Part shown: in pieces, positions 1 to 56,975 of the stretch | Layout of the letters: every line of letters starts with the position of its first letter | How positions within the stretch are numbered: position 1 is the stretch's first letter | DNA from: Opitutia bacterium | GTDB lineage: Bacteria; Verrucomicrobiota; Verrucomicrobiia; Opitutales; T3Sed10-336 | DNA: 56,975 nucleotides | Assembly (NCBI GenBank): GCA_003558065.1 | Contig: PWMU01000037.1 | Coordinates: forward strand, 83,473-140,447 | Direction of reading: 5' to 3' | The notes under the pieces: model-generated | Databases searched by the model: none | Seen by the model: the letters and a program-made list of their open reading frames with translations, nothing else | What the model was told of the DNA's origin: nothing | Position numbers and translations under genes: made by a program

Positions 1-154
1 CCACCCGCTTATCCGTGGCATTCCTGGCAGGGTGATTCGCGGTACCTGTACACGCGATAATTGAGCGGGTCGACCCCCTGAACTTTCCGGTTGCGCAAAC
101 CCAAAACAGCCGCTAAGCTACCGGGTTTGATCTGAACGGAAGAATAGTGTTTAT

Positions 155-1585
<1,431 letters not shown>

Positions 1586-1637
1586 GCACGGGCGACACGG
1601 ATTTATTACAACGGATATTCAGGAACAGCACTAATTT

Positions 1638-2234
1638 ATGGCACTGGAGAAAATCACTCGAGTCAAAGGCAAGGCGGTTTACGTCCCCGGCGACGACATC
1701 GATACCGACCGCATCATTCCCGCGCGTTTCATGAAGTGCATCACCTTCGACGGGCTGGGCGAATTCGCTTTTTACGATGTTCGCAAGAACGAGGACGGCT
1801 CGGACAAAAAACATCCCCTCAACGATCCGCGGCACGCGGGGGCGACGATCCTGTTGAGCGGGTCCAATTTCGGCTGCGGCAGTTCGCGGGAGCACGCTCC
1901 CCAGGCGCTGCACAAAGCCGGTTTTCGCGGAATAGTCGCTGAGAGTTACGCCGAAATTTTCTTCGGCAACAGCACCACCCTGGGAATTCCCTGTTTTACG
2001 GCCGAGCGGGGTCAGATACGCGAGATCGCCGCCGCGATCGACGCCGATCCCGAGCTTGTTGTGGAACTGGACGTCGAAAACGAAACCCTCCGCTGCGGCG
2101 GGAAGGAGTATCGGGCTTCGCTCCGCGACTCCGCCAGGAACAGCCTTTTAAGCGGGCGTTGGGATCCCATCGCCGAACTGCTGGAAGGTACGGAGCAGGT
2201 TGACGAAGTGGCCCGCCGCCTGAATTACGTATAA
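1638..2234 (+). CDS. leuD: 3-isopropylmalate dehydratase small subunit LeuD
   Basis: This is the small swivelling-domain subunit that pairs with LeuC to form the cytoplasmic isomerase. The protein has 198 residues, as expected. Recognisable family stretches are GDDIDTDRIIPARF near the N-terminus, then GSNFGCGSSREHAP in the substrate-recognition loop, and FFGNSTTLGIP further on. It lies 52 bases after leuC on the same strand with no terminator between them, which supports a leuCD operon. No other leucine or isoleucine pathway gene is adjacent; the next gene encodes a membrane proton channel, so the operon probably ends here. Confidence 0.96.
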   Translation: MALEKITRVKGKAVYVPGDDIDTDRIIPARFMKCITFDGLGEFAFYDVRKNEDGSDKKHPLNDPRHAGATILLSGSNFGCGSSREHAPQALHKAGFRGIVAESYAEIFFGNSTTLGIPCFTAERGQIREIAAAIDADPELVVELDVENETLRCGGKEYRASLRDSARNSLLSGRWDPIAELLEGTEQVDEVARRLNYV

Positions 2235-2316
2235 GACAAGACCGGCGGAGAACCGGCCCCGTTCCGGGTTCCGGCCGCCTTATTGGTTTGAGCATGACAG
2301 AGATGACCGGTTTGGA

Positions 2317-2883
2317 ATGAAGGAGCTGATCGAAGGGGCTGGCATCTTTATCTACCCGCTGGGGGCCTGCTCTTTGCTGGCGGCTTTTATCATCGTTGAG
2401 CGCCTGTACGGGCTGTTCAGCGGCCGGGTCTGCCCGCCGGGCCTGGTGAAGCAGTTATCCGAAGGAGAGCCGGTGGAACCGGATGATCGCTCGGCTCTGG
2501 GAAGAGTGGTACGGTTTTCGCGGCGTGACGACGTCGACAAGAGCGCGGTGAAAGCCGTCGCCCGGGTCGAGGTCAATCGCCTGGAACGCGGCCTGGTGCT
2601 TCTCGAAATGGTCATCGGCGCAGCCCCCTTGATCGGGCTGCTCGGAACGGTCACGGGATTGATCCAGGTCTTTGCCAATATTTCCGCCGAAACCGGCATG
2701 CCGGAGCCTCAGGCCTTTGTCGAAGGGGTCGCCCTGGCCTTGACGACCACCGTAATCGGCTTGTCGATCGCCATTCCCTCGCTGGTGGCCAACGGTTATC
2801 TGCAGCGGCGGGTGGAGACCTATGCCGTCCAGATGGAATCGCTCATTGATCTGATGTACGGAAGGGAGGAGGAAGAGGCATGA
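2317..2883 (+). CDS. MotA/TolQ/ExbB proton channel family protein
   Basis: This is an inner-membrane proton-channel subunit that uses proton flow to energise a partner spanning the periplasm. The 188-residue protein has a first hydrophobic segment at about residues 8-28, a cytoplasmic stretch, and two further hydrophobic segments at about 100-122 and 140-165. The last part contains the family signature region (GAAPLIGLLGTVTGLI, then VEGVALALTTTVIGLSIAIP). The downstream ExbD gene overlaps it by four bases (ATGA), so the two are translationally coupled. No tonB or tonB-dependent receptor gene is nearby, so the sequence does not show whether the pair serves nutrient import, a Tol-like role or something else. 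Confidence 0.9.
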   Translation: MKELIEGAGIFIYPLGACSLLAAFIIVERLYGLFSGRVCPPGLVKQLSEGEPVEPDDRSALGRVVRFSRRDDVDKSAVKAVARVEVNRLERGLVLLEMVIGAAPLIGLLGTVTGLIQVFANISAETGMPEPQAFVEGVALALTTTVIGLSIAIPSLVANGYLQRRVETYAVQMESLIDLMYGREEEEA

Positions 2884-3272
2884 GCTTGAAACCCAGACGC
2901 CGTCGCCCCGACATCAACATCGTGCCCCTGATCGATGTGCTAACCATTCTGATCTTTTTTTTCCTGATGACCATGCAGTTTCGGGAGTTGCAGGCCCTCA
3001 ACCTGACGCTTCCCGATATTGAGACGGCGGGAGCCAGCGCGGTGGACGAATCGCTGGTGATCGGGATAGACGCCGAAGGGAGCTTCTTTGTCGACGGCAA
3101 CCGGGTCGACCGGGAGGAACTCGTCGGTTTCCTTCGTGAGCTTCGGCCGGTGGCGAGGGAGATCTCCGTCCTGCTTATGGCCGACGAAAACACACCGCTG
3201 AGGGAGGTTACCTTTGTCATGGACAAAGTGCGCGCCTCCGGAATCGATCAAATCCGCCTGCAATCGCGATAG
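2880..3272 (+). CDS. ExbD/TolR family biopolymer transport protein
   Basis: This is the single-pass partner of the ExbB-like channel encoded just upstream. The 130-residue protein begins with a short basic cytoplasmic segment (KPRRRRPDINIVPLIDV) leading into one membrane helix at about residues 16-36. The aspartate of the PLIDVL motif is the residue expected to take part in proton conduction in this family. The rest is a periplasmic domain of about 90 residues. The start codon overlaps the upstream stop as ATGA. The specific symbol exbD or tolR cannot be decided from the sequence because no TonB or TolA partner is in view. Confidence 0.88.
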   Translation: MSLKPRRRRPDINIVPLIDVLTILIFFFLMTMQFRELQALNLTLPDIETAGASAVDESLVIGIDAEGSFFVDGNRVDREELVGFLRELRPVAREISVLLMADENTPLREVTFVMDKVRASGIDQIRLQSR

Positions 3273-3325
3273 GAATGAAATAGGCGGGCTCTGCCAAGAC
3301 TTATGAAAACTGAAACTTTTACACT

Positions 3326-4519
3326 ATGAATTCATTTTCCGAATACCCGTTCGACGAACGGATCCGCAAAGCCATCGAGGAACTGGGCTTCACGAAGCCG
3401 ACTCCGATCCAAAGCCAGACTATTGAGCCCATCGCCGAGGGGCGTGACGTGATCGGCATCGCCCAGACCGGAACCGGCAAAACCGCCGCGTTTGTGCTGC
3501 CGACGCTCCAGCGTTACCTGCAGCGCGACCCGGCCGAGGAATACAAGGGGCCGCGGGTGCTGATCCTCAGTCCCACCCGCGAGCTGGCCGCCCAGGTCGA
3601 TGACAGTATCAAGCAATTGGCCAAACACGCGGATTTCCGCGTGGCCCTCCTGCTCGGGGGAGTTCCCTACGGGAAGCAGCTGCAGGCCCTCGGAAACGAT
3701 CCGGAAGTCATCGTCGCCACGCCCGGCCGTCTGATCGACCATGTGCAGCAAAAGAATACGCACCTGCGCGCCGTCGACGTCTTTATCCTGGACGAGGCCG
3801 ACCGGATGCTTGATATGGGCTTTATGCCGGCGATTCACCAGCTCATCGGATTTCTCGGCAAGGGCGAGCGGCAGACGCTGATGTTCTCGGCTACCTTTCC
3901 CGATCCCATCGCCCGGCTCGCCTCGCGCCTTCTGAAGGACCCGGTCCGGGTCGATGTTTCGCCGCCGGTGCGTACTCCGGAAAAGATCAAGCAGGGAGCC
4001 TTCTACATAGAAAAAGTCCGAAAACCACGTCTGCTTCGCGAACTGCTGGCCCTGCCGAACATGACTTCGGTCATGGTGTTCTGCGGCATGAAAGTGGAGG
4101 CCGACTTTATTCACGAAGTGATTTCAGGGGACGGGTTTGAGGTCGGGGTGCTCCACAGCGACCGTGGACAGAAGGAACGGACACGTGCGCTGGATGAGTT
4201 TCGAAACGGAAGTTGCGCGGTGCTGATCGCCACTGACATCGCCGCGCGGGGATTGGATATCAAGGACGTCAGCCACGTCATCAATTACGACCTCCCCAAT
4301 AATTTCGAGGATTACGTGCACCGGGTCGGCCGGACCGCGCGGGCGGAGGCCGAGGGGGAGGCCCTTTCCTTCGTGACCCCCGGGGATCTCCTGACATTTA
4401 ATAAAATCGAGGCCGACCTGGGCCGCCCGATCGAGCGCTACGACTTCGAAGGCGTGACGATGCCCTGGGAAGCGGGGATCCCTTCTGCCGCCGGTGCCGG
4501 CCGCCGCGGCCGGCGGTAG
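3326..4519 (+). CDS. DEAD-box ATP-dependent RNA helicase (RhlE-like)
   Basis: This is a cytoplasmic RNA helicase of 397 residues with the complete set of superfamily 2 motifs. The Q motif is FTKPTPIQSQ (22-31), the Walker A is AQTGTGKT (46-53), and then come PTRELAAQ, TPGRLID, DEAD (156-159), SAT (188-190), ATDIAARGLDI and HRVGRTARA. Bacterial members remodel ribosomal or messenger RNA, often in cold or during ribosome assembly. The C-terminal tail after the second RecA lobe is very short and ends in a small arginine-rich patch (GRRGRR), so this is a minimal core enzyme of RhlE style rather than one with a long accessory tail. It appears to be a single-gene unit, with a low-complexity spacer following. 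Confidence 0.93.
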   Translation: MNSFSEYPFDERIRKAIEELGFTKPTPIQSQTIEPIAEGRDVIGIAQTGTGKTAAFVLPTLQRYLQRDPAEEYKGPRVLILSPTRELAAQVDDSIKQLAKHADFRVALLLGGVPYGKQLQALGNDPEVIVATPGRLIDHVQQKNTHLRAVDVFILDEADRMLDMGFMPAIHQLIGFLGKGERQTLMFSATFPDPIARLASRLLKDPVRVDVSPPVRTPEKIKQGAFYIEKVRKPRLLRELLALPNMTSVMVFCGMKVEADFIHEVISGDGFEVGVLHSDRGQKERTRALDEFRNGSCAVLIATDIAARGLDIKDVSHVINYDLPNNFEDYVHRVGRTARAEAEGEALSFVTPGDLLTFNKIEADLGRPIERYDFEGVTMPWEAGIPSAAGAGRRGRR

Positions 4520-4560
4520 CCCGGTATTCGGCGAATCGGGGGGCCGTCGCCACCGCACGC

Positions 4561-4630
4561 CGAACGACGAACCGGGAATCCGGAACCAGAAACCGAGAAC
4601 CACCAACGACAAACCGCCAACCGCCGGGAA
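4561..4630 (+). repeat. low-complexity GAACC-rich degenerate short repeat
   Basis: The spacer between the helicase and the ABC permease holds about 70 bases made of imperfect 6-7 base units such as GAACCG, GGAACCA, GAAACCG and CAACGAC. There are almost no T residues on the plus strand. It is not coding on either strand in any convincing way. It may be a remnant of tandem slippage or a structured RNA spacer; the function is unknown. Confidence 0.6.
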
Positions 4631-4685
4631 TTCACCGGGAAATTCTCTCGGCGGACCGCGGAGAATCGATCACAGTGACGGTTGA

Positions 4686-5750
4686 GTGAACGGTAACGTA
4701 TATCCAGGAGTGGTGCGGTTCGCGCGGGTGGCATTGCGGCTGACGGGGGCGTTTCTGGCGATCAGTCTGTTTCTGTTCCTGGCCATCCGCACGCTTCCCG
4801 GAGATCCGGTCGCCTTGCGCCTGAAGAATCCGAGCGCGGAGCAAGTGGCGGCGGAACGCGAGCGCCTGGGCCTGGACCGGCCGGTGCCGGTGCAGTACGC
4901 CCGCTACATCGGGCGTTTTTTCGCCGGCGACTGGGGGGAAAGTATTCGGACGGGGGCATCCGTCCGGGAGGATGTGGGCCGGTACCTGCCGGCCACGTTC
5001 GAGCTGGCCCTGTCAGCCCTGTTTCTGGGCGTGGTTGCCGGGGGCATGCTGGGGCTGCTCGCCGAGACGTTGAGGACGGTCTGGCTCCGGCGGGCGGCCT
5101 TTGCACTGGGGATGGCGGGCCTCACCGTACCGGTGTTCTGGATCGGATTTCTGCTTCTTTTGGGCGGGAGCTTGTGGCTGGGCTGGTTCCCGCCGGGAGG
5201 CAGGGCGAGTCCGGGAGTCGTCGCTCCCGGTTTGACGGGCTTCCTGGTTCCGGATCTTGTTCTGAGCGGCCGTTGGAGTGAGGCCTGGGAAACCCTCCGC
5301 TTTCTGGTGCTGCCTGCCTTCTGCCTCTCGCTTCTTCCCGCCGCGCAGGTCTGCACGACGCTCCGGGCCAGGTTGCAGGACAAGCGTATTCACTTGCTGT
5401 TGACATCCCTTCGGGCGAGGGGGTTGTCGCCCGCCCGCATCTGGTTCCGGCACATGTTGAAGCTCACTGGCGGGCCGGTGGTGACCGTGGCGGGTACGAA
5501 CTTTGGCATTCTTCTCGGCGGGGCGGTGTTGACCGAAACGGTTTTCTCGTGGCCGGGAATGGGCCGCTACCTGGTGGCCGCGGTCCTGGAGCGGGACCTG
5601 TACGTGATCCAGAACGCCCTGCTGCTGGCGATCATGCTGGTCCTGGCCGTGGTGTACGTAAGCGACCTTCTGGCGGGATCGCTGCGCCAGCCGGAGGACT
5701 CTTCGGCCGCGGAGGGGCCGGGAGGAGGAAGGGAAGAGGGGCCACGGTGA
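4686..5750 (+). CDS. ABC transporter permease, DppB/OppB type
   Basis: This is an inner-membrane permease of the peptide/nickel/oligopeptide importer class. The 354-residue protein has about six hydrophobic segments. Near the N-terminus is the family stretch LFLAIRTLPGDPVALRL, followed by a periplasmic region containing RLGLDRPVPVQYARYIGRF and then GDWGESIRTG, both typical of DppB. The start is a GTG at 4686; a second in-frame GTG at 4713 is possible. The next permease overlaps the stop codon, so they form a two-gene unit. No ATPase or solute-binding protein is encoded nearby, so the partners must be elsewhere or absent. The C-terminal tail after the last helix is rich in Gly and Glu. Confidence 0.85.
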   Translation: MNGNVYPGVVRFARVALRLTGAFLAISLFLFLAIRTLPGDPVALRLKNPSAEQVAAERERLGLDRPVPVQYARYIGRFFAGDWGESIRTGASVREDVGRYLPATFELALSALFLGVVAGGMLGLLAETLRTVWLRRAAFALGMAGLTVPVFWIGFLLLLGGSLWLGWFPPGGRASPGVVAPGLTGFLVPDLVLSGRWSEAWETLRFLVLPAFCLSLLPAAQVCTTLRARLQDKRIHLLLTSLRARGLSPARIWFRHMLKLTGGPVVTVAGTNFGILLGGAVLTETVFSWPGMGRYLVAAVLERDLYVIQNALLLAIMLVLAVVYVSDLLAGSLRQPEDSSAAEGPGGGREEGPR

Positions 5751-6520
5751 AAAACGGCTTCGACCTGGCGGTGTTGGGGGTGCTTTTCGTAGCCGTGATC
5801 GGCTGGGTGTACACGCCGTATGATCCGGTCGAACAGGCCTTTATGGACATTCGGCTAACCGGCGCCTCCTGGAACCACTGGCTCGGCGTGGACGGCCTGG
5901 GGCGTGACGTGGCCAGCCGGCTTTGGCGCGCCGCGGCCAACACGGTGGGGATGGGAGCTGCGGCGACGACCGGGTGTCTGCTGTCGGCCGTGATCCTCCT
6001 CGCCCTGGAGCAGGGCGGTCCGGCCTGGGTCCGGCGGAGCATTCGCGGCGTGGTGGCGGCGTGGATCGGAATTCCCGTTCTGTTTGTCGGACTCCTCCTT
6101 CTGGTTTTTCTGCGTCCCTCACCGGCTACACTGGTCCTGGCGGCGGCGCTCGGCAGCGTCCCGCTGGCTTTCCGGCAATGCCGGGTGCTCTGGCTGGAAC
6201 AGCGACAGGCGCTCTACGTGACCGCCAGCGTTGTGCTCGGCGCCTCGCGGGGACACCTGTTGCGCCAAACCCTCTGGCCCAATTTGAAGATCGATTTCCT
6301 GGCGCTAGCCAAACTGGTATTCGCCCTGTGTATCCTCGAACTCAGCGGTCTGGCTTTTCTCGGACTGGTCGGCGACCCGGATTTTCCCGAACTGGGAGCC
6401 CTGTTGCGCCAGAATCAGACCTATGTCTTTCGGCAGGCCTCTCTTGTGGTCTGGCCCGGACTGACGCTGTTTGTCATCTTGTCGTTGATACAGCTCTCGA
6501 ATATTCGACGGGACAGGTAG
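5747..6520 (+). CDS. ABC transporter permease, DppC/OppC type
   Basis: This is the second inner-membrane permease of the same predicted importer, 257 residues from a GTG at 5747. That GTG overlaps the upstream stop (GTGA), which decides the start; a purine-rich GGAGGAGG-like stretch lies just before it. The signature WLGVDGLGRDVASRLWRAA matches the DppC LGTDxxGRDV region. The cytoplasmic loop ASVVLGASRGHLLRQTLWPN corresponds to the EAA loop that docks on the ATPase. It is somewhat shorter than typical DppC proteins (about 280-300 residues). The longer open frame that begins inside the upstream permease gene is not used. Confidence 0.82.
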   Translation: MKNGFDLAVLGVLFVAVIGWVYTPYDPVEQAFMDIRLTGASWNHWLGVDGLGRDVASRLWRAAANTVGMGAAATTGCLLSAVILLALEQGGPAWVRRSIRGVVAAWIGIPVLFVGLLLLVFLRPSPATLVLAAALGSVPLAFRQCRVLWLEQRQALYVTASVVLGASRGHLLRQTLWPNLKIDFLALAKLVFALCILELSGLAFLGLVGDPDFPELGALLRQNQTYVFRQASLVVWPGLTLFVILSLIQLSNIRRDR

Positions 6521-6550
6521 ATCCTGATTTTGCAGCATCAGGTTAACTGG

Positions 6551-6584
6551 AACCGGGTTGCCGCGAATCAAACCGTTCCCGGTT
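6551..6584. terminator. possible convergent terminator hairpin
   Basis: A perfect 7-base inverted repeat (AACCGGG 6551-6557 and CCCGGTT 6578-6584) lies between the convergent permease and DUF2071 genes and overlaps the last codons of the latter. There is no T-run on either side, so intrinsic termination is uncertain. Confidence 0.3.
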
Positions 6585-7362
6585 CGGGGCGAACCTTCGG
6601 GGCGAGCTCTTTGAAGGCCTTTCGTGCCCTGGCCAGCGCTTCAACCGGGGTCAACGGCCAGACATCGACCGGCAGTTCTTTGGCGTAGTGCAGGACGGGG
6701 GGGTCGGTCGGCTCAGGGATGCCCTGGTAGGAAAAAAGGTCGGAGTTGAAACTTTCGAGTTCGACATTCCGCAGCGGCCAGGGCGGATGATGTATGCGGC
6801 ACCGGTAAAGGCGGTCCCGATTTACCGTATAGAGGCAGTAGCGTTCGGTCAGGAAGAAGGAAAGGGTGCCGGGTTCGGCGGGCGACAGAGGGTTGCCGGG
6901 ACGCCACCGGGCGGAGAATTTCGCCGCGGGAGCGCCTTTGTGGACCCGGCGGGACCGGTAGGTGATTCCCTCCGAATCTTCAGTCAGGGAGATTTCCGCC
7001 GTATAGTAGGGGAGGTGGTAGAAGCGGCGTCCTGCCCAGACTGCGAGTGGCAGGGAGGCGTCCAGTGAGAAGAAGTAGACGCCCGGAACGCCGTCGCGGT
7101 GCACGTAGGTGCGGACGTTGAGCTCGTGAAACGCGGTCAAACCCGGAACGCCCGGAGCAATACTGGGCCGGACTCCCCACATGGTGAAGGGGATGAGGCC
7201 GACCCAGGCGGCGCCGTGGTAAAGGTCGATTTCGAGTGAGTCGGGAACGAGAGCCCGCAATGCCTTATACGGAAACGGCCAGTGCATGAACAGAAGCTTG
7301 CCCCAATGCTGCCGCATGATCGGGTAGCCGCGGGGGCGTTGCCTGATAGCGAGCCGGTCCAT
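6568..7362 (-). CDS. DUF2071 (YqjF-like) family protein
   Basis: This 264-residue cytoplasmic protein has the pattern of the DUF2071/YqjF family: an N-terminal LLFMHWPFPYKALRALVP stretch, then IDLYHGAAWVGLIPF, then FHELNVRTYV and GVYFFSLDAS. The family's biochemical role is not established. It stands alone on the minus strand, convergent with the ABC permeases and divergent from the carboxypeptidase gene. The roughly 200-base region between it and that gene must hold both promoters. The start at 7362 gives MDRLAIRQRPRGYPIM; an internal Met at residue 16 is an alternative. Confidence 0.82.
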   Translation of the reverse strand: MDRLAIRQRPRGYPIMRQHWGKLLFMHWPFPYKALRALVPDSLEIDLYHGAAWVGLIPFTMWGVRPSIAPGVPGLTAFHELNVRTYVHRDGVPGVYFFSLDASLPLAVWAGRRFYHLPYYTAEISLTEDSEGITYRSRRVHKGAPAAKFSARWRPGNPLSPAEPGTLSFFLTERYCLYTVNRDRLYRCRIHHPPWPLRNVELESFNSDLFSYQGIPEPTDPPVLHYAKELPVDVWPLTPVEALARARKAFKELAPKVRPEPGTV

Positions 7363-7561
7363 GATCGTACTTTCGGTGGATAAAGGGGGAGCGACCCGCG
7401 CGAAAAGGGGCGCATTTCCCCGGTTTCTGACATTCGGATTGTTCTCGTCACATATATAACGCCGGTACGTTTGTGGCTCAACCTATTTTGAGCCGAACTG
7501 TCGGCTCGGGAAAAATCGTTTTGCATCAAACGCTGGAAAGACTCAGGCTTTCCTGAATACC

Positions 7562-9073
7562 ATGAAAACCTCGATCCCGATCTGCCTCTTCCCCCTAGTG
7601 GTGACCGGCATCGTTGCTTCAGCCGTTCCCGCGGACCGGGATTTTGTGTCGGCAGAGTCGAGGAACGCGCTGGTAGCCGCGATCGACGAACGGCTTGCGG
7701 CTCCGGAGTTTTCGAACACCCATTGGGGGGTGCTGTTCGAATCCCTGGAGGATGGAGAGGTCTGGTACGCGAAAAACGCGGATAGGAACTTCATACCCGC
7801 TTCCAACCAGAAAATTCCGACCGCAGCCGCGGCCCTGCTCTCTCTCGGGCCCGATTTTGTTTACAAGACACCCCTGGTTCACACAGGGAGAATCGAGGGA
7901 TCCGTGCTGGACGGCGATCTCGTTGTTTTCGGAACCGGCGACCCCACCCTTTACGAGCGGTTTCACCAGGATTCGCGGGATGTGTTTCGTGAATGGGCCG
8001 GCATCCTCAGGGACATGGGCGTCGAACGGATCACCGGAGATATTATCGGCGATGACAGCGCCTGGGAGGGGCGTCACGTCGGGGCCGGATGGCCCCACAA
8101 TTCGCTGACTCCCTGGTATTACGCTGAGTACGGCCCTCTCCAGTTCAACGAGAATTACGTCGATCTCCGGTTTTATCCGCCCGAGACCGTCGACGGCGAT
8201 CTTGAGATCGTGCCCAATGTGGATAGCGACTACTTCACCCTCGTCGACGAAATCGAGGTGGTGGAGGAGGGGCGGAACTCGATCGGTATGAACCGTCCCG
8301 TGCTCTCGAACACGATCACCCTCAGCGGTACGGTGGTCGCCGGGAGTTCCCCGTTCGAGCGGACCCCGACCATCACGAACCCGACGTTGTTTTACGTCAC
8401 TGTTTTGAAGGAAGTCCTCGAAACCGAAGGTATTGCGGTGGACGGGAATCCCGTCGATTGCGACAATATCGAGGGCTGGTCGCACCAACCGGACGAGTTT
8501 CCACGCCTCGCGACGCACGTTTCCCCGCCGTTAAAGGAGATTGTCCGGTTGCTGATGAAGCGGAGCCAGAACATGTATGCGGAAACCCTCGTCCTGACCA
8601 TGGGGTGGAAGGAGAACGGCTTCGGAACCTTTGCGGGCGGCCGTTCGGTTGTGGGGGAGCAGTTGGAGCCCTTCGGCCTGGATCCCGGGGAGTTTCGATT
8701 TTCCGACGGTTCGGGCCTCTCGCGTCATAACTTGATCAGTCCCGCCGCGATCAATCGGATCAATCGCGGAATGTGGGATTCCGACCTCCGCGAGGTGTGG
8801 CTCGATTCGTTTCCCCTGGCAGGCGCGGACGGAACCCTGGGCAGACGGATGCGCGGAACGGCGATGGAGGGAAACGTGCGCGCCAAGACCGGGACGCTCT
8901 CGGCGGTGCGGGCACTGTCGGGGTACTTAACCTCGGCGGACGGGGAGAAGCTCCTGTTTTCCATTATCGCCAACGGTCATCTGACCGGGCCGCGTGCGGT
9001 CGACTCATTGGTCGAGGCTGTGCTCGACCAGGTGGCGACTTTCGAGACGCGCCCGGATACGGCCGGGAACTAG
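7562..9073 (+). CDS. dacB: D-alanyl-D-alanine carboxypeptidase/endopeptidase (PBP4, DacB type)
   Basis: This is a periplasmic class C penicillin-binding protein that trims or cleaves peptidoglycan cross-links. The 503-residue protein begins with a Sec signal peptide (MKTSIPICLFPLVV, ending near ASAVPA). The three serine-transferase motifs are intact: S81-N-Q-K84, S335-Q-N337 and K442-T-G. The long insert between the first two motifs (about 250 residues) is diagnostic of the PBP4 group and includes GDDSAWEG. The context has no other cell-wall gene, but it is followed by two more secreted proteins. Gene symbol by family; experimental activity is not shown. Confidence 0.92.
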   Translation: MKTSIPICLFPLVVTGIVASAVPADRDFVSAESRNALVAAIDERLAAPEFSNTHWGVLFESLEDGEVWYAKNADRNFIPASNQKIPTAAAALLSLGPDFVYKTPLVHTGRIEGSVLDGDLVVFGTGDPTLYERFHQDSRDVFREWAGILRDMGVERITGDIIGDDSAWEGRHVGAGWPHNSLTPWYYAEYGPLQFNENYVDLRFYPPETVDGDLEIVPNVDSDYFTLVDEIEVVEEGRNSIGMNRPVLSNTITLSGTVVAGSSPFERTPTITNPTLFYVTVLKEVLETEGIAVDGNPVDCDNIEGWSHQPDEFPRLATHVSPPLKEIVRLLMKRSQNMYAETLVLTMGWKENGFGTFAGGRSVVGEQLEPFGLDPGEFRFSDGSGLSRHNLISPAAINRINRGMWDSDLREVWLDSFPLAGADGTLGRRMRGTAMEGNVRAKTGTLSAVRALSGYLTSADGEKLLFSIIANGHLTGPRAVDSLVEAVLDQVATFETRPDTAGN

Positions 9074-9129
9074 GCCCCCGGCTTTTCCACTGCCCCGGCG
9101 ACGCTTCACTTTTCCTGAATCAAAGTCTT

Positions 9130-10572
9130 ATGAAAACAACATCCCTGCCAGTCACAACAGTTGCGGCGCTCGCTTGGTTCGCCGCCGGAATCATCGGCGC
9201 AACGGCCCAGTCTCCTTCGCAGGCGGCCGCGGGTGAACGCGCGGAAATGACCGACCCGCGGCCCGGTTCCTCCGATCGTTCCGAACTTCAATGGTGGAAG
9301 GGGAACCTCCACACCCACACCCTTTGGAGCGACGGTGACAGTTACCCGGAGCTTGTGGTCGATTGGTACAAGGAACACGGATACGACTTTCTTGCACTGT
9401 CCGATCACAACGTCCTGTCCGAGGGACAAAAGTGGGTTCATCCCACCAGGAGCCGGTTTACCCGGGGCCGGGGAGAGGAGACGCTAGCGCGGTACATCGA
9501 GCGTTTCGGAGAAGACTGGGTGGAGACCCGGACGGTGGACGAGGCGTTCCTGGAGGAGTTAGATCGGCTTCCTGCGACGGGGGGGGCGGGTGCCCGCCGT
9601 CCGCCCGAAGAGCATCTTGAATTGGGAGAGGAACTGGTCCGCTTGAAACCGCTTAACGAATTCCGTCATCTGTTCGAGGAACCCGGCCGTTTCATGATGA
9701 TTCAGAGCGAAGAGATCTCGGCGGCCTTCACGGTCCACGTCAACGCGACCAACCTCATCAACTACATTCCCCCGGAACGGGGGGAGGACGTTGTGGAAAC
9801 GATGGAATTAAACGCCGCTGCCGTTTACAAACAGCGCGAGCGGACCGGCCAGCCGATGTTTCCTCACATCAACCATCCGAATTTCCGCTGGGCGATTACC
9901 GGTGAGCAGCTGGCCCAGGTCGAGAACACCCGTTTTTTCGAGGTCTACAACGGGCATCCGGGAGTCAATAATCTCGGGGACGAATTTCACGTGGATCTCG
10001 ACCGGATGTGGGATATTGTCCTGACTCTGCGCCTCGCCGAACTCGATCTGGGAGTGATGTTCGGCTTGGCCGTGGATGACGCCCACGAGTACGGGCCCGA
10101 GGGCTACCGTCATTCGCTTCCCGGGCGGGGCTGGGTTATGGTCCGTTCCGCATTCCTCACGCCCGAGCATTTGATCGCGGCCCTCGAAGCCGGCGAGTTT
10201 TATTCGACGACCGGTGTGACCTTGAAAAATTTTTCATTCGACGGGGACCGGTACGAGATCGAGATCGATCCCGCGGAAAACGTCACCTACCGCACGAAGT
10301 TTATCGGGACGCGCGAGGGGTACGACGACAGTCGCGAACCGGTGAGAGACGAGGATGGCGAGGCACTCGATGTGACGCAGCGCTACAGTGACGAAGTGGG
10401 CGAGGTCCTCGCAGTAGTCGAGGGCACGAATCCGGTTTACGAGATCGCGGGTGACGAGCTCTATGTGCGCGCGAAGATCATTTCCGACCGGCCGAAGGAA
10501 AACCCCTACTCCCCGGACGAGAAATGGGAGGTTGCGTGGACCCAGCCGGTCCTTCCGGGTGGGGACCATTAG
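9130..10572 (+). CDS. secreted PHP-domain metal-dependent phosphoesterase-like protein
   Basis: This 480-residue protein starts at ATG 9130, which gives a clear Sec signal peptide (MKTTSLPVTTVAALAWFAAG, cleavage near ATAQ). The upstream part of the open frame overlaps dacB and is not used. The mature protein opens with KGNLHTHTLWSDG and FLALSDHN, the first metal-binding motifs of the PHP superfamily, which hydrolyse phosphoesters using bound metals. Further histidines occur in HINHPNFRW and VDDAHEYG. Most PHP proteins are cytoplasmic (DNA polymerase or histidinol phosphatase types); an exported version suggests a role on an extracellular or periplasmic substrate. That inference is from the signal peptide only. 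Confidence 0.8.
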   Translation: MKTTSLPVTTVAALAWFAAGIIGATAQSPSQAAAGERAEMTDPRPGSSDRSELQWWKGNLHTHTLWSDGDSYPELVVDWYKEHGYDFLALSDHNVLSEGQKWVHPTRSRFTRGRGEETLARYIERFGEDWVETRTVDEAFLEELDRLPATGGAGARRPPEEHLELGEELVRLKPLNEFRHLFEEPGRFMMIQSEEISAAFTVHVNATNLINYIPPERGEDVVETMELNAAAVYKQRERTGQPMFPHINHPNFRWAITGEQLAQVENTRFFEVYNGHPGVNNLGDEFHVDLDRMWDIVLTLRLAELDLGVMFGLAVDDAHEYGPEGYRHSLPGRGWVMVRSAFLTPEHLIAALEAGEFYSTTGVTLKNFSFDGDRYEIEIDPAENVTYRTKFIGTREGYDDSREPVRDEDGEALDVTQRYSDEVGEVLAVVEGTNPVYEIAGDELYVRAKIISDRPKENPYSPDEKWEVAWTQPVLPGGDH

Positions 10573-10612
10573 CCGGTTGGGGCCGAATTCCATTGCCAGA
10601 AGGCCGCGCGGG

Positions 10613-10630
10613 AGTTATTTTACAATAACT
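10613..10630. other. AT-rich hairpin between PHP gene and small gene
   Basis: A perfect 7-base stem with a 4-base loop (AGTTATT 10613-10619, AATAACT 10624-10630) sits between the two genes. It may end transcription of the PHP gene or be a regulatory site; no T-run follows. Confidence 0.4.
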
Positions 10631-10696
10631 TTACCGTGTTGGCGTTCCAGCAGGGAGCGTTCAGCCTCGTCGGAAGAAACGTGAAAGGGAGGAGAA

Positions 10697-10909
10697 ATGA
10701 TCAGAGTCAAGCACTTCACCGTTGGAACATCGGAAGCGGCCCTCGAATATCTGGACCAGGATATAAATAAGTGGCTGGAAAAGAACAATGTCGTGGACGT
10801 GAAGCACGTGGTGCAGACTTACGGGCAGGCGCCGCGGGGAATGAGCGGGCACCATGAGGATTCCCTGTTCATCCAGGTCTGGTACGTGGTTCCCGATTCC
10901 GCGGAGTGA
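10697..10909 (+). CDS. small protein of unknown function (70 aa)
   Basis: The protein begins MIRVKHFTVGTSEAALEYL and ends near IQVWYVVPDSAE. A strong ribosome binding site (GGGAGGAG, about 10687-10693) lies just upstream of the ATG, which supports a real gene. No signal peptide or membrane segment is visible. The composition suggests a small alpha/beta cytoplasmic protein, with a beta-like N-terminal strand, an amphipathic helix containing DQDINKWLEKN and a hydrophobic C-terminal strand. I do not recognise the family. Flanking hairpins at 10613 and 10937 suggest that it may be transcribed alone. Confidence 0.75.
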   Translation: MIRVKHFTVGTSEAALEYLDQDINKWLEKNNVVDVKHVVQTYGQAPRGMSGHHEDSLFIQVWYVVPDSAE

Positions 10910-10936
10910 GCAATGAGGCCGGGTTCCCGTCCCGCA

Positions 10937-10958
10937 GGCTCTCGGCTGGCCGGGAGCC
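10937..10958 (+). terminator. possible terminator after the 70-aa gene
   Basis: A 9-bp stem with one G-U pair (10937-10945 with 10950-10958) and a CTGG loop lies 27 bases after the stop. Only a weak T-rich stretch follows about 10 bases later, so efficiency is uncertain. Confidence 0.4.
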
Positions 10959-11394
10959 CGGCAGGGGTTGTTTCAGGCGGCTGCCGGTTTCGGAATGCTT
11001 TGCGGAGGGATGGCTGTGATTTTCGATCGGCTTCCCAAGGGGAAACGAGACCGTTTCTGGACCCACGGTGGCGTTCGCGCGAGTTCTGTATTGGAGACGA
11101 AACTACGTCGCAGCTTTACCTGTAAACCGGTGAATCTTTTCTTCCTATGTGGTATTCGTTTTTGGAGGAAGTTCTTAAGAGACTTTAGTTTAGAGTTGCC
11201 CGACCAGCCGATTTGATTCGGATAGTGAGTTGACCTGTGAAGACTTTCGCTCTGAATTCAGTTGTGAAACCTTTGGTGATTCCAGAGAACACTCGGCCGG
11301 GGTTGTTATTGAAGAATCGGAACGGAAGGCAGAGGCGTTGGGGGAGAGTCGAAGCAGGGGTGCGAAAATGACCGGATTTTGCGGTGATGATTTT
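10959..11394. other. intergenic region without a convincing gene
   Basis: About 435 bases separate the hairpin after the small gene from the glycoside hydrolase. The part from about 11100 to 11290 is markedly AT-richer than the surroundings and probably holds the hydrolase promoter and leader. Open frames here (for example 10968-11216) lack a ribosome site and recognisable composition. I see no tRNA, riboswitch or repeat. Confidence 0.5.
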
Positions 11395-13905
11395 ATGAGA
11401 GTAAGAAGGGCATTTTTCATAATCGGGGTGATGGGCCTGCTGAGCGGGCCATTGGCGGCCGATTTCAGGTTGGTGCCGCACTCGGTGGAGGATTTCCTGA
11501 TTGATCCGGGGGTAGCTTCGGGGATCGCTTTCCGGCTTGAGGGCGATTCCCCTCCCGAATCCGTGGAGTATCTGGTCAGAAATTATGCGGGAGGCGTGCG
11601 GTACCGTTCGTCGGTTTCCGTTTCGGAAGAGGGGGATATCGAGGTGTCGCTGGGCCGGCCCCGAGGGTATCATGAGCTTTATTTCCCGGAAACCGAGCAG
11701 GCATTCGGGATCGGCGCGATCGCTCCGTTCGAGGGCGAGACGGACGATTTCTTCGGGATCGACGCGGCGCTCTCCTGGCTGACTGAGGACGAACGGCGCG
11801 AGGGTTTGATCGCCAATCTTGCCAGGGGCGGGATTGGGATCGCGAGGGAGAGGGTCGATTGGCAGGCGGTTAATCCCAGGCCCGGGGAGTTTAACTGGCA
11901 CGCCCGGGAAACCCAGAGGCACCCGTACCCGGGAGGGTACGAGCGGGTGCGAATGACCTACGATGATCACGGAATCGAGGTTTTGGATGTATTCCATTCC
12001 GCTCCCGGATGGATCCGGGAGCGGACGCATCGCCACGCCTATCCCGAAGATCTCGTGGCGACCTCGGACGCGTGGCAGAGGATCGGCGAGCGCTGGAAAG
12101 GTTATCTCGGGGGGATGGAGGTCTGGAACGAGCCGGACATCCATTTCGGCGGCTACCTTCCGGCCGACCAGTACGTTCCCGTGGTGCGGGCTATGCGGCA
12201 CGCCTGGGACGAGGCGGAAATCGACGTTCCCTTGGGCGGCGGAGGGTTCGCCCTTTTCAACAGACCCTACCTGGATCTGGCCGCCCGCAACAGGATCCTG
12301 GATGAACTCGATTATGTCAGTTTTCATTTCTACGGGGATCCTCTCCTGATGGAGGATTGGGTGGGTGCCTACCGGCAGTGGCTGAGCGATTACGGAGCGG
12401 AAACGATGCCCCTGTGGATCACCGAAAGCGGCGGGGCCTGGCACCATCACGAAAGCCGCCCGCCCCTCCGGGAGCAACGGGCGGTCGCCATGAAGTACGC
12501 CATGAACGCCGTCGAAGCGAAGGCCGCGGGGGTGGCGCGTTATTTTGCGTTTGTGTATCCCCGGTTCTCGACGGATGGGAATCGTAACCTCGGCATGACG
12601 GACGAGCATGGGACTCCGTTGCGTTCCCTCATGGGTTACTTTCAAGCCGTGGCTTCGCTGTCTCATAAAGAGTACTCGGGAGATTTGATACTCGAGGAGG
12701 GACAGCTGAGTCGGATCCGAGCGTTCAAAGGGAGCGGCGACGAGTCGGTCCTGGTGTTTTATTCAAGTTATCCGACCCGGCGGCAGACGGTGACCCTGCC
12801 GTTCGAAGTCAATCGTGTTGCGGGAATAGACGGCCGCGAGCTTGCCGGAGCCGGCGGCAGGAGGGTAACCGTCTCCGACGGAATAGTCTACGCCTGGGCG
12901 AACACCTCGGACGTCGAAAGGTATCTGGACCGGGAGACGCCCGCGGCTGAAATGCAGGCGGCCGGCAACGGAGGGACCGGGAACCGGGCGCCTGCGTCAC
13001 CGGTGATTCTGCAGCCCCGCCTGGATGTGGATGGAGGAATTTCCGCCAATCAGATCGGCTATTTCATCCCGTCGGATTTGCGTCAGTTTACACTGCCTGT
13101 GCGGGTTCACAATCTGGGCGATCAGCCGGTCAGCCTCGATCTTCAGGTGCGGGAAATGCCGGGTAACCTCCGAAATGTGCGTTCACTGGGAAGGAGCCGG
13201 ATGGAGGTGCCGGCAAACGATTTCCGCGATACCGTGTTCGAAGTGGCACCGGCGCTTTTGATGCCGCGGAAGGGTGTCGCGTCCGTGGAGGTTCATGCCA
13301 CCAGTGACGAGGTCGAGCGAATCGCTCCTCTGGTAGTGAATCTTTTGCTGCGGGGGGCGGGAGAGATCGAGGACTATGCGGCGGCTTACCCCAATCGCCA
13401 GAACGTGTCTTTGGTGGATCCGGAGCGGCGTGTGGAATTGAGCTCCGGGCCGTCGGTCGAGGGGACCACGATGTTCGTGACCCGCGAAGGTCATTGGCGA
13501 ATATCGGGAAACTTCACCGAACCGGGCAATTCGTCGTTAAGCGTGGAGCTTTCCACACCCTCGGATATCGTTTGGGACGAGGTTGATGCGGTCCTCTTCC
13601 GGGTACGCTTTGACCGGGCCACGATGGTCCGGTTACGCGTTTGGAGCGGTTTTGGAACCGCTCATTACGCAGTCAACCGCATGATTAAGTCGGACGGGGA
13701 TTGGGCCGTTTTCCTGTTTCCGTTGAATACTGATCATTTCTATACCTACGAGGATCTCAACGATCAACAGATTGAACGGATGAGGAGAGGCCTGACTCCG
13801 TTGGACAGGCTTTCTCTTGAGTTTACCCACCTCGATGGAGATCAATCCGATAACCGGTTGGAGATCAGTGACATTCTGTTCATTGGCGGAAACCGGGATG
13901 ATTGA
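11395..13905 (+). CDS. secreted clan GH-A glycoside hydrolase (GH39/GH5-like) with accessory C-terminal domains
   Basis: The start at ATG 11395 gives a signal peptide (MRVRRAFFIIGVMGLLSGPLAA) and an 836-residue protein; an ATG at 11368 is the alternative. Residues of about 110-420 look like a TIM-barrel retaining hydrolase. The acid/base glutamate is E246 in VWNEPD, and the nucleophile candidate is E344 in WITESGG, 98 residues later, as usual for clan GH-A. A tryptophan-rich barrel segment includes RERVDWQAVNPRPGEFNW. The second half (about 430-836) has beta-rich regions, the last resembling a carbohydrate-binding jelly roll that ends in RLEISDILFIGG. The substrate is unknown; GH39-like enzymes act on xylosides and iduronides. 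It stands alone, so no operon context helps. Confidence 0.8.
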   Translation: MRVRRAFFIIGVMGLLSGPLAADFRLVPHSVEDFLIDPGVASGIAFRLEGDSPPESVEYLVRNYAGGVRYRSSVSVSEEGDIEVSLGRPRGYHELYFPETEQAFGIGAIAPFEGETDDFFGIDAALSWLTEDERREGLIANLARGGIGIARERVDWQAVNPRPGEFNWHARETQRHPYPGGYERVRMTYDDHGIEVLDVFHSAPGWIRERTHRHAYPEDLVATSDAWQRIGERWKGYLGGMEVWNEPDIHFGGYLPADQYVPVVRAMRHAWDEAEIDVPLGGGGFALFNRPYLDLAARNRILDELDYVSFHFYGDPLLMEDWVGAYRQWLSDYGAETMPLWITESGGAWHHHESRPPLREQRAVAMKYAMNAVEAKAAGVARYFAFVYPRFSTDGNRNLGMTDEHGTPLRSLMGYFQAVASLSHKEYSGDLILEEGQLSRIRAFKGSGDESVLVFYSSYPTRRQTVTLPFEVNRVAGIDGRELAGAGGRRVTVSDGIVYAWANTSDVERYLDRETPAAEMQAAGNGGTGNRAPASPVILQPRLDVDGGISANQIGYFIPSDLRQFTLPVRVHNLGDQPVSLDLQVREMPGNLRNVRSLGRSRMEVPANDFRDTVFEVAPALLMPRKGVASVEVHATSDEVERIAPLVVNLLLRGAGEIEDYAAAYPNRQNVSLVDPERRVELSSGPSVEGTTMFVTREGHWRISGNFTEPGNSSLSVELSTPSDIVWDEVDAVLFRVRFDRATMVRLRVWSGFGTAHYAVNRMIKSDGDWAVFLFPLNTDHFYTYEDLNDQQIERMRRGLTPLDRLSLEFTHLDGDQSDNRLEISDILFIGGNRDD

Positions 13906-13995
13906 CAGGAGCGTGCGGCTCGCGTGCCTGAGCTGAGAGTCGCTCACGACGGGGATTGCCTTTCGCGGCGTTCCCGGATTTGAATCGGCCTACAG

Positions 13996-14931
13996 ATGAG
14001 TGAAATCGGTGCCAGAAAAGTCCGCTGCGGAGTGGCGGGAGTCGGTTATTTGGGGCAGCACCACGCGCGGATTTATCACGAACTCCCCGGTTGTGAGCTG
14101 GCCGGCGTCTGCGACGTCGACGGAGGCCGGGCGAAAGAGGTTGCCGCACGCTACGGTTGCGCGGCTTTCGACTCGCTCGAAGAGCTGGCGAAGGTCTGCG
14201 AGGGCGTGAGTGTCGTGGTTCCGACCGATCTTCATTGTGAGGTGGCGCTTCCGCTGATGGAAGCCGGGTGTCACGTGCTGATCGAGAAGCCGCTCTGCTT
14301 CAGTTTGAAGGAAGCGGAGAAAATCCTGGCGGCAGCCAAAAAGAACGGGCGGCTGGTTCAGGTCGGCCACATCGAGCATTTCAATCCGGTCATGGAGTAC
14401 CTGGAGCGCGAGGTGGACCGTCCCCGTTTCTTGACCGCCGACCGCCTGGCGCCGTTCCAGCCCAGGGGAACCGAAGTCGGGGTTGTTCTGGACCTGATGA
14501 TTCACGATATTGGCATCATTCTGCAGCTCGTGAAATCGCCGGTTGAACGGGTGGAAAGCGTCGGTGTGAATGTGCTGTCCGCCACCGAGGATATCGCCAA
14601 CGCTCGAATCTGCTTTGCCGACGGGTGTGTGGCCAACCTCAACGCGAGTCGCGTGAGCCTTAAGAAGCTCCGGGAGATTCGGATTTTCCAGTCTTCGGCC
14701 TACCTGAGCCTCGACTTTATGAACCAGGCCGGACACTTGATCAAGAAGGTCGGGATGGGGTTGGAAAAGAGCGAGATCCCCATCGAGAAGGAGGAACCGT
14801 TGAAGCTCGAGCTGTCCTCTTTCGTGCACAGCATGTGCGGCGCCGGACAACCCAAGGTCGGAGGCGCATTGGGGAAATCGGCCCTGGAGATGGCGATTGC
14901 GATCACCGACCAGATTCATTCCGCGCAATAG
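13996..14931 (+). CDS. Gfo/Idh/MocA family NAD(P)-dependent oxidoreductase
   Basis: This 311-residue enzyme has an N-terminal Rossmann fold (VRCGVAGVGYLGQHHA) followed by the family's EKPL motif (VLIEKPLCFSL, about residues 94-104) and the GHIEHFNP stretch near the catalytic region. Such enzymes oxidise or reduce sugars and sugar nucleotides. It lies 19 bases before lpxB and is probably co-transcribed with it, which hints at a sugar-nucleotide reaction in lipid A or envelope synthesis. One possibility is a GnnA-like UDP-GlcNAc 3-dehydrogenase that feeds 2,3-diamino lipid A, but no GnnB-type aminotransferase gene is in the window, so this is only a hypothesis. Confidence 0.85.
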   Translation: MSEIGARKVRCGVAGVGYLGQHHARIYHELPGCELAGVCDVDGGRAKEVAARYGCAAFDSLEELAKVCEGVSVVVPTDLHCEVALPLMEAGCHVLIEKPLCFSLKEAEKILAAAKKNGRLVQVGHIEHFNPVMEYLEREVDRPRFLTADRLAPFQPRGTEVGVVLDLMIHDIGIILQLVKSPVERVESVGVNVLSATEDIANARICFADGCVANLNASRVSLKKLREIRIFQSSAYLSLDFMNQAGHLIKKVGMGLEKSEIPIEKEEPLKLELSSFVHSMCGAGQPKVGGALGKSALEMAIAITDQIHSAQ

Positions 14932-14950
14932 CTCGTTTTCCCTGATTGCC

Positions 14951-16162
14951 ATGCCCGCGTCATTCGAATTGCCCTCGGCTCTGGCCGCTCCACCCGGCGG
15001 GGTGCGTCCGGACCTGCTGGTGATCGCCGGCGAGCATTCCGGTGATCAACATGCCGCGGGAGCGGTGCGGCGTCTTCTGGAGCGGAACCCGGACCTGAAC
15101 GTGGTGGCCATGGGCGGCCCGGCCCTGCGGAATACCGGGGTTTCGTTTCTTTACGATCTGACCCAGTCGTCCGTGGTCGGGGTCTTCGAGGTCCTGAAAC
15201 ATCTCGGTTATTTCCGCGAGCTGTTTCGGAGAATCCTGGAGTGGGTCGAGGAGTACCGTCCGCGGACCGTGTGTTTCGTGGACAATCCCGGCCTTAATCT
15301 GCGTCTGTGCGAGGCTCTTCACCGGCGTGGATTGAGTCGCCGGGGAGGGGGCGATATCCGGTTGCTGTACTATATAGGTCCCCAGGTGTGGGCCTGGAAG
15401 AAAGGGCGTCGTTTCAAGATGGCACGTTTCCTGGATGGCCTGGCGGTGATTTTTCCCTTCGAGGTCGGCTCCTACGAGGACACCTCGTTGCAAGTGAGTT
15501 TCGTCGGGCACCCCTTTCTGGCGGAGGGGTACGAGTCGTCTTTGCGTTACGATCCCGACGGGTCCATCCTCTTGTTGCCCGGAAGCCGCCGCATTGCGGT
15601 GGGGAGGATCCTTCCCCTTCTGCTCGGCGGATTTTCCGAGTTACTGAAGGAAAAGCCCGGGGAAAAAGCGACGATCATTACTCCCGACGACGAGATACGC
15701 GCCCTCGTCAACCGGGAAATCGAAAAATGGCCGGCGCTGAGCGAACGCCTTGAGCTCGCGGACCAATCCGACCGTGTTGCGGGGAAAGCGGTCCTGACGA
15801 GTTCCGGCACCATGTCGCTGAGCTGCGCGCTCGCCTGGATTCCCGGCGCCATCGTCTATCGCGCGGCGACGGTGACCTATTGGCTCGGCCGGACATTGAT
15901 TACGATTCCCTACCTTGGAATCGCCAATATCCTGCTCGAGAAACCGATGTATCCCGAGTACATCCAGGATCGGGCAACGCCCCGGAACCTGGCCCGCGAG
16001 CTGAAAGAGTGTATCGATTCGCCCGAGCGGCGCGAACGATCCCGCCGCGACACCGCCAGGCTGCGCGAGCACCTTTCGGCTCCCGGGAGTGAGACGGTGG
16101 ATCGCTGGCTCGAGCGGTGGATCCGTCAACCCGAAGAAGCCTCAAATCGACGGGACGGCTGA
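14951..16162 (+). CDS. lpxB: lipid-A-disaccharide synthase LpxB
   Basis: This membrane-associated glycosyltransferase condenses UDP-diacylglucosamine with lipid X to form the tetra-acylated lipid A disaccharide. The protein has 403 residues from ATG 14951. Family motifs are visible: VIAGEHSGDQHAAG near the N-terminus, MGGPAL, FVDNPGLNLRLC, and the strongly conserved YIGPQVWAWKKGR. Then come VSFVGHPF, the LLPGSR motif and a TSSGTMSLSCAL acceptor/donor-site stretch. The longer open frame starting inside the upstream oxidoreductase gene is not needed. Its presence shows a lipid A-bearing outer membrane. Other lpx genes are not nearby. Confidence 0.95.
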   Translation: MPASFELPSALAAPPGGVRPDLLVIAGEHSGDQHAAGAVRRLLERNPDLNVVAMGGPALRNTGVSFLYDLTQSSVVGVFEVLKHLGYFRELFRRILEWVEEYRPRTVCFVDNPGLNLRLCEALHRRGLSRRGGGDIRLLYYIGPQVWAWKKGRRFKMARFLDGLAVIFPFEVGSYEDTSLQVSFVGHPFLAEGYESSLRYDPDGSILLLPGSRRIAVGRILPLLLGGFSELLKEKPGEKATIITPDDEIRALVNREIEKWPALSERLELADQSDRVAGKAVLTSSGTMSLSCALAWIPGAIVYRAATVTYWLGRTLITIPYLGIANILLEKPMYPEYIQDRATPRNLARELKECIDSPERRERSRRDTARLREHLSAPGSETVDRWLERWIRQPEEASNRRDG

Positions 16163-16265
16163 CATCGGGGGAATTAATGTTTTGAACTTCTCCTGATTTG
16201 TTTTATCCCTGAAGTCTTTCCGGGTTTTCCGGGAACCCGCCGCAGAACCTGATCTATCCATTAAT

Positions 16266-17846
16266 ATGAGCAGCGACGAATCCGTAATCATTTACGACAC
16301 CACCCTGCGCGACGGCACGCAGGGAGAAGGGATATCCTTTTCCGTTACGGATAAGATTCGAATTACGGAGAAGCTCGATCAGTTCGGCGTGGACTATGTC
16401 GAGGGCGGCTGGCCCGGATCGAATCCCCGCGATATGGCTTATTTCGAGGGTGTAAAGAAACTCAACCTGAAAAATGCCAAAGTGGCGGCCTTCGGCTCGA
16501 CGCGCCGGGCGAATGTTTCGGCCGGCGAGGATCTCCAGTTGAAATTGCTCCTGGATTCCGCGACCGAGGTAGTGACCATTTTCGGCAAGAGCTGGCTCCT
16601 CCACGTTACCGAGGTGCTGCGCACCACCCCGGAGGAAAACCTCTCCATGATCGAGGACTCGGTCCGGTTCCTGGCCGGGAACGGCCGTGAGGTGGTATAC
16701 GATGCCGAGCATTTTTATGACGGGTATTGTGACGATTCCGAGTATGCCTTGAAAACACTGGCGGCGGCGGCGCGTGGGGGAGCTTCGTGGCTCGTTCTCT
16801 GCGACACCAACGGCGGTAAGCTCGTCGACGAGCTCAGGGAAATCACCGGAGAAGTCGTGCGGCGCTTTTCCGATCGCAGAATCGGCGTCCATTGTCACAA
16901 CGATTCCGGCCTCGGCGTCGCTGTTTCCCTGGCCGGCATCCAGGCCGGGGCGCGGATGGTCCAGGGCACTATGAACGGTTACGGCGAACGCACCGGCAAC
17001 GCCAACCTTACCAGCATCCTGCCCAATCTTGCCCTCAAGATGGACTACGGCATGAATTGCCGCGAACACCTGCCCAAGCTGCGCGAGTTGTCTCTGTTCC
17101 TCGACGATCTGGCCAATATCCGTCCGAATACGAAGGAGCCGTTTGTCGGGGCCTCCGCGTTTGCGCATAAAGGCGGCGTTCACGCCAATGCCGCGCAAAA
17201 GGTAGCCCGCAGCTACGAACACCTCGATCCGGCGCTGGTCGGGAACCGGCAGCGGGTCCTCATTTCCGATATGTCGGGGCGGAGCAGCTTCATGATGAAG
17301 GCCAAGGAACTCGGGGTCCATCTCGACGCGGAAGGCGCCGACATCAAGAATATGCTCGAGGAACTCAAGCAGCTGGAATTTCGCGGGTACGAATACGAGG
17401 CCGCCGATGCCTCCTTCGAATTGCTCCTTTCGAAGTGGCTCAATCAGCAGAAGGATTTTTTTGTGCTCGAAAGCTACCGGGTGATCGTGGAACGGCGTGG
17501 CGAAGGCGGGCAACTGATTGCGGAGGCCACCGTGAAACTGACCGTCAACGACGAGATCCACCACACCGTGGCCGAAGGTACCGGGCCCGTGGGGGCACTG
17601 GACAAGGCGCTCCGGCTCGCCCTCGAGCGGGTGTACCCGCAGATTCAGTCCGTCGAGCTGAGCGACTTCAAGGTGCGCATCCTCAACGGCGGCCACGGGG
17701 CCGAGTCGCGCATCCGCGTCCTGATCGAGTCCAGTGACGGCGAAGCTATCTGGGGTACCGTCGGCGTGAGCGACAACATCATCGAGGCGAGCTGGGAAGC
17801 CCTGCGCGACGCTGTGGAGTACAAGCTGCTGAAGTCGGCCGGTTGA
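16266..17846 (+). CDS. cimA: (R)-citramalate synthase CimA
   Basis: This cytoplasmic enzyme condenses pyruvate with acetyl-CoA to (R)-citramalate, the first step of the threonine-independent isoleucine pathway. The 526-residue length and the motif order fit the citramalate synthase branch of the LeuA-like family rather than isopropylmalate synthase. YDTTLRDGTQGEGISFS holds the catalytic R15-D16 pair. YVEGGWPGSNPRD is a citramalate-synthase-type substrate segment, HCHNDSGLGVAV carries metal-binding histidines, and there is a C-terminal LeuA-type allosteric domain (about 400-526) that in the family mediates feedback inhibition. The LeuCD pair at the start of the window can supply the isomerase step. 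It appears monocistronic. Confidence 0.92.
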   Translation: MSSDESVIIYDTTLRDGTQGEGISFSVTDKIRITEKLDQFGVDYVEGGWPGSNPRDMAYFEGVKKLNLKNAKVAAFGSTRRANVSAGEDLQLKLLLDSATEVVTIFGKSWLLHVTEVLRTTPEENLSMIEDSVRFLAGNGREVVYDAEHFYDGYCDDSEYALKTLAAAARGGASWLVLCDTNGGKLVDELREITGEVVRRFSDRRIGVHCHNDSGLGVAVSLAGIQAGARMVQGTMNGYGERTGNANLTSILPNLALKMDYGMNCREHLPKLRELSLFLDDLANIRPNTKEPFVGASAFAHKGGVHANAAQKVARSYEHLDPALVGNRQRVLISDMSGRSSFMMKAKELGVHLDAEGADIKNMLEELKQLEFRGYEYEAADASFELLLSKWLNQQKDFFVLESYRVIVERRGEGGQLIAEATVKLTVNDEIHHTVAEGTGPVGALDKALRLALERVYPQIQSVELSDFKVRILNGGHGAESRIRVLIESSDGEAIWGTVGVSDNIIEASWEALRDAVEYKLLKSAG

Positions 17847-18048
17847 GAACGGCAGACGCAGCGGTGGCCGCCCGCCGGTTGCCTGTGGCCTCCGGTTCAA
17901 CAATGTGAACAAAGGGGGCGGTCAGATTTCTTTGCGTTTGTCGGCCGAAAGTCGTGAACTGGGCCGCGGGGCCCTGTGAGTTGAGATTTGTCCGGAGACG
18001 GCGCGCATTGACTCGGAGGGAGTGTTTGTTACTTATGCATTGAAACTT

Positions 18049-19053
18049 ATGTGGTACTCCAAACGATTCCTCAAAACGCTCGCCCGGGGGATGGCCCTGC
18101 CTGTGGCGGTCCTTCTTGCCGGTTGCGCGGGCGACGACGACACGATCGTCTTTCGACTGGGGCACGGTTTGAATACCGAGCATCCGGTCCATCGCGGCAT
18201 GGAGAAGCTGGCGGAGGAGCTGGAAGCCCGAACCGGTGGCGAGGTGCGCATCCGCGTGTTTCCCAACGAGCAACTCGGCACCGAGAGGGAATGCCTCGAG
18301 CTGGTCCAGCAGGGAAGCTTGTCGATGGCCAAGGTTTCGTCGGCGGTGTTCGAGTCCTTCCAGGAGGATTACAAGGTTTACGGGCTGCCGTTCCTGTTCG
18401 ACGACGGCGAGCACATGTGGGAGGTGCTGAATGGTGAGATCGGCCGCGAGATTCTGGAGTCCGGCCGCGAGCGGAATCTTTTGGGTTTGTGTTATTACGA
18501 CGCCGGGGCCCGCAGTTTTTACACGAGGCGGCATCCGATTCGTTCACCGGAGGATTTGGAGGGCCTCAATATTCGGGTGCAGCAGAGTCCGATGTCGATT
18601 CAGATGATCCGGGCCCTCGGGGGCTCGCCCACGCCGGTGAGTTGGGGAGAGCTCTATTCCGCCTTGCAGCAGGGGGTGGTTGACGGGGCCGAAAACAATC
18701 CCCCCAGTTACCACACCGCGAACCATTACCGGGTCGCCCCGTATTACAGCCTTAATGAACACCTCCGTCTTCCGGATGTGCTGGTGATCCAGCCGGGGCT
18801 TTTTGACGGGCTCTCCGCGGAACACCGTCAGGCGTTCCGCGAAGCGCTCGACATCTCGGTCGAATACCAGAGGGAGCTTTGGGGAGAGGCGGAACGGAAG
18901 GCGCTGGAGGTGGCCCGGGAAGCCGGCGTCGAGGTCATTGAATTCGACGATCTTTCTCCCTTCCAGGAAAAGGTCCAGGAACTCTGGGAAGAGTTTGAGG
19001 GAACGGTTGTCGGAGATCTCGCCGCTCGGATCCGGGAACTGCGCGACGAATGA
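18049..19053 (+). CDS. dctP: TRAP transporter substrate-binding protein DctP, apparent lipoprotein
   Basis: This is the extracytoplasmic receptor of a tripartite ATP-independent importer, which moves carboxylates or sugar acids with a sodium gradient. The ATG at 18049 gives a short basic N-region, a hydrophobic stretch and a lipobox LLAGC with C26, so the mature protein (about 309 residues) should be lipid-anchored; a GTG at 18022 is an alternative start. Family stretches include FRLGHGLNTEHPVHRGM, VRIRVFPNEQLGTERE and NIRVQQSPM, plus the GVVDGAENNP motif. The conserved arginine that binds the substrate carboxylate is likely in the NIRVQQ stretch. The first gene of an overlapping dctPQM operon. 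Confidence 0.93.
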   Translation: MWYSKRFLKTLARGMALPVAVLLAGCAGDDDTIVFRLGHGLNTEHPVHRGMEKLAEELEARTGGEVRIRVFPNEQLGTERECLELVQQGSLSMAKVSSAVFESFQEDYKVYGLPFLFDDGEHMWEVLNGEIGREILESGRERNLLGLCYYDAGARSFYTRRHPIRSPEDLEGLNIRVQQSPMSIQMIRALGGSPTPVSWGELYSALQQGVVDGAENNPPSYHTANHYRVAPYYSLNEHLRLPDVLVIQPGLFDGLSAEHRQAFREALDISVEYQRELWGEAERKALEVAREAGVEVIEFDDLSPFQEKVQELWEEFEGTVVGDLAARIRELRDE

Positions 19054-19601
19054 GACCGGGGGGCATGCGCTTTCTGGTAAAAATCAAAGACACGCTCGAT
19101 CGGCTTCTGGAGTTTCTGCTGATCGGGATCTTTTTCGTGTTGGTCGCCGCCGTGGTCTGGCAGGTTTTTACCCGTTACGTGCCCTGGATGGCGCCGAGTG
19201 ACGGAACCGAAGAGATCGCGACTTTCCTGATGATCTGGGTGGGCCTGGTCGGTTCGAGCGTGGCTCTGAAGCGAAAGGCGCATCTGGGAATCGACTATTT
19301 CGTCGCTCAATTACCCCGCAGGGGAAGAGTGGGTACGGAGCTGTTCGGCTATGTCGTGGTGGCGATTTTCTCGGCTCTGGTTCTCGTGATCGGCGGCGGC
19401 CGGGTGGTGTTGCATGTCTGGAACACGGGTCAACAGAGCCCGGCGCTGGAGATCCCGATGTGGACGGTGTACGGGGCTCTGCCGGTGAGCGGGTGCTTCC
19501 TGACCCTTTACAGCCTGGTTCAGGTGTATGAAACGATCCTCAGGGAACGCGGCGCGGGGCCAAACCGGCGAGAGGACGACCCCGTGGTTCCGGAGGCATG
19601 A
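19050..19601 (+). CDS. dctQ: TRAP transporter small permease DctQ
   Basis: This 183-residue inner-membrane protein has four predicted hydrophobic segments, as usual for the small TRAP permease that binds the large permease. The stretch VWQVFTRYVPWMAPSDGTEEIATFLMIWVGLVG is cut by the typical W-x-EE pattern, and KRKAHLGIDYF is the conserved loop of the family. The ATG at 19050 overlaps the dctP stop (ATGA). The hydrophilic C-terminal tail ends in a second ATGA overlap with dctM, so the three genes are tightly coupled in translation. Confidence 0.92.
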   Translation: MRPGGMRFLVKIKDTLDRLLEFLLIGIFFVLVAAVVWQVFTRYVPWMAPSDGTEEIATFLMIWVGLVGSSVALKRKAHLGIDYFVAQLPRRGRVGTELFGYVVVAIFSALVLVIGGGRVVLHVWNTGQQSPALEIPMWTVYGALPVSGCFLTLYSLVQVYETILRERGAGPNRREDDPVVPEA

Positions 19602-20917
19602 GCGTTCCGATTGTCATTCTGGCGGTTACCTTTGTCGTCCTGTTGGTGCTGAACGTGCCGGTCGCCTTTTGCATGGGGGTGGCCACCATGCTCGCCCTGC
19701 TTGCCATCGGTGTGAGCGAGGGAGCGCCGGCGGTGCAGGCGCTTCAGACCGAGGCTCATCGAATCGGGACCAGCATCGAGAGTTTCACCCTGCTGGCGAT
19801 CCCGTTCTTCATTCTGGCCGGGGCCGTCATGGGAAACGGCGGGGTGGCCCGCCGCCTGATCGATTTCGCCAACGGGGTGGTGGGCGGGTTCCGCGGCGGT
19901 CTTTCCCAGGTCAATGTCGGTACCTGCATGATGTTTGGTTCGATTTCCGGTTCGGCTGCCGCCGCGGTTTCGGCGATCGGCAGCTTCATGATTCCGGCCA
20001 TGAACAGTAAAGGGTACGACCGCGATTTCAACGCCTCGGTCACCATAACCGCCTCGACCACGGGACTCCTGATTCCGCCGAGCAACGTCATGATCGTTTA
20101 TTCGCTCGCCACGGGCGGGGCGGTTTCGGTGGTGGCCATTTTCGCCGCGGGAATCCTTCCGGGCCTTTTGATGGGGGTGGCCCTGGGTATTACGGCGGCG
20201 ATCATTTCGGTGCGCCGTAACTACGGGCGGGGCGAAGGCGTTGGGGCCGGGCAGACATTGGTCCGTTTTCTGAAGTGCTTTCCCGCGCTCCTGCTGTTCG
20301 TCATTGTGTTGGGCGGGATTCTGGGCGGGGTTTTTACCGCCACGGAAGCTTCGGCGATTGCCGTGGTGTACGCGCTGGTTATGGAGTTGCTGATTTACCG
20401 GGATCTGGACTGGCGCAAGTTGCCCGCGATCTTCCTGCAGGCCGCAGTGACAACGGCGGTCGTGATGATCCTGATCGGCACCTCCATGGCCATGTCCTGG
20501 GTGCTGACCTACGAAGGGGTGCCCCAGGAGATTTCGGCGGCGCTGCTGGCGGTGACTGAGAACCCGTACGTTGTCCTCCTGATCATTACGTTCATTCTTT
20601 TGGCGGTCGGGACCTTTATGGATATGACCCCGGCGGTATTGATTTTCACACCGATCTTCCTCCCGGTGGTAACGACCCCCGAGTTCGGGGTCGATCCGGT
20701 CCATTTTGGGATCATCATGATCATGAATCTCTGCATCGGACTCTGCACGCCGCCCGTCGGGACGGCGTTATTTCTGGGCTGCGGCATCGCCAGGACGACG
20801 GTGGCCAATGTCGTCCAACCCATGATCCCGTTCTACGCGGCCATGATTATCGTTCTCCTGCTGACGATCTACCTCGAGCCGATCTCGATGTTCCTGCCGA
20901 ACCTGTTCGGGTTTTGA
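19598..20917 (+). CDS. dctM: TRAP transporter large permease DctM
   Basis: This 439-residue integral membrane protein is the transport-conducting subunit. About twelve hydrophobic segments are visible. Signature stretches are SFTLLAIPFFILAGAVMG, then MFGSISGSAAAAVSAIGSFMIP and ITASTTGLLIPPSN in the first half, and GTFMDMTPAVLIFTPIFLP with CIGLCTPPVGTALF in the second half, matching the internal pseudo-symmetry of DctM. The start overlaps the dctQ stop. About 115 bases follow before the next gene, including a GC-rich inverted repeat (around 20926-20949) without a T-run. The substrate cannot be told from the sequence. Confidence 0.94.
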   Translation: MSVPIVILAVTFVVLLVLNVPVAFCMGVATMLALLAIGVSEGAPAVQALQTEAHRIGTSIESFTLLAIPFFILAGAVMGNGGVARRLIDFANGVVGGFRGGLSQVNVGTCMMFGSISGSAAAAVSAIGSFMIPAMNSKGYDRDFNASVTITASTTGLLIPPSNVMIVYSLATGGAVSVVAIFAAGILPGLLMGVALGITAAIISVRRNYGRGEGVGAGQTLVRFLKCFPALLLFVIVLGGILGGVFTATEASAIAVVYALVMELLIYRDLDWRKLPAIFLQAAVTTAVVMILIGTSMAMSWVLTYEGVPQEISAALLAVTENPYVVLLIITFILLAVGTFMDMTPAVLIFTPIFLPVVTTPEFGVDPVHFGIIMIMNLCIGLCTPPVGTALFLGCGIARTTVANVVQPMIPFYAAMIIVLLLTIYLEPISMFLPNLFGF

Positions 20918-21032
20918 AACAAGAGCGGGCGTTGCCCCGTCGCTCTCGATCCCATGAGCCCAGGGCGGCCAAGGAGGCAAAATCTCGGGAGCGCATTTGC
21001 AATTCCTGGTTTTTCCGGAATAATGCCCCCTG

Positions 21033-21863
21033 ATGAGAGTTCTTTCCTTCGTCGCGCTCGCGGCATTCATTTTGGTAGCCGGGGTCCTGCAGGCGGAGGA
21101 GTCCAATGGGAAAAGGTTGATCGAAGCCGAATTGATCGCTGACAGCGAAACCCTCGTTCCCGGCCGGGGGCTGACAGTGGGGGTTCACCTGAAAATCGCC
21201 GAAGGCTGGCATACCTATTGGGCGAACCCCGGGGATTCGGGGATTCCGGTGACGGTTGACTGGGAGCTGCCGGAGGGAGTGCGGGTTGGGGAGATTCAAT
21301 GGCCTCTTCCTCGGAGAATGGAAGAGCCCGGCGACCTGAAAGTCTATGCCTACAAGGATGAGGTCCTCTTGATGACCCGTGTTTTTGTCCGTCCCGGGAC
21401 GGACCTCGACGAAGTAACGCTGAAGGCCGACGTGGACTGGCTGGTTTGCCGGGAAAGCTGCCTTCCGGGCGATGCCAGACTTTCGTTGACTTTGCCGGTT
21501 GCGGATGATGTTGAGCCGGTGAATACCGAATTTTTTGAGCAATACCGCGAAAAGCTGCCGAGGCAGTTTGCGTTGGGGAACGGGGGGCTTGAGACGAAGT
21601 GGGAGCGCGAGGGAGATACGCTCTACCTGTTGGTGAGGAATATTCCGGAGGGTGCCAAAGTTGATTTTTATCCCCGCCCGGAATCCCATGTGCTCGTCGG
21701 GCACGCCGATGAAGTTGAATCCTACGACGGGGGCGGCGATTTCTCTCCCGACCGGGTCCTGTCCCTGCCTCTGGAGTCCGCTCCGGAGGATCTGGGGCAG
21801 TTGGGCGGAGTATTGATTCTCGAGGAAGGGCCGGATCAAGACCGAAAAGGTTGGGGGTTGTAG
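21033..21863 (+). CDS. periplasmic DsbD N-terminal-domain-like protein (stand-alone)
   Basis: This 276-residue protein has a Sec signal peptide (MRVLSFVALAAFILVAGVLQA) and a beta-rich mature part matching the N-terminal, immunoglobulin-like domain of DsbD. GWHTYWANPGDSGIPVTV and DWLVCRESCLPG are the typical stretches. The candidate redox pair is C139 and C143 (C-x3-C). The membrane electron-transfer domain and the C-terminal thioredoxin domain of full DsbD are missing. The next gene encodes an exported thioredoxin-fold protein 40 bases downstream, so the two may act together in periplasmic thiol reduction or repair. Whether a separate CcdA-like partner exists is not visible here. Confidence 0.75.
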   Translation: MRVLSFVALAAFILVAGVLQAEESNGKRLIEAELIADSETLVPGRGLTVGVHLKIAEGWHTYWANPGDSGIPVTVDWELPEGVRVGEIQWPLPRRMEEPGDLKVYAYKDEVLLMTRVFVRPGTDLDEVTLKADVDWLVCRESCLPGDARLSLTLPVADDVEPVNTEFFEQYREKLPRQFALGNGGLETKWEREGDTLYLLVRNIPEGAKVDFYPRPESHVLVGHADEVESYDGGGDFSPDRVLSLPLESAPEDLGQLGGVLILEEGPDQDRKGWGL

Positions 21864-21903
21864 GTAGGTGCGGCTTTTCCCAAAAAAAAACCTTACAACG
21901 ATT

Positions 21904-22521
21904 ATGACTAAACAACGACCATTCATTATTTCTTCAGTTATCCTTTTGATCCTTGCCGCGTCCGTTTCTTTGACGGGTGCCGAAATCGGGGAACCCGCGC
22001 CCGAATTCACCTTGAAATGCTCCAACGGAAAAGAACACTCGCTTTCCGATTACGAAGGCAAGTTCGTTGTCCTGGAATGGGTCAATCACGGGTGTCCCTT
22101 TGTCAGGAAGTTCTACGAGCCGGGCGAAATGCAGCGGCTGCAGAAGGAGTGCACGGACGAGGGCGTGATCTGGCTCACTATGAATTCCTCGGCTCCCGGT
22201 AAACAGGGGCACATGACCGCGGAGGAGGCGAATCGCAGCATTCAGGAAAAGGATGCCCATCCGACGGCGATCCTGCTCGATCACGACGGCGCGGTCGGGA
22301 AGAAGTTCGATGCCCGGGTAACTCCCCATATGTACGTGATCGATCGGGAAGGCGTCCTGATCTACAACGGCGCGATCGACAGCAATCCCTCCAGCCGGTC
22401 TTCGGATATCGAGGCGGCGGAGAATTACGTGGTGTCGGCGTTGACCGCGGCGATGAACGGGGACGAAGTCGAAACCCCGCGGACCCGTCCCTACGGATGC
22501 GGTATGAAGTATAAGGATTGA
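21904..22521 (+). CDS. exported thioredoxin-fold redoxin (AhpC/TSA-like)
   Basis: The ATG at 21904 gives a 205-residue protein with a signal peptide (MTKQRPFIISSVILLILAAS, cleavage near LTGA). The mature protein starts GEPAPEFTLKCSNGKEHSL, the classical redoxin opening. It has the active-site stretch VNHGCPFVRKFY, where C64 stands alone rather than in a CxxC pair. A C-terminal PYGCGMKY motif supplies another cysteine that might serve as the resolving thiol. The poly-A stretch before the ATG is not coding. Linked to the DsbD-like gene upstream, it probably works in the periplasm as a peroxide- or disulfide-handling protein; the exact reaction is not shown. Confidence 0.82.
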   Translation: MTKQRPFIISSVILLILAASVSLTGAEIGEPAPEFTLKCSNGKEHSLSDYEGKFVVLEWVNHGCPFVRKFYEPGEMQRLQKECTDEGVIWLTMNSSAPGKQGHMTAEEANRSIQEKDAHPTAILLDHDGAVGKKFDARVTPHMYVIDREGVLIYNGAIDSNPSSRSSDIEAAENYVVSALTAAMNGDEVETPRTRPYGCGMKYKD

Positions 22522-22600
22522 TCCGGACCGGGCGCGGTTTTGCTGTTTCCGGAGTTGCCGGGAGTCGGTATCGGCGTTCATTTTCCCCGAACGAGGATCC

Positions 22601-23077
22601 ATGGACGCCCAGTGCCGACATCTGCTGATCGACGGGTACAACGTCATCCATTCCTGGCCGCGGCTCAGGAAGTACCTTCGCCGCGGCGGCGAGGTGGCCC
22701 GGGCGCGCCTGGTGGAGCAGGTGCGGGTGTTGCACGACGTGGAAGGAATTCGGGTCACCATTGTTTTCGACGGCCGGGGAGACGACATCGAGATCGAGCG
22801 GCCGACTCCGGACCTGACCTTCTCGGTGATTTTCTCGCCCCGCGGCCTGTCCGCCGACGGAGTCATCGAGCAGCTGGTCGGGACGGCCCGGTCTCCGGAA
22901 AGCATTCAGGTCTCCACCCGCGACAACCTGATGCGCGAAACGGTGCGGGCGCTGGGGGCGGAATCCTTGAGCCCCGAGGAGCTGGAGGCTCGGATTCAGC
23001 GTTGTGAGAAGCAAATGGCCCGCAACCTCGAACGCCAACAGGCCGGCGTCGAAAGAGCCTGGCGGCGTCGTGAATAG
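22601..23077 (+). CDS. NYN-domain (YacP-like) putative ribonuclease
   Basis: This 158-residue cytoplasmic protein opens with LLIDGYNVIHSWPRL, the conserved aspartate/asparagine signature of NYN (YacP/Rae1-like) PIN-fold nucleases. VTIVFDGRGDDIEIE is a second acidic motif and GVIEQLV plus VSTRDNLMRE a third. The B. subtilis relative Rae1 cleaves mRNA in the ribosomal A site; transfer of that function here is inference. The C-terminus is a basic, helical tail rich in Arg and Gln. The DUF2851 gene follows after 42 bases and may be in the same transcript. Confidence 0.8.
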   Translation: MDAQCRHLLIDGYNVIHSWPRLRKYLRRGGEVARARLVEQVRVLHDVEGIRVTIVFDGRGDDIEIERPTPDLTFSVIFSPRGLSADGVIEQLVGTARSPESIQVSTRDNLMRETVRALGAESLSPEELEARIQRCEKQMARNLERQQAGVERAWRRRE

Positions 23078-23119
23078 CATTGCGTCGGGCCGGGCGAAGC
23101 GCGCACCCTGTCGGGCGGA

Positions 23120-24322
23120 ATGACTGAAACCGAAGTAGCTGAGTTTCAAGGTCTCTACGGTCCTTATACAGTCTCTGAAATCCTGCTGCAAAAGATCTGG
23201 ATGCGCGGCCTTTTTCAGCAGGATGGGTTGCGGACCACCGACGGGCGGAACCTCCGGATCCGTCATCCCGGGAACTGGAACCGGCTCGGAGGCCCCGACT
23301 TCAAAGAGGGGCGGTTGCTGATGGACGGGGATGAAATTGCCGGCGACGTGGAGATTCATTTTCGCCAGAGCGACTGGCGGAAACACCGTCATAACGAAGA
23401 TCCGGCCTACGACAACGTCGCGCTTCACGTGGTGCTGTTCCCTCCCGAGCCGGGCGAGCCGGCGGTGGAGAACTCGCGGCGCGAAGAGATCGCCTGTGTG
23501 GTCCTTCTCGACCGGCTGTATCACGATCTGGAGGAGTACGCCCTGGACGAAGCGGTAGCCGAAAGGCTCGAGCAGGAGCGGGGGCGCCTGGTGGAATCCC
23601 TGCTCGAACAGTCTCTTTCTGACCGGAGGGAACGGCTGCTCCGGCAGGCCCGGAAGCGTTGGGACCAGAAGGTCTATTTCTGCAAAGCGCGCCTGGATAA
23701 GCTGGGCTGGGAGAACGCGTGCCATCACACGGCCCTGGAGGGCCTGGGGTACCGGCCCAACCGCGGGCCGATGCTGGCGGTGGCGGCGCGGTATTCGCTG
23801 GATTCGCTGGCGACGGAACGGCCGCTGGCGGAAACACTGGTGGGCGCCGTTCCGGATACCTGGGTGCGCGAAGGATTGAGGCCGGCGAACCACCCGGTCG
23901 TGCGCCTGAAACAATATTTGAGGTGGGCGAAAAAACGACCCGCCTGGCCGGCCAGGCTGGCTGAAGAGATCACCTCGTGGCCCCGAACCGGCGCCGTCGC
24001 AGAGGAATCGGGAGCCTTTTTGGAACTGGCGTCCTCGTTTCGTCGCGAGTTCGAGCTTCCCCGGCGCCACCGGCGCCTGGAGGAGTATGTGGCCGCCGGC
24101 GCGGTCCCGGGCACCCGCTTCATCACGCTCGTCTGCGACGGGTTTCTCCCGCTGGCGGCTGCACGGGGCGAAAAGGGACTGTTTCCTTACTGGTTTTACT
24201 GGTACCCGGGCGACGCACCGGAGGTGGTGCGCGAGATTCTCAAGACCACCGAAATCACCGACGGGCGAACCGTTTCCCAGGCGAACGGCTGGACGCAGGG
24301 GGTGTTGTACTCGCTCCTTTGA
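23120..24322 (+). CDS. DUF2851 family protein
   Basis: This 400-residue protein matches the DUF2851 pattern: an N-terminal SEILLQKIWMRGLFQ segment, then IRHPGNWNRLGGPDFKEG, DVEIHFRQSDWRKHRHN and VALHVVLF. The GGPDF and EIH stretches carry acidic residues that resemble a nuclease-like metal site (PD-(D/E)XK-style), which is my own reading and not established. The family has no firm function. It has no signal peptide. It follows the NYN nuclease gene closely, so a joint role in RNA or DNA metabolism is possible. Confidence 0.8.
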   Translation: MTETEVAEFQGLYGPYTVSEILLQKIWMRGLFQQDGLRTTDGRNLRIRHPGNWNRLGGPDFKEGRLLMDGDEIAGDVEIHFRQSDWRKHRHNEDPAYDNVALHVVLFPPEPGEPAVENSRREEIACVVLLDRLYHDLEEYALDEAVAERLEQERGRLVESLLEQSLSDRRERLLRQARKRWDQKVYFCKARLDKLGWENACHHTALEGLGYRPNRGPMLAVAARYSLDSLATERPLAETLVGAVPDTWVREGLRPANHPVVRLKQYLRWAKKRPAWPARLAEEITSWPRTGAVAEESGAFLELASSFRREFELPRRHRRLEEYVAAGAVPGTRFITLVCDGFLPLAAARGEKGLFPYWFYWYPGDAPEVVREILKTTEITDGRTVSQANGWTQGVLYSLL

Positions 24323-24527
24323 AAGGTCGCTGGCGCCCGGGGCTGACGGGACCTTTCCCCGGAGCGCCCGGGACGTTCACCTCGAATCCGGCCGGGCAGT
24401 TTCCTTGTTTTTTCCGTAGCGACGGCTGCGAAGGGCTTTTGCCCAGGGCCGTACTCCTCGCACCTATTTCGTTCAGCCGAGCTTGCGGGGGTGCAGAAAG
24501 GCACATTTTGTTCTACATTACCTGATT

Positions 24528-24533
24528 AAGGAG
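24528..24533 (+). promoter_or_regulatory. ribosome binding site that sets a TTG start
   Basis: AAGGAG lies 7 bases before TTG 24541. No in-frame ATG lies near a comparable site, and the TTG start yields a complete signal peptide. Confidence 0.7.
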
Positions 24534-24540
24534 TCATCAT

Positions 24541-26310
24541 TTGGGATTTGTCTTTAGAAAATACGGCTTGATTGCCTTCACCGTCACCTGGGCGGCGTTG
24601 CTCGGTGCACTGCCGCTCAGGGCGGGCCAGGTGGTGCTCAATCACCCGGACCACCCGGTAGTCCATTCCAATTCCCTGGACCAGCCCCGGTTGGACGCGG
24701 TTTTGACGCGGAACGGGGAGGTGGTCGAGGATATGATGTACAACGCGTGGACTGGCGAGATGGAGATGATGCCGGCAGTCTTCCGGGCCTTCATCGATAC
24801 GGGGGCTTCCGGATTCGCTATAAGCAACCTGCATGTCGGGGAGAACGATCACGATGACATCCCGTCCTTCCATTTCACCGGCGGGGAATTTCTGGGGGAG
24901 TACACCAATCTCGGGCTCGGGGGGGAGGAGATCGGGGATGTGGTGGGAGAATTCGGACTCCGTATTCGCAATGGGCCGGTTGACCCATTCGGAATGGCCG
25001 CCGAATTTATCGAGGAGTTCGTCCCCTACGAAGACGACTTCCGCTTGTGGTCGAGACGGGCGCCCGGGGTGGGCGAGGTCAACGAAATCGACATGGGTGA
25101 TTGGATCTACGAACTGACCAGCCCGATCAATATCATCGGGATGCCCGTCATCGAGCAGCGGGTCATGGTCATGAACTGGGTGCGCAACGAGCTCCTTGAA
25201 GAGAGCTTTCCGGATGCCCGGGAGCTGCAGACTCACCTGCTGGATAAGGGCGACGGCGAGATTCCCGAGACCAACGTGACTCTCGACCTGGAAATGCGCG
25301 ATTTTGTCGGCGATCCGGCTTCGGGTGAAATGAATCCGACGTCGAGCCGCAACCCTTTGGTGAAGGATGTTACGATTACACACGACCCGGAAAGGGACAG
25401 CGTCACCGGGGACTGGTTGTTTGATACCGGCGCGGGGGCGTCGTTTATCAGCTTTGACTGGGCGCAGGCCATCGGGTTGATTCCCGGGGAGTTTGAAGAT
25501 CTGGAGAGTTACGTCGTCGTCCACGAGGATGCCGGAGGGATCGTTTCACAGGTTGGCGGGATCGGGCCTGATATCGTGACCGTGCCGGTGCTGGAATTGA
25601 ACGAACTCCGCGTGCCGGCCCGGGAGGGATTCGACCTGGTGTGGCAGAACGTGCGGCTCCTCGTGTTCGAGCACGAGGAACTGGCGGAACTCGACCTTGA
25701 GGGCATTTTCGGGATGAACCTCGTGGGGCCGTCGGTTACGCTGGACGCGAGTGTTTTCGATGGGGTCAATGTTTCCGATCCGGAACTCCTGTTGATGTTC
25801 TTCGAGGATATTTCGCCGCCGCCCGTCACGTCGATGGTGTTTGAAGTGACCGGGGAGAGCACCGGGGAGCTCCGGTTCGCCACCAATCGGGTCAATTCCT
25901 CCTACGACACCTGGCGCGCGGCCTATTTCAGCGAAGCGGAGCTCGAGGATGCCTCGGTAAGCGGCGACGAGGCGGACCCCGGCGGGTACGGGATCCCGAA
26001 CCTGTTGCGTTTCGCCTTTGCCATGGATGCAAGAGAGCCGCAGCGGGAACGCCTGCCCGAGCCGCTGTATTCGCCGGATAATGACGAAGGGGACTCTCCG
26101 GTCTCCCTTTGGTTTGATCGCCCGAGGGACGTGTCCGGCATCGAATATAGAGTGGATGCTTCCGAGGACCTGGACAATTGGACCCAGCTCGAGGCGGAAT
26201 GGCACGTGCGGGAGACTTTTCCGGACCGGGAGCGGGTGGAAGTGCGCGTGCCGCGATCTTCCGCGGAAGCGACAGGGGATTTTTTCCGGATACGGGTGGT
26301 CAGGGAGTAG
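24541..26310 (+). CDS. secreted bilobal aspartic protease-like protein with C-terminal surface module
   Basis: Translation from TTG 24541 gives 589 residues with a signal peptide (LIAFTVTWAALLGALPLRA). Two DTGA motifs are present: D86 in FIDTGASGFAIS and D295 in LFDTGAGASFIS, 209 residues apart, each resembling one lobe of a pepsin-type or retropepsin-type active site. The second lobe is completed by LEGIFGMNLVG, similar to the hydrophobic-Gly motif of aspartic proteases. Residues of about 460-589 form a separate module (VSGDEADPGGYGIPN ... YRVDASEDLDNW ... FFRIRVVRE) that is clearly homologous to the C-terminus of the protein at 47866-49758. Proteolysis is predicted, not proven. A clean ribosome site supports the start. 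Confidence 0.75.
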   Translation: MGFVFRKYGLIAFTVTWAALLGALPLRAGQVVLNHPDHPVVHSNSLDQPRLDAVLTRNGEVVEDMMYNAWTGEMEMMPAVFRAFIDTGASGFAISNLHVGENDHDDIPSFHFTGGEFLGEYTNLGLGGEEIGDVVGEFGLRIRNGPVDPFGMAAEFIEEFVPYEDDFRLWSRRAPGVGEVNEIDMGDWIYELTSPINIIGMPVIEQRVMVMNWVRNELLEESFPDARELQTHLLDKGDGEIPETNVTLDLEMRDFVGDPASGEMNPTSSRNPLVKDVTITHDPERDSVTGDWLFDTGAGASFISFDWAQAIGLIPGEFEDLESYVVVHEDAGGIVSQVGGIGPDIVTVPVLELNELRVPAREGFDLVWQNVRLLVFEHEELAELDLEGIFGMNLVGPSVTLDASVFDGVNVSDPELLLMFFEDISPPPVTSMVFEVTGESTGELRFATNRVNSSYDTWRAAYFSEAELEDASVSGDEADPGGYGIPNLLRFAFAMDAREPQRERLPEPLYSPDNDEGDSPVSLWFDRPRDVSGIEYRVDASEDLDNWTQLEAEWHVRETFPDRERVEVRVPRSSAEATGDFFRIRVVRE

Positions 26311-26334
26311 GGCTTACCGCTTTCCGGCCCTTCG

Positions 26335-26472
26335 TCAGATGTATGCCTGTGACGGTGTCACTACCACCAGGTAGAATATCCAGACAATGATTGCGATCAC
26401 CCCCAGGACGAACAGAACCAATGCCGCGTTCTTGATCTTGAATTTGCGCGAACGTTTGTTCCTGTAGGGCAT
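26335..26472 (-). CDS. small single-pass membrane protein (45 aa)
   Basis: A complete short open frame on the minus strand encodes a 45-residue protein. It has a strongly basic start (MPYRNKRSRKFKIKN), one hydrophobic helix (ALVLFVLGVIAIIVWIFYLVVV, split here as ALVLFVLGV and IAIIVWIFYLVVV) and a short tail TPSQAYI. The positive-inside rule places the N-terminus in the cytoplasm. The arrangement is what a genuine small membrane protein looks like and is unlikely by chance in GC-rich non-coding DNA. No ribosome binding site is evident before the ATG. Its function is unknown. It lies between two plus-strand genes in an otherwise empty 360-base gap. Confidence 0.6.
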   Translation of the reverse strand: MPYRNKRSRKFKIKNAALVLFVLGVIAIIVWIFYLVVVTPSQAYI

Positions 26473-26672
26473 AATCGGGAAACTGGCGGAGATTCTTTGA
26501 GCCAAGGCGTCAGGAAGAGGATCCTAACGCTTCGCCGGCCGGTGTCAAGCGGAGGTATTGCCCGGAACGTGCGCCCGTGGGCCGGCCTCGAAGGCGGCGG
26601 TGGCTGTTGATCGTTCGAGCGGGGAGGGGGAAAATCCTGCGCTTGCGTCGGAGAGAGGAATAATTCGTATTG

Positions 26673-27512
26673 ATGCTCATGACTTATTGGGAGGCGATTT
26701 TATTCGGTATCGTGCAGGGAATCACTGAGTTCCTTCCGATTTCCAGTACGGCGCACATTGTGATTACGGGGTATTTTCTCGGCCAGACCTATCCCGGGCT
26801 TAGTTTTGAAATATTCCTTCACCTGGCGTCGGTGCTGGCGGTGCTGCTTTATTTTCAGCGCGACCTGCGTCTGATGATCGCCGGATTTTTCAGGTATCTG
26901 ATCAGCCGCGCGGCGGAAGACCGGGCTTCATTCTTTTTCGGGATCTATATCCTGGTGGCTACGGTGATAACAGGCGTGCTGGGTATCCTTCTGAAAGGGC
27001 AGCTGGGCGACGCGATGAAGCAGCCGCCGTTCGTGGCGGCCATGCTCACGCTGACCGGAATTTTCCTGGTTCTCCTTGAACGGTTCAAAAGGTACGGCAG
27101 CCGGACCGAGGCTGCGATGACGATGCGCGACGCCGTCGTGGTGGGCCTGGGGCAGACGGTCGCGGTCCTGCCGGGGATTTCCCGGGCCGGGTCGACCCTG
27201 ATCGCGGCTTTGTTTTCGGGATTGAGCCGCGAGACGGCCGTGCGGTATTCGTTTCTCCTGTCGGTGCCCGTCATCCTCGGATCGAGCGTGCTCGCTCTGG
27301 ACGACCTTCGGGACGGCATGTTCGGGCGCATTGGGTGGGGGCCCCTGCTTGTGAGTTTCGCGGCCACCTTCGTCTTTTCCCTGATCGGTATCGTTTGGCT
27401 GATCGAGTTTCTGAAACGACGGAAACTGATCTGGTTCGCCGCCTACCTGTTCGCGTTGGCCCTTTTCATTGTTATTTATTTCCCTTCCGAAATGGTTATC
27501 GACGTCGAGTAG
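26673..27512 (+). CDS. uppP: undecaprenyl-diphosphate phosphatase UppP (BacA)
   Basis: This inner-membrane enzyme recycles the undecaprenyl carrier used for peptidoglycan and envelope glycans, and overproduction gives bacitracin resistance in other bacteria. The protein has about 279 residues from ATG 26673 (TTG 26670 and ATG 26679 are alternatives) and about eight hydrophobic segments. Both catalytic motifs are intact: GIVQGITEFLPISSTAH near the N-terminus, and PGISRAGSTLIAALFSG in the middle. A GAGAGGAA stretch lies before the start. It is transcribed away from the small membrane protein gene. Confidence 0.95.
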   Translation: MLMTYWEAILFGIVQGITEFLPISSTAHIVITGYFLGQTYPGLSFEIFLHLASVLAVLLYFQRDLRLMIAGFFRYLISRAAEDRASFFFGIYILVATVITGVLGILLKGQLGDAMKQPPFVAAMLTLTGIFLVLLERFKRYGSRTEAAMTMRDAVVVGLGQTVAVLPGISRAGSTLIAALFSGLSRETAVRYSFLLSVPVILGSSVLALDDLRDGMFGRIGWGPLLVSFAATFVFSLIGIVWLIEFLKRRKLIWFAAYLFALALFIVIYFPSEMVIDVE

Positions 27513-27541
27513 GGGAAAGAAATTTCGTTGGCAAGCACCTG

Positions 27542-27555
27542 CCGTACCGGTACGG
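27542..27555. other. 14-base perfect palindrome upstream of mgtE
   Basis: CCGTACCGGTACGG reads the same on both strands and lies 29 bases after uppP and 84 bases before mgtE. It could be an operator or a short hairpin; no M-box-like magnesium riboswitch is visible in this leader. Confidence 0.35.
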
Positions 27556-27639
27556 TGAGTTCACTTGAACCCGTGGTGCCGGGCCGGTCTCCCGGGGATC
27601 GGTGGAACCGGATGCCACTTCCAGGAGAAAGGACGGATT

Positions 27640-29001
27640 ATGCTCAGTACTCACATCGAAGCATCCAAGCCGCGGATCCGCAGACTCATTGAACAGCACA
27701 AGTGGCGCGAGCTGGCGACCTTCGTGAAAGACTGGCCGGATCCGGAGGCGGCCGATCTGCTTCTGGACCTGGAGAAAAACGAGCGCGTTCTTTTCTACCG
27801 GAGCCTGCCCCGGAAGCGGGCCGCCGACATTTTCGCCCACCTGGATCCCGAACACCAGGACTCGTTCGTCAAGGAGCTCTCGGAGGAGGACAACCGGCAC
27901 CTCCTGGCCAACCTCAGCCCGGACGACAGGACCGCGCTGCTGGAGGAGTTGCCCGCGAAAGTCACCCAGCGGATGATGAAACTCCTCAGTTCCGACGACT
28001 TGAAGGAGGTCCGTCAGTTGCTTGGGTATCCGGAGGAAAGTATCGGGCGATTGATGACGCCGGATTACATCGAGGTCCGTGCCGATATGTCCGTGCAGGA
28101 AGCCATCGATCATATCCGTGAGACCGGGCGCGACAGTGAGACGTTCAACATCGTTTACGTTACCGACGAGCAGGGGAAGCTCCTGGATTCGCTGCGATTG
28201 CGCCGCCTGATTATGGCCGATCCGGCGGCGAAGGTGGAAACGCTGATGGATTTCAAGTATGTATCGTTGACCGCCTTCGAAGATCGCGAATACGCCGTGC
28301 AAATGATCCAGCGTTACGACCTCAACGCCCTGCCGGTGGTCGACTCCGATGGCGTGCTTCTTGGAATCGTGACCGTCGACGACGTGCTCGACGTCGCTGA
28401 GGAGGAGGTGACCGAGGACTTCCACAAGAGTGCGGCCGTGGCGCCTCTGGACCGGCCCTACAGCCTGGCCTCCCCCGGTTTTCTTTACCGGAAGCGCGTC
28501 GGGTGGTTGTCCGCGCTCATCTTCGTCAATCTCCTCTCGGCCGCGGTGATCATGCGCTACGAAGAGTACCTGGAGACGTTCGCGGTGCTGGCGGTGTTCC
28601 TCACGCTCCTGATCGCCAGCGGGGGCAACACCGGCGCCCAGTCGGCGACCCTGATGGTCCGTGCCCTCGCGACCGGCGATCTGCAGCTCCGCTTGTGGGG
28701 ACGGGCGATCGCCAAGGAACTGTTGGTCGGATTGATGCTCGGCGTGACCACCGGTATCCTGACCTTCCTGCTCGGGCTCGCCCGTGGCGGGACCGAGATC
28801 GGTATGGTCGTCGGATTGAGCATGTTTTGCATTGTGATGGTAGCCAATCTCTTCGGGGTGATTCTGCCGTTTACTCTCACGCGGCTTAAAATGGATCCGG
28901 CCGTGGCGAGCAGCCCCTTGATCACCACGTTGATGGATGCCATCGGGCTTTTGATCTACTTTTCGATCGCCGCCATGATCCTGGACCTTTCGGTAAACTG
29001 A
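27640..29001 (+). CDS. mgtE: magnesium transporter MgtE
   Basis: This is a magnesium channel/transporter of 453 residues. It has the full architecture: an N-terminal superhelical MgtE_N domain (about 1-130, with [24 protein letters not shown]-type repeats), two CBS domains (about 135-255, including [11 protein letters not shown] and [23 protein letters not shown]-like stretches), and a five-helix membrane domain. That domain contains the pore motif [21 protein letters not shown]. Known MgtE proteins gate by Mg2+ binding to the acidic N and CBS domains, and the first hundred residues here are rich in Asp and Glu. The start at 27640 is chosen because CAGGAGAAAGGAC precedes it. The stop overlaps the next start by one base (TGATG). 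Confidence 0.94.
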
Positions 29002-30053
29002 TGAGCACGCCGCACGAGGAAGGCTTTCGCATGCCCGCGGAATGGGAACCCCAGGAGGCGGTCTGGCTGACCTGGCCGGTCAATGAAACAACCTGGCCGG
29101 GGATCTTCGACCGGATCCCTCCGAAGTTCGCCGAGATCGCGGCGATCATTTCACGGCACGAGCAGGTTCGAATCAATTGCCCCGGGCCGGCCCGGGATTC
29201 GGCGCTGTTCCACCTGCGGAAAGCGGGGGCCGCGAGGGAGAGGGTCGAATTGTTCGATCATCCCAGCAACGACGCCTGGTGCCGCGACCACGGCCCGATC
29301 TTCGTGAAGAACGACGCGACCGGAGAGGTGGCCCTGACGGACTGGAAGTACAATGCCTGGGGCGGAAAATATCCGCCCTTCGGTGACGACGACGCCATCC
29401 CGCGCCGCATTGCCGCGGCGCTCGGTATGCGTCGATTCGCCGTGCCCGCCGTGATGGAGGGAGGCGCCCTGGAAGTGGATGGAAAAGGGGGTCTCCTGAC
29501 CACGACCAATTGCCTGATGAATCCAAACCGGAATCCACACCTGTCACGCGAGGAAATCGAGCGCCTGCTGGCGGATTACCTCGGGGTCCGGGATTTCCAC
29601 TGGATGAATGAGGGCATTGCGGGAGACGATACCGACGGGCACGTGGACGACATCGCCCGTTTTCTGCCGTCCGGCGGCGTGCTCTGCGCCGTTGCCGAAG
29701 ACGAGTCGGATGTCGACTATCGCCCCCTGAGGGAAAACCTGGAGCAGCTGCAGACGTTTCGCGATCCGGCGGGAAAGCCGTTCGAGATCACGTGTGTGCC
29801 CATGCCCGAACCGATTTTTTTCCAGGGCGATCGCTTGCCGGCCTCCTATGTCAACTACCTGGTTATCAACGGAGTCGTGCTCGTGCCGACCTTTTCGCAG
29901 CCGGAACGGGACGGGCGAGCCCTGGAGATCCTGGGCGAATGCTTTCCGGGGCGAACGGTCCATTCGATCGACTGCGTCGATCTGGTGGTCGGACTGGGTG
30001 CGTTGCATTGCATTTCTCAGCAGCAGCCATTATCGTCAGGGGAGAGTTTATGA
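29001..30053 (+). CDS. aguA: agmatine deiminase family protein
   Basis: This 350-residue enzyme belongs to the porphyromonas-type peptidylarginine/agmatine deiminase family. It would convert agmatine to N-carbamoylputrescine in polyamine synthesis. Conserved stretches are MPAEWEPQEAVWLTWP at the N-terminus, NDAWCRDHGPIF, VMEGGALEVDGKG and DDTDGHVDDIARF. The catalytic cysteine is C337 in LGALHCISQQQP at the C-terminus. The start overlaps the mgtE stop and the stop overlaps the next start (ATGA). No N-carbamoylputrescine amidase is adjacent; the following gene is an unrelated lipoprotein. A few members of the family deiminate other guanidines, so the exact substrate is inferred. Confidence 0.9.
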   Translation: MSTPHEEGFRMPAEWEPQEAVWLTWPVNETTWPGIFDRIPPKFAEIAAIISRHEQVRINCPGPARDSALFHLRKAGAARERVELFDHPSNDAWCRDHGPIFVKNDATGEVALTDWKYNAWGGKYPPFGDDDAIPRRIAAALGMRRFAVPAVMEGGALEVDGKGGLLTTTNCLMNPNRNPHLSREEIERLLADYLGVRDFHWMNEGIAGDDTDGHVDDIARFLPSGGVLCAVAEDESDVDYRPLRENLEQLQTFRDPAGKPFEITCVPMPEPIFFQGDRLPASYVNYLVINGVVLVPTFSQPERDGRALEILGECFPGRTVHSIDCVDLVVGLGALHCISQQQPLSSGESL

Positions 30054-30559
30054 ATCATTCAGCTTCAGTGACGGGCGCAGGCGCCAGGTGGTTACGCTTG
30101 TTGGCGCTTGCGGGGTTGACGTTCTGGGTGGCCGGATGCGCCGCCTGGCGCGACCGTGTGGGCGAACAGGGCGAAAGCCGCATCGTCCAGGCGGAATGGA
30201 CGGACGCCTTTGTGGCCGTCCGGGAGGAGGTGGAGGAACGGGATTTCCGCGTCCGCCACGCCCGCGAGGAGGCCGGGCGCCTGACCGCTCTGAGTCCCCT
30301 GTGGTCCGAATCGAGTTTCCGGAGTGCCCGGCAGACCGAACTCGAGTTTTTCCTGGAAGAGGGGAAACCCGGGGAAGTCGAAATCCGGCTGCTGATTCGC
30401 GAGATCGAAGAGAGGGAAACCGCATCGGGCCCGTCGGCCTCGCGGAGGACCGTCCGTGGATCCCCTCTCTATCAGGCCCTTCTCGACGGGATCGAGGAGC
30501 GGCTGAAGGAGGGCTCCTCAGCGGAGGCCGACGGGGCGCAGCGAAGCGGGAGGGATTGA
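30050..30559 (+). CDS. hypothetical lipoprotein
   Basis: The ATG at 30050 overlaps the upstream stop (ATGA) and follows an AGGGGAGA ribosome site, giving a 169-residue protein. A signal with a VAGC lipobox (C30) predicts a lipid-anchored periplasmic protein. The mature part is highly charged, with alternating acidic and basic residues, and a C-terminal low-complexity tail. A stretch such as TELEFFLEEGKPGEVEIRLL suggests a beta strand pair. I do not recognise a family. It is the third gene of the mgtE-deiminase unit. The longer upstream open frame lies inside the deiminase gene and is not used. Confidence 0.8.
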   Translation: MNHSASVTGAGARWLRLLALAGLTFWVAGCAAWRDRVGEQGESRIVQAEWTDAFVAVREEVEERDFRVRHAREEAGRLTALSPLWSESSFRSARQTELEFFLEEGKPGEVEIRLLIREIEERETASGPSASRRTVRGSPLYQALLDGIEERLKEGSSAEADGAQRSGRD

Positions 30560-30661
30560 AGCCCGGGTTACCCTCTCGCTCCGGTTGTGGAAGCCCATTT
30601 CGCGGCAATTTTCTTCTTGCGTGAGCCCGATGTGAAGGAGATAGTCAATCTTTTAGAAAAT

Positions 30662-30714
30662 ACGAAAAGCCAAGCCTTTGTTTCGACACGGGCGGCTCTT
30701 TATTGGCTTTTCGT
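30662..30714 (+). promoter_or_regulatory. rpsA leader inverted repeat
   Basis: A perfect 12-base inverted repeat (30662-30673 ACGAAAAGCCAA, 30703-30714 TTGGCTTTTCGT) encloses a 29-base loop and lies 99 bases before the rpsA start. It could terminate the upstream operon, although no T-run follows. It could also be a leader structure for translational feedback by S1, a control known in gamma-proteobacteria. Confidence 0.5.
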
Positions 30715-30813
30715 CAAATCCGAACGACAACCCGCAATCATTGACTTCGCGTCATTACGGGTTCTCCCAGTTCAGGAGGAGCCGACTGGAGAATTCGAGT
30801 CCACTACCATCAC

Positions 30814-32481
<1,668 letters not shown>

Positions 32482-32506
32482 CCTGAAGACTCCGGCTTGA
32501 TTACGC

Positions 32507-32545
32507 AAAAAAAAGCGGCCTCGTTTTCGAGGCCGCCTTTTTTTT
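32507..32545. terminator. bidirectional intrinsic terminator between rpsA and sigma gene
   Basis: Eight A residues (32507-32514), a perfect 9-bp stem (GCGGCCTCG 32515-32523, CGAGGCCGC 32528-32536) with a TTTT loop, and eight T residues (32538-32545). The symmetry lets it end both the rpsA transcript and the convergent sigma-factor transcript. Confidence 0.93.
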
Positions 32546-32701
32546 GCTGCGGAAAAACGATTCCGTTTCCTGTTCGGTTAGGCGCCTCGAGAGTTCACCC
32601 GGGTTTTGAGCCCGATAGCCTTCTTGTCAGGTGAACACTCCATGCCTCCCGAACCCGGGCCGGTGGCGTAGCGGACCGCGGGATGCCGAGAACGACGGGC
32701 T

Positions 32702-33805
32702 TCAGCTGTTTTCTTTCACCGCCTTGTCCTTGAAGAAATCCCGGAGGACTTCCATGCGCCGGCGCTCGCGGTTTTCTTCGGCCACTTCGGCGGAGGTCCG
32801 CTGTTTTTCGATATTGTCCATCGCCTTGTGCATTTTCGACAGGGCGATGTTCTGCAGCTGGCGGACCCGCTCCCGGGTAATGTTGAATTCCAGACCAACC
32901 TCTTCCAGGGTCAGCGGGGTGTCGCCGCTCAGGCCGAAGCGGAGATTGATGATCTTGGATTCCCGTTCGTCGAGCTGATTCAGCAGGTCGGCGACGTCGC
33001 TTCGAATGGTCTTGTCGTTGAGGGTCTCATACGGGGTCCGGGCGTTCTCATCCCCCACGAGCTCCCCGAAATTGGTATCGTCATCCTCACCGACAGGCGC
33101 GTCCAGCGAAGTCGGTCGCACGCTCACGGTTTTCAGGTGAGCCACCTTGTTTACCGGCATCTGCATCTCTTCGGCGATTTCATCGTCGGTCGGTTCGCGG
33201 CCGAGTTCTTCGGTCAGGTGCATGATCATTTTCCGCATCCTGGCGATTTTATCGACGAGATGCACCGGGAGACGTATGGTCTTGCTTTGATTGGCAAGTG
33301 CGCGCTTGATCGACTGTTTGATCCACCAGGCCGCATAAGTGCTGAGCTTGCCGCCCTTCTGGGGATCGAAACGTTCCACGGCCTTGATCAGGCCGATATT
33401 GCCCTCGCTGATGAGGTCGACGAGGGGAAGCCCGAAATTGCTGTAATCGTGGGCGATCTTTACCACGAGGCGCAGGTTCGACTTGATCATGAGGTCCCGG
33501 GCCGCCTTGTCGCCCTTCTTGATCTTGCCGGCCAGCTCGACCTCCTGCTGGGGAGTGAGCAGCGGAATCCGCCCGATTTCCTGAAGGTAGATGTTGATAC
33601 TGCTGCGATCGGTAGCTTCCGGGTAGGTTGTGGCTGCCGAGGGCCGCCTGCCGCGTGCGGGTTTCGCCGGTTCCGCCTTGGGCGCAACCGGGGCGGGGGC
33701 CACCTTCTTGGAAACCTTCGCGGTTTCAGCTTTGGCGGACCGGTGCTTTTTGGCTGGAGCTTTCCTCTGACGCGGCTTGTTTTCTTTCGTCATTATCATG
33801 GGCAT
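32702..33805 (-). CDS. sigma-70 family RNA polymerase sigma factor (RpoD/RpoS-like)
   Basis: The start at 33805 is set by AAGGAG (33815-33820) with a 9-base spacing and gives 367 residues; the longer open frame to 33877 lacks support. Regions 1.2 to 4 are present: SINIYLQEIGRIPLLTPQQE (1.2), DLISEGNIGLIKAVERFDP and YAAWWIKQSIKRALANQSKTIRLP (2.1-2.4), a region 3 segment and LEEVGLEFNITRERVRQLQ (4.2). Region 1.1 is absent and is replaced by about 50 residues of Lys/Ala/Pro-rich, histone-H1-like sequence. The -10 recognition region differs from canonical RpoD (Gln-Ser-Lys in place of Asp-Gln-Ala-Arg), so a primary or group 2 role cannot be decided. The gene is convergent with rpsA. Confidence 0.9.
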   Translation of the reverse strand: MPMIMTKENKPRQRKAPAKKHRSAKAETAKVSKKVAPAPVAPKAEPAKPARGRRPSAATTYPEATDRSSINIYLQEIGRIPLLTPQQEVELAGKIKKGDKAARDLMIKSNLRLVVKIAHDYSNFGLPLVDLISEGNIGLIKAVERFDPQKGGKLSTYAAWWIKQSIKRALANQSKTIRLPVHLVDKIARMRKMIMHLTEELGREPTDDEIAEEMQMPVNKVAHLKTVSVRPTSLDAPVGEDDDTNFGELVGDENARTPYETLNDKTIRSDVADLLNQLDERESKIINLRFGLSGDTPLTLEEVGLEFNITRERVRQLQNIALSKMHKAMDNIEKQRTSAEVAEENRERRRMEVLRDFFKDKAVKENS

Positions 33806-34057
33806 GGGAATGTTCTCCTTGAAGAAAGCGAAATCCGGGGTATTGTTCCCTCCGGCGGGTTGTTTGCGCTTCCCCAATTAAAGATTGTTATACCCTGTTA
33901 GAGAAGGAAACACCCCGCTTTATTCCTTTTTTGCGAGTTTTTTACCCGGCAGACCGCCCGTGCGGGGCCGTCTCCGGTCCCAAACACCCGCCGAGGATGT
34001 CGGGCTGCGGTTTTACCGCGAAAAAACAGGAGTTTCGCCGGGCAGGGGTAGGCGGAG

Positions 34058-35545
34058 TCAGATCCGCTCGGCGATGTGGATCGCCTTGAGCATGCCTTTG
34101 GCCTTGTCGACGGTCTCCTGGTATTCCCGGTCCGGGACCGAGTCGGCGACCAGGCCCGCTCCGGATTGAATGAAAATTTTTCCGTCCTTGAGGAATGCCG
34201 TGCGGATGGCGATGCAGGAATCGAGGTTTCCGTCGTAACTGAAATACCCGAGAGCCCCGGCGTAGAGGCCGCGGCGGTCCGCTTCCATTTCCGAAATGAT
34301 CTGCATGGCACGGACTTTGGGGGCGCCGCTGAGCGTTCCTGCGGGAAAAGTCGCGCGCATCAGGTCGAAGGCGGTCTTTCCCTCGGCGATCCGCCCCTCG
34401 ACCCGTGATACGATGTGCATGACGTGGGAGTAGCGTTCCACGAACATGTAGTCCGGCACATGGACGCTTCCGTAGCTGCAGACCCGGCCGATATCGTTGC
34501 GGGCGAGGTCCACCAGCATCAGGTGCTCGGCGCGTTCCTTTTCGTCGGCCAGCAGCTCCTGCTCGGTCTCGAGGTCGTCGTCGACGGTTTTTCCCCGGGG
34601 ACGGGTGCCGGCGATCGGTCGAATCTCCACCTTCTCGCCGGTCAGTTTCACATGGACCTCCGGCGAAGCCCCCACCGCGGCAAAATCCTCCATCTCCAGC
34701 AGAAACATGTAGGGTGAGGGATTGACGGTGCGGAGCGCCCGGTAGAGGTCGAGGGGCGTGCGGGTGAATTCCTTCTCGAAACGCTGGGAGAGCACCACCT
34801 GAATGATGTCGCCGGCGCGGATGTATTCCTTCGCCCGTTCCACCAGTTTCTCAAAATCGGGCCGGGTGAAATTACCTGGCGGAACCTCGATCTTTTCCGG
34901 GTCCACCAGGGGAACCGGACTGATTCCGCCGTGCCCGCCGATGATTGTATGAAGATTTTCGATCTCGCGCAGGGCGGCGTCGTAGGCGGCGTCGAGGTCA
35001 CCGTTGCGAATGTGGGCGTTGACGCAGAGGCGCAGGGTCTGGGTGACGCGGTCAAAGACCAGCACCGAGTCGATCAGCATAAAGAAAAGCGTAGGGGCGC
35101 CGGTTGCGTCGTTGGCCCGGGTTTCGGGAGCGACCGGTTCGAGGCAGTGGACATATTCGTAGCCGAGGAATCCGACCGCGCCGCCCGTGAAGGGGGGGAG
35201 TTCGGGCTGCTTGACCGGGTGATAGCCCGCCATCTCCGCCTCGATGAGGTTGAGGGGGTCTTCCGGCGTCGAAACGCTTTGAGAAACGCCGCCCGCCTCC
35301 ATGATGGTGGTCTTTTCGCCGGCGGTGCGGAAGATCTTCCTCGGACGGCAACCCAGGAACGTGTAACGGTAGACGTTTTCACCTCCTTCAACTGACTCGA
35401 ACAGAAAGGCCGGGCCGCTCTCGCGCAGCTTGGCGTAGAGAGAGACCGGAGTCTCGAAATCGGCCATCAACTCGGTGTGGACGGTCACCATGTTTCCCTC
35501 GCGGGCCAGGCGCCGGAAAGTCTCTTTGTCGGGATGAATTTTCAT
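34058..35545 (-). CDS. trpE: anthranilate synthase component I TrpE
   Basis: This 495-residue cytoplasmic enzyme makes anthranilate from chorismate, the first committed step of tryptophan synthesis. The N-terminal regulatory region contains [10 protein letters not shown], equivalent to the tryptophan-binding LLES stretch. Catalytic-domain stretches include [15 protein letters not shown], then [10 protein letters not shown], then [30 protein letters not shown] and the terminal [15 protein letters not shown]. No trpG glutaminase subunit is adjacent, so the amidotransferase partner must be encoded elsewhere. The gene is divergent from glgC, from which it is separated by about 126 bases. The sigma-factor gene lies downstream on the same strand after about 250 bases. 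Confidence 0.95.
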
Positions 35546-35611
35546 CGGTGAAAACGGATGGGCGGGATCGTGACACCCGCCGGAAGCCGCTGCAAATATT
35601 TTTAAATTTGA

Positions 35612-35640
35612 TTGTCCATCCTTGAGGTTCTGCCTATAAA
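35612..35640 (+). promoter_or_regulatory. sigma-70-type promoter for glgC
   Basis: TTGTCC (35612-35617) and TATAAA (35635-35640) are separated by exactly 17 bases; transcription would begin near 35647, giving a leader of about 25 bases. The match argues against the upstream TTG start at 35612 for glgC. Confidence 0.65.
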
Positions 35641-35671
35641 TTGGCTACAGAACTTAAGAATCCGGCTTTTT

Positions 35672-36952
35672 ATGGTACCCAAAGTTTTATGTGTGATCAT
35701 GGGGGGCGGTCGAGGGTCGCGCCTGCACCCCCTCACCAAACAGCGTTGCAAGCCCGCTGTTCCGTTGGCCGGGAAGTACAGGCTCGTCGATATTCCGATC
35801 AGCAATTGCCTGAACTCGGGAATGAATCGGCTGTACGTGTTGTCCCAGTTCAATACCGCGTCGCTTCACCGTCACATTCAGGATTCCTACAAGTTCGATC
35901 CCTTCGGTGGCGGCTTTGTCGATATCCTGTCCGCCGAGCAGACGGAGGAGGGGGATTACTGGTACCAGGGGACCGCCGACGCGGTGAGGCAGAACCTGCA
36001 CCATTTCAACGACCACGACCACGATCTGGTTCTTATCCTTTCCGGCGATCAATTGTACCGGATGGATTTCCGGGAAATTGTCCGCCAGCATATCCACACA
36101 GGCGCCGATGTCACGGTCGCGGCAAAACCGTTTCCCGTATCGGAAGTGGCCGGACTCGGCCTCATGCGTGTCGGAGAGGATCTTCAGATCAGAGAGTTCG
36201 TCGAGAAGCCGACAGACCCCCAGGTCATCGAAAACCTGGCATTGGGCAAGGAACTGGAAGACCGGCTTGCCGAATCCGACGGGACACCGCGCTGCCTCGC
36301 GTCGATGGGGATCTACCTGTTCAACCGCGAAACCCTGCGCAAGGCGATCGCCAATGAGATGGCCGACTTCGGTAAGGAAGTGATCCCCGCCCTCCTGGAC
36401 AAGGCGAAACTTTGCAGCTACATTTTCGACAGTTACTGGGAAGACATCGGGACCGTGCGGTCTTTCTTCGAAGCCAACCTGGATCTCGCCAATCCGTTGC
36501 CCCGTTTCAATTTCTTTATGCCCGATTATCCGGTCTACACCCATGCGCGTTACCTTCCGGCTTCCAAGATCAACCGGGGCAGCCTCAAGAACGCCCTCGT
36601 AGCGGACGGATGCATTATTTCCGACGCCGACGTCACCAGGTCCGTGATCGGTGTTCGTTCCTTCGTCAACGAAGGTTGCGTGCTCAAGAACGTGGTCGTG
36701 ATGGGGGCCGATTATTTTGAGACCGAGGAACACATCGCCGCCAATCGGGAGCGCGGCATTCCCGATATCGGTATCGGCGCCGGCAGCCGGATCACCGATG
36801 CGATTATTGACAAGAATGCCCGTATTGGAAAAAATGTGATTCTTTCGCCGGAGGGCAAGCCCGACCTGTTCCAGGCGGACGGGGTGGTCGTGCGTGATGG
36901 AGTGCTCCTGGTGACTAAGAACGCGGTGATTCCCGACAACACTCAAATCTAG
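35672..36952 (+). CDS. glgC: glucose-1-phosphate adenylyltransferase GlgC
   Basis: This 426-residue cytoplasmic enzyme makes ADP-glucose, the donor for glycogen synthesis, and is the usual control point of that pathway. The N-terminal nucleotide-binding signature is IMGGGRGSRLHPLTKQRCKP, followed by GKYRLVDIPISNCLNSG. Later stretches are QGTADAVRQNL, LSGDQLYRMDF and FVEKPTDP, and the left-handed beta-helix at the C-terminus carries allosteric sites in other bacteria. The ATG at 35672 is chosen because the upstream start would overlap the promoter. The universal stress protein gene begins 9 bases after the stop, so the two are probably one transcript. No glgA or glgB is near. Confidence 0.95.
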   Translation: MVPKVLCVIMGGGRGSRLHPLTKQRCKPAVPLAGKYRLVDIPISNCLNSGMNRLYVLSQFNTASLHRHIQDSYKFDPFGGGFVDILSAEQTEEGDYWYQGTADAVRQNLHHFNDHDHDLVLILSGDQLYRMDFREIVRQHIHTGADVTVAAKPFPVSEVAGLGLMRVGEDLQIREFVEKPTDPQVIENLALGKELEDRLAESDGTPRCLASMGIYLFNRETLRKAIANEMADFGKEVIPALLDKAKLCSYIFDSYWEDIGTVRSFFEANLDLANPLPRFNFFMPDYPVYTHARYLPASKINRGSLKNALVADGCIISDADVTRSVIGVRSFVNEGCVLKNVVVMGADYFETEEHIAANRERGIPDIGIGAGSRITDAIIDKNARIGKNVILSPEGKPDLFQADGVVVRDGVLLVTKNAVIPDNTQI

Positions 36953-36960
36953 GCGGAAGT

Positions 36961-37809
36961 ATGCAGAAATTTCTTGTTTGTACCGACGGCTCCCAATACG
37001 CCCGCGTCTGTTGCGAGTACGCGGCATGGCTCGCTTCCCGGGTGAACGCGGAGGTCGACGTTGTCTATGTCACGGACCTTCGCCGATTCGAGATGCCGTT
37101 TATCACCGACTTGAGCGGCAGTCTGGGTATTCAACCCTACCAGGGAATGATCGGCCAGCTTAAGGAGATGGAGGAACAGAAGGCCGAGGCGATCCGGGCC
37201 GATACCCTTAAGATTTTCGAGAGGGATTATCCGGATGGCAAAGTCGCCTTTCATCACCGTACAGGTTTGCTGGTCGACCTGCTCGAAGAAATGGAAGCCG
37301 GGGCTGATCTGGTCTTGATGGGCAAACGGGGCGAAAGCGCGGAAGCAGCCGTGGAACACCTCGGTTCAACGATGGAACGCGTGGTGCGCGCCAGCAAGAA
37401 GCCCTGCTTCGTAACTTCCCGCAGTTTCCGGGAAATCAAAAAATTGCTGCTGGCTTTCGACGGCGGCAAAAGCTGTCGCAAAGCCCTGGATTTTCTCGCC
37501 GACAGCCAGGCTTTCAAGGGGCTTGAGCTGCATGTGGTGGTCGTGGCCGAAGACTCGGGTGAAGAGGAACGGGGCCTCGAACAATTGCAGGAGGTGGAAC
37601 GGAAGTGTCAGGACTCCGGATACGTCCTCAATTGCCAGATGCTTCACGGCACGCCCGAAGACCAGATCGCCGAGTACGTCGGCAAACAGGCAATCGACCT
37701 GCTGGTCATGGGCGCTTACGGCCACAGCCGCATCCGTCACCTCCTCATCGGGAGCACCACCACCGAGATGATCCGCCGCTGCCGCATTCCCGTGCTCCTC
37801 TTCCGTTAG
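36961..37809 (+). CDS. tandem universal stress protein (UspA family)
   Basis: This 282-residue cytoplasmic protein contains two Usp domains. The first opens FLVCTDGSQYARVCCEYA (about 4-20) and has a degenerate nucleotide site near LMGKRGESAEAAVEHLGST. The second opens KLLLAFDGGKSCRKALDFL (about 160-178) and ends with the canonical ATP-binding pattern VMGAYGHSRIRHLLIGSTT. Such proteins bind ATP and respond to starvation or stress. The gene follows glgC by 8 bases, so stress and glycogen storage may be coordinated through a shared promoter. No obvious terminator follows before the convergent lgt gene. Confidence 0.93.
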   Translation: MQKFLVCTDGSQYARVCCEYAAWLASRVNAEVDVVYVTDLRRFEMPFITDLSGSLGIQPYQGMIGQLKEMEEQKAEAIRADTLKIFERDYPDGKVAFHHRTGLLVDLLEEMEAGADLVLMGKRGESAEAAVEHLGSTMERVVRASKKPCFVTSRSFREIKKLLLAFDGGKSCRKALDFLADSQAFKGLELHVVVVAEDSGEEERGLEQLQEVERKCQDSGYVLNCQMLHGTPEDQIAEYVGKQAIDLLVMGAYGHSRIRHLLIGSTTTEMIRRCRIPVLLFR

Positions 37810-38009
37810 TGCCGGGTTTGGGGTCCCCGGCAGGGGTCCTGATTCAAAGGCGGCCGTTTTTTCGAGAAAAAGCTCCGGTTATTTCAACACTCCGCGAGCG
37901 GGCCGCGGCCGTGTCCGAAAGATGCCGTTTCGATTGGGAAATTACCGCTTGATCGAGTGCTCAGTGCCTGGCCTTGAATGGCCTCGACACGCGACGCCCG
38001 GGGCGCACG

Positions 38010-38831
38010 TCACCCGTCGGCGGGTCGTTTCCGCGCGTAAACGATTACCGCGAGGCCTGTCATCGCCAGGAACAGGGAGAAGAAGATACCCCGGGTCATG
38101 CCCAGGATCAGATCGGCGTCCGGCTCCCGGAAGAATTCGCAGAAGATGCGGGCCGCGGAGTAGAGCAGGAGGAACTCTCCGCTCAACTGGCCCGGATGAA
38201 CCCGTGTCACATCGCTCTTCCAGAAGCGCAACTGCAGGTAGACGACGAGGAGGCCGCCTTCGAGGGCGGCTTCGTAAAGCTGCGAGGGGTGCCGCGGAGG
38301 AATTTCCTCCACCGGCGCTCCCGGTTGGCTGGCCGGGAAGATCACCGCCCAGGAGACATCGGTGACGCGGCCCCAGAGTTCGCCGTTGATGAAGTTAGCG
38401 ATCCGTCCTAGCATCAGGCCGGGCGGGGCGAGGGTCGCGAAGATGTCGGCAACCCGGAGAAAACCCATCCGCTGGCTTCGGGCGACCCACAACAATCCGA
38501 CAATACCTCCCAGAAAGCCGCCGTGACTCGCCATGCCGCCTTCCCAGACCTTGAAAAGGAAAAGGGGATCCTGCACGAACGTTCCGAGATCGTAAAACAG
38601 AACATACCCGATTCTCCCGCCCGCCAGCACCCCGATGATGATGGCGAACAGGGCGTTGCTCTGCTGGTCCGGGTTCAGCGGCGAGCGCCCTTTTTTGTAG
38701 TACAGGGCGAGCAGTCCGAAGGCAATCAGGAAGCTCAGGACATAGGCCAGCCCGTAATACCGGATACCGAAATCCTCGGTGAACCGGATCAGAAAGGGAT
38801 CCAGATCGTGTACCCAGTAGTCGCGGTCCAT
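38010..38831 (-). CDS. lgt: prolipoprotein diacylglyceryl transferase Lgt
   Basis: This inner-membrane enzyme transfers a diacylglyceryl group from phosphatidylglycerol to the lipobox cysteine of prelipoproteins. It has 273 residues and about seven hydrophobic segments. The hallmark stretches are MASHGGFLGGIVGL, GRIANFINGELWGR (catalytic and substrate-binding region) and RHPSQLYEAALEG. It starts just after the CNNM-type gene stop (38837), so both are probably transcribed together from the right. At least three lipobox-bearing proteins are encoded in this window (18049, 30050, 40200) and would be its clients. Confidence 0.95.
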   Translation of the reverse strand: MDRDYWVHDLDPFLIRFTEDFGIRYYGLAYVLSFLIAFGLLALYYKKGRSPLNPDQQSNALFAIIIGVLAGGRIGYVLFYDLGTFVQDPLFLFKVWEGGMASHGGFLGGIVGLLWVARSQRMGFLRVADIFATLAPPGLMLGRIANFINGELWGRVTDVSWAVIFPASQPGAPVEEIPPRHPSQLYEAALEGGLLVVYLQLRFWKSDVTRVHPGQLSGEFLLLYSAARIFCEFFREPDADLILGMTRGIFFSLFLAMTGLAVIVYARKRPADG

Positions 38832-38836
38832 CCGGT

Positions 38837-39925
38837 CTAGGGCTTGGATTGAAGGCCGGAGGACGGCGAGGACTCGTTCGCGGCGCGAACCTTCCGCTGC
38901 TGTTTTTCTATGAGGTTGCGCGACCGCGCCAGTTCCCGCATATCGACCGCCATGTCGTCTTTCTCAAAGATTTCGCGCCCGATGATGTGTTCCATAATAT
39001 CTTCCATAGTGACCACTCCGGAGACCGAGCCGAATTCGTCGACCACCATGGCCAACTGCTGGTGGGTGCGCAGAAAAGTCTGAAGGGCGGCGGCGGCCGT
39101 CACGGTTTCCGGAATAAAGTGGATCTCCTGCTTCAATTCGTCCACTGTTTTCTCTTCCTCGCCGCTGGCGATGGCATGGAGCATGTCGCGCCGGCGGACC
39201 AGCCCGACGATCTCGTCGATGGTTTCCTCGTACACCGGCATCCGTGCAAAGGGGATGTTCGTGAAATCCTGCAGCACCTCCTTGACTGTCCTGGTTTTGT
39301 TGAGGGCCGTAACGACCGTGCGGGGAGTCATGATCTCGCTTACCCGGACATTGTCGAGGGACAGGGCATTGGCGATCATGTTAAGCTCGCTCTTGCTAAG
39401 GTGCCCGCCTTTTTCGCTCTTCTCAGCCAGCAGCATGATTTCTTCCTCGGGAGGATTGCCCTCCAGGTTCGTGCGGACCACGACGGTGGTGACCAGCAGC
39501 TCGCTCAGCCAGTTCACGGGCTTGAAAAACAGCCGCAGGTAATATAGAGGGTGAACGGCGTAGGGCTGCAGCGGCACCCGGTAGGCCACACCGACGTTCT
39601 TGGGAATGATCTCGGCAAAAACCAGGATGCCGAAGGTCATTCCGCCCGCGACGAGCCCGACCCATGCCTCGCCGAAGTGCCGCGCCGTGAGCCATCCGAT
39701 AAGGATGCTGCCCAGAGTGTTCGCGATCGTGTTGACCGTCAGGATGGTGGAAATGGTTTCGTTGATGCCCTCTTTGAGCCGCTCAAGTAACTGGCCCCGC
39801 CGGGGAAATCTCTTCTTCAGGGCCTCAATCTCGGTGGGAGTCGTACTCAGTATGAGGGCTTCCATGACCGAGCAGAATGCGGACACGCCGAGTGTGAAGG
39901 TGACAGCCAGTATAAATGAGAGCAT
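38837..39925 (-). CDS. CNNM/DUF21 and CBS-domain membrane protein (hemolysin C-like)
   Basis: This 362-residue protein has an N-terminal CNNM (DUF21) membrane domain with three or four hydrophobic segments (LSFILAVTFTLGVSAFCSVMEALIL onwards, FAEIIPKNVG being characteristic). It then has a pair of CBS domains (about 190-320, with RVSEIMTPRTVVTALN and VVDEFGSVSGVVTMEDIMEHIIGREI-type stretches). The CorC_HlyC transporter-associated domain that follows in longer relatives is missing. Related proteins are linked to magnesium or cobalt efflux and to envelope stability. It is transcribed toward lgt with a five-base gap. Confidence 0.88.
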   Translation of the reverse strand: MLSFILAVTFTLGVSAFCSVMEALILSTTPTEIEALKKRFPRRGQLLERLKEGINETISTILTVNTIANTLGSILIGWLTARHFGEAWVGLVAGGMTFGILVFAEIIPKNVGVAYRVPLQPYAVHPLYYLRLFFKPVNWLSELLVTTVVVRTNLEGNPPEEEIMLLAEKSEKGGHLSKSELNMIANALSLDNVRVSEIMTPRTVVTALNKTRTVKEVLQDFTNIPFARMPVYEETIDEIVGLVRRRDMLHAIASGEEEKTVDELKQEIHFIPETVTAAAALQTFLRTHQQLAMVVDEFGSVSGVVTMEDIMEHIIGREIFEKDDMAVDMRELARSRNLIEKQQRKVRAANESSPSSGLQSKP

Positions 39926-40199
39926 CTAATCAGCTCTAAATCTAAGTGCCCGCCGCAGTCGAAAGCAAGTTTTCTCGGGGCCGGGCACATAAGAGGGGCG
40001 ACGGCGTCCGGCGCCTTTTTATTCAAGTTGATTCTTCAGAGGGTAACGCTTGCCCTGTCGTTGGTGTCGGGGCTTTCGGGCGGCACCGGCCGGGTGGCCC
40101 CGCAGGTGACCGCCGGGCGATACCGCGAGAAGTTGCGACGGGTTTTGCTATTAATCTTGAAAGAGGGGTCCCGGCGTGGTTCTTTGTGGCTTTTCGAGC

Positions 40200-40706
40200 A
40201 TGAGAAAAGACCTCTTAATAATGTTGGCCGCTTCCGTCCTCCTTGTGCTGGGCCTTTCCGGCTGTGCCACGCTTCATAAAGGAAGCCACCAGCGAATTCC
40301 GGTTGAATCCGAACCGGAGGGGGCGACGGTATTTGTCAACAACGAGAGGTTGGGAACGACCCCCGTCGTCGTGCCTCTCTCCCGCAGGATGGGGCACGTG
40401 GTTCGGGTTGAAAAACGGGGCTTTGACGCGGAGCAGGTCCTTCTGTACACGGTGCCGAACGAGACGGAACAGGCGTTTTTGCGGTTTTCCACCGACAATT
40501 TCACCGGCGCCCTCAACGATCTCGATCCGTCGGAAGTCATTGTCGAATTGAGGCCGCGGCTGCTTCCGGCGAATCCCGGGGAGGATCCCGAAACGGAGAA
40601 GGAAGAGAAGCTGGCTCAGGCCGCGGAACAGCGGAGGCAGGGACGGTTCTCCGCGGCCGATTACGAGTATGTCGTCCGCAGGATTGAGGAATTCTACTCT
40701 CAGTGA
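40200..40706 (+). CDS. PEGA-domain lipoprotein
   Basis: The ATG at 40200 gives a 168-residue protein with a lipoprotein signal (MRKDLLIMLAASVLLVLG, lipobox LSGC with C22). The mature part begins with a PEGA domain, seen as IPVESEPEGATVFVNNERLGTTPVVVPLSR. This is a small beta fold found in surface and periplasmic proteins that may bind cell-wall or partner proteins. The rest is acidic and charged, ending in a short helical segment (ADYEYVVRRIEEFYS). The gap of 274 bases before it holds no gene but includes a GC hairpin with a short T-run near 40003-40020. Confidence 0.85.
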   Translation: MRKDLLIMLAASVLLVLGLSGCATLHKGSHQRIPVESEPEGATVFVNNERLGTTPVVVPLSRRMGHVVRVEKRGFDAEQVLLYTVPNETEQAFLRFSTDNFTGALNDLDPSEVIVELRPRLLPANPGEDPETEKEEKLAQAAEQRRQGRFSAADYEYVVRRIEEFYSQ

Positions 40707-40737
40707 GCGGCTTTGCGGTTTTCTTTCGATTTATGAG

Positions 40738-40765
40738 TTGAAAGGCCGGACGGACCCTCTAGGGT
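40738..40765 (+). promoter_or_regulatory. possible promoter of the SRP RNA gene
   Basis: TTGAAA (40738-40743) and TAGGGT (40760-40765) are 16 bases apart and place a start at about 40771, exactly the first base of the RNA closing stem. The -10 match is weak. Confidence 0.4.
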
Positions 40766-40770
40766 GAGTG

Positions 40771-40870
40771 GTGGCCAGGTCCTATGCAATGATGGGCGGG
40801 CGAACTCCGCCAGGACCGGAAGGTAGCAACGGTAGCACCGCTTCACATGTGCCGTAGGTTGCCTGGCCAC
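40771..40870 (+). ncRNA. ffs: bacterial signal recognition particle RNA (4.5S, small type)
   Basis: The sequence carries the SRP domain IV core: a left arm ending in GGACC, the GGAAGG loop motif, the AGCAACGG-type asymmetric internal loop and a right arm with GTGCCGTAGGTTGCC. A perfect terminal stem closes it (GTGGCCAGG 40771-40779 with CCTGGCCAC 40862-40870), and a run of six T residues follows at 40871. The length of about 100 nt fits the minimal bacterial SRP RNA, which works with Ffh in targeting membrane proteins. It lies 17 bases before dnaX, the same order as the scr-dnaX pair of Bacillus. Confidence 0.93.
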
Positions 40871-40887
40871 TTTTTTCTTTTTCTGCG

Positions 40888-42063
40888 ATGTCGGAAAGCT
40901 ATCAGGTAATTGCCAGGAAATGGCGCCCTCAACTTTTTAAGGACGTGGCCGGCCAGGATCACCTGGTCCGAACACTGACCAACGCGATCGAGCAGGACCG
41001 CATCGCCCACGCTTACCTGTTTGTCGGCCCCAGGGGGACCGGCAAGACGAGCCTGGCGCGGATCTTTGCCAAGGCCCTCAATTGCGAGAAAGGCGTCTCC
41101 CCGACTCCCTGCAACAGCTGCGTGTCCTGCCGGACCATCACCTCCGGCAGTTCCATGGATGTCATGGAGATCGACGGGGCCTCGAACAATTCCGTCGACC
41201 AGATCCGCGACCTGCGGGACGATGTCCGCTACGCCCCCACCCAGGGAAAGTACAAGATCTACATCATCGACGAGGTCCACATGCTCTCGACGCAGGCCTT
41301 CAACGCCCTGCTTAAAACGCTCGAAGAGCCCCCCTCGCACGTCAAATTCATCTTCGCGACCACCGAAGCCCGGAAGGTCTTGCCGACGATTGTCTCGCGT
41401 TGCCAGCGATTTGAGCTCAAACCGATTTCCGAGGAGGTGATTGCCGAGCGTTTGGCTCATATTGCCGCCGAGGAGAAAATAGAGGTGGATAGGGAGGCGC
41501 TGCTCGTGATCGCCCGTCTCGCTTTCGGTGGCATGAGGGATTCCCAGTCGATCCTCGACCAGATGATTTCGTTCTGCGGCAAAAGCATCTCCGCGGCGGA
41601 CGTTCAGGAGGTTTACGGGATCCTCACCCCGGACCGGATCCGGGAGATCGCCCGGTGCGTGATCGTGGGCGACTGCGGCGGGCTCCTGGAGCTGGTCGAT
41701 GCGGTGGCTTCGGAAGGGCGGGACCTGTACCGGGCGCTCGTCGACCTTCAGGGGTTCTTTCGCGCGGCCCTTGTCGAAGGCGTTCGCCACAACGGACACA
41801 GCGAGCGGCTCGGGGGGGAAGTCTCCCCGGAACGCATCACCCGGATCCTCGAAATCCTGCGCGAGGGCCAGGAACAGGTCATGCACGGTCTTTCCGAGAA
41901 GATCAATTTTGAGATCGTCTTGTTGAACGCGATCGAGGCGGGACGCGCACGCGCGATTGATTCGGTAATCCGCGATCTGGCCGATCTGGCCGCCTCGCTT
42001 CCCCAGGAGGGAGCCGGCGAAAAAAAAAAGCGGGAACAGCCCCTGACGACGGTGACCGAGTAA
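40888..42063 (+). CDS. dnaX: DNA polymerase III subunit gamma (zero-frame product of dnaX)
   Basis: This is the clamp-loader ATPase subunit. The zero-frame product has 391 residues. It has the Walker A motif GPRGTGKTS (47-55), the four-cysteine zinc module C66, C75, C78, C81, the DEVHML Walker B, and the SRC sensor motif in IVSRCQRF, followed by the oligomerisation domain (about 240-370). The frame ends ten residues after an A10 run at 42020-42029. In that run, reading can shift by -1 into a further coding stretch (see 42005 and 42030), giving a longer tau-like form. The ATG lies directly after the SRP RNA T-run, without a strong ribosome site. Confidence 0.94.
42005..42030 (+). promoter_or_regulatory. 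dnaX frameshift/slippage site
   Basis: An internal Shine-Dalgarno-like AGGAGG (42005-42010) lies 13 bases before a correctly phased A-AAA-AAG heptamer (42024-42030) within a run of ten A residues. E. coli dnaX uses the same heptamer and an upstream SD-like stimulator; Thermus dnaX uses polymerase slippage on a run of A residues. Either mechanism would fit here. Confidence 0.7.
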
Positions 42064-42353
42064 ACGTCGCCCGGCCCCCGGTCGAAAAGATCCCGCCGGC
42101 TTCACCCGGGGGAAGCAGCGCCTGGGGCGAGGGCGAATGGGCCGCCGCCGAACGTTCGGCCGATGCCGACCCGGTCGAGGCGCCGCCCCGTCCGCCGACC
42201 GAAGCCGCAACCCCGGCCAACGAATCCGCCCCGGCCCTTTCCCTTGACCAGGCGATCGAGAAAATTCCCGCTTCCACCCGTAACCAGCTCGATGAACTCT
42301 TCCGCGGCAAATTCATCCGCGTCGAACGGGTTCCGCGCGAAAAACTGCGTTGA
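42030..42353 (+). CDS. dnaX: tau-specific C-terminal extension of DnaX (-1 frame)
   Basis: After a -1 shift at the A10 run, reading continues for 107 codons to a TGA at 42351-42353 (followed at once by TAG), giving a 488-residue tau-like protein. The added part is a Pro/Ala/Glu-rich linker followed by a predicted helical end ([19 protein letters not shown], then [20 protein letters not shown]). Codon use with G or C in third position, a complete frame and a close downstream start of the next gene support it as coding. It is far shorter than the E. coli tau tail, and whether it binds polymerase alpha or DnaB is not visible. Confidence 0.75.
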
Positions 42354-42357
42354 TAGT

Positions 42358-43101
42358 ATGTCATCATCCACCGGAAAGAAAATCCTCATCACCGGCGCCA
42401 GTACCGGAATCGGCGCCGCGACCGCGGAGTACCTCGCAGAGGGAAACGAGCTCGTTATTCATTTCAACGCTTCCGGCAAGGAAGCCGAAACCGTGGCGGA
42501 AAAGGTTCGCGCACGCGGCGGCATTCCCCACCTCGTGCAGGCGGACCTTGGCCGCGAGGACGGGTGCCGGACGCTGGCGGATTTCGTGGAGACGAACCTC
42601 AAACAGTTGGACGTGCTCGTGAACAACGCCGGGAGCCTGGTCGAGCGCCAGAGTGTCCGGGAACTCGAATGGGAGCTCATGGAGCGGGTTTTTTCGCTGA
42701 ATGTGTTTTCGCTCATGAAACTGTCCTCGCTGCTCGTGCCGATGCTGGAGAAGCGGAGCGGGGCCTGCGTCGTCAACGTGACTTCGATTGCCATGCGACA
42801 CGGGGCGCCGACGGCCACGATCTACGGCGCCGCCAAAGCCGCGGTCGATTCCTTTACCCGTGGCATGGCGCGCGAGGTGGCTCCCGCTATACGGGTGAAT
42901 GCCGTCGCTCCCGGAGTCATCGAAACCCCGTTTCACGAACGGTTTTCCTCGCCGGAAAAACTCAAGGAAGTGCGGGAAACCACCCCGCTCAAACGAAACG
43001 GCGATCCCGTCTGTATCGCCCGCACCATCGCCTTTCTCATCGACAACGACTTCATCACCGGCGAGACCGTCGACGTCAACGGCGGGTTGTTCATGCGGTA
43101 G
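42358..43101 (+). CDS. short-chain dehydrogenase/reductase (FabG-like SDR)
   Basis: This 247-residue NAD(P)-dependent oxidoreductase starts at ATG 42358, four bases after the tau stop; the in-frame upstream extension lies in the dnaX tail and is not used. Classical SDR motifs are present: ITGASTGIGAATA (cofactor binding, about 10-22), NNAGS (about 88-92), VTSIAM with the catalytic serine and YGAAKAAVDSF with the catalytic Tyr and Lys. GEIDVNGG-like ending GETVDVNGGLFMR is typical of FabG relatives. The substrate is unknown. The tight spacing suggests co-transcription with dnaX. Confidence 0.9.
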   Translation: MSSSTGKKILITGASTGIGAATAEYLAEGNELVIHFNASGKEAETVAEKVRARGGIPHLVQADLGREDGCRTLADFVETNLKQLDVLVNNAGSLVERQSVRELEWELMERVFSLNVFSLMKLSSLLVPMLEKRSGACVVNVTSIAMRHGAPTATIYGAAKAAVDSFTRGMAREVAPAIRVNAVAPGVIETPFHERFSSPEKLKEVRETTPLKRNGDPVCIARTIAFLIDNDFITGETVDVNGGLFMR

Positions 43102-43156
43102 CAGCGTGTCGTGCCTGCCCGGTCGATCCACTGAAAGAATGACCCGGGACGTTCCC

Positions 43157-43645
43157 TCAGGGGACCGTTTCCATAATCGTCACTGTCTGGCCGCGGTACG
43201 GAGCGGTTTCCCGTACCTTCCACCCGAGCCGTTCGTAAAAATGCTTCCGGTCGGGGGTGAACAGATAGAGCCGGCGAATCCCCAGCTTCTTCGCCTCCTC
43301 CATCATTCCGCGAACCAGGAGCGACCCGATTCCTTTTCCTCGCTGTCCGGATACGATATAGACACTGGCCAGCCACGGGGTTAGATGGCGATGGGTGTCC
43401 ATGTCTTCTTCGATGAGGCTCGCCGAGCCGAGAAGGGTTCCCCTGCTGACCGCCACAAACGTGCACGGAATCTTTCCGGGCACCGCCGAGTCCTCCAGTT
43501 TCCGTATACGGTCTTCCAGAGTCTTGCCCGGGTTCAACCAGGACCATTCCCGGTGATGCCATTCGCCCAAAGTGGGGATCGAATCCGGAAAATCGCCGAG
43601 GGGCCGGATCCCGATGGAAGGGGAAATCGTTTCCGGGTCGGCCAT
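43157..43645 (-). CDS. GNAT family N-acetyltransferase
   Basis: This 162-residue cytoplasmic enzyme has the acetyl-CoA binding loop SGQRGKGIGSLLVRGMM (about 98-114) and a C-terminal strand-helix with FYERLGWKVRET, both typical of GNAT proteins. The N-terminal stretch EWHHREWSWLNPGKTLEDR is shared with some small uncharacterised acetyltransferases. The target molecule is unknown. The gene is convergent with the SDR and divergent from the GntR-type regulator, with about 284 bases of regulatory space in between. Confidence 0.88.
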   Translation of the reverse strand: MADPETISPSIGIRPLGDFPDSIPTLGEWHHREWSWLNPGKTLEDRIRKLEDSAVPGKIPCTFVAVSRGTLLGSASLIEEDMDTHRHLTPWLASVYIVSGQRGKGIGSLLVRGMMEEAKKLGIRRLYLFTPDRKHFYERLGWKVRETAPYRGQTVTIMETVP

Positions 43646-43888
43646 GACTCACCCTTCCGGCGTTCGGTCGACTCGATCCCGTTCGCCCGGACCGTGCCCG
43701 GTTCCGGCAGTGGTCTCAGCGGAGGAAAACCCCGGCCCGCCTGCGAGGCACAGGGCAAGGATCCAGCCGGGAACCCCGCGTGTTGCCGGGGAACAGGATG
43801 GGCGGAGCAACCGGCGGCAGTCAGGTAAATGCAGCATGCCCGCAGGCTAATTCAGACCCAACAGGTTGAAAAGACCGAAAAAAACTTC

Positions 43889-43923
43889 TTGACTCCTTAT
43901 GAGGTCTGTGGAGATGATCACAG
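43889..43923 (+). promoter_or_regulatory. candidate promoter and operator of the regulator gene
   Basis: TTGACT (43889-43894) and GATGAT (43913-43918) are 18 bases apart. An 18-base dyad CTGTG-N8-CACAG (43906-43923) overlaps the -10 element just before the GntR/LacI-type gene, which suggests autoregulation. Transcription would start only about 5 bases before the ATG. Confidence 0.45.
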
Positions 43924-43929
43924 TTACCA

Positions 43930-45063
43930 ATGGCGTCGCCTTCTTTCAATCGAAATCCTCTGTACCGGCAGGTCGCCGATTTCCTTCGTGAGGAACTGGC
44001 CCGGGACAGGAGGCCCGGCGAACGCCTGGAATCCGAGGAGCGGCTTGCGGAGCGGTTTTCGGTTAGTTTGATCACCATCCGGGAGGCCCTCCGTCTGCTG
44101 GCGGGCGAGGGAGTGATCGAGCGGAGGCACGGGAAGGGGACGTTTGTGGCGGAGCGGGACCGGGAGCGGGACCAGGACCGGTGGAGCGCGGTCCTGATCG
44201 AGCGCGACATCGCCCACCCGCACGCTTCTTTTTTCCATATGCGGGTCGCTCAGGAGGTCCGGAGAATTCTCGAGGAGCAGGACCGGCCGGTGAAACTGTA
44301 CATCGGACGGCTTCGTCCGGGCGAGAAGCAAGACGGGCTGACTTGCCGCGAATTTCTGACTGATCTTTCGGAAGATCGGATCTCGGGCGTGGTCGCGATC
44401 GATGTGCTTCAGGAGCCGTCCTGGATCGATCAGATGCGCCGCCTCCGCCTGCCGCTCGTTGCGACAAACGGAGCCCAGTACGGTCACATTCTCAAACTCG
44501 ACCGGGAGCGACTGGTCCGGGAAGGGGTGGAAAGCCTGGTCGAAGGCGGACGCCGGAAACTCGCGATGATTGGTTGGGACGAGGAGGAAATCACGAGTTC
44601 GCTGCAGATCCCGTCGTACCGCGTGTTGTTCCGAAAAGCGCTCGAGGAACACGGTCTCCCGGTCGACGAGTCGCGAATCCGGACCGATCTGCATCCGGCC
44701 TATCCGGGTGGGGGTTGGGAGCAGTTCCGCGAGCTCTGGGCGGTGCGGTCCGGCCGTCCGGACGGCCTTCTGGTCTGCGATGACCTTCTTTTCCGGGACG
44801 CGGCGACGGCGATCCTGGATCTCGGCGTGAAAGTGCCCGGGGAATTGATGGTTGCTTCCCACGCGAACCGGAACTCGGGAATCTTCTGCCCGTTTCCGGT
44901 GGAAAAGTTTGAGGTGGATCCGGATCAGACGGCAAGAGCCCTCGTTGAGATCCTTCTCAAGGCGAAGAGCGGGGACGGTCCGGATTCCTCTCACAGGTTT
45001 CTGCCGATGAGCCGGGTACCGGCTTCTCCCGTCGTCAAACTTCGGGAGCAAAACGACGAATAG
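43930..45063 (+). CDS. GntR/LacI hybrid transcriptional regulator
   Basis: This 377-residue regulator has an N-terminal winged helix of GntR type (NPLYRQVADFLREELARDRRPG, then SESRLAERF-like LESEERLAERFSVSLITIREALRLLAGEG) and a C-terminal periplasmic-binding-protein fold of LacI type. The latter is seen in VVAIDVLQEPSWIDQM, RLPLVATNG, GRRKLAMIGWDEEE and DGLLVCDDLLFRDAA. Such hybrids, like AraR, sense a sugar and repress nearby use genes. It is the first gene of an apparent operon with three secreted proteins (45073 to 49758). A dyad overlapping its promoter suggests it controls its own transcription. The effector is unknown. Confidence 0.92.
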   Translation: MASPSFNRNPLYRQVADFLREELARDRRPGERLESEERLAERFSVSLITIREALRLLAGEGVIERRHGKGTFVAERDRERDQDRWSAVLIERDIAHPHASFFHMRVAQEVRRILEEQDRPVKLYIGRLRPGEKQDGLTCREFLTDLSEDRISGVVAIDVLQEPSWIDQMRRLRLPLVATNGAQYGHILKLDRERLVREGVESLVEGGRRKLAMIGWDEEEITSSLQIPSYRVLFRKALEEHGLPVDESRIRTDLHPAYPGGGWEQFRELWAVRSGRPDGLLVCDDLLFRDAATAILDLGVKVPGELMVASHANRNSGIFCPFPVEKFEVDPDQTARALVEILLKAKSGDGPDSSHRFLPMSRVPASPVVKLREQNDE

Positions 45064-45072
45064 AAAACAGCG

Positions 45073-47103
45073 ATGCGAATCTGGCTTACTGCGGCAACAA
45101 GTATAATCCTGGCAACGGGCGGAGTGATGAACGCGAACCTGGCGGATCGGCAGTGGAGCGAGCCGAAGGATCTCGGCCCGCTTCTCGAGAATATATCCAT
45201 CCAGCATTGTGTGATCGGCGAAGAGGACGGCGAGCCGGCGGCGTACTTCACGGTGGCCGGGGAGCCGGCGGTGTTCAACGTCGTGGGCCTCGAGGATTAC
45301 CGGCTGATCGATTCATTTTCCCTCGAAGGTGCGGACCGGGCCTGGAGCCACGCGGTGGCGAGCGACGGGTCCGTTTATATCGCAGGGGTCGGGAGCGGAG
45401 CATCGGGACACCTTTACCGGTACCGGCCCGGGGCCGGCGAAGTAGAGGACCTGGGGGCGCCGGTTCGGGGGCACAAGTTTATCTGGGCGCTCGCCGCCGA
45501 CGAACGGGGCGGGGTATTCGGCGGCACCTGGGAGGGCGGCCATGTGTTTCATTTCGACGCGGATACCGGGGAGTATCGGGATTTCGGCAGGATCGATCCC
45601 GAAGAGGACTATATCCGCTCGATCGCTTTCCACAACGGCACCGTCTACGCCGGCTCGGGCGCGCGAAACGGGCGGGTTTGGCGAATCGAGCCGAAGAGCG
45701 GCGAGAGAAGCCGCATTGAGCTTCCGGTCAGGGAGGAGTATGCCGATGAAATCGACAACATGCGGAGCGCCTACCACCTGGCCGTCGCGGGCGATCACCT
45801 TTTTGCGTTTTTTGCAGCGTCCCGCGTGATGCTGGCTTACGACCTGCGGGACGATAAATGGTGGGACGAGACCTTTACCGGAGTGCGCGGGCCGGTAAGC
45901 GGGATTTCCTCGCCCGACCAAACACGGTTCTACTTCGTGAGTCGCTCCGACGGCTTTGTCGAAATCGATCTCGAAACCCGGAAATCCCGGGCGGTCGAAC
46001 GCTTCGACGGCGCATTCCGGGGCGGCGGATGGGTCCGGTTTCGCGATGAGGAAAGTTTTCCGGACAAGGTCCTGGTGACGGTTCACGGGAGCGGGGGCGT
46101 CGACTGGTACGATTTCGAGTCCGGGGAGTCGGGGTCACTTCCATCCCTCGCCCAGGGAACGCCGACCCCGATCCATGCGCTGGAAATGGGGCCGGACGGC
46201 GCCCTTTACGCGAGCGGCTACATGGGATCGAGCGGGGCGCGATTCGATCCCGCGACCCGGGAGATCGAGACCTTTGGGGTCGGCCAGGCCGAAAGCATCG
46301 CTTCGACGGATAAGACGGTTTACTGGGGCGTCTACCCGGGCGCGAGGATTTATGCGCAATCCGCAGGAAAGGGGGAGCTTCCCTCGCCGCGGCGGGCTTT
46401 CGAAATCGGCCATCATCAGGATCGTCCGTATGTGATGACGACCGGGGGAGGCAAACTGTTCATCGGAACCATCCCCGATTACGGGCGCCTTGGCGGGGTC
46501 CTGGCCGTTCGCGATCTGGGGGAGGAAGGTTCCGGTACCGGCGACGTCCGCGTGTATCCGGACATCGTGGACAAGCAGAGCATTGTGGGACTGGTCCGGC
46601 ACACTTCCGGTCTCCTGTTCGGGTCCACCTCTGTTTCGGGAGGATTGGGGATTGAGACCGAGGCCGAAAAAGCGCGGCTGTTCGTTTGGGATGTCGACAA
46701 TGAAAAGAAAATTCACGAATGGAGTCCGGAGCTGCCCGGTGCGGAGAAAGCGCCGATGATCAGCGGCCTGTCGCTCGGTCCGGACGACAACGTCTGGGGC
46801 GCGATGAACGGGGTGGTTTTCGTCATCGATCCTGAATCTTTCCAAATCGTTCGTTACCGCAATGTCTACCCCGATGTCACCCGCTACGGTCGCTGGCGGC
46901 CGGTCCACCTGCGGTGGGGATCCGACGGCCTGCTTTATTCCGATATCGCCGGACGGATTACCGTTATCGATCCCGAAACGCTCGAGTCCCTGGATCTCGG
47001 AGTTCGCTCCGGCCTGATGGCCCTCGATCGGGAGGACAACCTTTATTACGTGAGGGGATCCCGCCTCATGATGATTTCAGCGAAAAACAACAACGAAGAG
47101 TAA
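45073..47103 (+). CDS. secreted beta-propeller protein
   Basis: This 676-residue protein has a signal peptide (MRIWLTAATSIILATGG, cleavage near VMNA) and then repeated 45-60-residue units with the pattern GxVYxxxxxx...LYRYDPxTGExxxLG. Examples are GHLYRYRPGAGEVEDLGAP, GHVFHFDADTGEYRDFG and GRVWRIEPKSGERSRIEL. This is a beta-propeller of the kind found in PVC surface or periplasmic proteins linked to saccharide use. No catalytic motif is recognisable, so binding or lyase-type activity both remain open. The gene begins 10 bases after the regulator and its stop is 3 bases before the prepilin-like gene. Confidence 0.8.
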   Translation: MRIWLTAATSIILATGGVMNANLADRQWSEPKDLGPLLENISIQHCVIGEEDGEPAAYFTVAGEPAVFNVVGLEDYRLIDSFSLEGADRAWSHAVASDGSVYIAGVGSGASGHLYRYRPGAGEVEDLGAPVRGHKFIWALAADERGGVFGGTWEGGHVFHFDADTGEYRDFGRIDPEEDYIRSIAFHNGTVYAGSGARNGRVWRIEPKSGERSRIELPVREEYADEIDNMRSAYHLAVAGDHLFAFFAASRVMLAYDLRDDKWWDETFTGVRGPVSGISSPDQTRFYFVSRSDGFVEIDLETRKSRAVERFDGAFRGGGWVRFRDEESFPDKVLVTVHGSGGVDWYDFESGESGSLPSLAQGTPTPIHALEMGPDGALYASGYMGSSGARFDPATREIETFGVGQAESIASTDKTVYWGVYPGARIYAQSAGKGELPSPRRAFEIGHHQDRPYVMTTGGGKLFIGTIPDYGRLGGVLAVRDLGEEGSGTGDVRVYPDIVDKQSIVGLVRHTSGLLFGSTSVSGGLGIETEAEKARLFVWDVDNEKKIHEWSPELPGAEKAPMISGLSLGPDDNVWGAMNGVVFVIDPESFQIVRYRNVYPDVTRYGRWRPVHLRWGSDGLLYSDIAGRITVIDPETLESLDLGVRSGLMALDREDNLYYVRGSRLMMISAKNNNEE

Positions 47104-47105
47104 CC

Positions 47106-47819
47106 ATGACTACGCATCGCATCTTGGAACCGACAGGGCGCCGCCGGGCGGCCGGCGGATTTACGTTGATCGAGCTGCTTACCGTGATCGCGATTATCGG
47201 CATCCTGGCCGCCATCCTGATCCCGGTTGTCAGCAAGGTCCGGGAATCGGCCCGCGCCGCGAATTGCACTTCGAATCTCCGGGAGATCGGAGGTGCCATT
47301 GCCCTTTACACCAACGATAACGGCCGCACGCCGCCGTCCCGCGATCCGCGCTCGACCGGGGGCGCACGGACGCTCGCATGGACCCTTTGGACGTATGTGG
47401 GCTACGATATGAGCAGCTTCGGCTCCGAAATGAGCGGGCGGACCGGGAATCAGATGACCGTGTTCAATTGTCCCTCGACCGAAAACAATCCCATTCCCAC
47501 GCCCGATTCCACGGTGTTCACGTCCCGTCCGCATTCCTACATTCTCAATATGGGAGCCGCGGCCACCATCCTGGGGGGTGACTTCGAAAACGGGGTGAAT
47601 AACGGCTTTCCTATCGAGAATCTGCATACGCCCAGTCGCACCGTTTCCGTCTTTGAATGCTCATTCTATTACGGGGGGGCAGATCATTACCACAACCAGT
47701 ACGGACTGATGAGCCACGATGGTTCGTCGAACTTTCTCTACTGGGACGGCCATGTCGAACGCTTCAGCTACGAGGACGTCCCCGACGAATCGAACGATGT
47801 CTTCTGGTCCGGCCACTGA
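47106..47819 (+). CDS. prepilin-type N-terminal domain protein (PVC pseudopilin-like)
   Basis: The ATG at 47106 gives a 237-residue protein. A class III signal is cut between G18 and F19 in GG-FTLIELLTVIAIIG, with E23 as the conserved fifth residue of the mature form, followed by the usual hydrophobic helix (AAILIPVVSKVRESARAANC). The remainder is the globular domain typical of PVC proteins, ending with SHDGSSNFLYWDGHVERF, a variant of the H-x9-DG motif. Many copies of this family occur in such genomes, and export by a type II/IV-pilus-like machine is inferred. Position: three bases after the propeller gene and 47 bases before the next. Confidence 0.88.
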   Translation: MTTHRILEPTGRRRAAGGFTLIELLTVIAIIGILAAILIPVVSKVRESARAANCTSNLREIGGAIALYTNDNGRTPPSRDPRSTGGARTLAWTLWTYVGYDMSSFGSEMSGRTGNQMTVFNCPSTENNPIPTPDSTVFTSRPHSYILNMGAAATILGGDFENGVNNGFPIENLHTPSRTVSVFECSFYYGGADHYHNQYGLMSHDGSSNFLYWDGHVERFSYEDVPDESNDVFWSGH

Positions 47820-47865
47820 GGGCGGCGGCACCTTTTTCCATGAACCTAAATCTTGGACGGAATCT

Positions 47866-49758
47866 ATGAGCAAACCAAACAAACTTCTCGTGTTCGCGGC
47901 CGGCGCCGGTTTTGCCGCCGCAACCGTATTGAACGCCAATATATCGTTGACCGACGATTTTAACGACCGTGAGGTGGGCGACGAACTGATCGGTTCGACC
48001 ACTTCCGGCGGCCAGTGGGTGTGGACCGCCGCCTCCGAGGCGCAGCCGCTGATCGCCGAGGATGGCGACCGTACTTATGTCGATTTCGGTTCGGACAACC
48101 ACGAGTCGATGGGCTGGCAGTCGGCCGACGACGGCAGCCACCTGCGCGTCGATCCGGACGGCAAACTGGTCATCGAGTTCGACTACCTGTACCTGACGCC
48201 GTGGGGTGACAACAATGCCTTCAACGTGCGGTACCTGATGGAGGAGCGCTGGCTCAACCCCCTCAGCGGCGGCCACCCGGACCCGCAGGGCTACGGACTC
48301 CGCTTGCGGGTAACCGGGGACGAAACACTCGATTACGATATACGCCAACGGGGCGGGGGAGACTGGACCTCGGTCGCGGGTACCGAGGGGACCTTCGAGA
48401 CCTCCGGCCTGCTCGATTCCGACGGGGACACCCCGGGCCGTTCGGTTCGGATCCGGCTCGAGGTGGAGGGCAATCACCAGAGCCTCTGGATCGACGGCGA
48501 GCACAAATTCACCGTCGACATCGATCCGCTGCCCCAGAACGAGGAGTTCACCGGCGGTTACGTTCAGATGTGGACCAATGGCAGCCGCCGGCGGGCCATC
48601 GACAACCTCTCCATCGAGGGCATTCTCCCGGAACGTCCCGAACCCGGGTTTGCCGAATGGGTGCTGGAAGACGACTTCGAAAACCGCGAGGCCGGGCAGG
48701 ATCTCATCGGTACGGTCACTTCCGACGAGCAATGGGAATGGACCTACCACAGCGCGGTGTCGCCGGTCATCGGCGAACACGAAGGGCGCAAGTTCGTTGA
48801 TTTCGGAGGTGAGGACCAGTTGTCCATGACCTGGCAGTCCACCGACAACGGTGAGTACTTCCACCTCGATCCGGAGGAAACCCTGGTTTTCGAATACGAT
48901 TACCTCTACCTCACGGCCTGGGATGACCCCAACTTCTTGAATCTCCACTACCTGCTCGACGACCGATGGACCAATATGGGAGGCGCCAGCGATCCGACCG
49001 GCTACTCGCTGCGCCTGCAGGCGGCGGGCGTCAATACCCTCGAATACGCCATCCGCCACCGTTCCGGCGGGAGCTATTCGTCCGTTCCGGGTACCGAGGG
49101 AAGTGTCGAGGTGCCGGGGCTTATCAATACCTCCGACGGGGAAACCCCGGGCAACCCGGCGCGGATCCGCTTGGAAGTCCGGGGCAACCACCAGAGTCTC
49201 TGGATCGACGGCGAGCACCAGTTCACCGTCGACATCGATCCGCTGCCGCAGAACGAGGAATTCGAAAACGCGTTTGTCCAGTTCTGGTCCAACAGTGCCC
49301 GTCGCCGGGGTTTGGACAACCTCGCGATCGGCTACGTGGGGGAGGATGTTCCCGCCGCTGGATTCGACGATTGGCTCGACGGTTATTTCACTGAGGATCA
49401 GATCGGCGACGAGGACGTCAGCGGCCCCAACGCCGATCCGGCGGGAGACGGGATTCCGAACTTCCTGAAATACGCCTTGAACCTCGATCCCTGGGAATCC
49501 TCACGTTCCGCTCTGCCGGCCGCCGGCTGGGAGGACGGTCAGCTTTCGTTGACGTATCGCCGTCTCAAGGACGCCGAGGATGTCAGTTACATTGTAGAGG
49601 TCTCCAGCGACCTGGTCGACTGGGAGTCCGGACAGGACTACGTGGAGGTTGGCGCTGTTTCCGATGAAGGTGATGTCGAACGGGTCGAGGCGCTCGCGGT
49701 CGCCTTTCCCGGGGGCGCGGATCGTGGATTCATGCGCCTGCGGGTGGTCCGGGAATAG
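47866..49758 (+). CDS. secreted protein with two tandem jelly-roll-like domains and C-terminal surface module
   Basis: The ATG at 47866 gives 630 residues with a signal peptide ending near VLNA. Two copies of a domain of about 230 residues follow. They share ENREAGQDLIGT-type openings, the EFDYLYLTPWGD/FEYDYLYLTAWDD stretch, and NHQSLWIDGEHKFTVDIDPL near the end, and look like LamG/concanavalin-like beta-sandwich lectin domains. The last 125 residues (from YFTEDQIGDEDVSGPNADPA) match the C-terminus of the protein encoded at 24541. A strong terminator follows. The likely role is binding of a saccharide at the surface; no enzyme motif is seen. Confidence 0.82.
   Translation: MSKPNKLLVFAAGAGFAAATVLNANISLTDDFNDREVGDELIGSTTSGGQWVWTAASEAQPLIAEDGDRTYVDFGSDNHESMGWQSADDGSHLRVDPDGKLVIEFDYLYLTPWGDNNAFNVRYLMEERWLNPLSGGHPDPQGYGLRLRVTGDETLDYDIRQRGGGDWTSVAGTEGTFETSGLLDSDGDTPGRSVRIRLEVEGNHQSLWIDGEHKFTVDIDPLPQNEEFTGGYVQMWTNGSRRRAIDNLSIEGILPERPEPGFAEWVLEDDFENREAGQDLIGTVTSDEQWEWTYHSAVSPVIGEHEGRKFVDFGGEDQLSMTWQSTDNGEYFHLDPEETLVFEYDYLYLTAWDDPNFLNLHYLLDDRWTNMGGASDPTGYSLRLQAAGVNTLEYAIRHRSGGSYSSVPGTEGSVEVPGLINTSDGETPGNPARIRLEVRGNHQSLWIDGEHQFTVDIDPLPQNEEFENAFVQFWSNSARRRGLDNLAIGYVGEDVPAAGFDDWLDGYFTEDQIGDEDVSGPNADPAGDGIPNFLKYALNLDPWESSRSALPAAGWEDGQLSLTYRRLKDAEDVSYIVEVSSDLVDWESGQDYVEVGAVSDEGDVERVEALAVAFPGGADRGFMRLRVVRE
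48472..48549 (+). repeat. intragenic duplicated segment, copy 1
   Basis: This 78-base stretch encodes NHQSLWIDGEHKFTVDIDPL and the following residues of the first jelly-roll domain. It is nearly identical at DNA level to 49186-49263, with about seven differences, mostly at third codon positions. Confidence 0.85.
49186..49263 (+). repeat. intragenic duplicated segment, copy 2
   Basis: The second copy of the 78-base element lies in the second jelly-roll domain. The rest of the two domains is much more diverged, so this segment may be under gene conversion or strong functional constraint. Confidence 0.85.
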
Positions 49759-49794
49759 TCTTATGCAAACGACGTGGAACTTAGGTTCCGCAAG

Positions 49795-49830
49795 GCGGCG
49801 GCTCACAGGTTGAGCCGCCGCTTTTGTTTT
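49795..49830 (+). terminator. intrinsic terminator of the 43.9-49.8 kb operon
   Basis: A perfect 11-bp stem (GCGGCGGCTCA 49795-49805, TGAGCCGCCGC 49811-49821) with a CAGGT loop is followed by TTTTGTTTT. It lies 37 bases after the last stop and excludes any start of the next gene before about 49831. Confidence 0.9.
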
Positions 49831-49938
49831 GGCTCTGGCGTGTACGTCGTGGGGGCAGGATCGAACGACGGTGCCGAAGCGTTGGCCGCATTCATTTTGG
49901 AACTGCACTACCAGGGAAAACCCGGTAGGAAAACCGGC

Positions 49939-50460
49939 ATGAAATCGATAGCTTTTTCCGGCTTGATCGTGCGACCATTCCAACCCGGGGACGCCGATGC
50001 GATCATGGAGATTACGAAGGCCGCCTGGGACGGTGTGACCATGGCCGAATTGCGTGAGAAACAATTGGGACTCGTCGAGGGAAAGCCCTGGCGGGAACAC
50101 AAGGCCGGTTCGGTACTGGCACAGTGTCAACGCCGTCCGGATTGGGCTTTGGTGGGGCTCGTCAATGGGGAAATTATCGGTTACGCGACCATGAGTCTGA
50201 GTCCCGGCGGGGAAATCGGGACCGTCGGCAACAACGCCGTTCATCCCAGGTGGCAGGGGCGGGGTATCGGAACGGCACTTATCGGCGAGGTTGTCCGCCG
50301 GTTGGAGGCAGCGGGCGTTCGGCTGTTGGAGGTCGCAACCCTGAAAGAGGACGCCGCCGCCCAGCGCGTTTACGAAAAGCTCGGTTTCCAAGAGGTCACC
50401 CGGACCCTTCATTACAGCCGCAGACCCCTGGCCGGGGAGTCAGGTGTGACGCCAGTGTAA
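49939..50460 (+). CDS. GNAT family N-acetyltransferase
   Basis: The ATG at 49939 gives a 173-residue protein; the longer open frame to 49774 runs through the terminator and is not used. The acetyl-CoA loop is visible in HPRWQGRGIGTALIGEVVRRL (split as HPRWQGRGIG and TALIGEVVRRL), and the following VATLKEDAAAQRVYEKLGFQEV is the typical C-terminal half of GNAT proteins acting on amino groups. The N-terminus IVRPFQPGDADAIMEI is also standard. The substrate is unknown. It is convergent with the alpha-E gene. Confidence 0.88.
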   Translation: MKSIAFSGLIVRPFQPGDADAIMEITKAAWDGVTMAELREKQLGLVEGKPWREHKAGSVLAQCQRRPDWALVGLVNGEIIGYATMSLSPGGEIGTVGNNAVHPRWQGRGIGTALIGEVVRRLEAAGVRLLEVATLKEDAAAQRVYEKLGFQEVTRTLHYSRRPLAGESGVTPV

Positions 50461-50516
50461 GTCATTGCCGTGGCTGCTGCCGTCATCAAGTGAAGACGGG
50501 CAGGCGCTGAAAGCGG

Positions 50517-51482
50517 TCAGACAACGGTCCCGCTCAGCGGACGCAGCGAGAAAAACGTATCGTAAATCGTATCGCCGATTCCGTTGATACGCAACTGACA
50601 GCGATCAAGATACTCGTGCAGGCCGGCCTCCATGATCTCCTCGACGCGCATGTAGGTCAGATCGGACCTCAGCTGTCCCAGTCGCTGTTCGGGGACATTC
50701 TGAAAGGCGCCCTCGCTCGAGCCCGTAATGGCATGCAGGGATTCCGCCGTGCGGTTCAGGCAATACAGCACGGCGCGCGGAAACTGGCGGTCGAGAAGAA
50801 GAAACTCAACAACGCGGGAAGGGAGGATTTCTCCGTATTTCTGCCGGTACATTTCAAAAGCACTCGCCGATCGAAGCACGGCCCCCCATTGGATGTCGTC
50901 CACGGACATCCCTATATGTTCGACGGTGGGCAGGAGGATGAAGTATTTCACGTCCAGCAACCGGGTGGTCTTATCGGCCCGCTCCAGCATCCGGCCCAAC
51001 CGGCAGAAATGCCAGGCCTCGGCGTGCGTCATCGTGGCTTCCATCAGCCCCTGGAACAGCAGGGAGCCCATCTTCATCCGGGTATAAAATTCGTGCGGGG
51101 ATTCAAGGACGTCGGGATCGGCAGCCGCGCGGTTGACATAGAGGTACATGCGGTTCAATTGCTCCCAGATCTCCGTCGTAATGGTCGATCGTATCGTGCG
51201 CGCATTTTCCCGGGCCGCGGTCGAACAGGAGAGAACTGAATTCGGGTTATCGCGATCAAAGGCCAGGAATCGAATGACGTTTGCCTGATTCGCCTCGCCG
51301 TAGCCGGCATCGAAAGTGGCATGGTCGCCCATGATGGTGACCAGAGGCCGCCACTGGGTATCCTCTTCGCCCTCCAGGTCCAGGGTCATGTGGGAGTTGA
51401 CCTCGATCGACCGGGCGACATTCTCGGCGCGTTCGATGTAGCGACCGATCCAATACATGGAATTGGCGACACGACTTAACAT
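50517..51482 (-). CDS. alpha-E domain protein (DUF403)
   Basis: This 321-residue protein matches the alpha-E family, an alpha-helical domain named for its repeated glutamates. It opens MLSRVANSMYWIGRYIERAENVARSIEVN and contains ACSTAARENARTIRSTITTEIWEQLN-type helices, both characteristic (each quoted here only in part: MLSRVANSMYWIGRYIERA and ENARTIRSTITTEIWEQLN). It is nearly always found next to a circularly permuted ATP-grasp gene, as here, and is thought to be a partner in making a peptide or amide product. It lies 10 bases after the ATP-grasp stop and shares its transcript. Confidence 0.9.
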   Translation of the reverse strand: MLSRVANSMYWIGRYIERAENVARSIEVNSHMTLDLEGEEDTQWRPLVTIMGDHATFDAGYGEANQANVIRFLAFDRDNPNSVLSCSTAARENARTIRSTITTEIWEQLNRMYLYVNRAAADPDVLESPHEFYTRMKMGSLLFQGLMEATMTHAEAWHFCRLGRMLERADKTTRLLDVKYFILLPTVEHIGMSVDDIQWGAVLRSASAFEMYRQKYGEILPSRVVEFLLLDRQFPRAVLYCLNRTAESLHAITGSSEGAFQNVPEQRLGQLRSDLTYMRVEEIMEAGLHEYLDRCQLRINGIGDTIYDTFFSLRPLSGTVV

Positions 51483-51492
51483 ACCCTCATTT

Positions 51493-52926
51493 TCACTGGG
51501 TTAAGACCCACGTGTCCTTGCTTCCGCCCCCCTGGGAGGAATTGACAACCAGGGATCCCTTGGTAAGAGCCACACGGGTCAAGCCGCCCGGCATGACATA
51601 GATATCTTTTCCGTAAAGGATATATGGCCTCAGGTCCACGTGCCTCCCTTCAAAATGATCCCCGACAATCACCGGGGCGCGGGACAGAGACAGCGTTGGC
51701 TGCGCGATATAGTTTCGAGGGGAGCGCACGATGCGCCGGGCGAACTCCTCCCGCTGTTCCTGAGTGGAGTGGGGACCCACCAGCATGCCGTACCCGCCGG
51801 ATTCATTGGCGGCCTTAACCACCAGTTCGTCCAGGTGTTCCAGCACATACGAACGGTCCTTCTCTTCTTCGCAAATATAGGTCGGCACATTCGGCAGAAT
51901 AATATCCTGATCGAGATAATACTTCACTATACGCGGCACATAGTTGTAGATCACCTTGTCATCGGCAATGCCTGTGCCCGGCGCGTTCGCGATCGCGACG
52001 CCGCCTTTTTTGTAGACTTCAAAGAGGCCGGGAACGCCGAGCATCGAGTCCGGCCGGAAAACTTGAGGGTCGATAAAGTCGTCGTCAATGCGCCGGTAAA
52101 TGACGTCCACCCGCTGCAGCCCTTTGGTGGTTCGCATGCATACGAAGTTGTTGTCGACCACCAGGTCGCTGCCTTCCACAAGGTCCACCCCCATCTGTTG
52201 AGCCAGAAAGGCGTGTTCAAAGTAGGCTGAATTAAAAGCACCCGGCGACAGCACGGCAACCGTCGGTGAGGATTGGCGATCGGCGGCCAGGTGTTTGAGT
52301 GTCTCCAGTAAATGGCTGGGGTAATCCGAAACGGGACGGATATGGGATTGTCGGAAGACGCGAGGAAACGTCCGCTTCAACACCTGCCGGTTCGCAAGTA
52401 CGTAGGAAACGCCGGAGGGACAGCGGAGATTGTCTTCCAGGACGTAAAAGCTTCCGTCCTTGCCCCGGATCAGGTCCGTACCCGTGATATGGCACCAAAT
52501 ACCTTTGGGAGGCTTCAGGCCCGCGCACTCGGACAGGTGGCTGGTGGCGGACAGCACACGTTCTTTGGGAACCACCCCGTCGCGCAGTATCTTCTGGTCT
52601 CCGTAAATATCATCGATAAAGAGGTTCAGTGCTTCGATGCGCTGGCGCAGTCCCGTCTCGATCACATCCCATTCGCGCGCCGAAATAATGCGGGGGATGA
52701 TGTCAAAGGGGAAAATGCGTTCCGTTCCTCCCACCGCACCGTAGGCGTTGAAGGTAATCCCCATCTGCATCAACGCCTGTTCGGCAGTGGCCTGACGGAG
52801 GATCAGTTCGTCGTTTGAAAGGGAATCGATCCGGTCCACGAGCAGTTCGGCGCCAAAGCGCGCCTTGCCCGGGCCTTCGAGCAGCTCGTCGTAGAAGCCG
52901 TTTGTCTCGTAGTCATCAAATCGCAT
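51493..52926 (-). CDS. circularly permuted ATP-grasp protein (type 2)
   Basis: The start at 52926 (MRFDDYETNGFYDELLEG) is chosen because this is where family members begin; the open frame extends 16 codons further upstream. The 477-residue protein has the stretches GITFNAYGAVGGTERIFPFD and RIISAREWDVIETGL, then IYGDQKILRDGVVP, then DGSFYVLEDNLRCPSGVSYVL and a C-terminal part with KAANESGGYGMLVGP. The family is predicted to form amide or peptide bonds using ATP. Neighbours are alpha-E, a zinc peptidase and a transglutaminase-like gene, the combination seen in predicted peptide-modification clusters. Confidence 0.9.
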   Translation of the reverse strand: MRFDDYETNGFYDELLEGPGKARFGAELLVDRIDSLSNDELILRQATAEQALMQMGITFNAYGAVGGTERIFPFDIIPRIISAREWDVIETGLRQRIEALNLFIDDIYGDQKILRDGVVPKERVLSATSHLSECAGLKPPKGIWCHITGTDLIRGKDGSFYVLEDNLRCPSGVSYVLANRQVLKRTFPRVFRQSHIRPVSDYPSHLLETLKHLAADRQSSPTVAVLSPGAFNSAYFEHAFLAQQMGVDLVEGSDLVVDNNFVCMRTTKGLQRVDVIYRRIDDDFIDPQVFRPDSMLGVPGLFEVYKKGGVAIANAPGTGIADDKVIYNYVPRIVKYYLDQDIILPNVPTYICEEEKDRSYVLEHLDELVVKAANESGGYGMLVGPHSTQEQREEFARRIVRSPRNYIAQPTLSLSRAPVIVGDHFEGRHVDLRPYILYGKDIYVMPGGLTRVALTKGSLVVNSSQGGGSKDTWVLTQ

Positions 52927-53080
52927 CGCGGGATTTCCGGAACTGATGATGGACACGCCATGGAGAATCGTCAATAAGACTCAGGCGAAGTGGCCGCGAA
53001 GCCCACGGTCTTTTCATTTGCAAGCTTTAATCCCCTTTTTTTAACCAAAAATCTCAAATTTCAAATTCACGATCTGAAAT

Positions 53081-53118
53081 GCTTTTTCATGCGGCCTTCA
53101 GAGGCCAAATGAAAAAGC
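53081..53118. terminator. two-tier hairpin, possible terminator
   Basis: An outer 10-bp stem (GCTTTTTCAT 53081-53090, ATGAAAAAGC 53109-53118) encloses an inner 5-bp stem (GGCCT 53093-53097, AGGCC 53102-53106). It lies between the zinc peptidase and ATP-grasp genes, both on the minus strand, and may separate their transcripts. Confidence 0.5.
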
Positions 53119-53225
53119 CGTGCCGCGAAGCCCTGGCAGCCCGTCGGGCTTAGGTTTTCGGAAATCGTTGAAGATTTCGGAACGTTCGGAAGGCCGGTGA
53201 CATTTACTCGGATTTCGACGGACTG

Positions 53226-54314
53226 CTAGGAGGCGCCCCCGGTAATCTGGCGTTGCTCACTGCGGACATCCCGGCATACCGAGTGGACGAAGCGCAGCTT
53301 TTCCACAACCGGCGCCACCATGATCTCCGGTACCATATCCAGCAATCCCAGGGTGCGGCTCATCTCATTCAGGCCGATTCCCAGCCGCTGATAACGGCCG
53401 ACCATCCAGTCCAGGTCGTCATCCTTGAACCAGGGGCCCGGAAGAAATCCGATTTGCACGGCTGTCTCCAGGGCGCTGACCATATCCAGGTACATGGCGA
53501 ACGTTTCCGCCCAATCCTCCCAGGGGTGCATGGACGCGTAGGCGCTGACGTGGCTCTCCGCCCAATCGGGGCGGGCGCGGCTCCCGTAATAATTCTCCAG
53601 TGCCGTGGCATAATCCGGATGGTAGGGATCCCCGAAAATCGACGTAAATTCGGCCTCCCGCCATCCCTTGATGAGGATTTCCCAGTAATAGTGTCCGATT
53701 TCATGACGGAAATGGCCGATCAGGGTGCGATGCGCCTCCCCCATGTCCACGCGCAACCGTTCCCGCTCCACTTCGTCGGCTTCTCGGATGTTGATCGTGA
53801 TGTGGCCGTCCGCATGCCCGGTATAGACCCGTTCCTTGGGCCCCATGGACCTCCAGAAGTCAAAGGCGGGAATCACATCGTCCTTGAAGTGGAACGAAAG
53901 TGGCGGCTCAAAGCCCTCGGATGCCGTCCCGTGCGGAAGGTTCAGGAGCTCGAGGTCGTAGAACAGCCGGCGTTTCGCGACTTCCAGCCGGTACCATTTG
54001 TCGAGGTTGCCGGCGACGTGTAAATCCGGGATAGTCAGGTTATACCGGCAACAATCACAGTACGCCTGCGACGGAGCTTCCCCTCCGGGCGCGACGATGC
54101 AGCGGTTGCAGACGTTGTACTTCGAGTAGTTGGTGCATTTGACAAGGATCGCGCCGCAGGCGGGATTGCCGCACCGGGCCTTCCCGTTGCCGGTATCGGT
54201 CAATGGCGTCAGGGTGTTGCAGGCCGTGCAGAAACCGAGCTCCGAGTCGCAGCGCAGGCACCGGCTGTTTTCGAAGAAAAGCGGCTGACCGCACGAACAG
54301 GTGTAAATTTTCAT
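53226..54314 (-). CDS. zinc-ribbon and zinc-binding metallopeptidase family protein
   Basis: The start at 54314 gives MKIYTCSCGQPLFFENSRCLRC-type zinc-ribbon cysteines (quoted: MKIYTCSCGQPLFF and NSRCLRCDSELGFCTACNTL) and further Cys pairs over about the first 110 residues. A metallopeptidase part follows with the HEIGH motif at residues 204-208 (FRHEIGHYYW), and YASMHPWEDWAETFAMYLD, where an acidic residue may be the third zinc ligand. The 362-residue protein matches the putative zinc-binding peptidase family that sits beside ATP-grasp and transglutaminase genes in other bacteria. It has no signal peptide. It is divergent from the transglutaminase gene across an 83-base gap. Confidence 0.88.
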   Translation of the reverse strand: MKIYTCSCGQPLFFENSRCLRCDSELGFCTACNTLTPLTDTGNGKARCGNPACGAILVKCTNYSKYNVCNRCIVAPGGEAPSQAYCDCCRYNLTIPDLHVAGNLDKWYRLEVAKRRLFYDLELLNLPHGTASEGFEPPLSFHFKDDVIPAFDFWRSMGPKERVYTGHADGHITINIREADEVERERLRVDMGEAHRTLIGHFRHEIGHYYWEILIKGWREAEFTSIFGDPYHPDYATALENYYGSRARPDWAESHVSAYASMHPWEDWAETFAMYLDMVSALETAVQIGFLPGPWFKDDDLDWMVGRYQRLGIGLNEMSRTLGLLDMVPEIMVAPVVEKLRFVHSVCRDVRSEQRQITGGAS

Positions 54315-54397
54315 AACGGGCGCGCTACAAGTTAACGCTTCCACCCTATTGCTAACCGTGGCACACTTCAGGTTGCAAGAACAGACCTGAAGAGCCC

Positions 54398-55243
54398 ATG
54401 AGAATCCACATAGATTATCAGGCCGCCTACGAGTACGAGGAGCCGGTCTCGCTTTCCCCTCACATCGTCCGCGTGCTCCCCCGATGCACCAGGTTTATCC
54501 GCATGATCGATCAGGAGTTTCATTGCGGCGGCGGCGCCCGGGTTCAGTTCCGGCGGGATCTTTACGATAACGAAACAGCCTGCTGTTTTTTCCCGTCAGT
54601 GGTCCGCGCCTTTGGGATTTCTCTCAGCACCACGCTTCAGCTGACGACGTACAATCCTCTCGATTTTCTCCTGGATTCCCGCGGACTTTCGATACCTCCG
54701 GCGTACTCGGAATCCGAGCTCGCTGTCCTGGAGCCGCATCTGAGGGACTTGTCCGGCGTTCGCCTGCCGGCTCCGCTCGCTCCGGAGGGATCGCGATCGA
54801 CCGTCGAAACGCTGATGAGTATGATCTGCTGGACAAACGAGGAAATCGCCTACGAGCGGCGGGACGAGGGGGCGCCTCTGTCTCCGGAAGAACTGCTGAA
54901 ACGGAGGGCCGGGTCCTGCCGCGATTTCACGGTTCTCCTGGTTGCCGCGCTCCGTCAGAACGGGGTGGCGGGGCGCCTGGTCAGCGGATTCCTTTGGGAG
55001 GGGCCTTCAGAGAGCTCCAGGGTGGCTGAAAATTCTCTGCATGCCTGGGTGGAAGCCTATCTGCCCGGGGCCGGCTGGCTCGCCCTCGACCCGACCAACG
55101 GGAGTTTTTGCGATCACCGCTCCATCGCGACGGCCGCGGGGGCGTCGGCGGAAGACATTGCTCCCGTCAGCGGCACTTACTACGGCGAACGCCAGGTTCC
55201 CAGCCGGTTGACGCCCCGCCTGACGATTTCCGAAATCGAATGA
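54398..55243 (+). CDS. transglutaminase-like cysteine protease family protein
   Basis: This 281-residue cytoplasmic protein opens MRIHIDYQAAYEYEEPVSL, the N-terminal beta domain typical of bacterial transglutaminase-like proteins. The catalytic triad is visible: C174 in RAGSCRDFT, H215 in SLHAWVEAY and D231 in LALDPTNG. Such proteins cleave or form isopeptide bonds. It is divergent from the zinc peptidase, and with the ATP-grasp and alpha-E genes it forms a four-gene island. The ending YYGERQVPSRLTPRLTISE is also typical of the family. No signal peptide is seen. Confidence 0.9.
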   Translation: MRIHIDYQAAYEYEEPVSLSPHIVRVLPRCTRFIRMIDQEFHCGGGARVQFRRDLYDNETACCFFPSVVRAFGISLSTTLQLTTYNPLDFLLDSRGLSIPPAYSESELAVLEPHLRDLSGVRLPAPLAPEGSRSTVETLMSMICWTNEEIAYERRDEGAPLSPEELLKRRAGSCRDFTVLLVAALRQNGVAGRLVSGFLWEGPSESSRVAENSLHAWVEAYLPGAGWLALDPTNGSFCDHRSIATAAGASAEDIAPVSGTYYGERQVPSRLTPRLTISEIE

Positions 55244-55370
55244 CCAGGGAATGTTCAGGATCACCAACGAGTCAGAAAGGTTTCCGGAACCCCCGCTCGC
55301 AGGAAAAACCGGGAGACGGAGCCTCCGCCCGCACCGCTTTATCGCCAATTGAAGAATCGTGCCGACAGAA

Positions 55371-55877
55371 ATGAAACCAAAAGAAATCATTGTCAGCGAC
55401 CGTATGCAGCCAAGCTATCGCTACCTGCTCACCAAACCTGTTGGTCGTTGCTTTCATCCGGAGTTTTCTCCCGAGCTCTCCCCGAAGCAAATGCTGGTAT
55501 TGGGCGTTTTCGGAGGGAAGTACATGACCGATTGTGTTCAGGAGTTTCCTTCATCATGGTTCACAAAGGCCAAGCTGTCACCGGGGCAGGCGGACCCAAA
55601 GGTGAACTTTTTCAAGGTTTCCGCTTCCAGGCCCCTTTCGTATTGGATAGAGAAGGGATGGATTCGCCCCCAGGACCCCAGGGGATGGTTTCAGTGGTAC
55701 TGTCGCTACTACATGGGCAGGCGTTCGGAAGATGACGAACGTCAGATCAAGAGGTGGCTGGCCATGCGGCGCCACATTGCTCAGCTCAAGAAGCACTGTC
55801 GCAAGGGAGACTGGACGTGCCGGCCCGTCCAGCGGCAAGCCCTCCTGCATTGGGCCTATGACAGTAGAAAGATGTGA
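55371..55877 (+). CDS. conserved-looking hypothetical protein
   Basis: The ATG at 55371 gives 168 residues; a GTG at 55359 would add four. The stretches FHPEFSPELSPKQMLVLGVFGGKYMTDC, WIEKGWIRPQDPRGWFQWYCRYYMGR and a basic, Trp-rich C-terminal half look like a folded cytoplasmic protein (quoted in part: SPKQMLVLGVFGGKYMTDC and WIRPQDPRGWFQWYCRYYMG). I do not recognise the family and can offer no function. It stands between the transglutaminase island and the GH4 gene. Confidence 0.7.
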   Translation: MKPKEIIVSDRMQPSYRYLLTKPVGRCFHPEFSPELSPKQMLVLGVFGGKYMTDCVQEFPSSWFTKAKLSPGQADPKVNFFKVSASRPLSYWIEKGWIRPQDPRGWFQWYCRYYMGRRSEDDERQIKRWLAMRRHIAQLKKHCRKGDWTCRPVQRQALLHWAYDSRKM

Positions 55878-55983
55878 TCGGAGGACCAAACCCTGACACC
55901 GTGAATGCGGTTTTCAAGGAAATGGAGGACGGTCCGGTGGTATTGAGCTTTTCATGCGGTGGGGGGACGGTTAGAAAGGGAGT

Positions 55984-56975
55984 ATGTCAGAACCGAAAGT
56001 TGTGGTGGTGGGCGCGGGGAGTTTGTTTTTCGGGCGGAAGGCGATCTGGGGGATGACGCATCTGGAAGGTCTGAGCGAGGGGACGCTCGCTTTGGTGGAG
56101 ACGGATCCGAAACGTCTGGAGCTGCTTCTGGGGTTGGCTCGGCGCTGTGTCGAATCTGCCGGCAGTCCCTTGAGGATAGAGGGGACGACGGATGTTGCGG
56201 AGGCGCTGCCCGGAGCCGATTTCGTGGTGCTGAGTTTCGCCCGCCGCAATGCCCATTATCGCAAGATCGACTGCGAGGTTTCGGCGAAGTACGGTATCCG
56301 TATGTGTTCCGGCGATACGATCGGCCCGGGTGGGGTTTTTCGGGCGATGCGGGAGCTGCCCGAGATTCTACGGGTAGCCGGGAAGATTGAGGAATTGTGT
56401 CCGGAAGCCTGGGTGATCAATTACATCAACCCGACGTCGGTCAACGGCATCGGTCTGATGCGCCATACGCGCCTGAAAAGTTTTGCTTTGTGCGATACCC
56501 TGCACATGCCCCACGTGAGACGCAAGTACCGGGAGATGGCCGGGATCGCGGAAGCGGACGAGGGGCGGTTTCACCTGGAGATCGCCGGGATCAATCATTT
56601 CACCTGGGTGCTGGAGGCGAGTTTCGACGGAAGGGATGTCGGGCCGGAGATCCGGAGGGCGATGGAGGTGAAAGCGGCGGAGGAAACCGACACCGGTTAT
56701 GCGAAGGGTCGTTTCAATCATACCTATGCCCTCGCGCTTTGGGATCTTTTCGGCCTCTGCCCCGCCTGCGTCTCCCACACCAAGGAGTACCTGCCGTTCT
56801 GGCAGGGCAAGAACACCGCTCCGCGCCGCTTCGCTCCGCTATCGGTATTCGACGCCGACGAACGCGCGGAGGTTACGCGGAGAGCCTGGGAAGACATTGC
56901 CGCGTACGGTTCCGGCGAGAGGCCGATCGAGGAGTTTCACGACAAGACGGTTTCGGACCACGCCACCGATATCAT
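55984..56975 (+). CDS. glycoside hydrolase family 4 protein (partial, cut by window end)
   Basis: The ATG at 55984 opens a frame that runs off the window after about 330 codons. The N-terminus VVVVGAGSLFFGRKAIWG is the NAD-binding fold of GH4 enzymes, which cleave glycosides by an NAD- and metal-dependent redox-elimination route. SGDTIGPGGVFRAMRE and VINYINPTSVNG are further family motifs, and ALCDTLHMP and INHFTWV hold the metal-binding cysteine and histidines. The subtype (alpha-glucosidase, alpha-galactosidase or galacturonidase) cannot be decided. The ribosome site AAGGGAG lies close to the ATG. A long tail of about 100 residues is expected beyond the end. Confidence 0.9.
   Translation, partial: MSEPKVVVVGAGSLFFGRKAIWGMTHLEGLSEGTLALVETDPKRLELLLGLARRCVESAGSPLRIEGTTDVAEALPGADFVVLSFARRNAHYRKIDCEVSAKYGIRMCSGDTIGPGGVFRAMRELPEILRVAGKIEELCPEAWVINYINPTSVNGIGLMRHTRLKSFALCDTLHMPHVRRKYREMAGIAEADEGRFHLEIAGINHFTWVLEASFDGRDVGPEIRRAMEVKAAEETDTGYAKGRFNHTYALALWDLFGLCPACVSHTKEYLPFWQGKNTAPRRFAPLSVFDADERAEVTRRAWEDIAAYGSGERPIEEFHDKTVSDHATDI

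Follow-up and report, generated by a model that had tools for sequence, protein, structure and literature searches.

The window analysed here is a stretch of 56,975 nucleotides from an Opitutia bacterium, located on contig C74 of a host genome of 4.13 Mb in 197 contigs. Two of its forward-strand genes encode secreted proteins with a common C-terminal module. The first gene, at 24541..26310, starts with TTG and encodes an aspartic-protease-like protein of 589 residues, for which a profile search returned an Asp_protease_2 match of 2.3e-05. The second, at 47866..49758, starts at an internal ATG and encodes a jelly-roll protein of 630 residues. The initial annotation, made from the sequence alone, had described homologous C-termini, each behind a signal peptide, on otherwise unrelated proteins, and this description was borne out. 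Both open reading frames have a signal-peptide-like N-terminus, and BLASTP aligned 25918-26307 with 49360-49755 over 131 columns at 37% identity (E 1e-20), while comparison of the regions N-terminal of the modules gave no homology (E 0.30). The homology of the two C-termini is not due to chance, because the host genome contains 87 places matching a one-module query at E<=1 and 99 matching the profile of a 57-member alignment at E<=0.01.

The full-length alignment proposed for the module held up, with a true start slightly earlier than first described. As homology begins at an FxxW sequence, module 1 is placed at 25903..26307 (+), up to the last residue, and module 2 at 49363..49755 (+); their matches to the host-genome profile are 3.7e-38 and 1.3e-42, respectively. 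A loop resembling the bacterial TSP3 repeat was identified by sequence reading and alignment column counts as DPGGYGIPN in module 1 (25975..26001, +) and DPAGDGIPN in module 2 (49435..49461, +). The C-terminal strands are FFRIRVVRE (26281..26307, +) and FMRLRVVRE (49729..49755, +), and both proteins therefore end in F-x-R-x-R-V-V-R-E. The VVRE ending singled out earlier is common to the two window proteins but is not general, as other copies close with VERR, VTLD, VGLTD and others; the conserved elements are instead a phenylalanine and an arginine, F123 and R125. An open reading frame just 5′ of the jelly-roll gene (46914-47819, +) shows a prepilin-type N-terminus (GFTLIELLTVIAIIGILAAILIPVV) together with a DGHVE stretch at its C-terminus. 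One of the two exosortase genes of the host lies on the same contig, approximately 54 kb before the window (C74:28837-29769).

The module is predicted to be a domain of ~130 residues that opens with an FxxW helix, continues with a DPxGDGxxN loop like that of bacterial TSP3 repeats and closes with an Ig-like beta sandwich, whose end reads F-x-R-L-R-V. Alignment A3 contains 57 of the 59 module references, and AlphaFold2, run on a 57-row alignment with module 2 as the copy to be folded, gave a mean pLDDT of 96.7 and a pTM of 0.87. The model has four short helices followed by seven strands across residues 53-130, with the C-terminal strand at residues 123-130. The most conserved residues in A3 (n=57) are W4 (55), G30 (53), N33 (52), F123 (53) and R125 (56). 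Because F123, R125 and R127 alternate with hydrophobic residues at 124, 126 and 128, they should sit on one face of the last strand, and this conserved R125 face may have a role of its own. Aspartate occupies loop positions 25, 27 and 29 in 40/57, 17/57 and 41/57 members, and calcium binding therefore cannot be general.

No Pfam or NCBIfam model was found to describe the module when 57 members were scanned at E<=0.1. DUF3999 touches 12/57 members (best 3e-4) and F5/8 type C 2/57; both families share a Y-x-V-x-x-S-x-D-L-x-x-W-like stretch with the module, but the matches are short and partial (~40 of 424 positions where the span is given) and never cover the whole domain. The DPxGDGxxN...GxDP segment resembles one bacterial TSP3 repeat (PF18884), which was matched in 1/57 copies (0.0014). 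In contrast to that family, the module has a single repeat, in which acidic positions are often degenerate, joined to an Ig-like sandwich. A Foldseek search with the predicted structure found no match at E<=1e-3, and a profile search of PDB sequences gave one match at chance level. VIA-align scored highest, at Z 7.0, against FN3/Ig domains, the comparison spanning no more than residues 51-131 and barely covering the N-terminal third; this likeness appears generic and, being confined to these residues, offers no functional hint. The PDB chain 9s8x aligns to residues 1-496 of L107, a module-bearing sulfatase related to that of Akkermansia described below, and seems to be without the module, as it ends there and the module begins at residue 501.

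An HMM search of fetched host stretches gave 101 module matches, of which 15 sit on short fragments or extend past the end of the sequence and the other 86 fall on 81 closed genes (>=200 aa). The module is C-terminal in 75 of these 81, and mid-protein copies thus do not occur at a similar frequency. In 62 of the 75 C-terminal copies the beginning of the F-x-R motif lies 8-11 residues ahead of the stop. The six exceptions comprise three genes with ~225-230 residues past the module (C128, C24 and C153), one with 379 (C91) and two partial matches (C156 and C71). A jelly-roll-like stretch follows the module in C128 and C24, and C153 was judged by length alone. Tandem modules occur in two genes (C66 and C168). 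The proposal of a C-terminal signal is therefore retained as regards the tail position, but the module is a folded domain rather than a short signal, and mid-protein or tandem copies occur in small number. In two further genes, L090 (C195) and L195 (C32:19717), the module is interrupted by several hundred residues and still ends in F-x-R-L-R-V. Contigs C95/C191, C80/C125, C161, C20, C192, C7 and C111 end or start inside a module or module gene, a pattern that would be expected if assembly had failed at repeats surrounding the modules. A recent burst of gene conversion was considered but set aside: the best match of a module lies within its own genome in 53/77 cases against 37.3 expected, yet 18 host modules have their best match in the metagenome-assembled genome (MAG) PXDC.

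The C-terminal placement recurs in other species. In 80 named-species loci, 81/91 closed matches are C-terminal; these loci belong to Verrucomicrobia-type bacteria, two Kiritimatiellae, one Lentisphaerae and a few organisms named just ‘bacterium’. In the complete genome G140, 49/51 modules lie at the C-terminus, with 1-4 residues past the match. The expectation that the module is always C-terminal thus holds for the large majority of copies in all three sets. In a phylum sample of 288 genomes, 153 have a module match at E<=1e-3, as do 142/251 of those of good quality; per-genome counts reaching 14 in this sample are to be read as at least 14. Only the matches with better E-values were taken from G140 (51 of 58) and from a second genome, G254 (41 of 51).

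Signal peptides were called with a home-made heuristic based on charge, a 10-residue hydrophobic core and a cleavage-like site. By this heuristic, 50/57 complete host module genes have a signal-peptide-like start compared with 43/116 control genes, and in the named loci the counts are 45/57 module genes and 87/181 other genes. The signal peptide suggested to accompany every module is consequently enriched among module genes but not found in all of them. The proteins to which the module is attached are diverse: their passenger regions form 37 clusters among 85 regions, and 140 Pfam families were found in the 72 regions scanned, including LamG, subtilase, GH115, WD40 and zinc carboxypeptidase. 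The 72 regions, which make up set A5, are those of 75 that remain after the three longest were left out for size.

A folded domain with generic Ig/FN3 likeness, occurring at times mid-protein or in tandem, could be an ordinary accessory domain. According to this explanation, a TSP3-like spacer and an Ig-like sandwich would stabilise the protein or bind a ligand and would have spread by duplication, and both its C-terminal place and any link to other sorting tails would arise only because large secreted beta-sandwich families are shared. The narrow range of distances between motif and stop in the host genome and the nearly invariable C-terminal position in G140 argue against it, and it is considered somewhat unlikely. 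Two further observations, described below, bear on the same question: the genomes in which the module occurs and the exchange of tails between proteins.

It had been suggested that the number of modules might track a secretion or sortase-like gene, and the presence of the module was found to track one, exosortase (PF09721). Genomes with a match below about 1e-10 were treated as strong module genomes (n=104) and the other 49 of the 153 positives as weak. Exosortase is present in 103/104 strong module genomes compared with 111/184 others (Fisher 3e-16 across the 288 genomes, kinship ignored). For all module genomes at E<=1e-3 the figures are 145/153 and 69/135, again with kinship ignored. The sole strong module genome without a PF09721 match is G113, taken as Akkermansia muciniphila ATCC BAA-835. 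The search probably missed an exosortase there, because G113 encodes 18 PEP-CTERM proteins and the available text of the genome paper names the exosortase Amuc_1470 (PMC3048395). The exosortase system is thus evident in all 104 strong module genomes, in G113 from the PEP-CTERM proteins. LamG_3, another secreted domain used as a control, occurs in 254/288 genomes and therefore also in most of those lacking exosortase, namely 47 to 61 of 74, a range based on the 20 of 34 LamG_3-negative genomes that are listed. The near absence of the module from exosortase-less genomes, unlike LamG_3, is a second argument against an ordinary accessory domain. Within genus g29, the Akkermansia-type genomes, ten have both module and exosortase, one the module only (G113), five exosortase only and six neither. 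In G231, of the same genus, there is no exosortase and no PEP-CTERM protein, and this genome is not among the module-positive ones.

PEP-CTERM is itself a C-terminal tail found on many diverse signal-peptide proteins, with tens of copies per genome, in the portion of PMC1569441 available. PEP-CTERM proteins have been connected with exopolysaccharide and with the formation of flocs (PMC1569441, PMC9850573 and PMC9012009, in the sections available). The module resembles the PEP-CTERM/exosortase system (PF07589, TIGR02595; EpsH PF09721) in its C-terminal position, its diverse signal-peptide passengers, its tens of copies, its shared passengers and its presence in the same genomes. The two tails differ in build: PEP-CTERM has ~24 residues with a PEP motif, a transmembrane helix and a basic cluster, whereas the module has ~130 residues and is folded. 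None of these three elements was seen in the module alignments, and PF07589 had no match in 57 members (E<=0.1).

The host genome contains 26 PEP-CTERM matches over the cut-off and two exosortases (PF09721). Among the 25 PEP-CTERM places read, of 30 listed, 13 proteins have a passenger homologous to that of a module-tailed protein (BLASTP <=1e-5). The pairs include those on C71 (71% over 343 aa), C46 (57% over 220), C160/C135 (50% over 230), C151 (49% over 239) and C82 (40% over 225), and on the module side of several pairs the homology ends 11-30 residues before the module. In control genes of the same stretches, passengers are shared by 6/43 signal-peptide genes and 0/131 genes without a signal peptide (Fisher P 0.0016 for PEP-CTERM against signal-peptide genes). 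One of the six sharing genes, C32:27270, carries a variant of the PEP-CTERM tail and matches the adjoining module-tailed protein at 68%, and two have a short Ig-only tail. The six are in keeping with an ordinary accessory domain, but the exchange of tails exceeds these controls, and the adjacency of genes, described below, exceeds its own; both speak against such a domain. The control set is small, and in it only 1/6 PEP-type open reading frames has a passenger homologous to a module protein, which counts against a localisation role. Passenger sharing recurs in named MAGs, in adjoining genes of L117 (56% over 285 aa) and in L120 and L134. In G140, a passenger in common with module proteins was seen for 10/20 PEP-CTERM proteins and 2/17 other open reading frames; a large share of the alignments cover little sequence and probably reflect repeats, a further point against that role. 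Two host signal-peptide proteins (C153:3089 and C153:8279) have passengers in common with module proteins but end differently: the TSP3-like part is missing from their tail, which is Ig-only and shorter (S-x-D-x-x-x-W ... RFFRV). This is perhaps a third type of tail.

Genes for the two kinds of protein also lie side by side. Ten of the 26 host PEP-CTERM genes over the cut-off adjoin a module gene, as does one below it. Most of these pairs share a strand and are separated by 69-469 bp; one pair overlaps stop to stop and one is on opposite strands, 541 bp apart. The binomial P is 2.5e-7 at an assumed chance of 5% per gene and 1.2e-4 at 10%, with kinship ignored. A PEP-CTERM gene lies <=600 bp from 4/51 module genes in G140, compared with 0.48 under random shifts (P 0.0005), and near 5/41 in G254, compared with 1.22 (P 0.005). 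Neither window module gene has a PEP-CTERM neighbour, as all PF07589 places are on other contigs, and this too weighs against a localisation role.

In the Akkermansia-type genomes a PEP-CTERM gene is directly beside the module gene in 9/17 loci and one to two genes away in four more, a count biased upward because some loci were picked once a nearby PEP-CTERM gene was known. The fairer counts for direct adjacency are 2/2 in G113, 3/6 in G033 and 2/4 in G021. The module places taken were all two in G113, all six in G033, four of five matches in G021, three of four in G111 and two of four listed in G220. In the phylum-sample search only two module copies were found in G113. A domain scan identified their genes as a sulfatase with PA14 and BACON domains and a GH18 protein with LamG and BACON domains. 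As the available text of PMC3048395 gives Amuc_0953 and Amuc_2164 as the two BACON proteins of A. muciniphila, these would be the sulfatase and the GH18 protein. Both genes directly follow a PEP-CTERM gene. Among the 14 G113 PEP-CTERM genes whose surroundings were read (13 found by pattern and one by tail), a same-strand signal-peptide enzyme of >1000 aa comes directly after these two only. By its number, Amuc_2165 is likely to be the gene beside the GH18 module gene. It has been reported that cells grown on glucose contain Amuc_2165 in their outer-membrane fraction, and that three of four such outer-membrane-fraction proteins have PEP-CTERM (PMC4960237, in the part available). The two module enzymes are not named in the available main text of this outer-membrane proteome study. 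They are named solely as enzymes in the available text of PMC12834350 and PMC9415379, and in that of PMC12057145 TSP3 is brought up only for a giant protein. At the Akkermansia sulfatase locus (L235, L239, L241, L242 and L243) a PEP-CTERM gene always adjoins.

The direct adjacency in the host genome and in Akkermansia, together with the position of both G113 module genes behind PEP-CTERM genes that alone among the 14 are followed by a large secreted enzyme, could be explained by docking. The module would then bind a neighbouring PEP-CTERM protein placed at the surface by exosortase, by analogy with dockerin on an anchored cohesin, and its calcium-loop-like segment would be in keeping with this. 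Such neighbours are nevertheless rare in G140 and G254, and no dockerin family was matched in 57 module members (E<=0.1). The partners at the sulfatase locus also differ between species, the passenger of the L235 (G033) neighbour not being clearly homologous to those of L239, L241, L242 and L243. Docking is accordingly regarded as improbable.

Substrates of the type IX secretion system combine a Sec signal peptide and diverse passengers with a C-terminal Ig-like domain. Module proteins follow the same general plan, with a folded beta sandwich at the extreme C-terminus and a conserved last strand, and the module could in principle be a C-terminal secretion signal read by a putative outer-membrane translocon. 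No Por_Secre_tail or other type IX C-terminal domain family was matched in the 57 members (Pfam and NCBIfam, E<=0.1), and some module copies are mid-protein. SprA was matched in 0/288 genomes, the control genomes being likewise without a match. There is no support for this route beyond the similar plan, and it is very unlikely. The initial annotation had proposed sorting, anchoring or secretion by an export route specific to PVC bacteria; sorting or anchoring agrees with the exchange of passengers with PEP-CTERM, but a new PVC-specific secretion route was not supported, as no dedicated translocon was found and the observed link leads to exosortase/PEP-CTERM, a system already known.

Shared passengers, gene adjacency and co-occurrence therefore indicate a compartment or pathway common to module and PEP-CTERM proteins. 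A folded tail that retains Sec-exported proteins in the surface layer with no membrane segment would be the simplest explanation. The module may thus be, at about even confidence, a folded localisation domain at the C-terminus of Verrucomicrobiota proteins and a non-membrane counterpart of the PEP-CTERM tail. Proteins bearing it would be exported by Sec and then held at, or directed to, the cell surface or the exopolysaccharide layer served by the exosortase/PEP-CTERM system, the module acting as a soluble, non-transmembrane equivalent of the PEP-CTERM tail. One passenger could in this way be made in two forms, membrane-processed with PEP-CTERM and module-bearing, often from neighbouring genes. 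Retention at the surface or in exopolysaccharide is proposed, and the binding partner may be the exopolysaccharide or a neighbouring PEP-CTERM protein. The few mid-protein copies with nothing recognisable at the protein end (C128, C24, C153 and C91) fit a localisation domain less well, and the co-occurrence and adjacency statistics that favour it ignore shared ancestry.

No description of the module domain was recognised in the titles and abstract openings of the papers searched; to our knowledge, the link to exosortase is new. This unnamed domain caps about 75-100 exported proteins of one genome and is present across the phylum; in Akkermansia, a gut bacterium, it is found on enzymes that degrade mucus. 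A bolder and rather unlikely extension is that it represents a second class of C-terminal sorting tail in Verrucomicrobiota, working only with exosortase. A surface receptor or matrix that depends on exosortase, for which the neighbouring PEP-CTERM protein is a candidate, would capture the TSP3-Ig domain. In the course of evolution this domain and PEP-CTERM would replace each other on a given passenger, yielding matrix-held and anchored forms; in Akkermansia it would hold the BACON-bearing mucin sulfatase and GH18 enzyme at the surface. A. muciniphila, with the two copies found, is a testable case, and a domain that trades places with PEP-CTERM is a handle on the role of exosortase in PVC bacteria.
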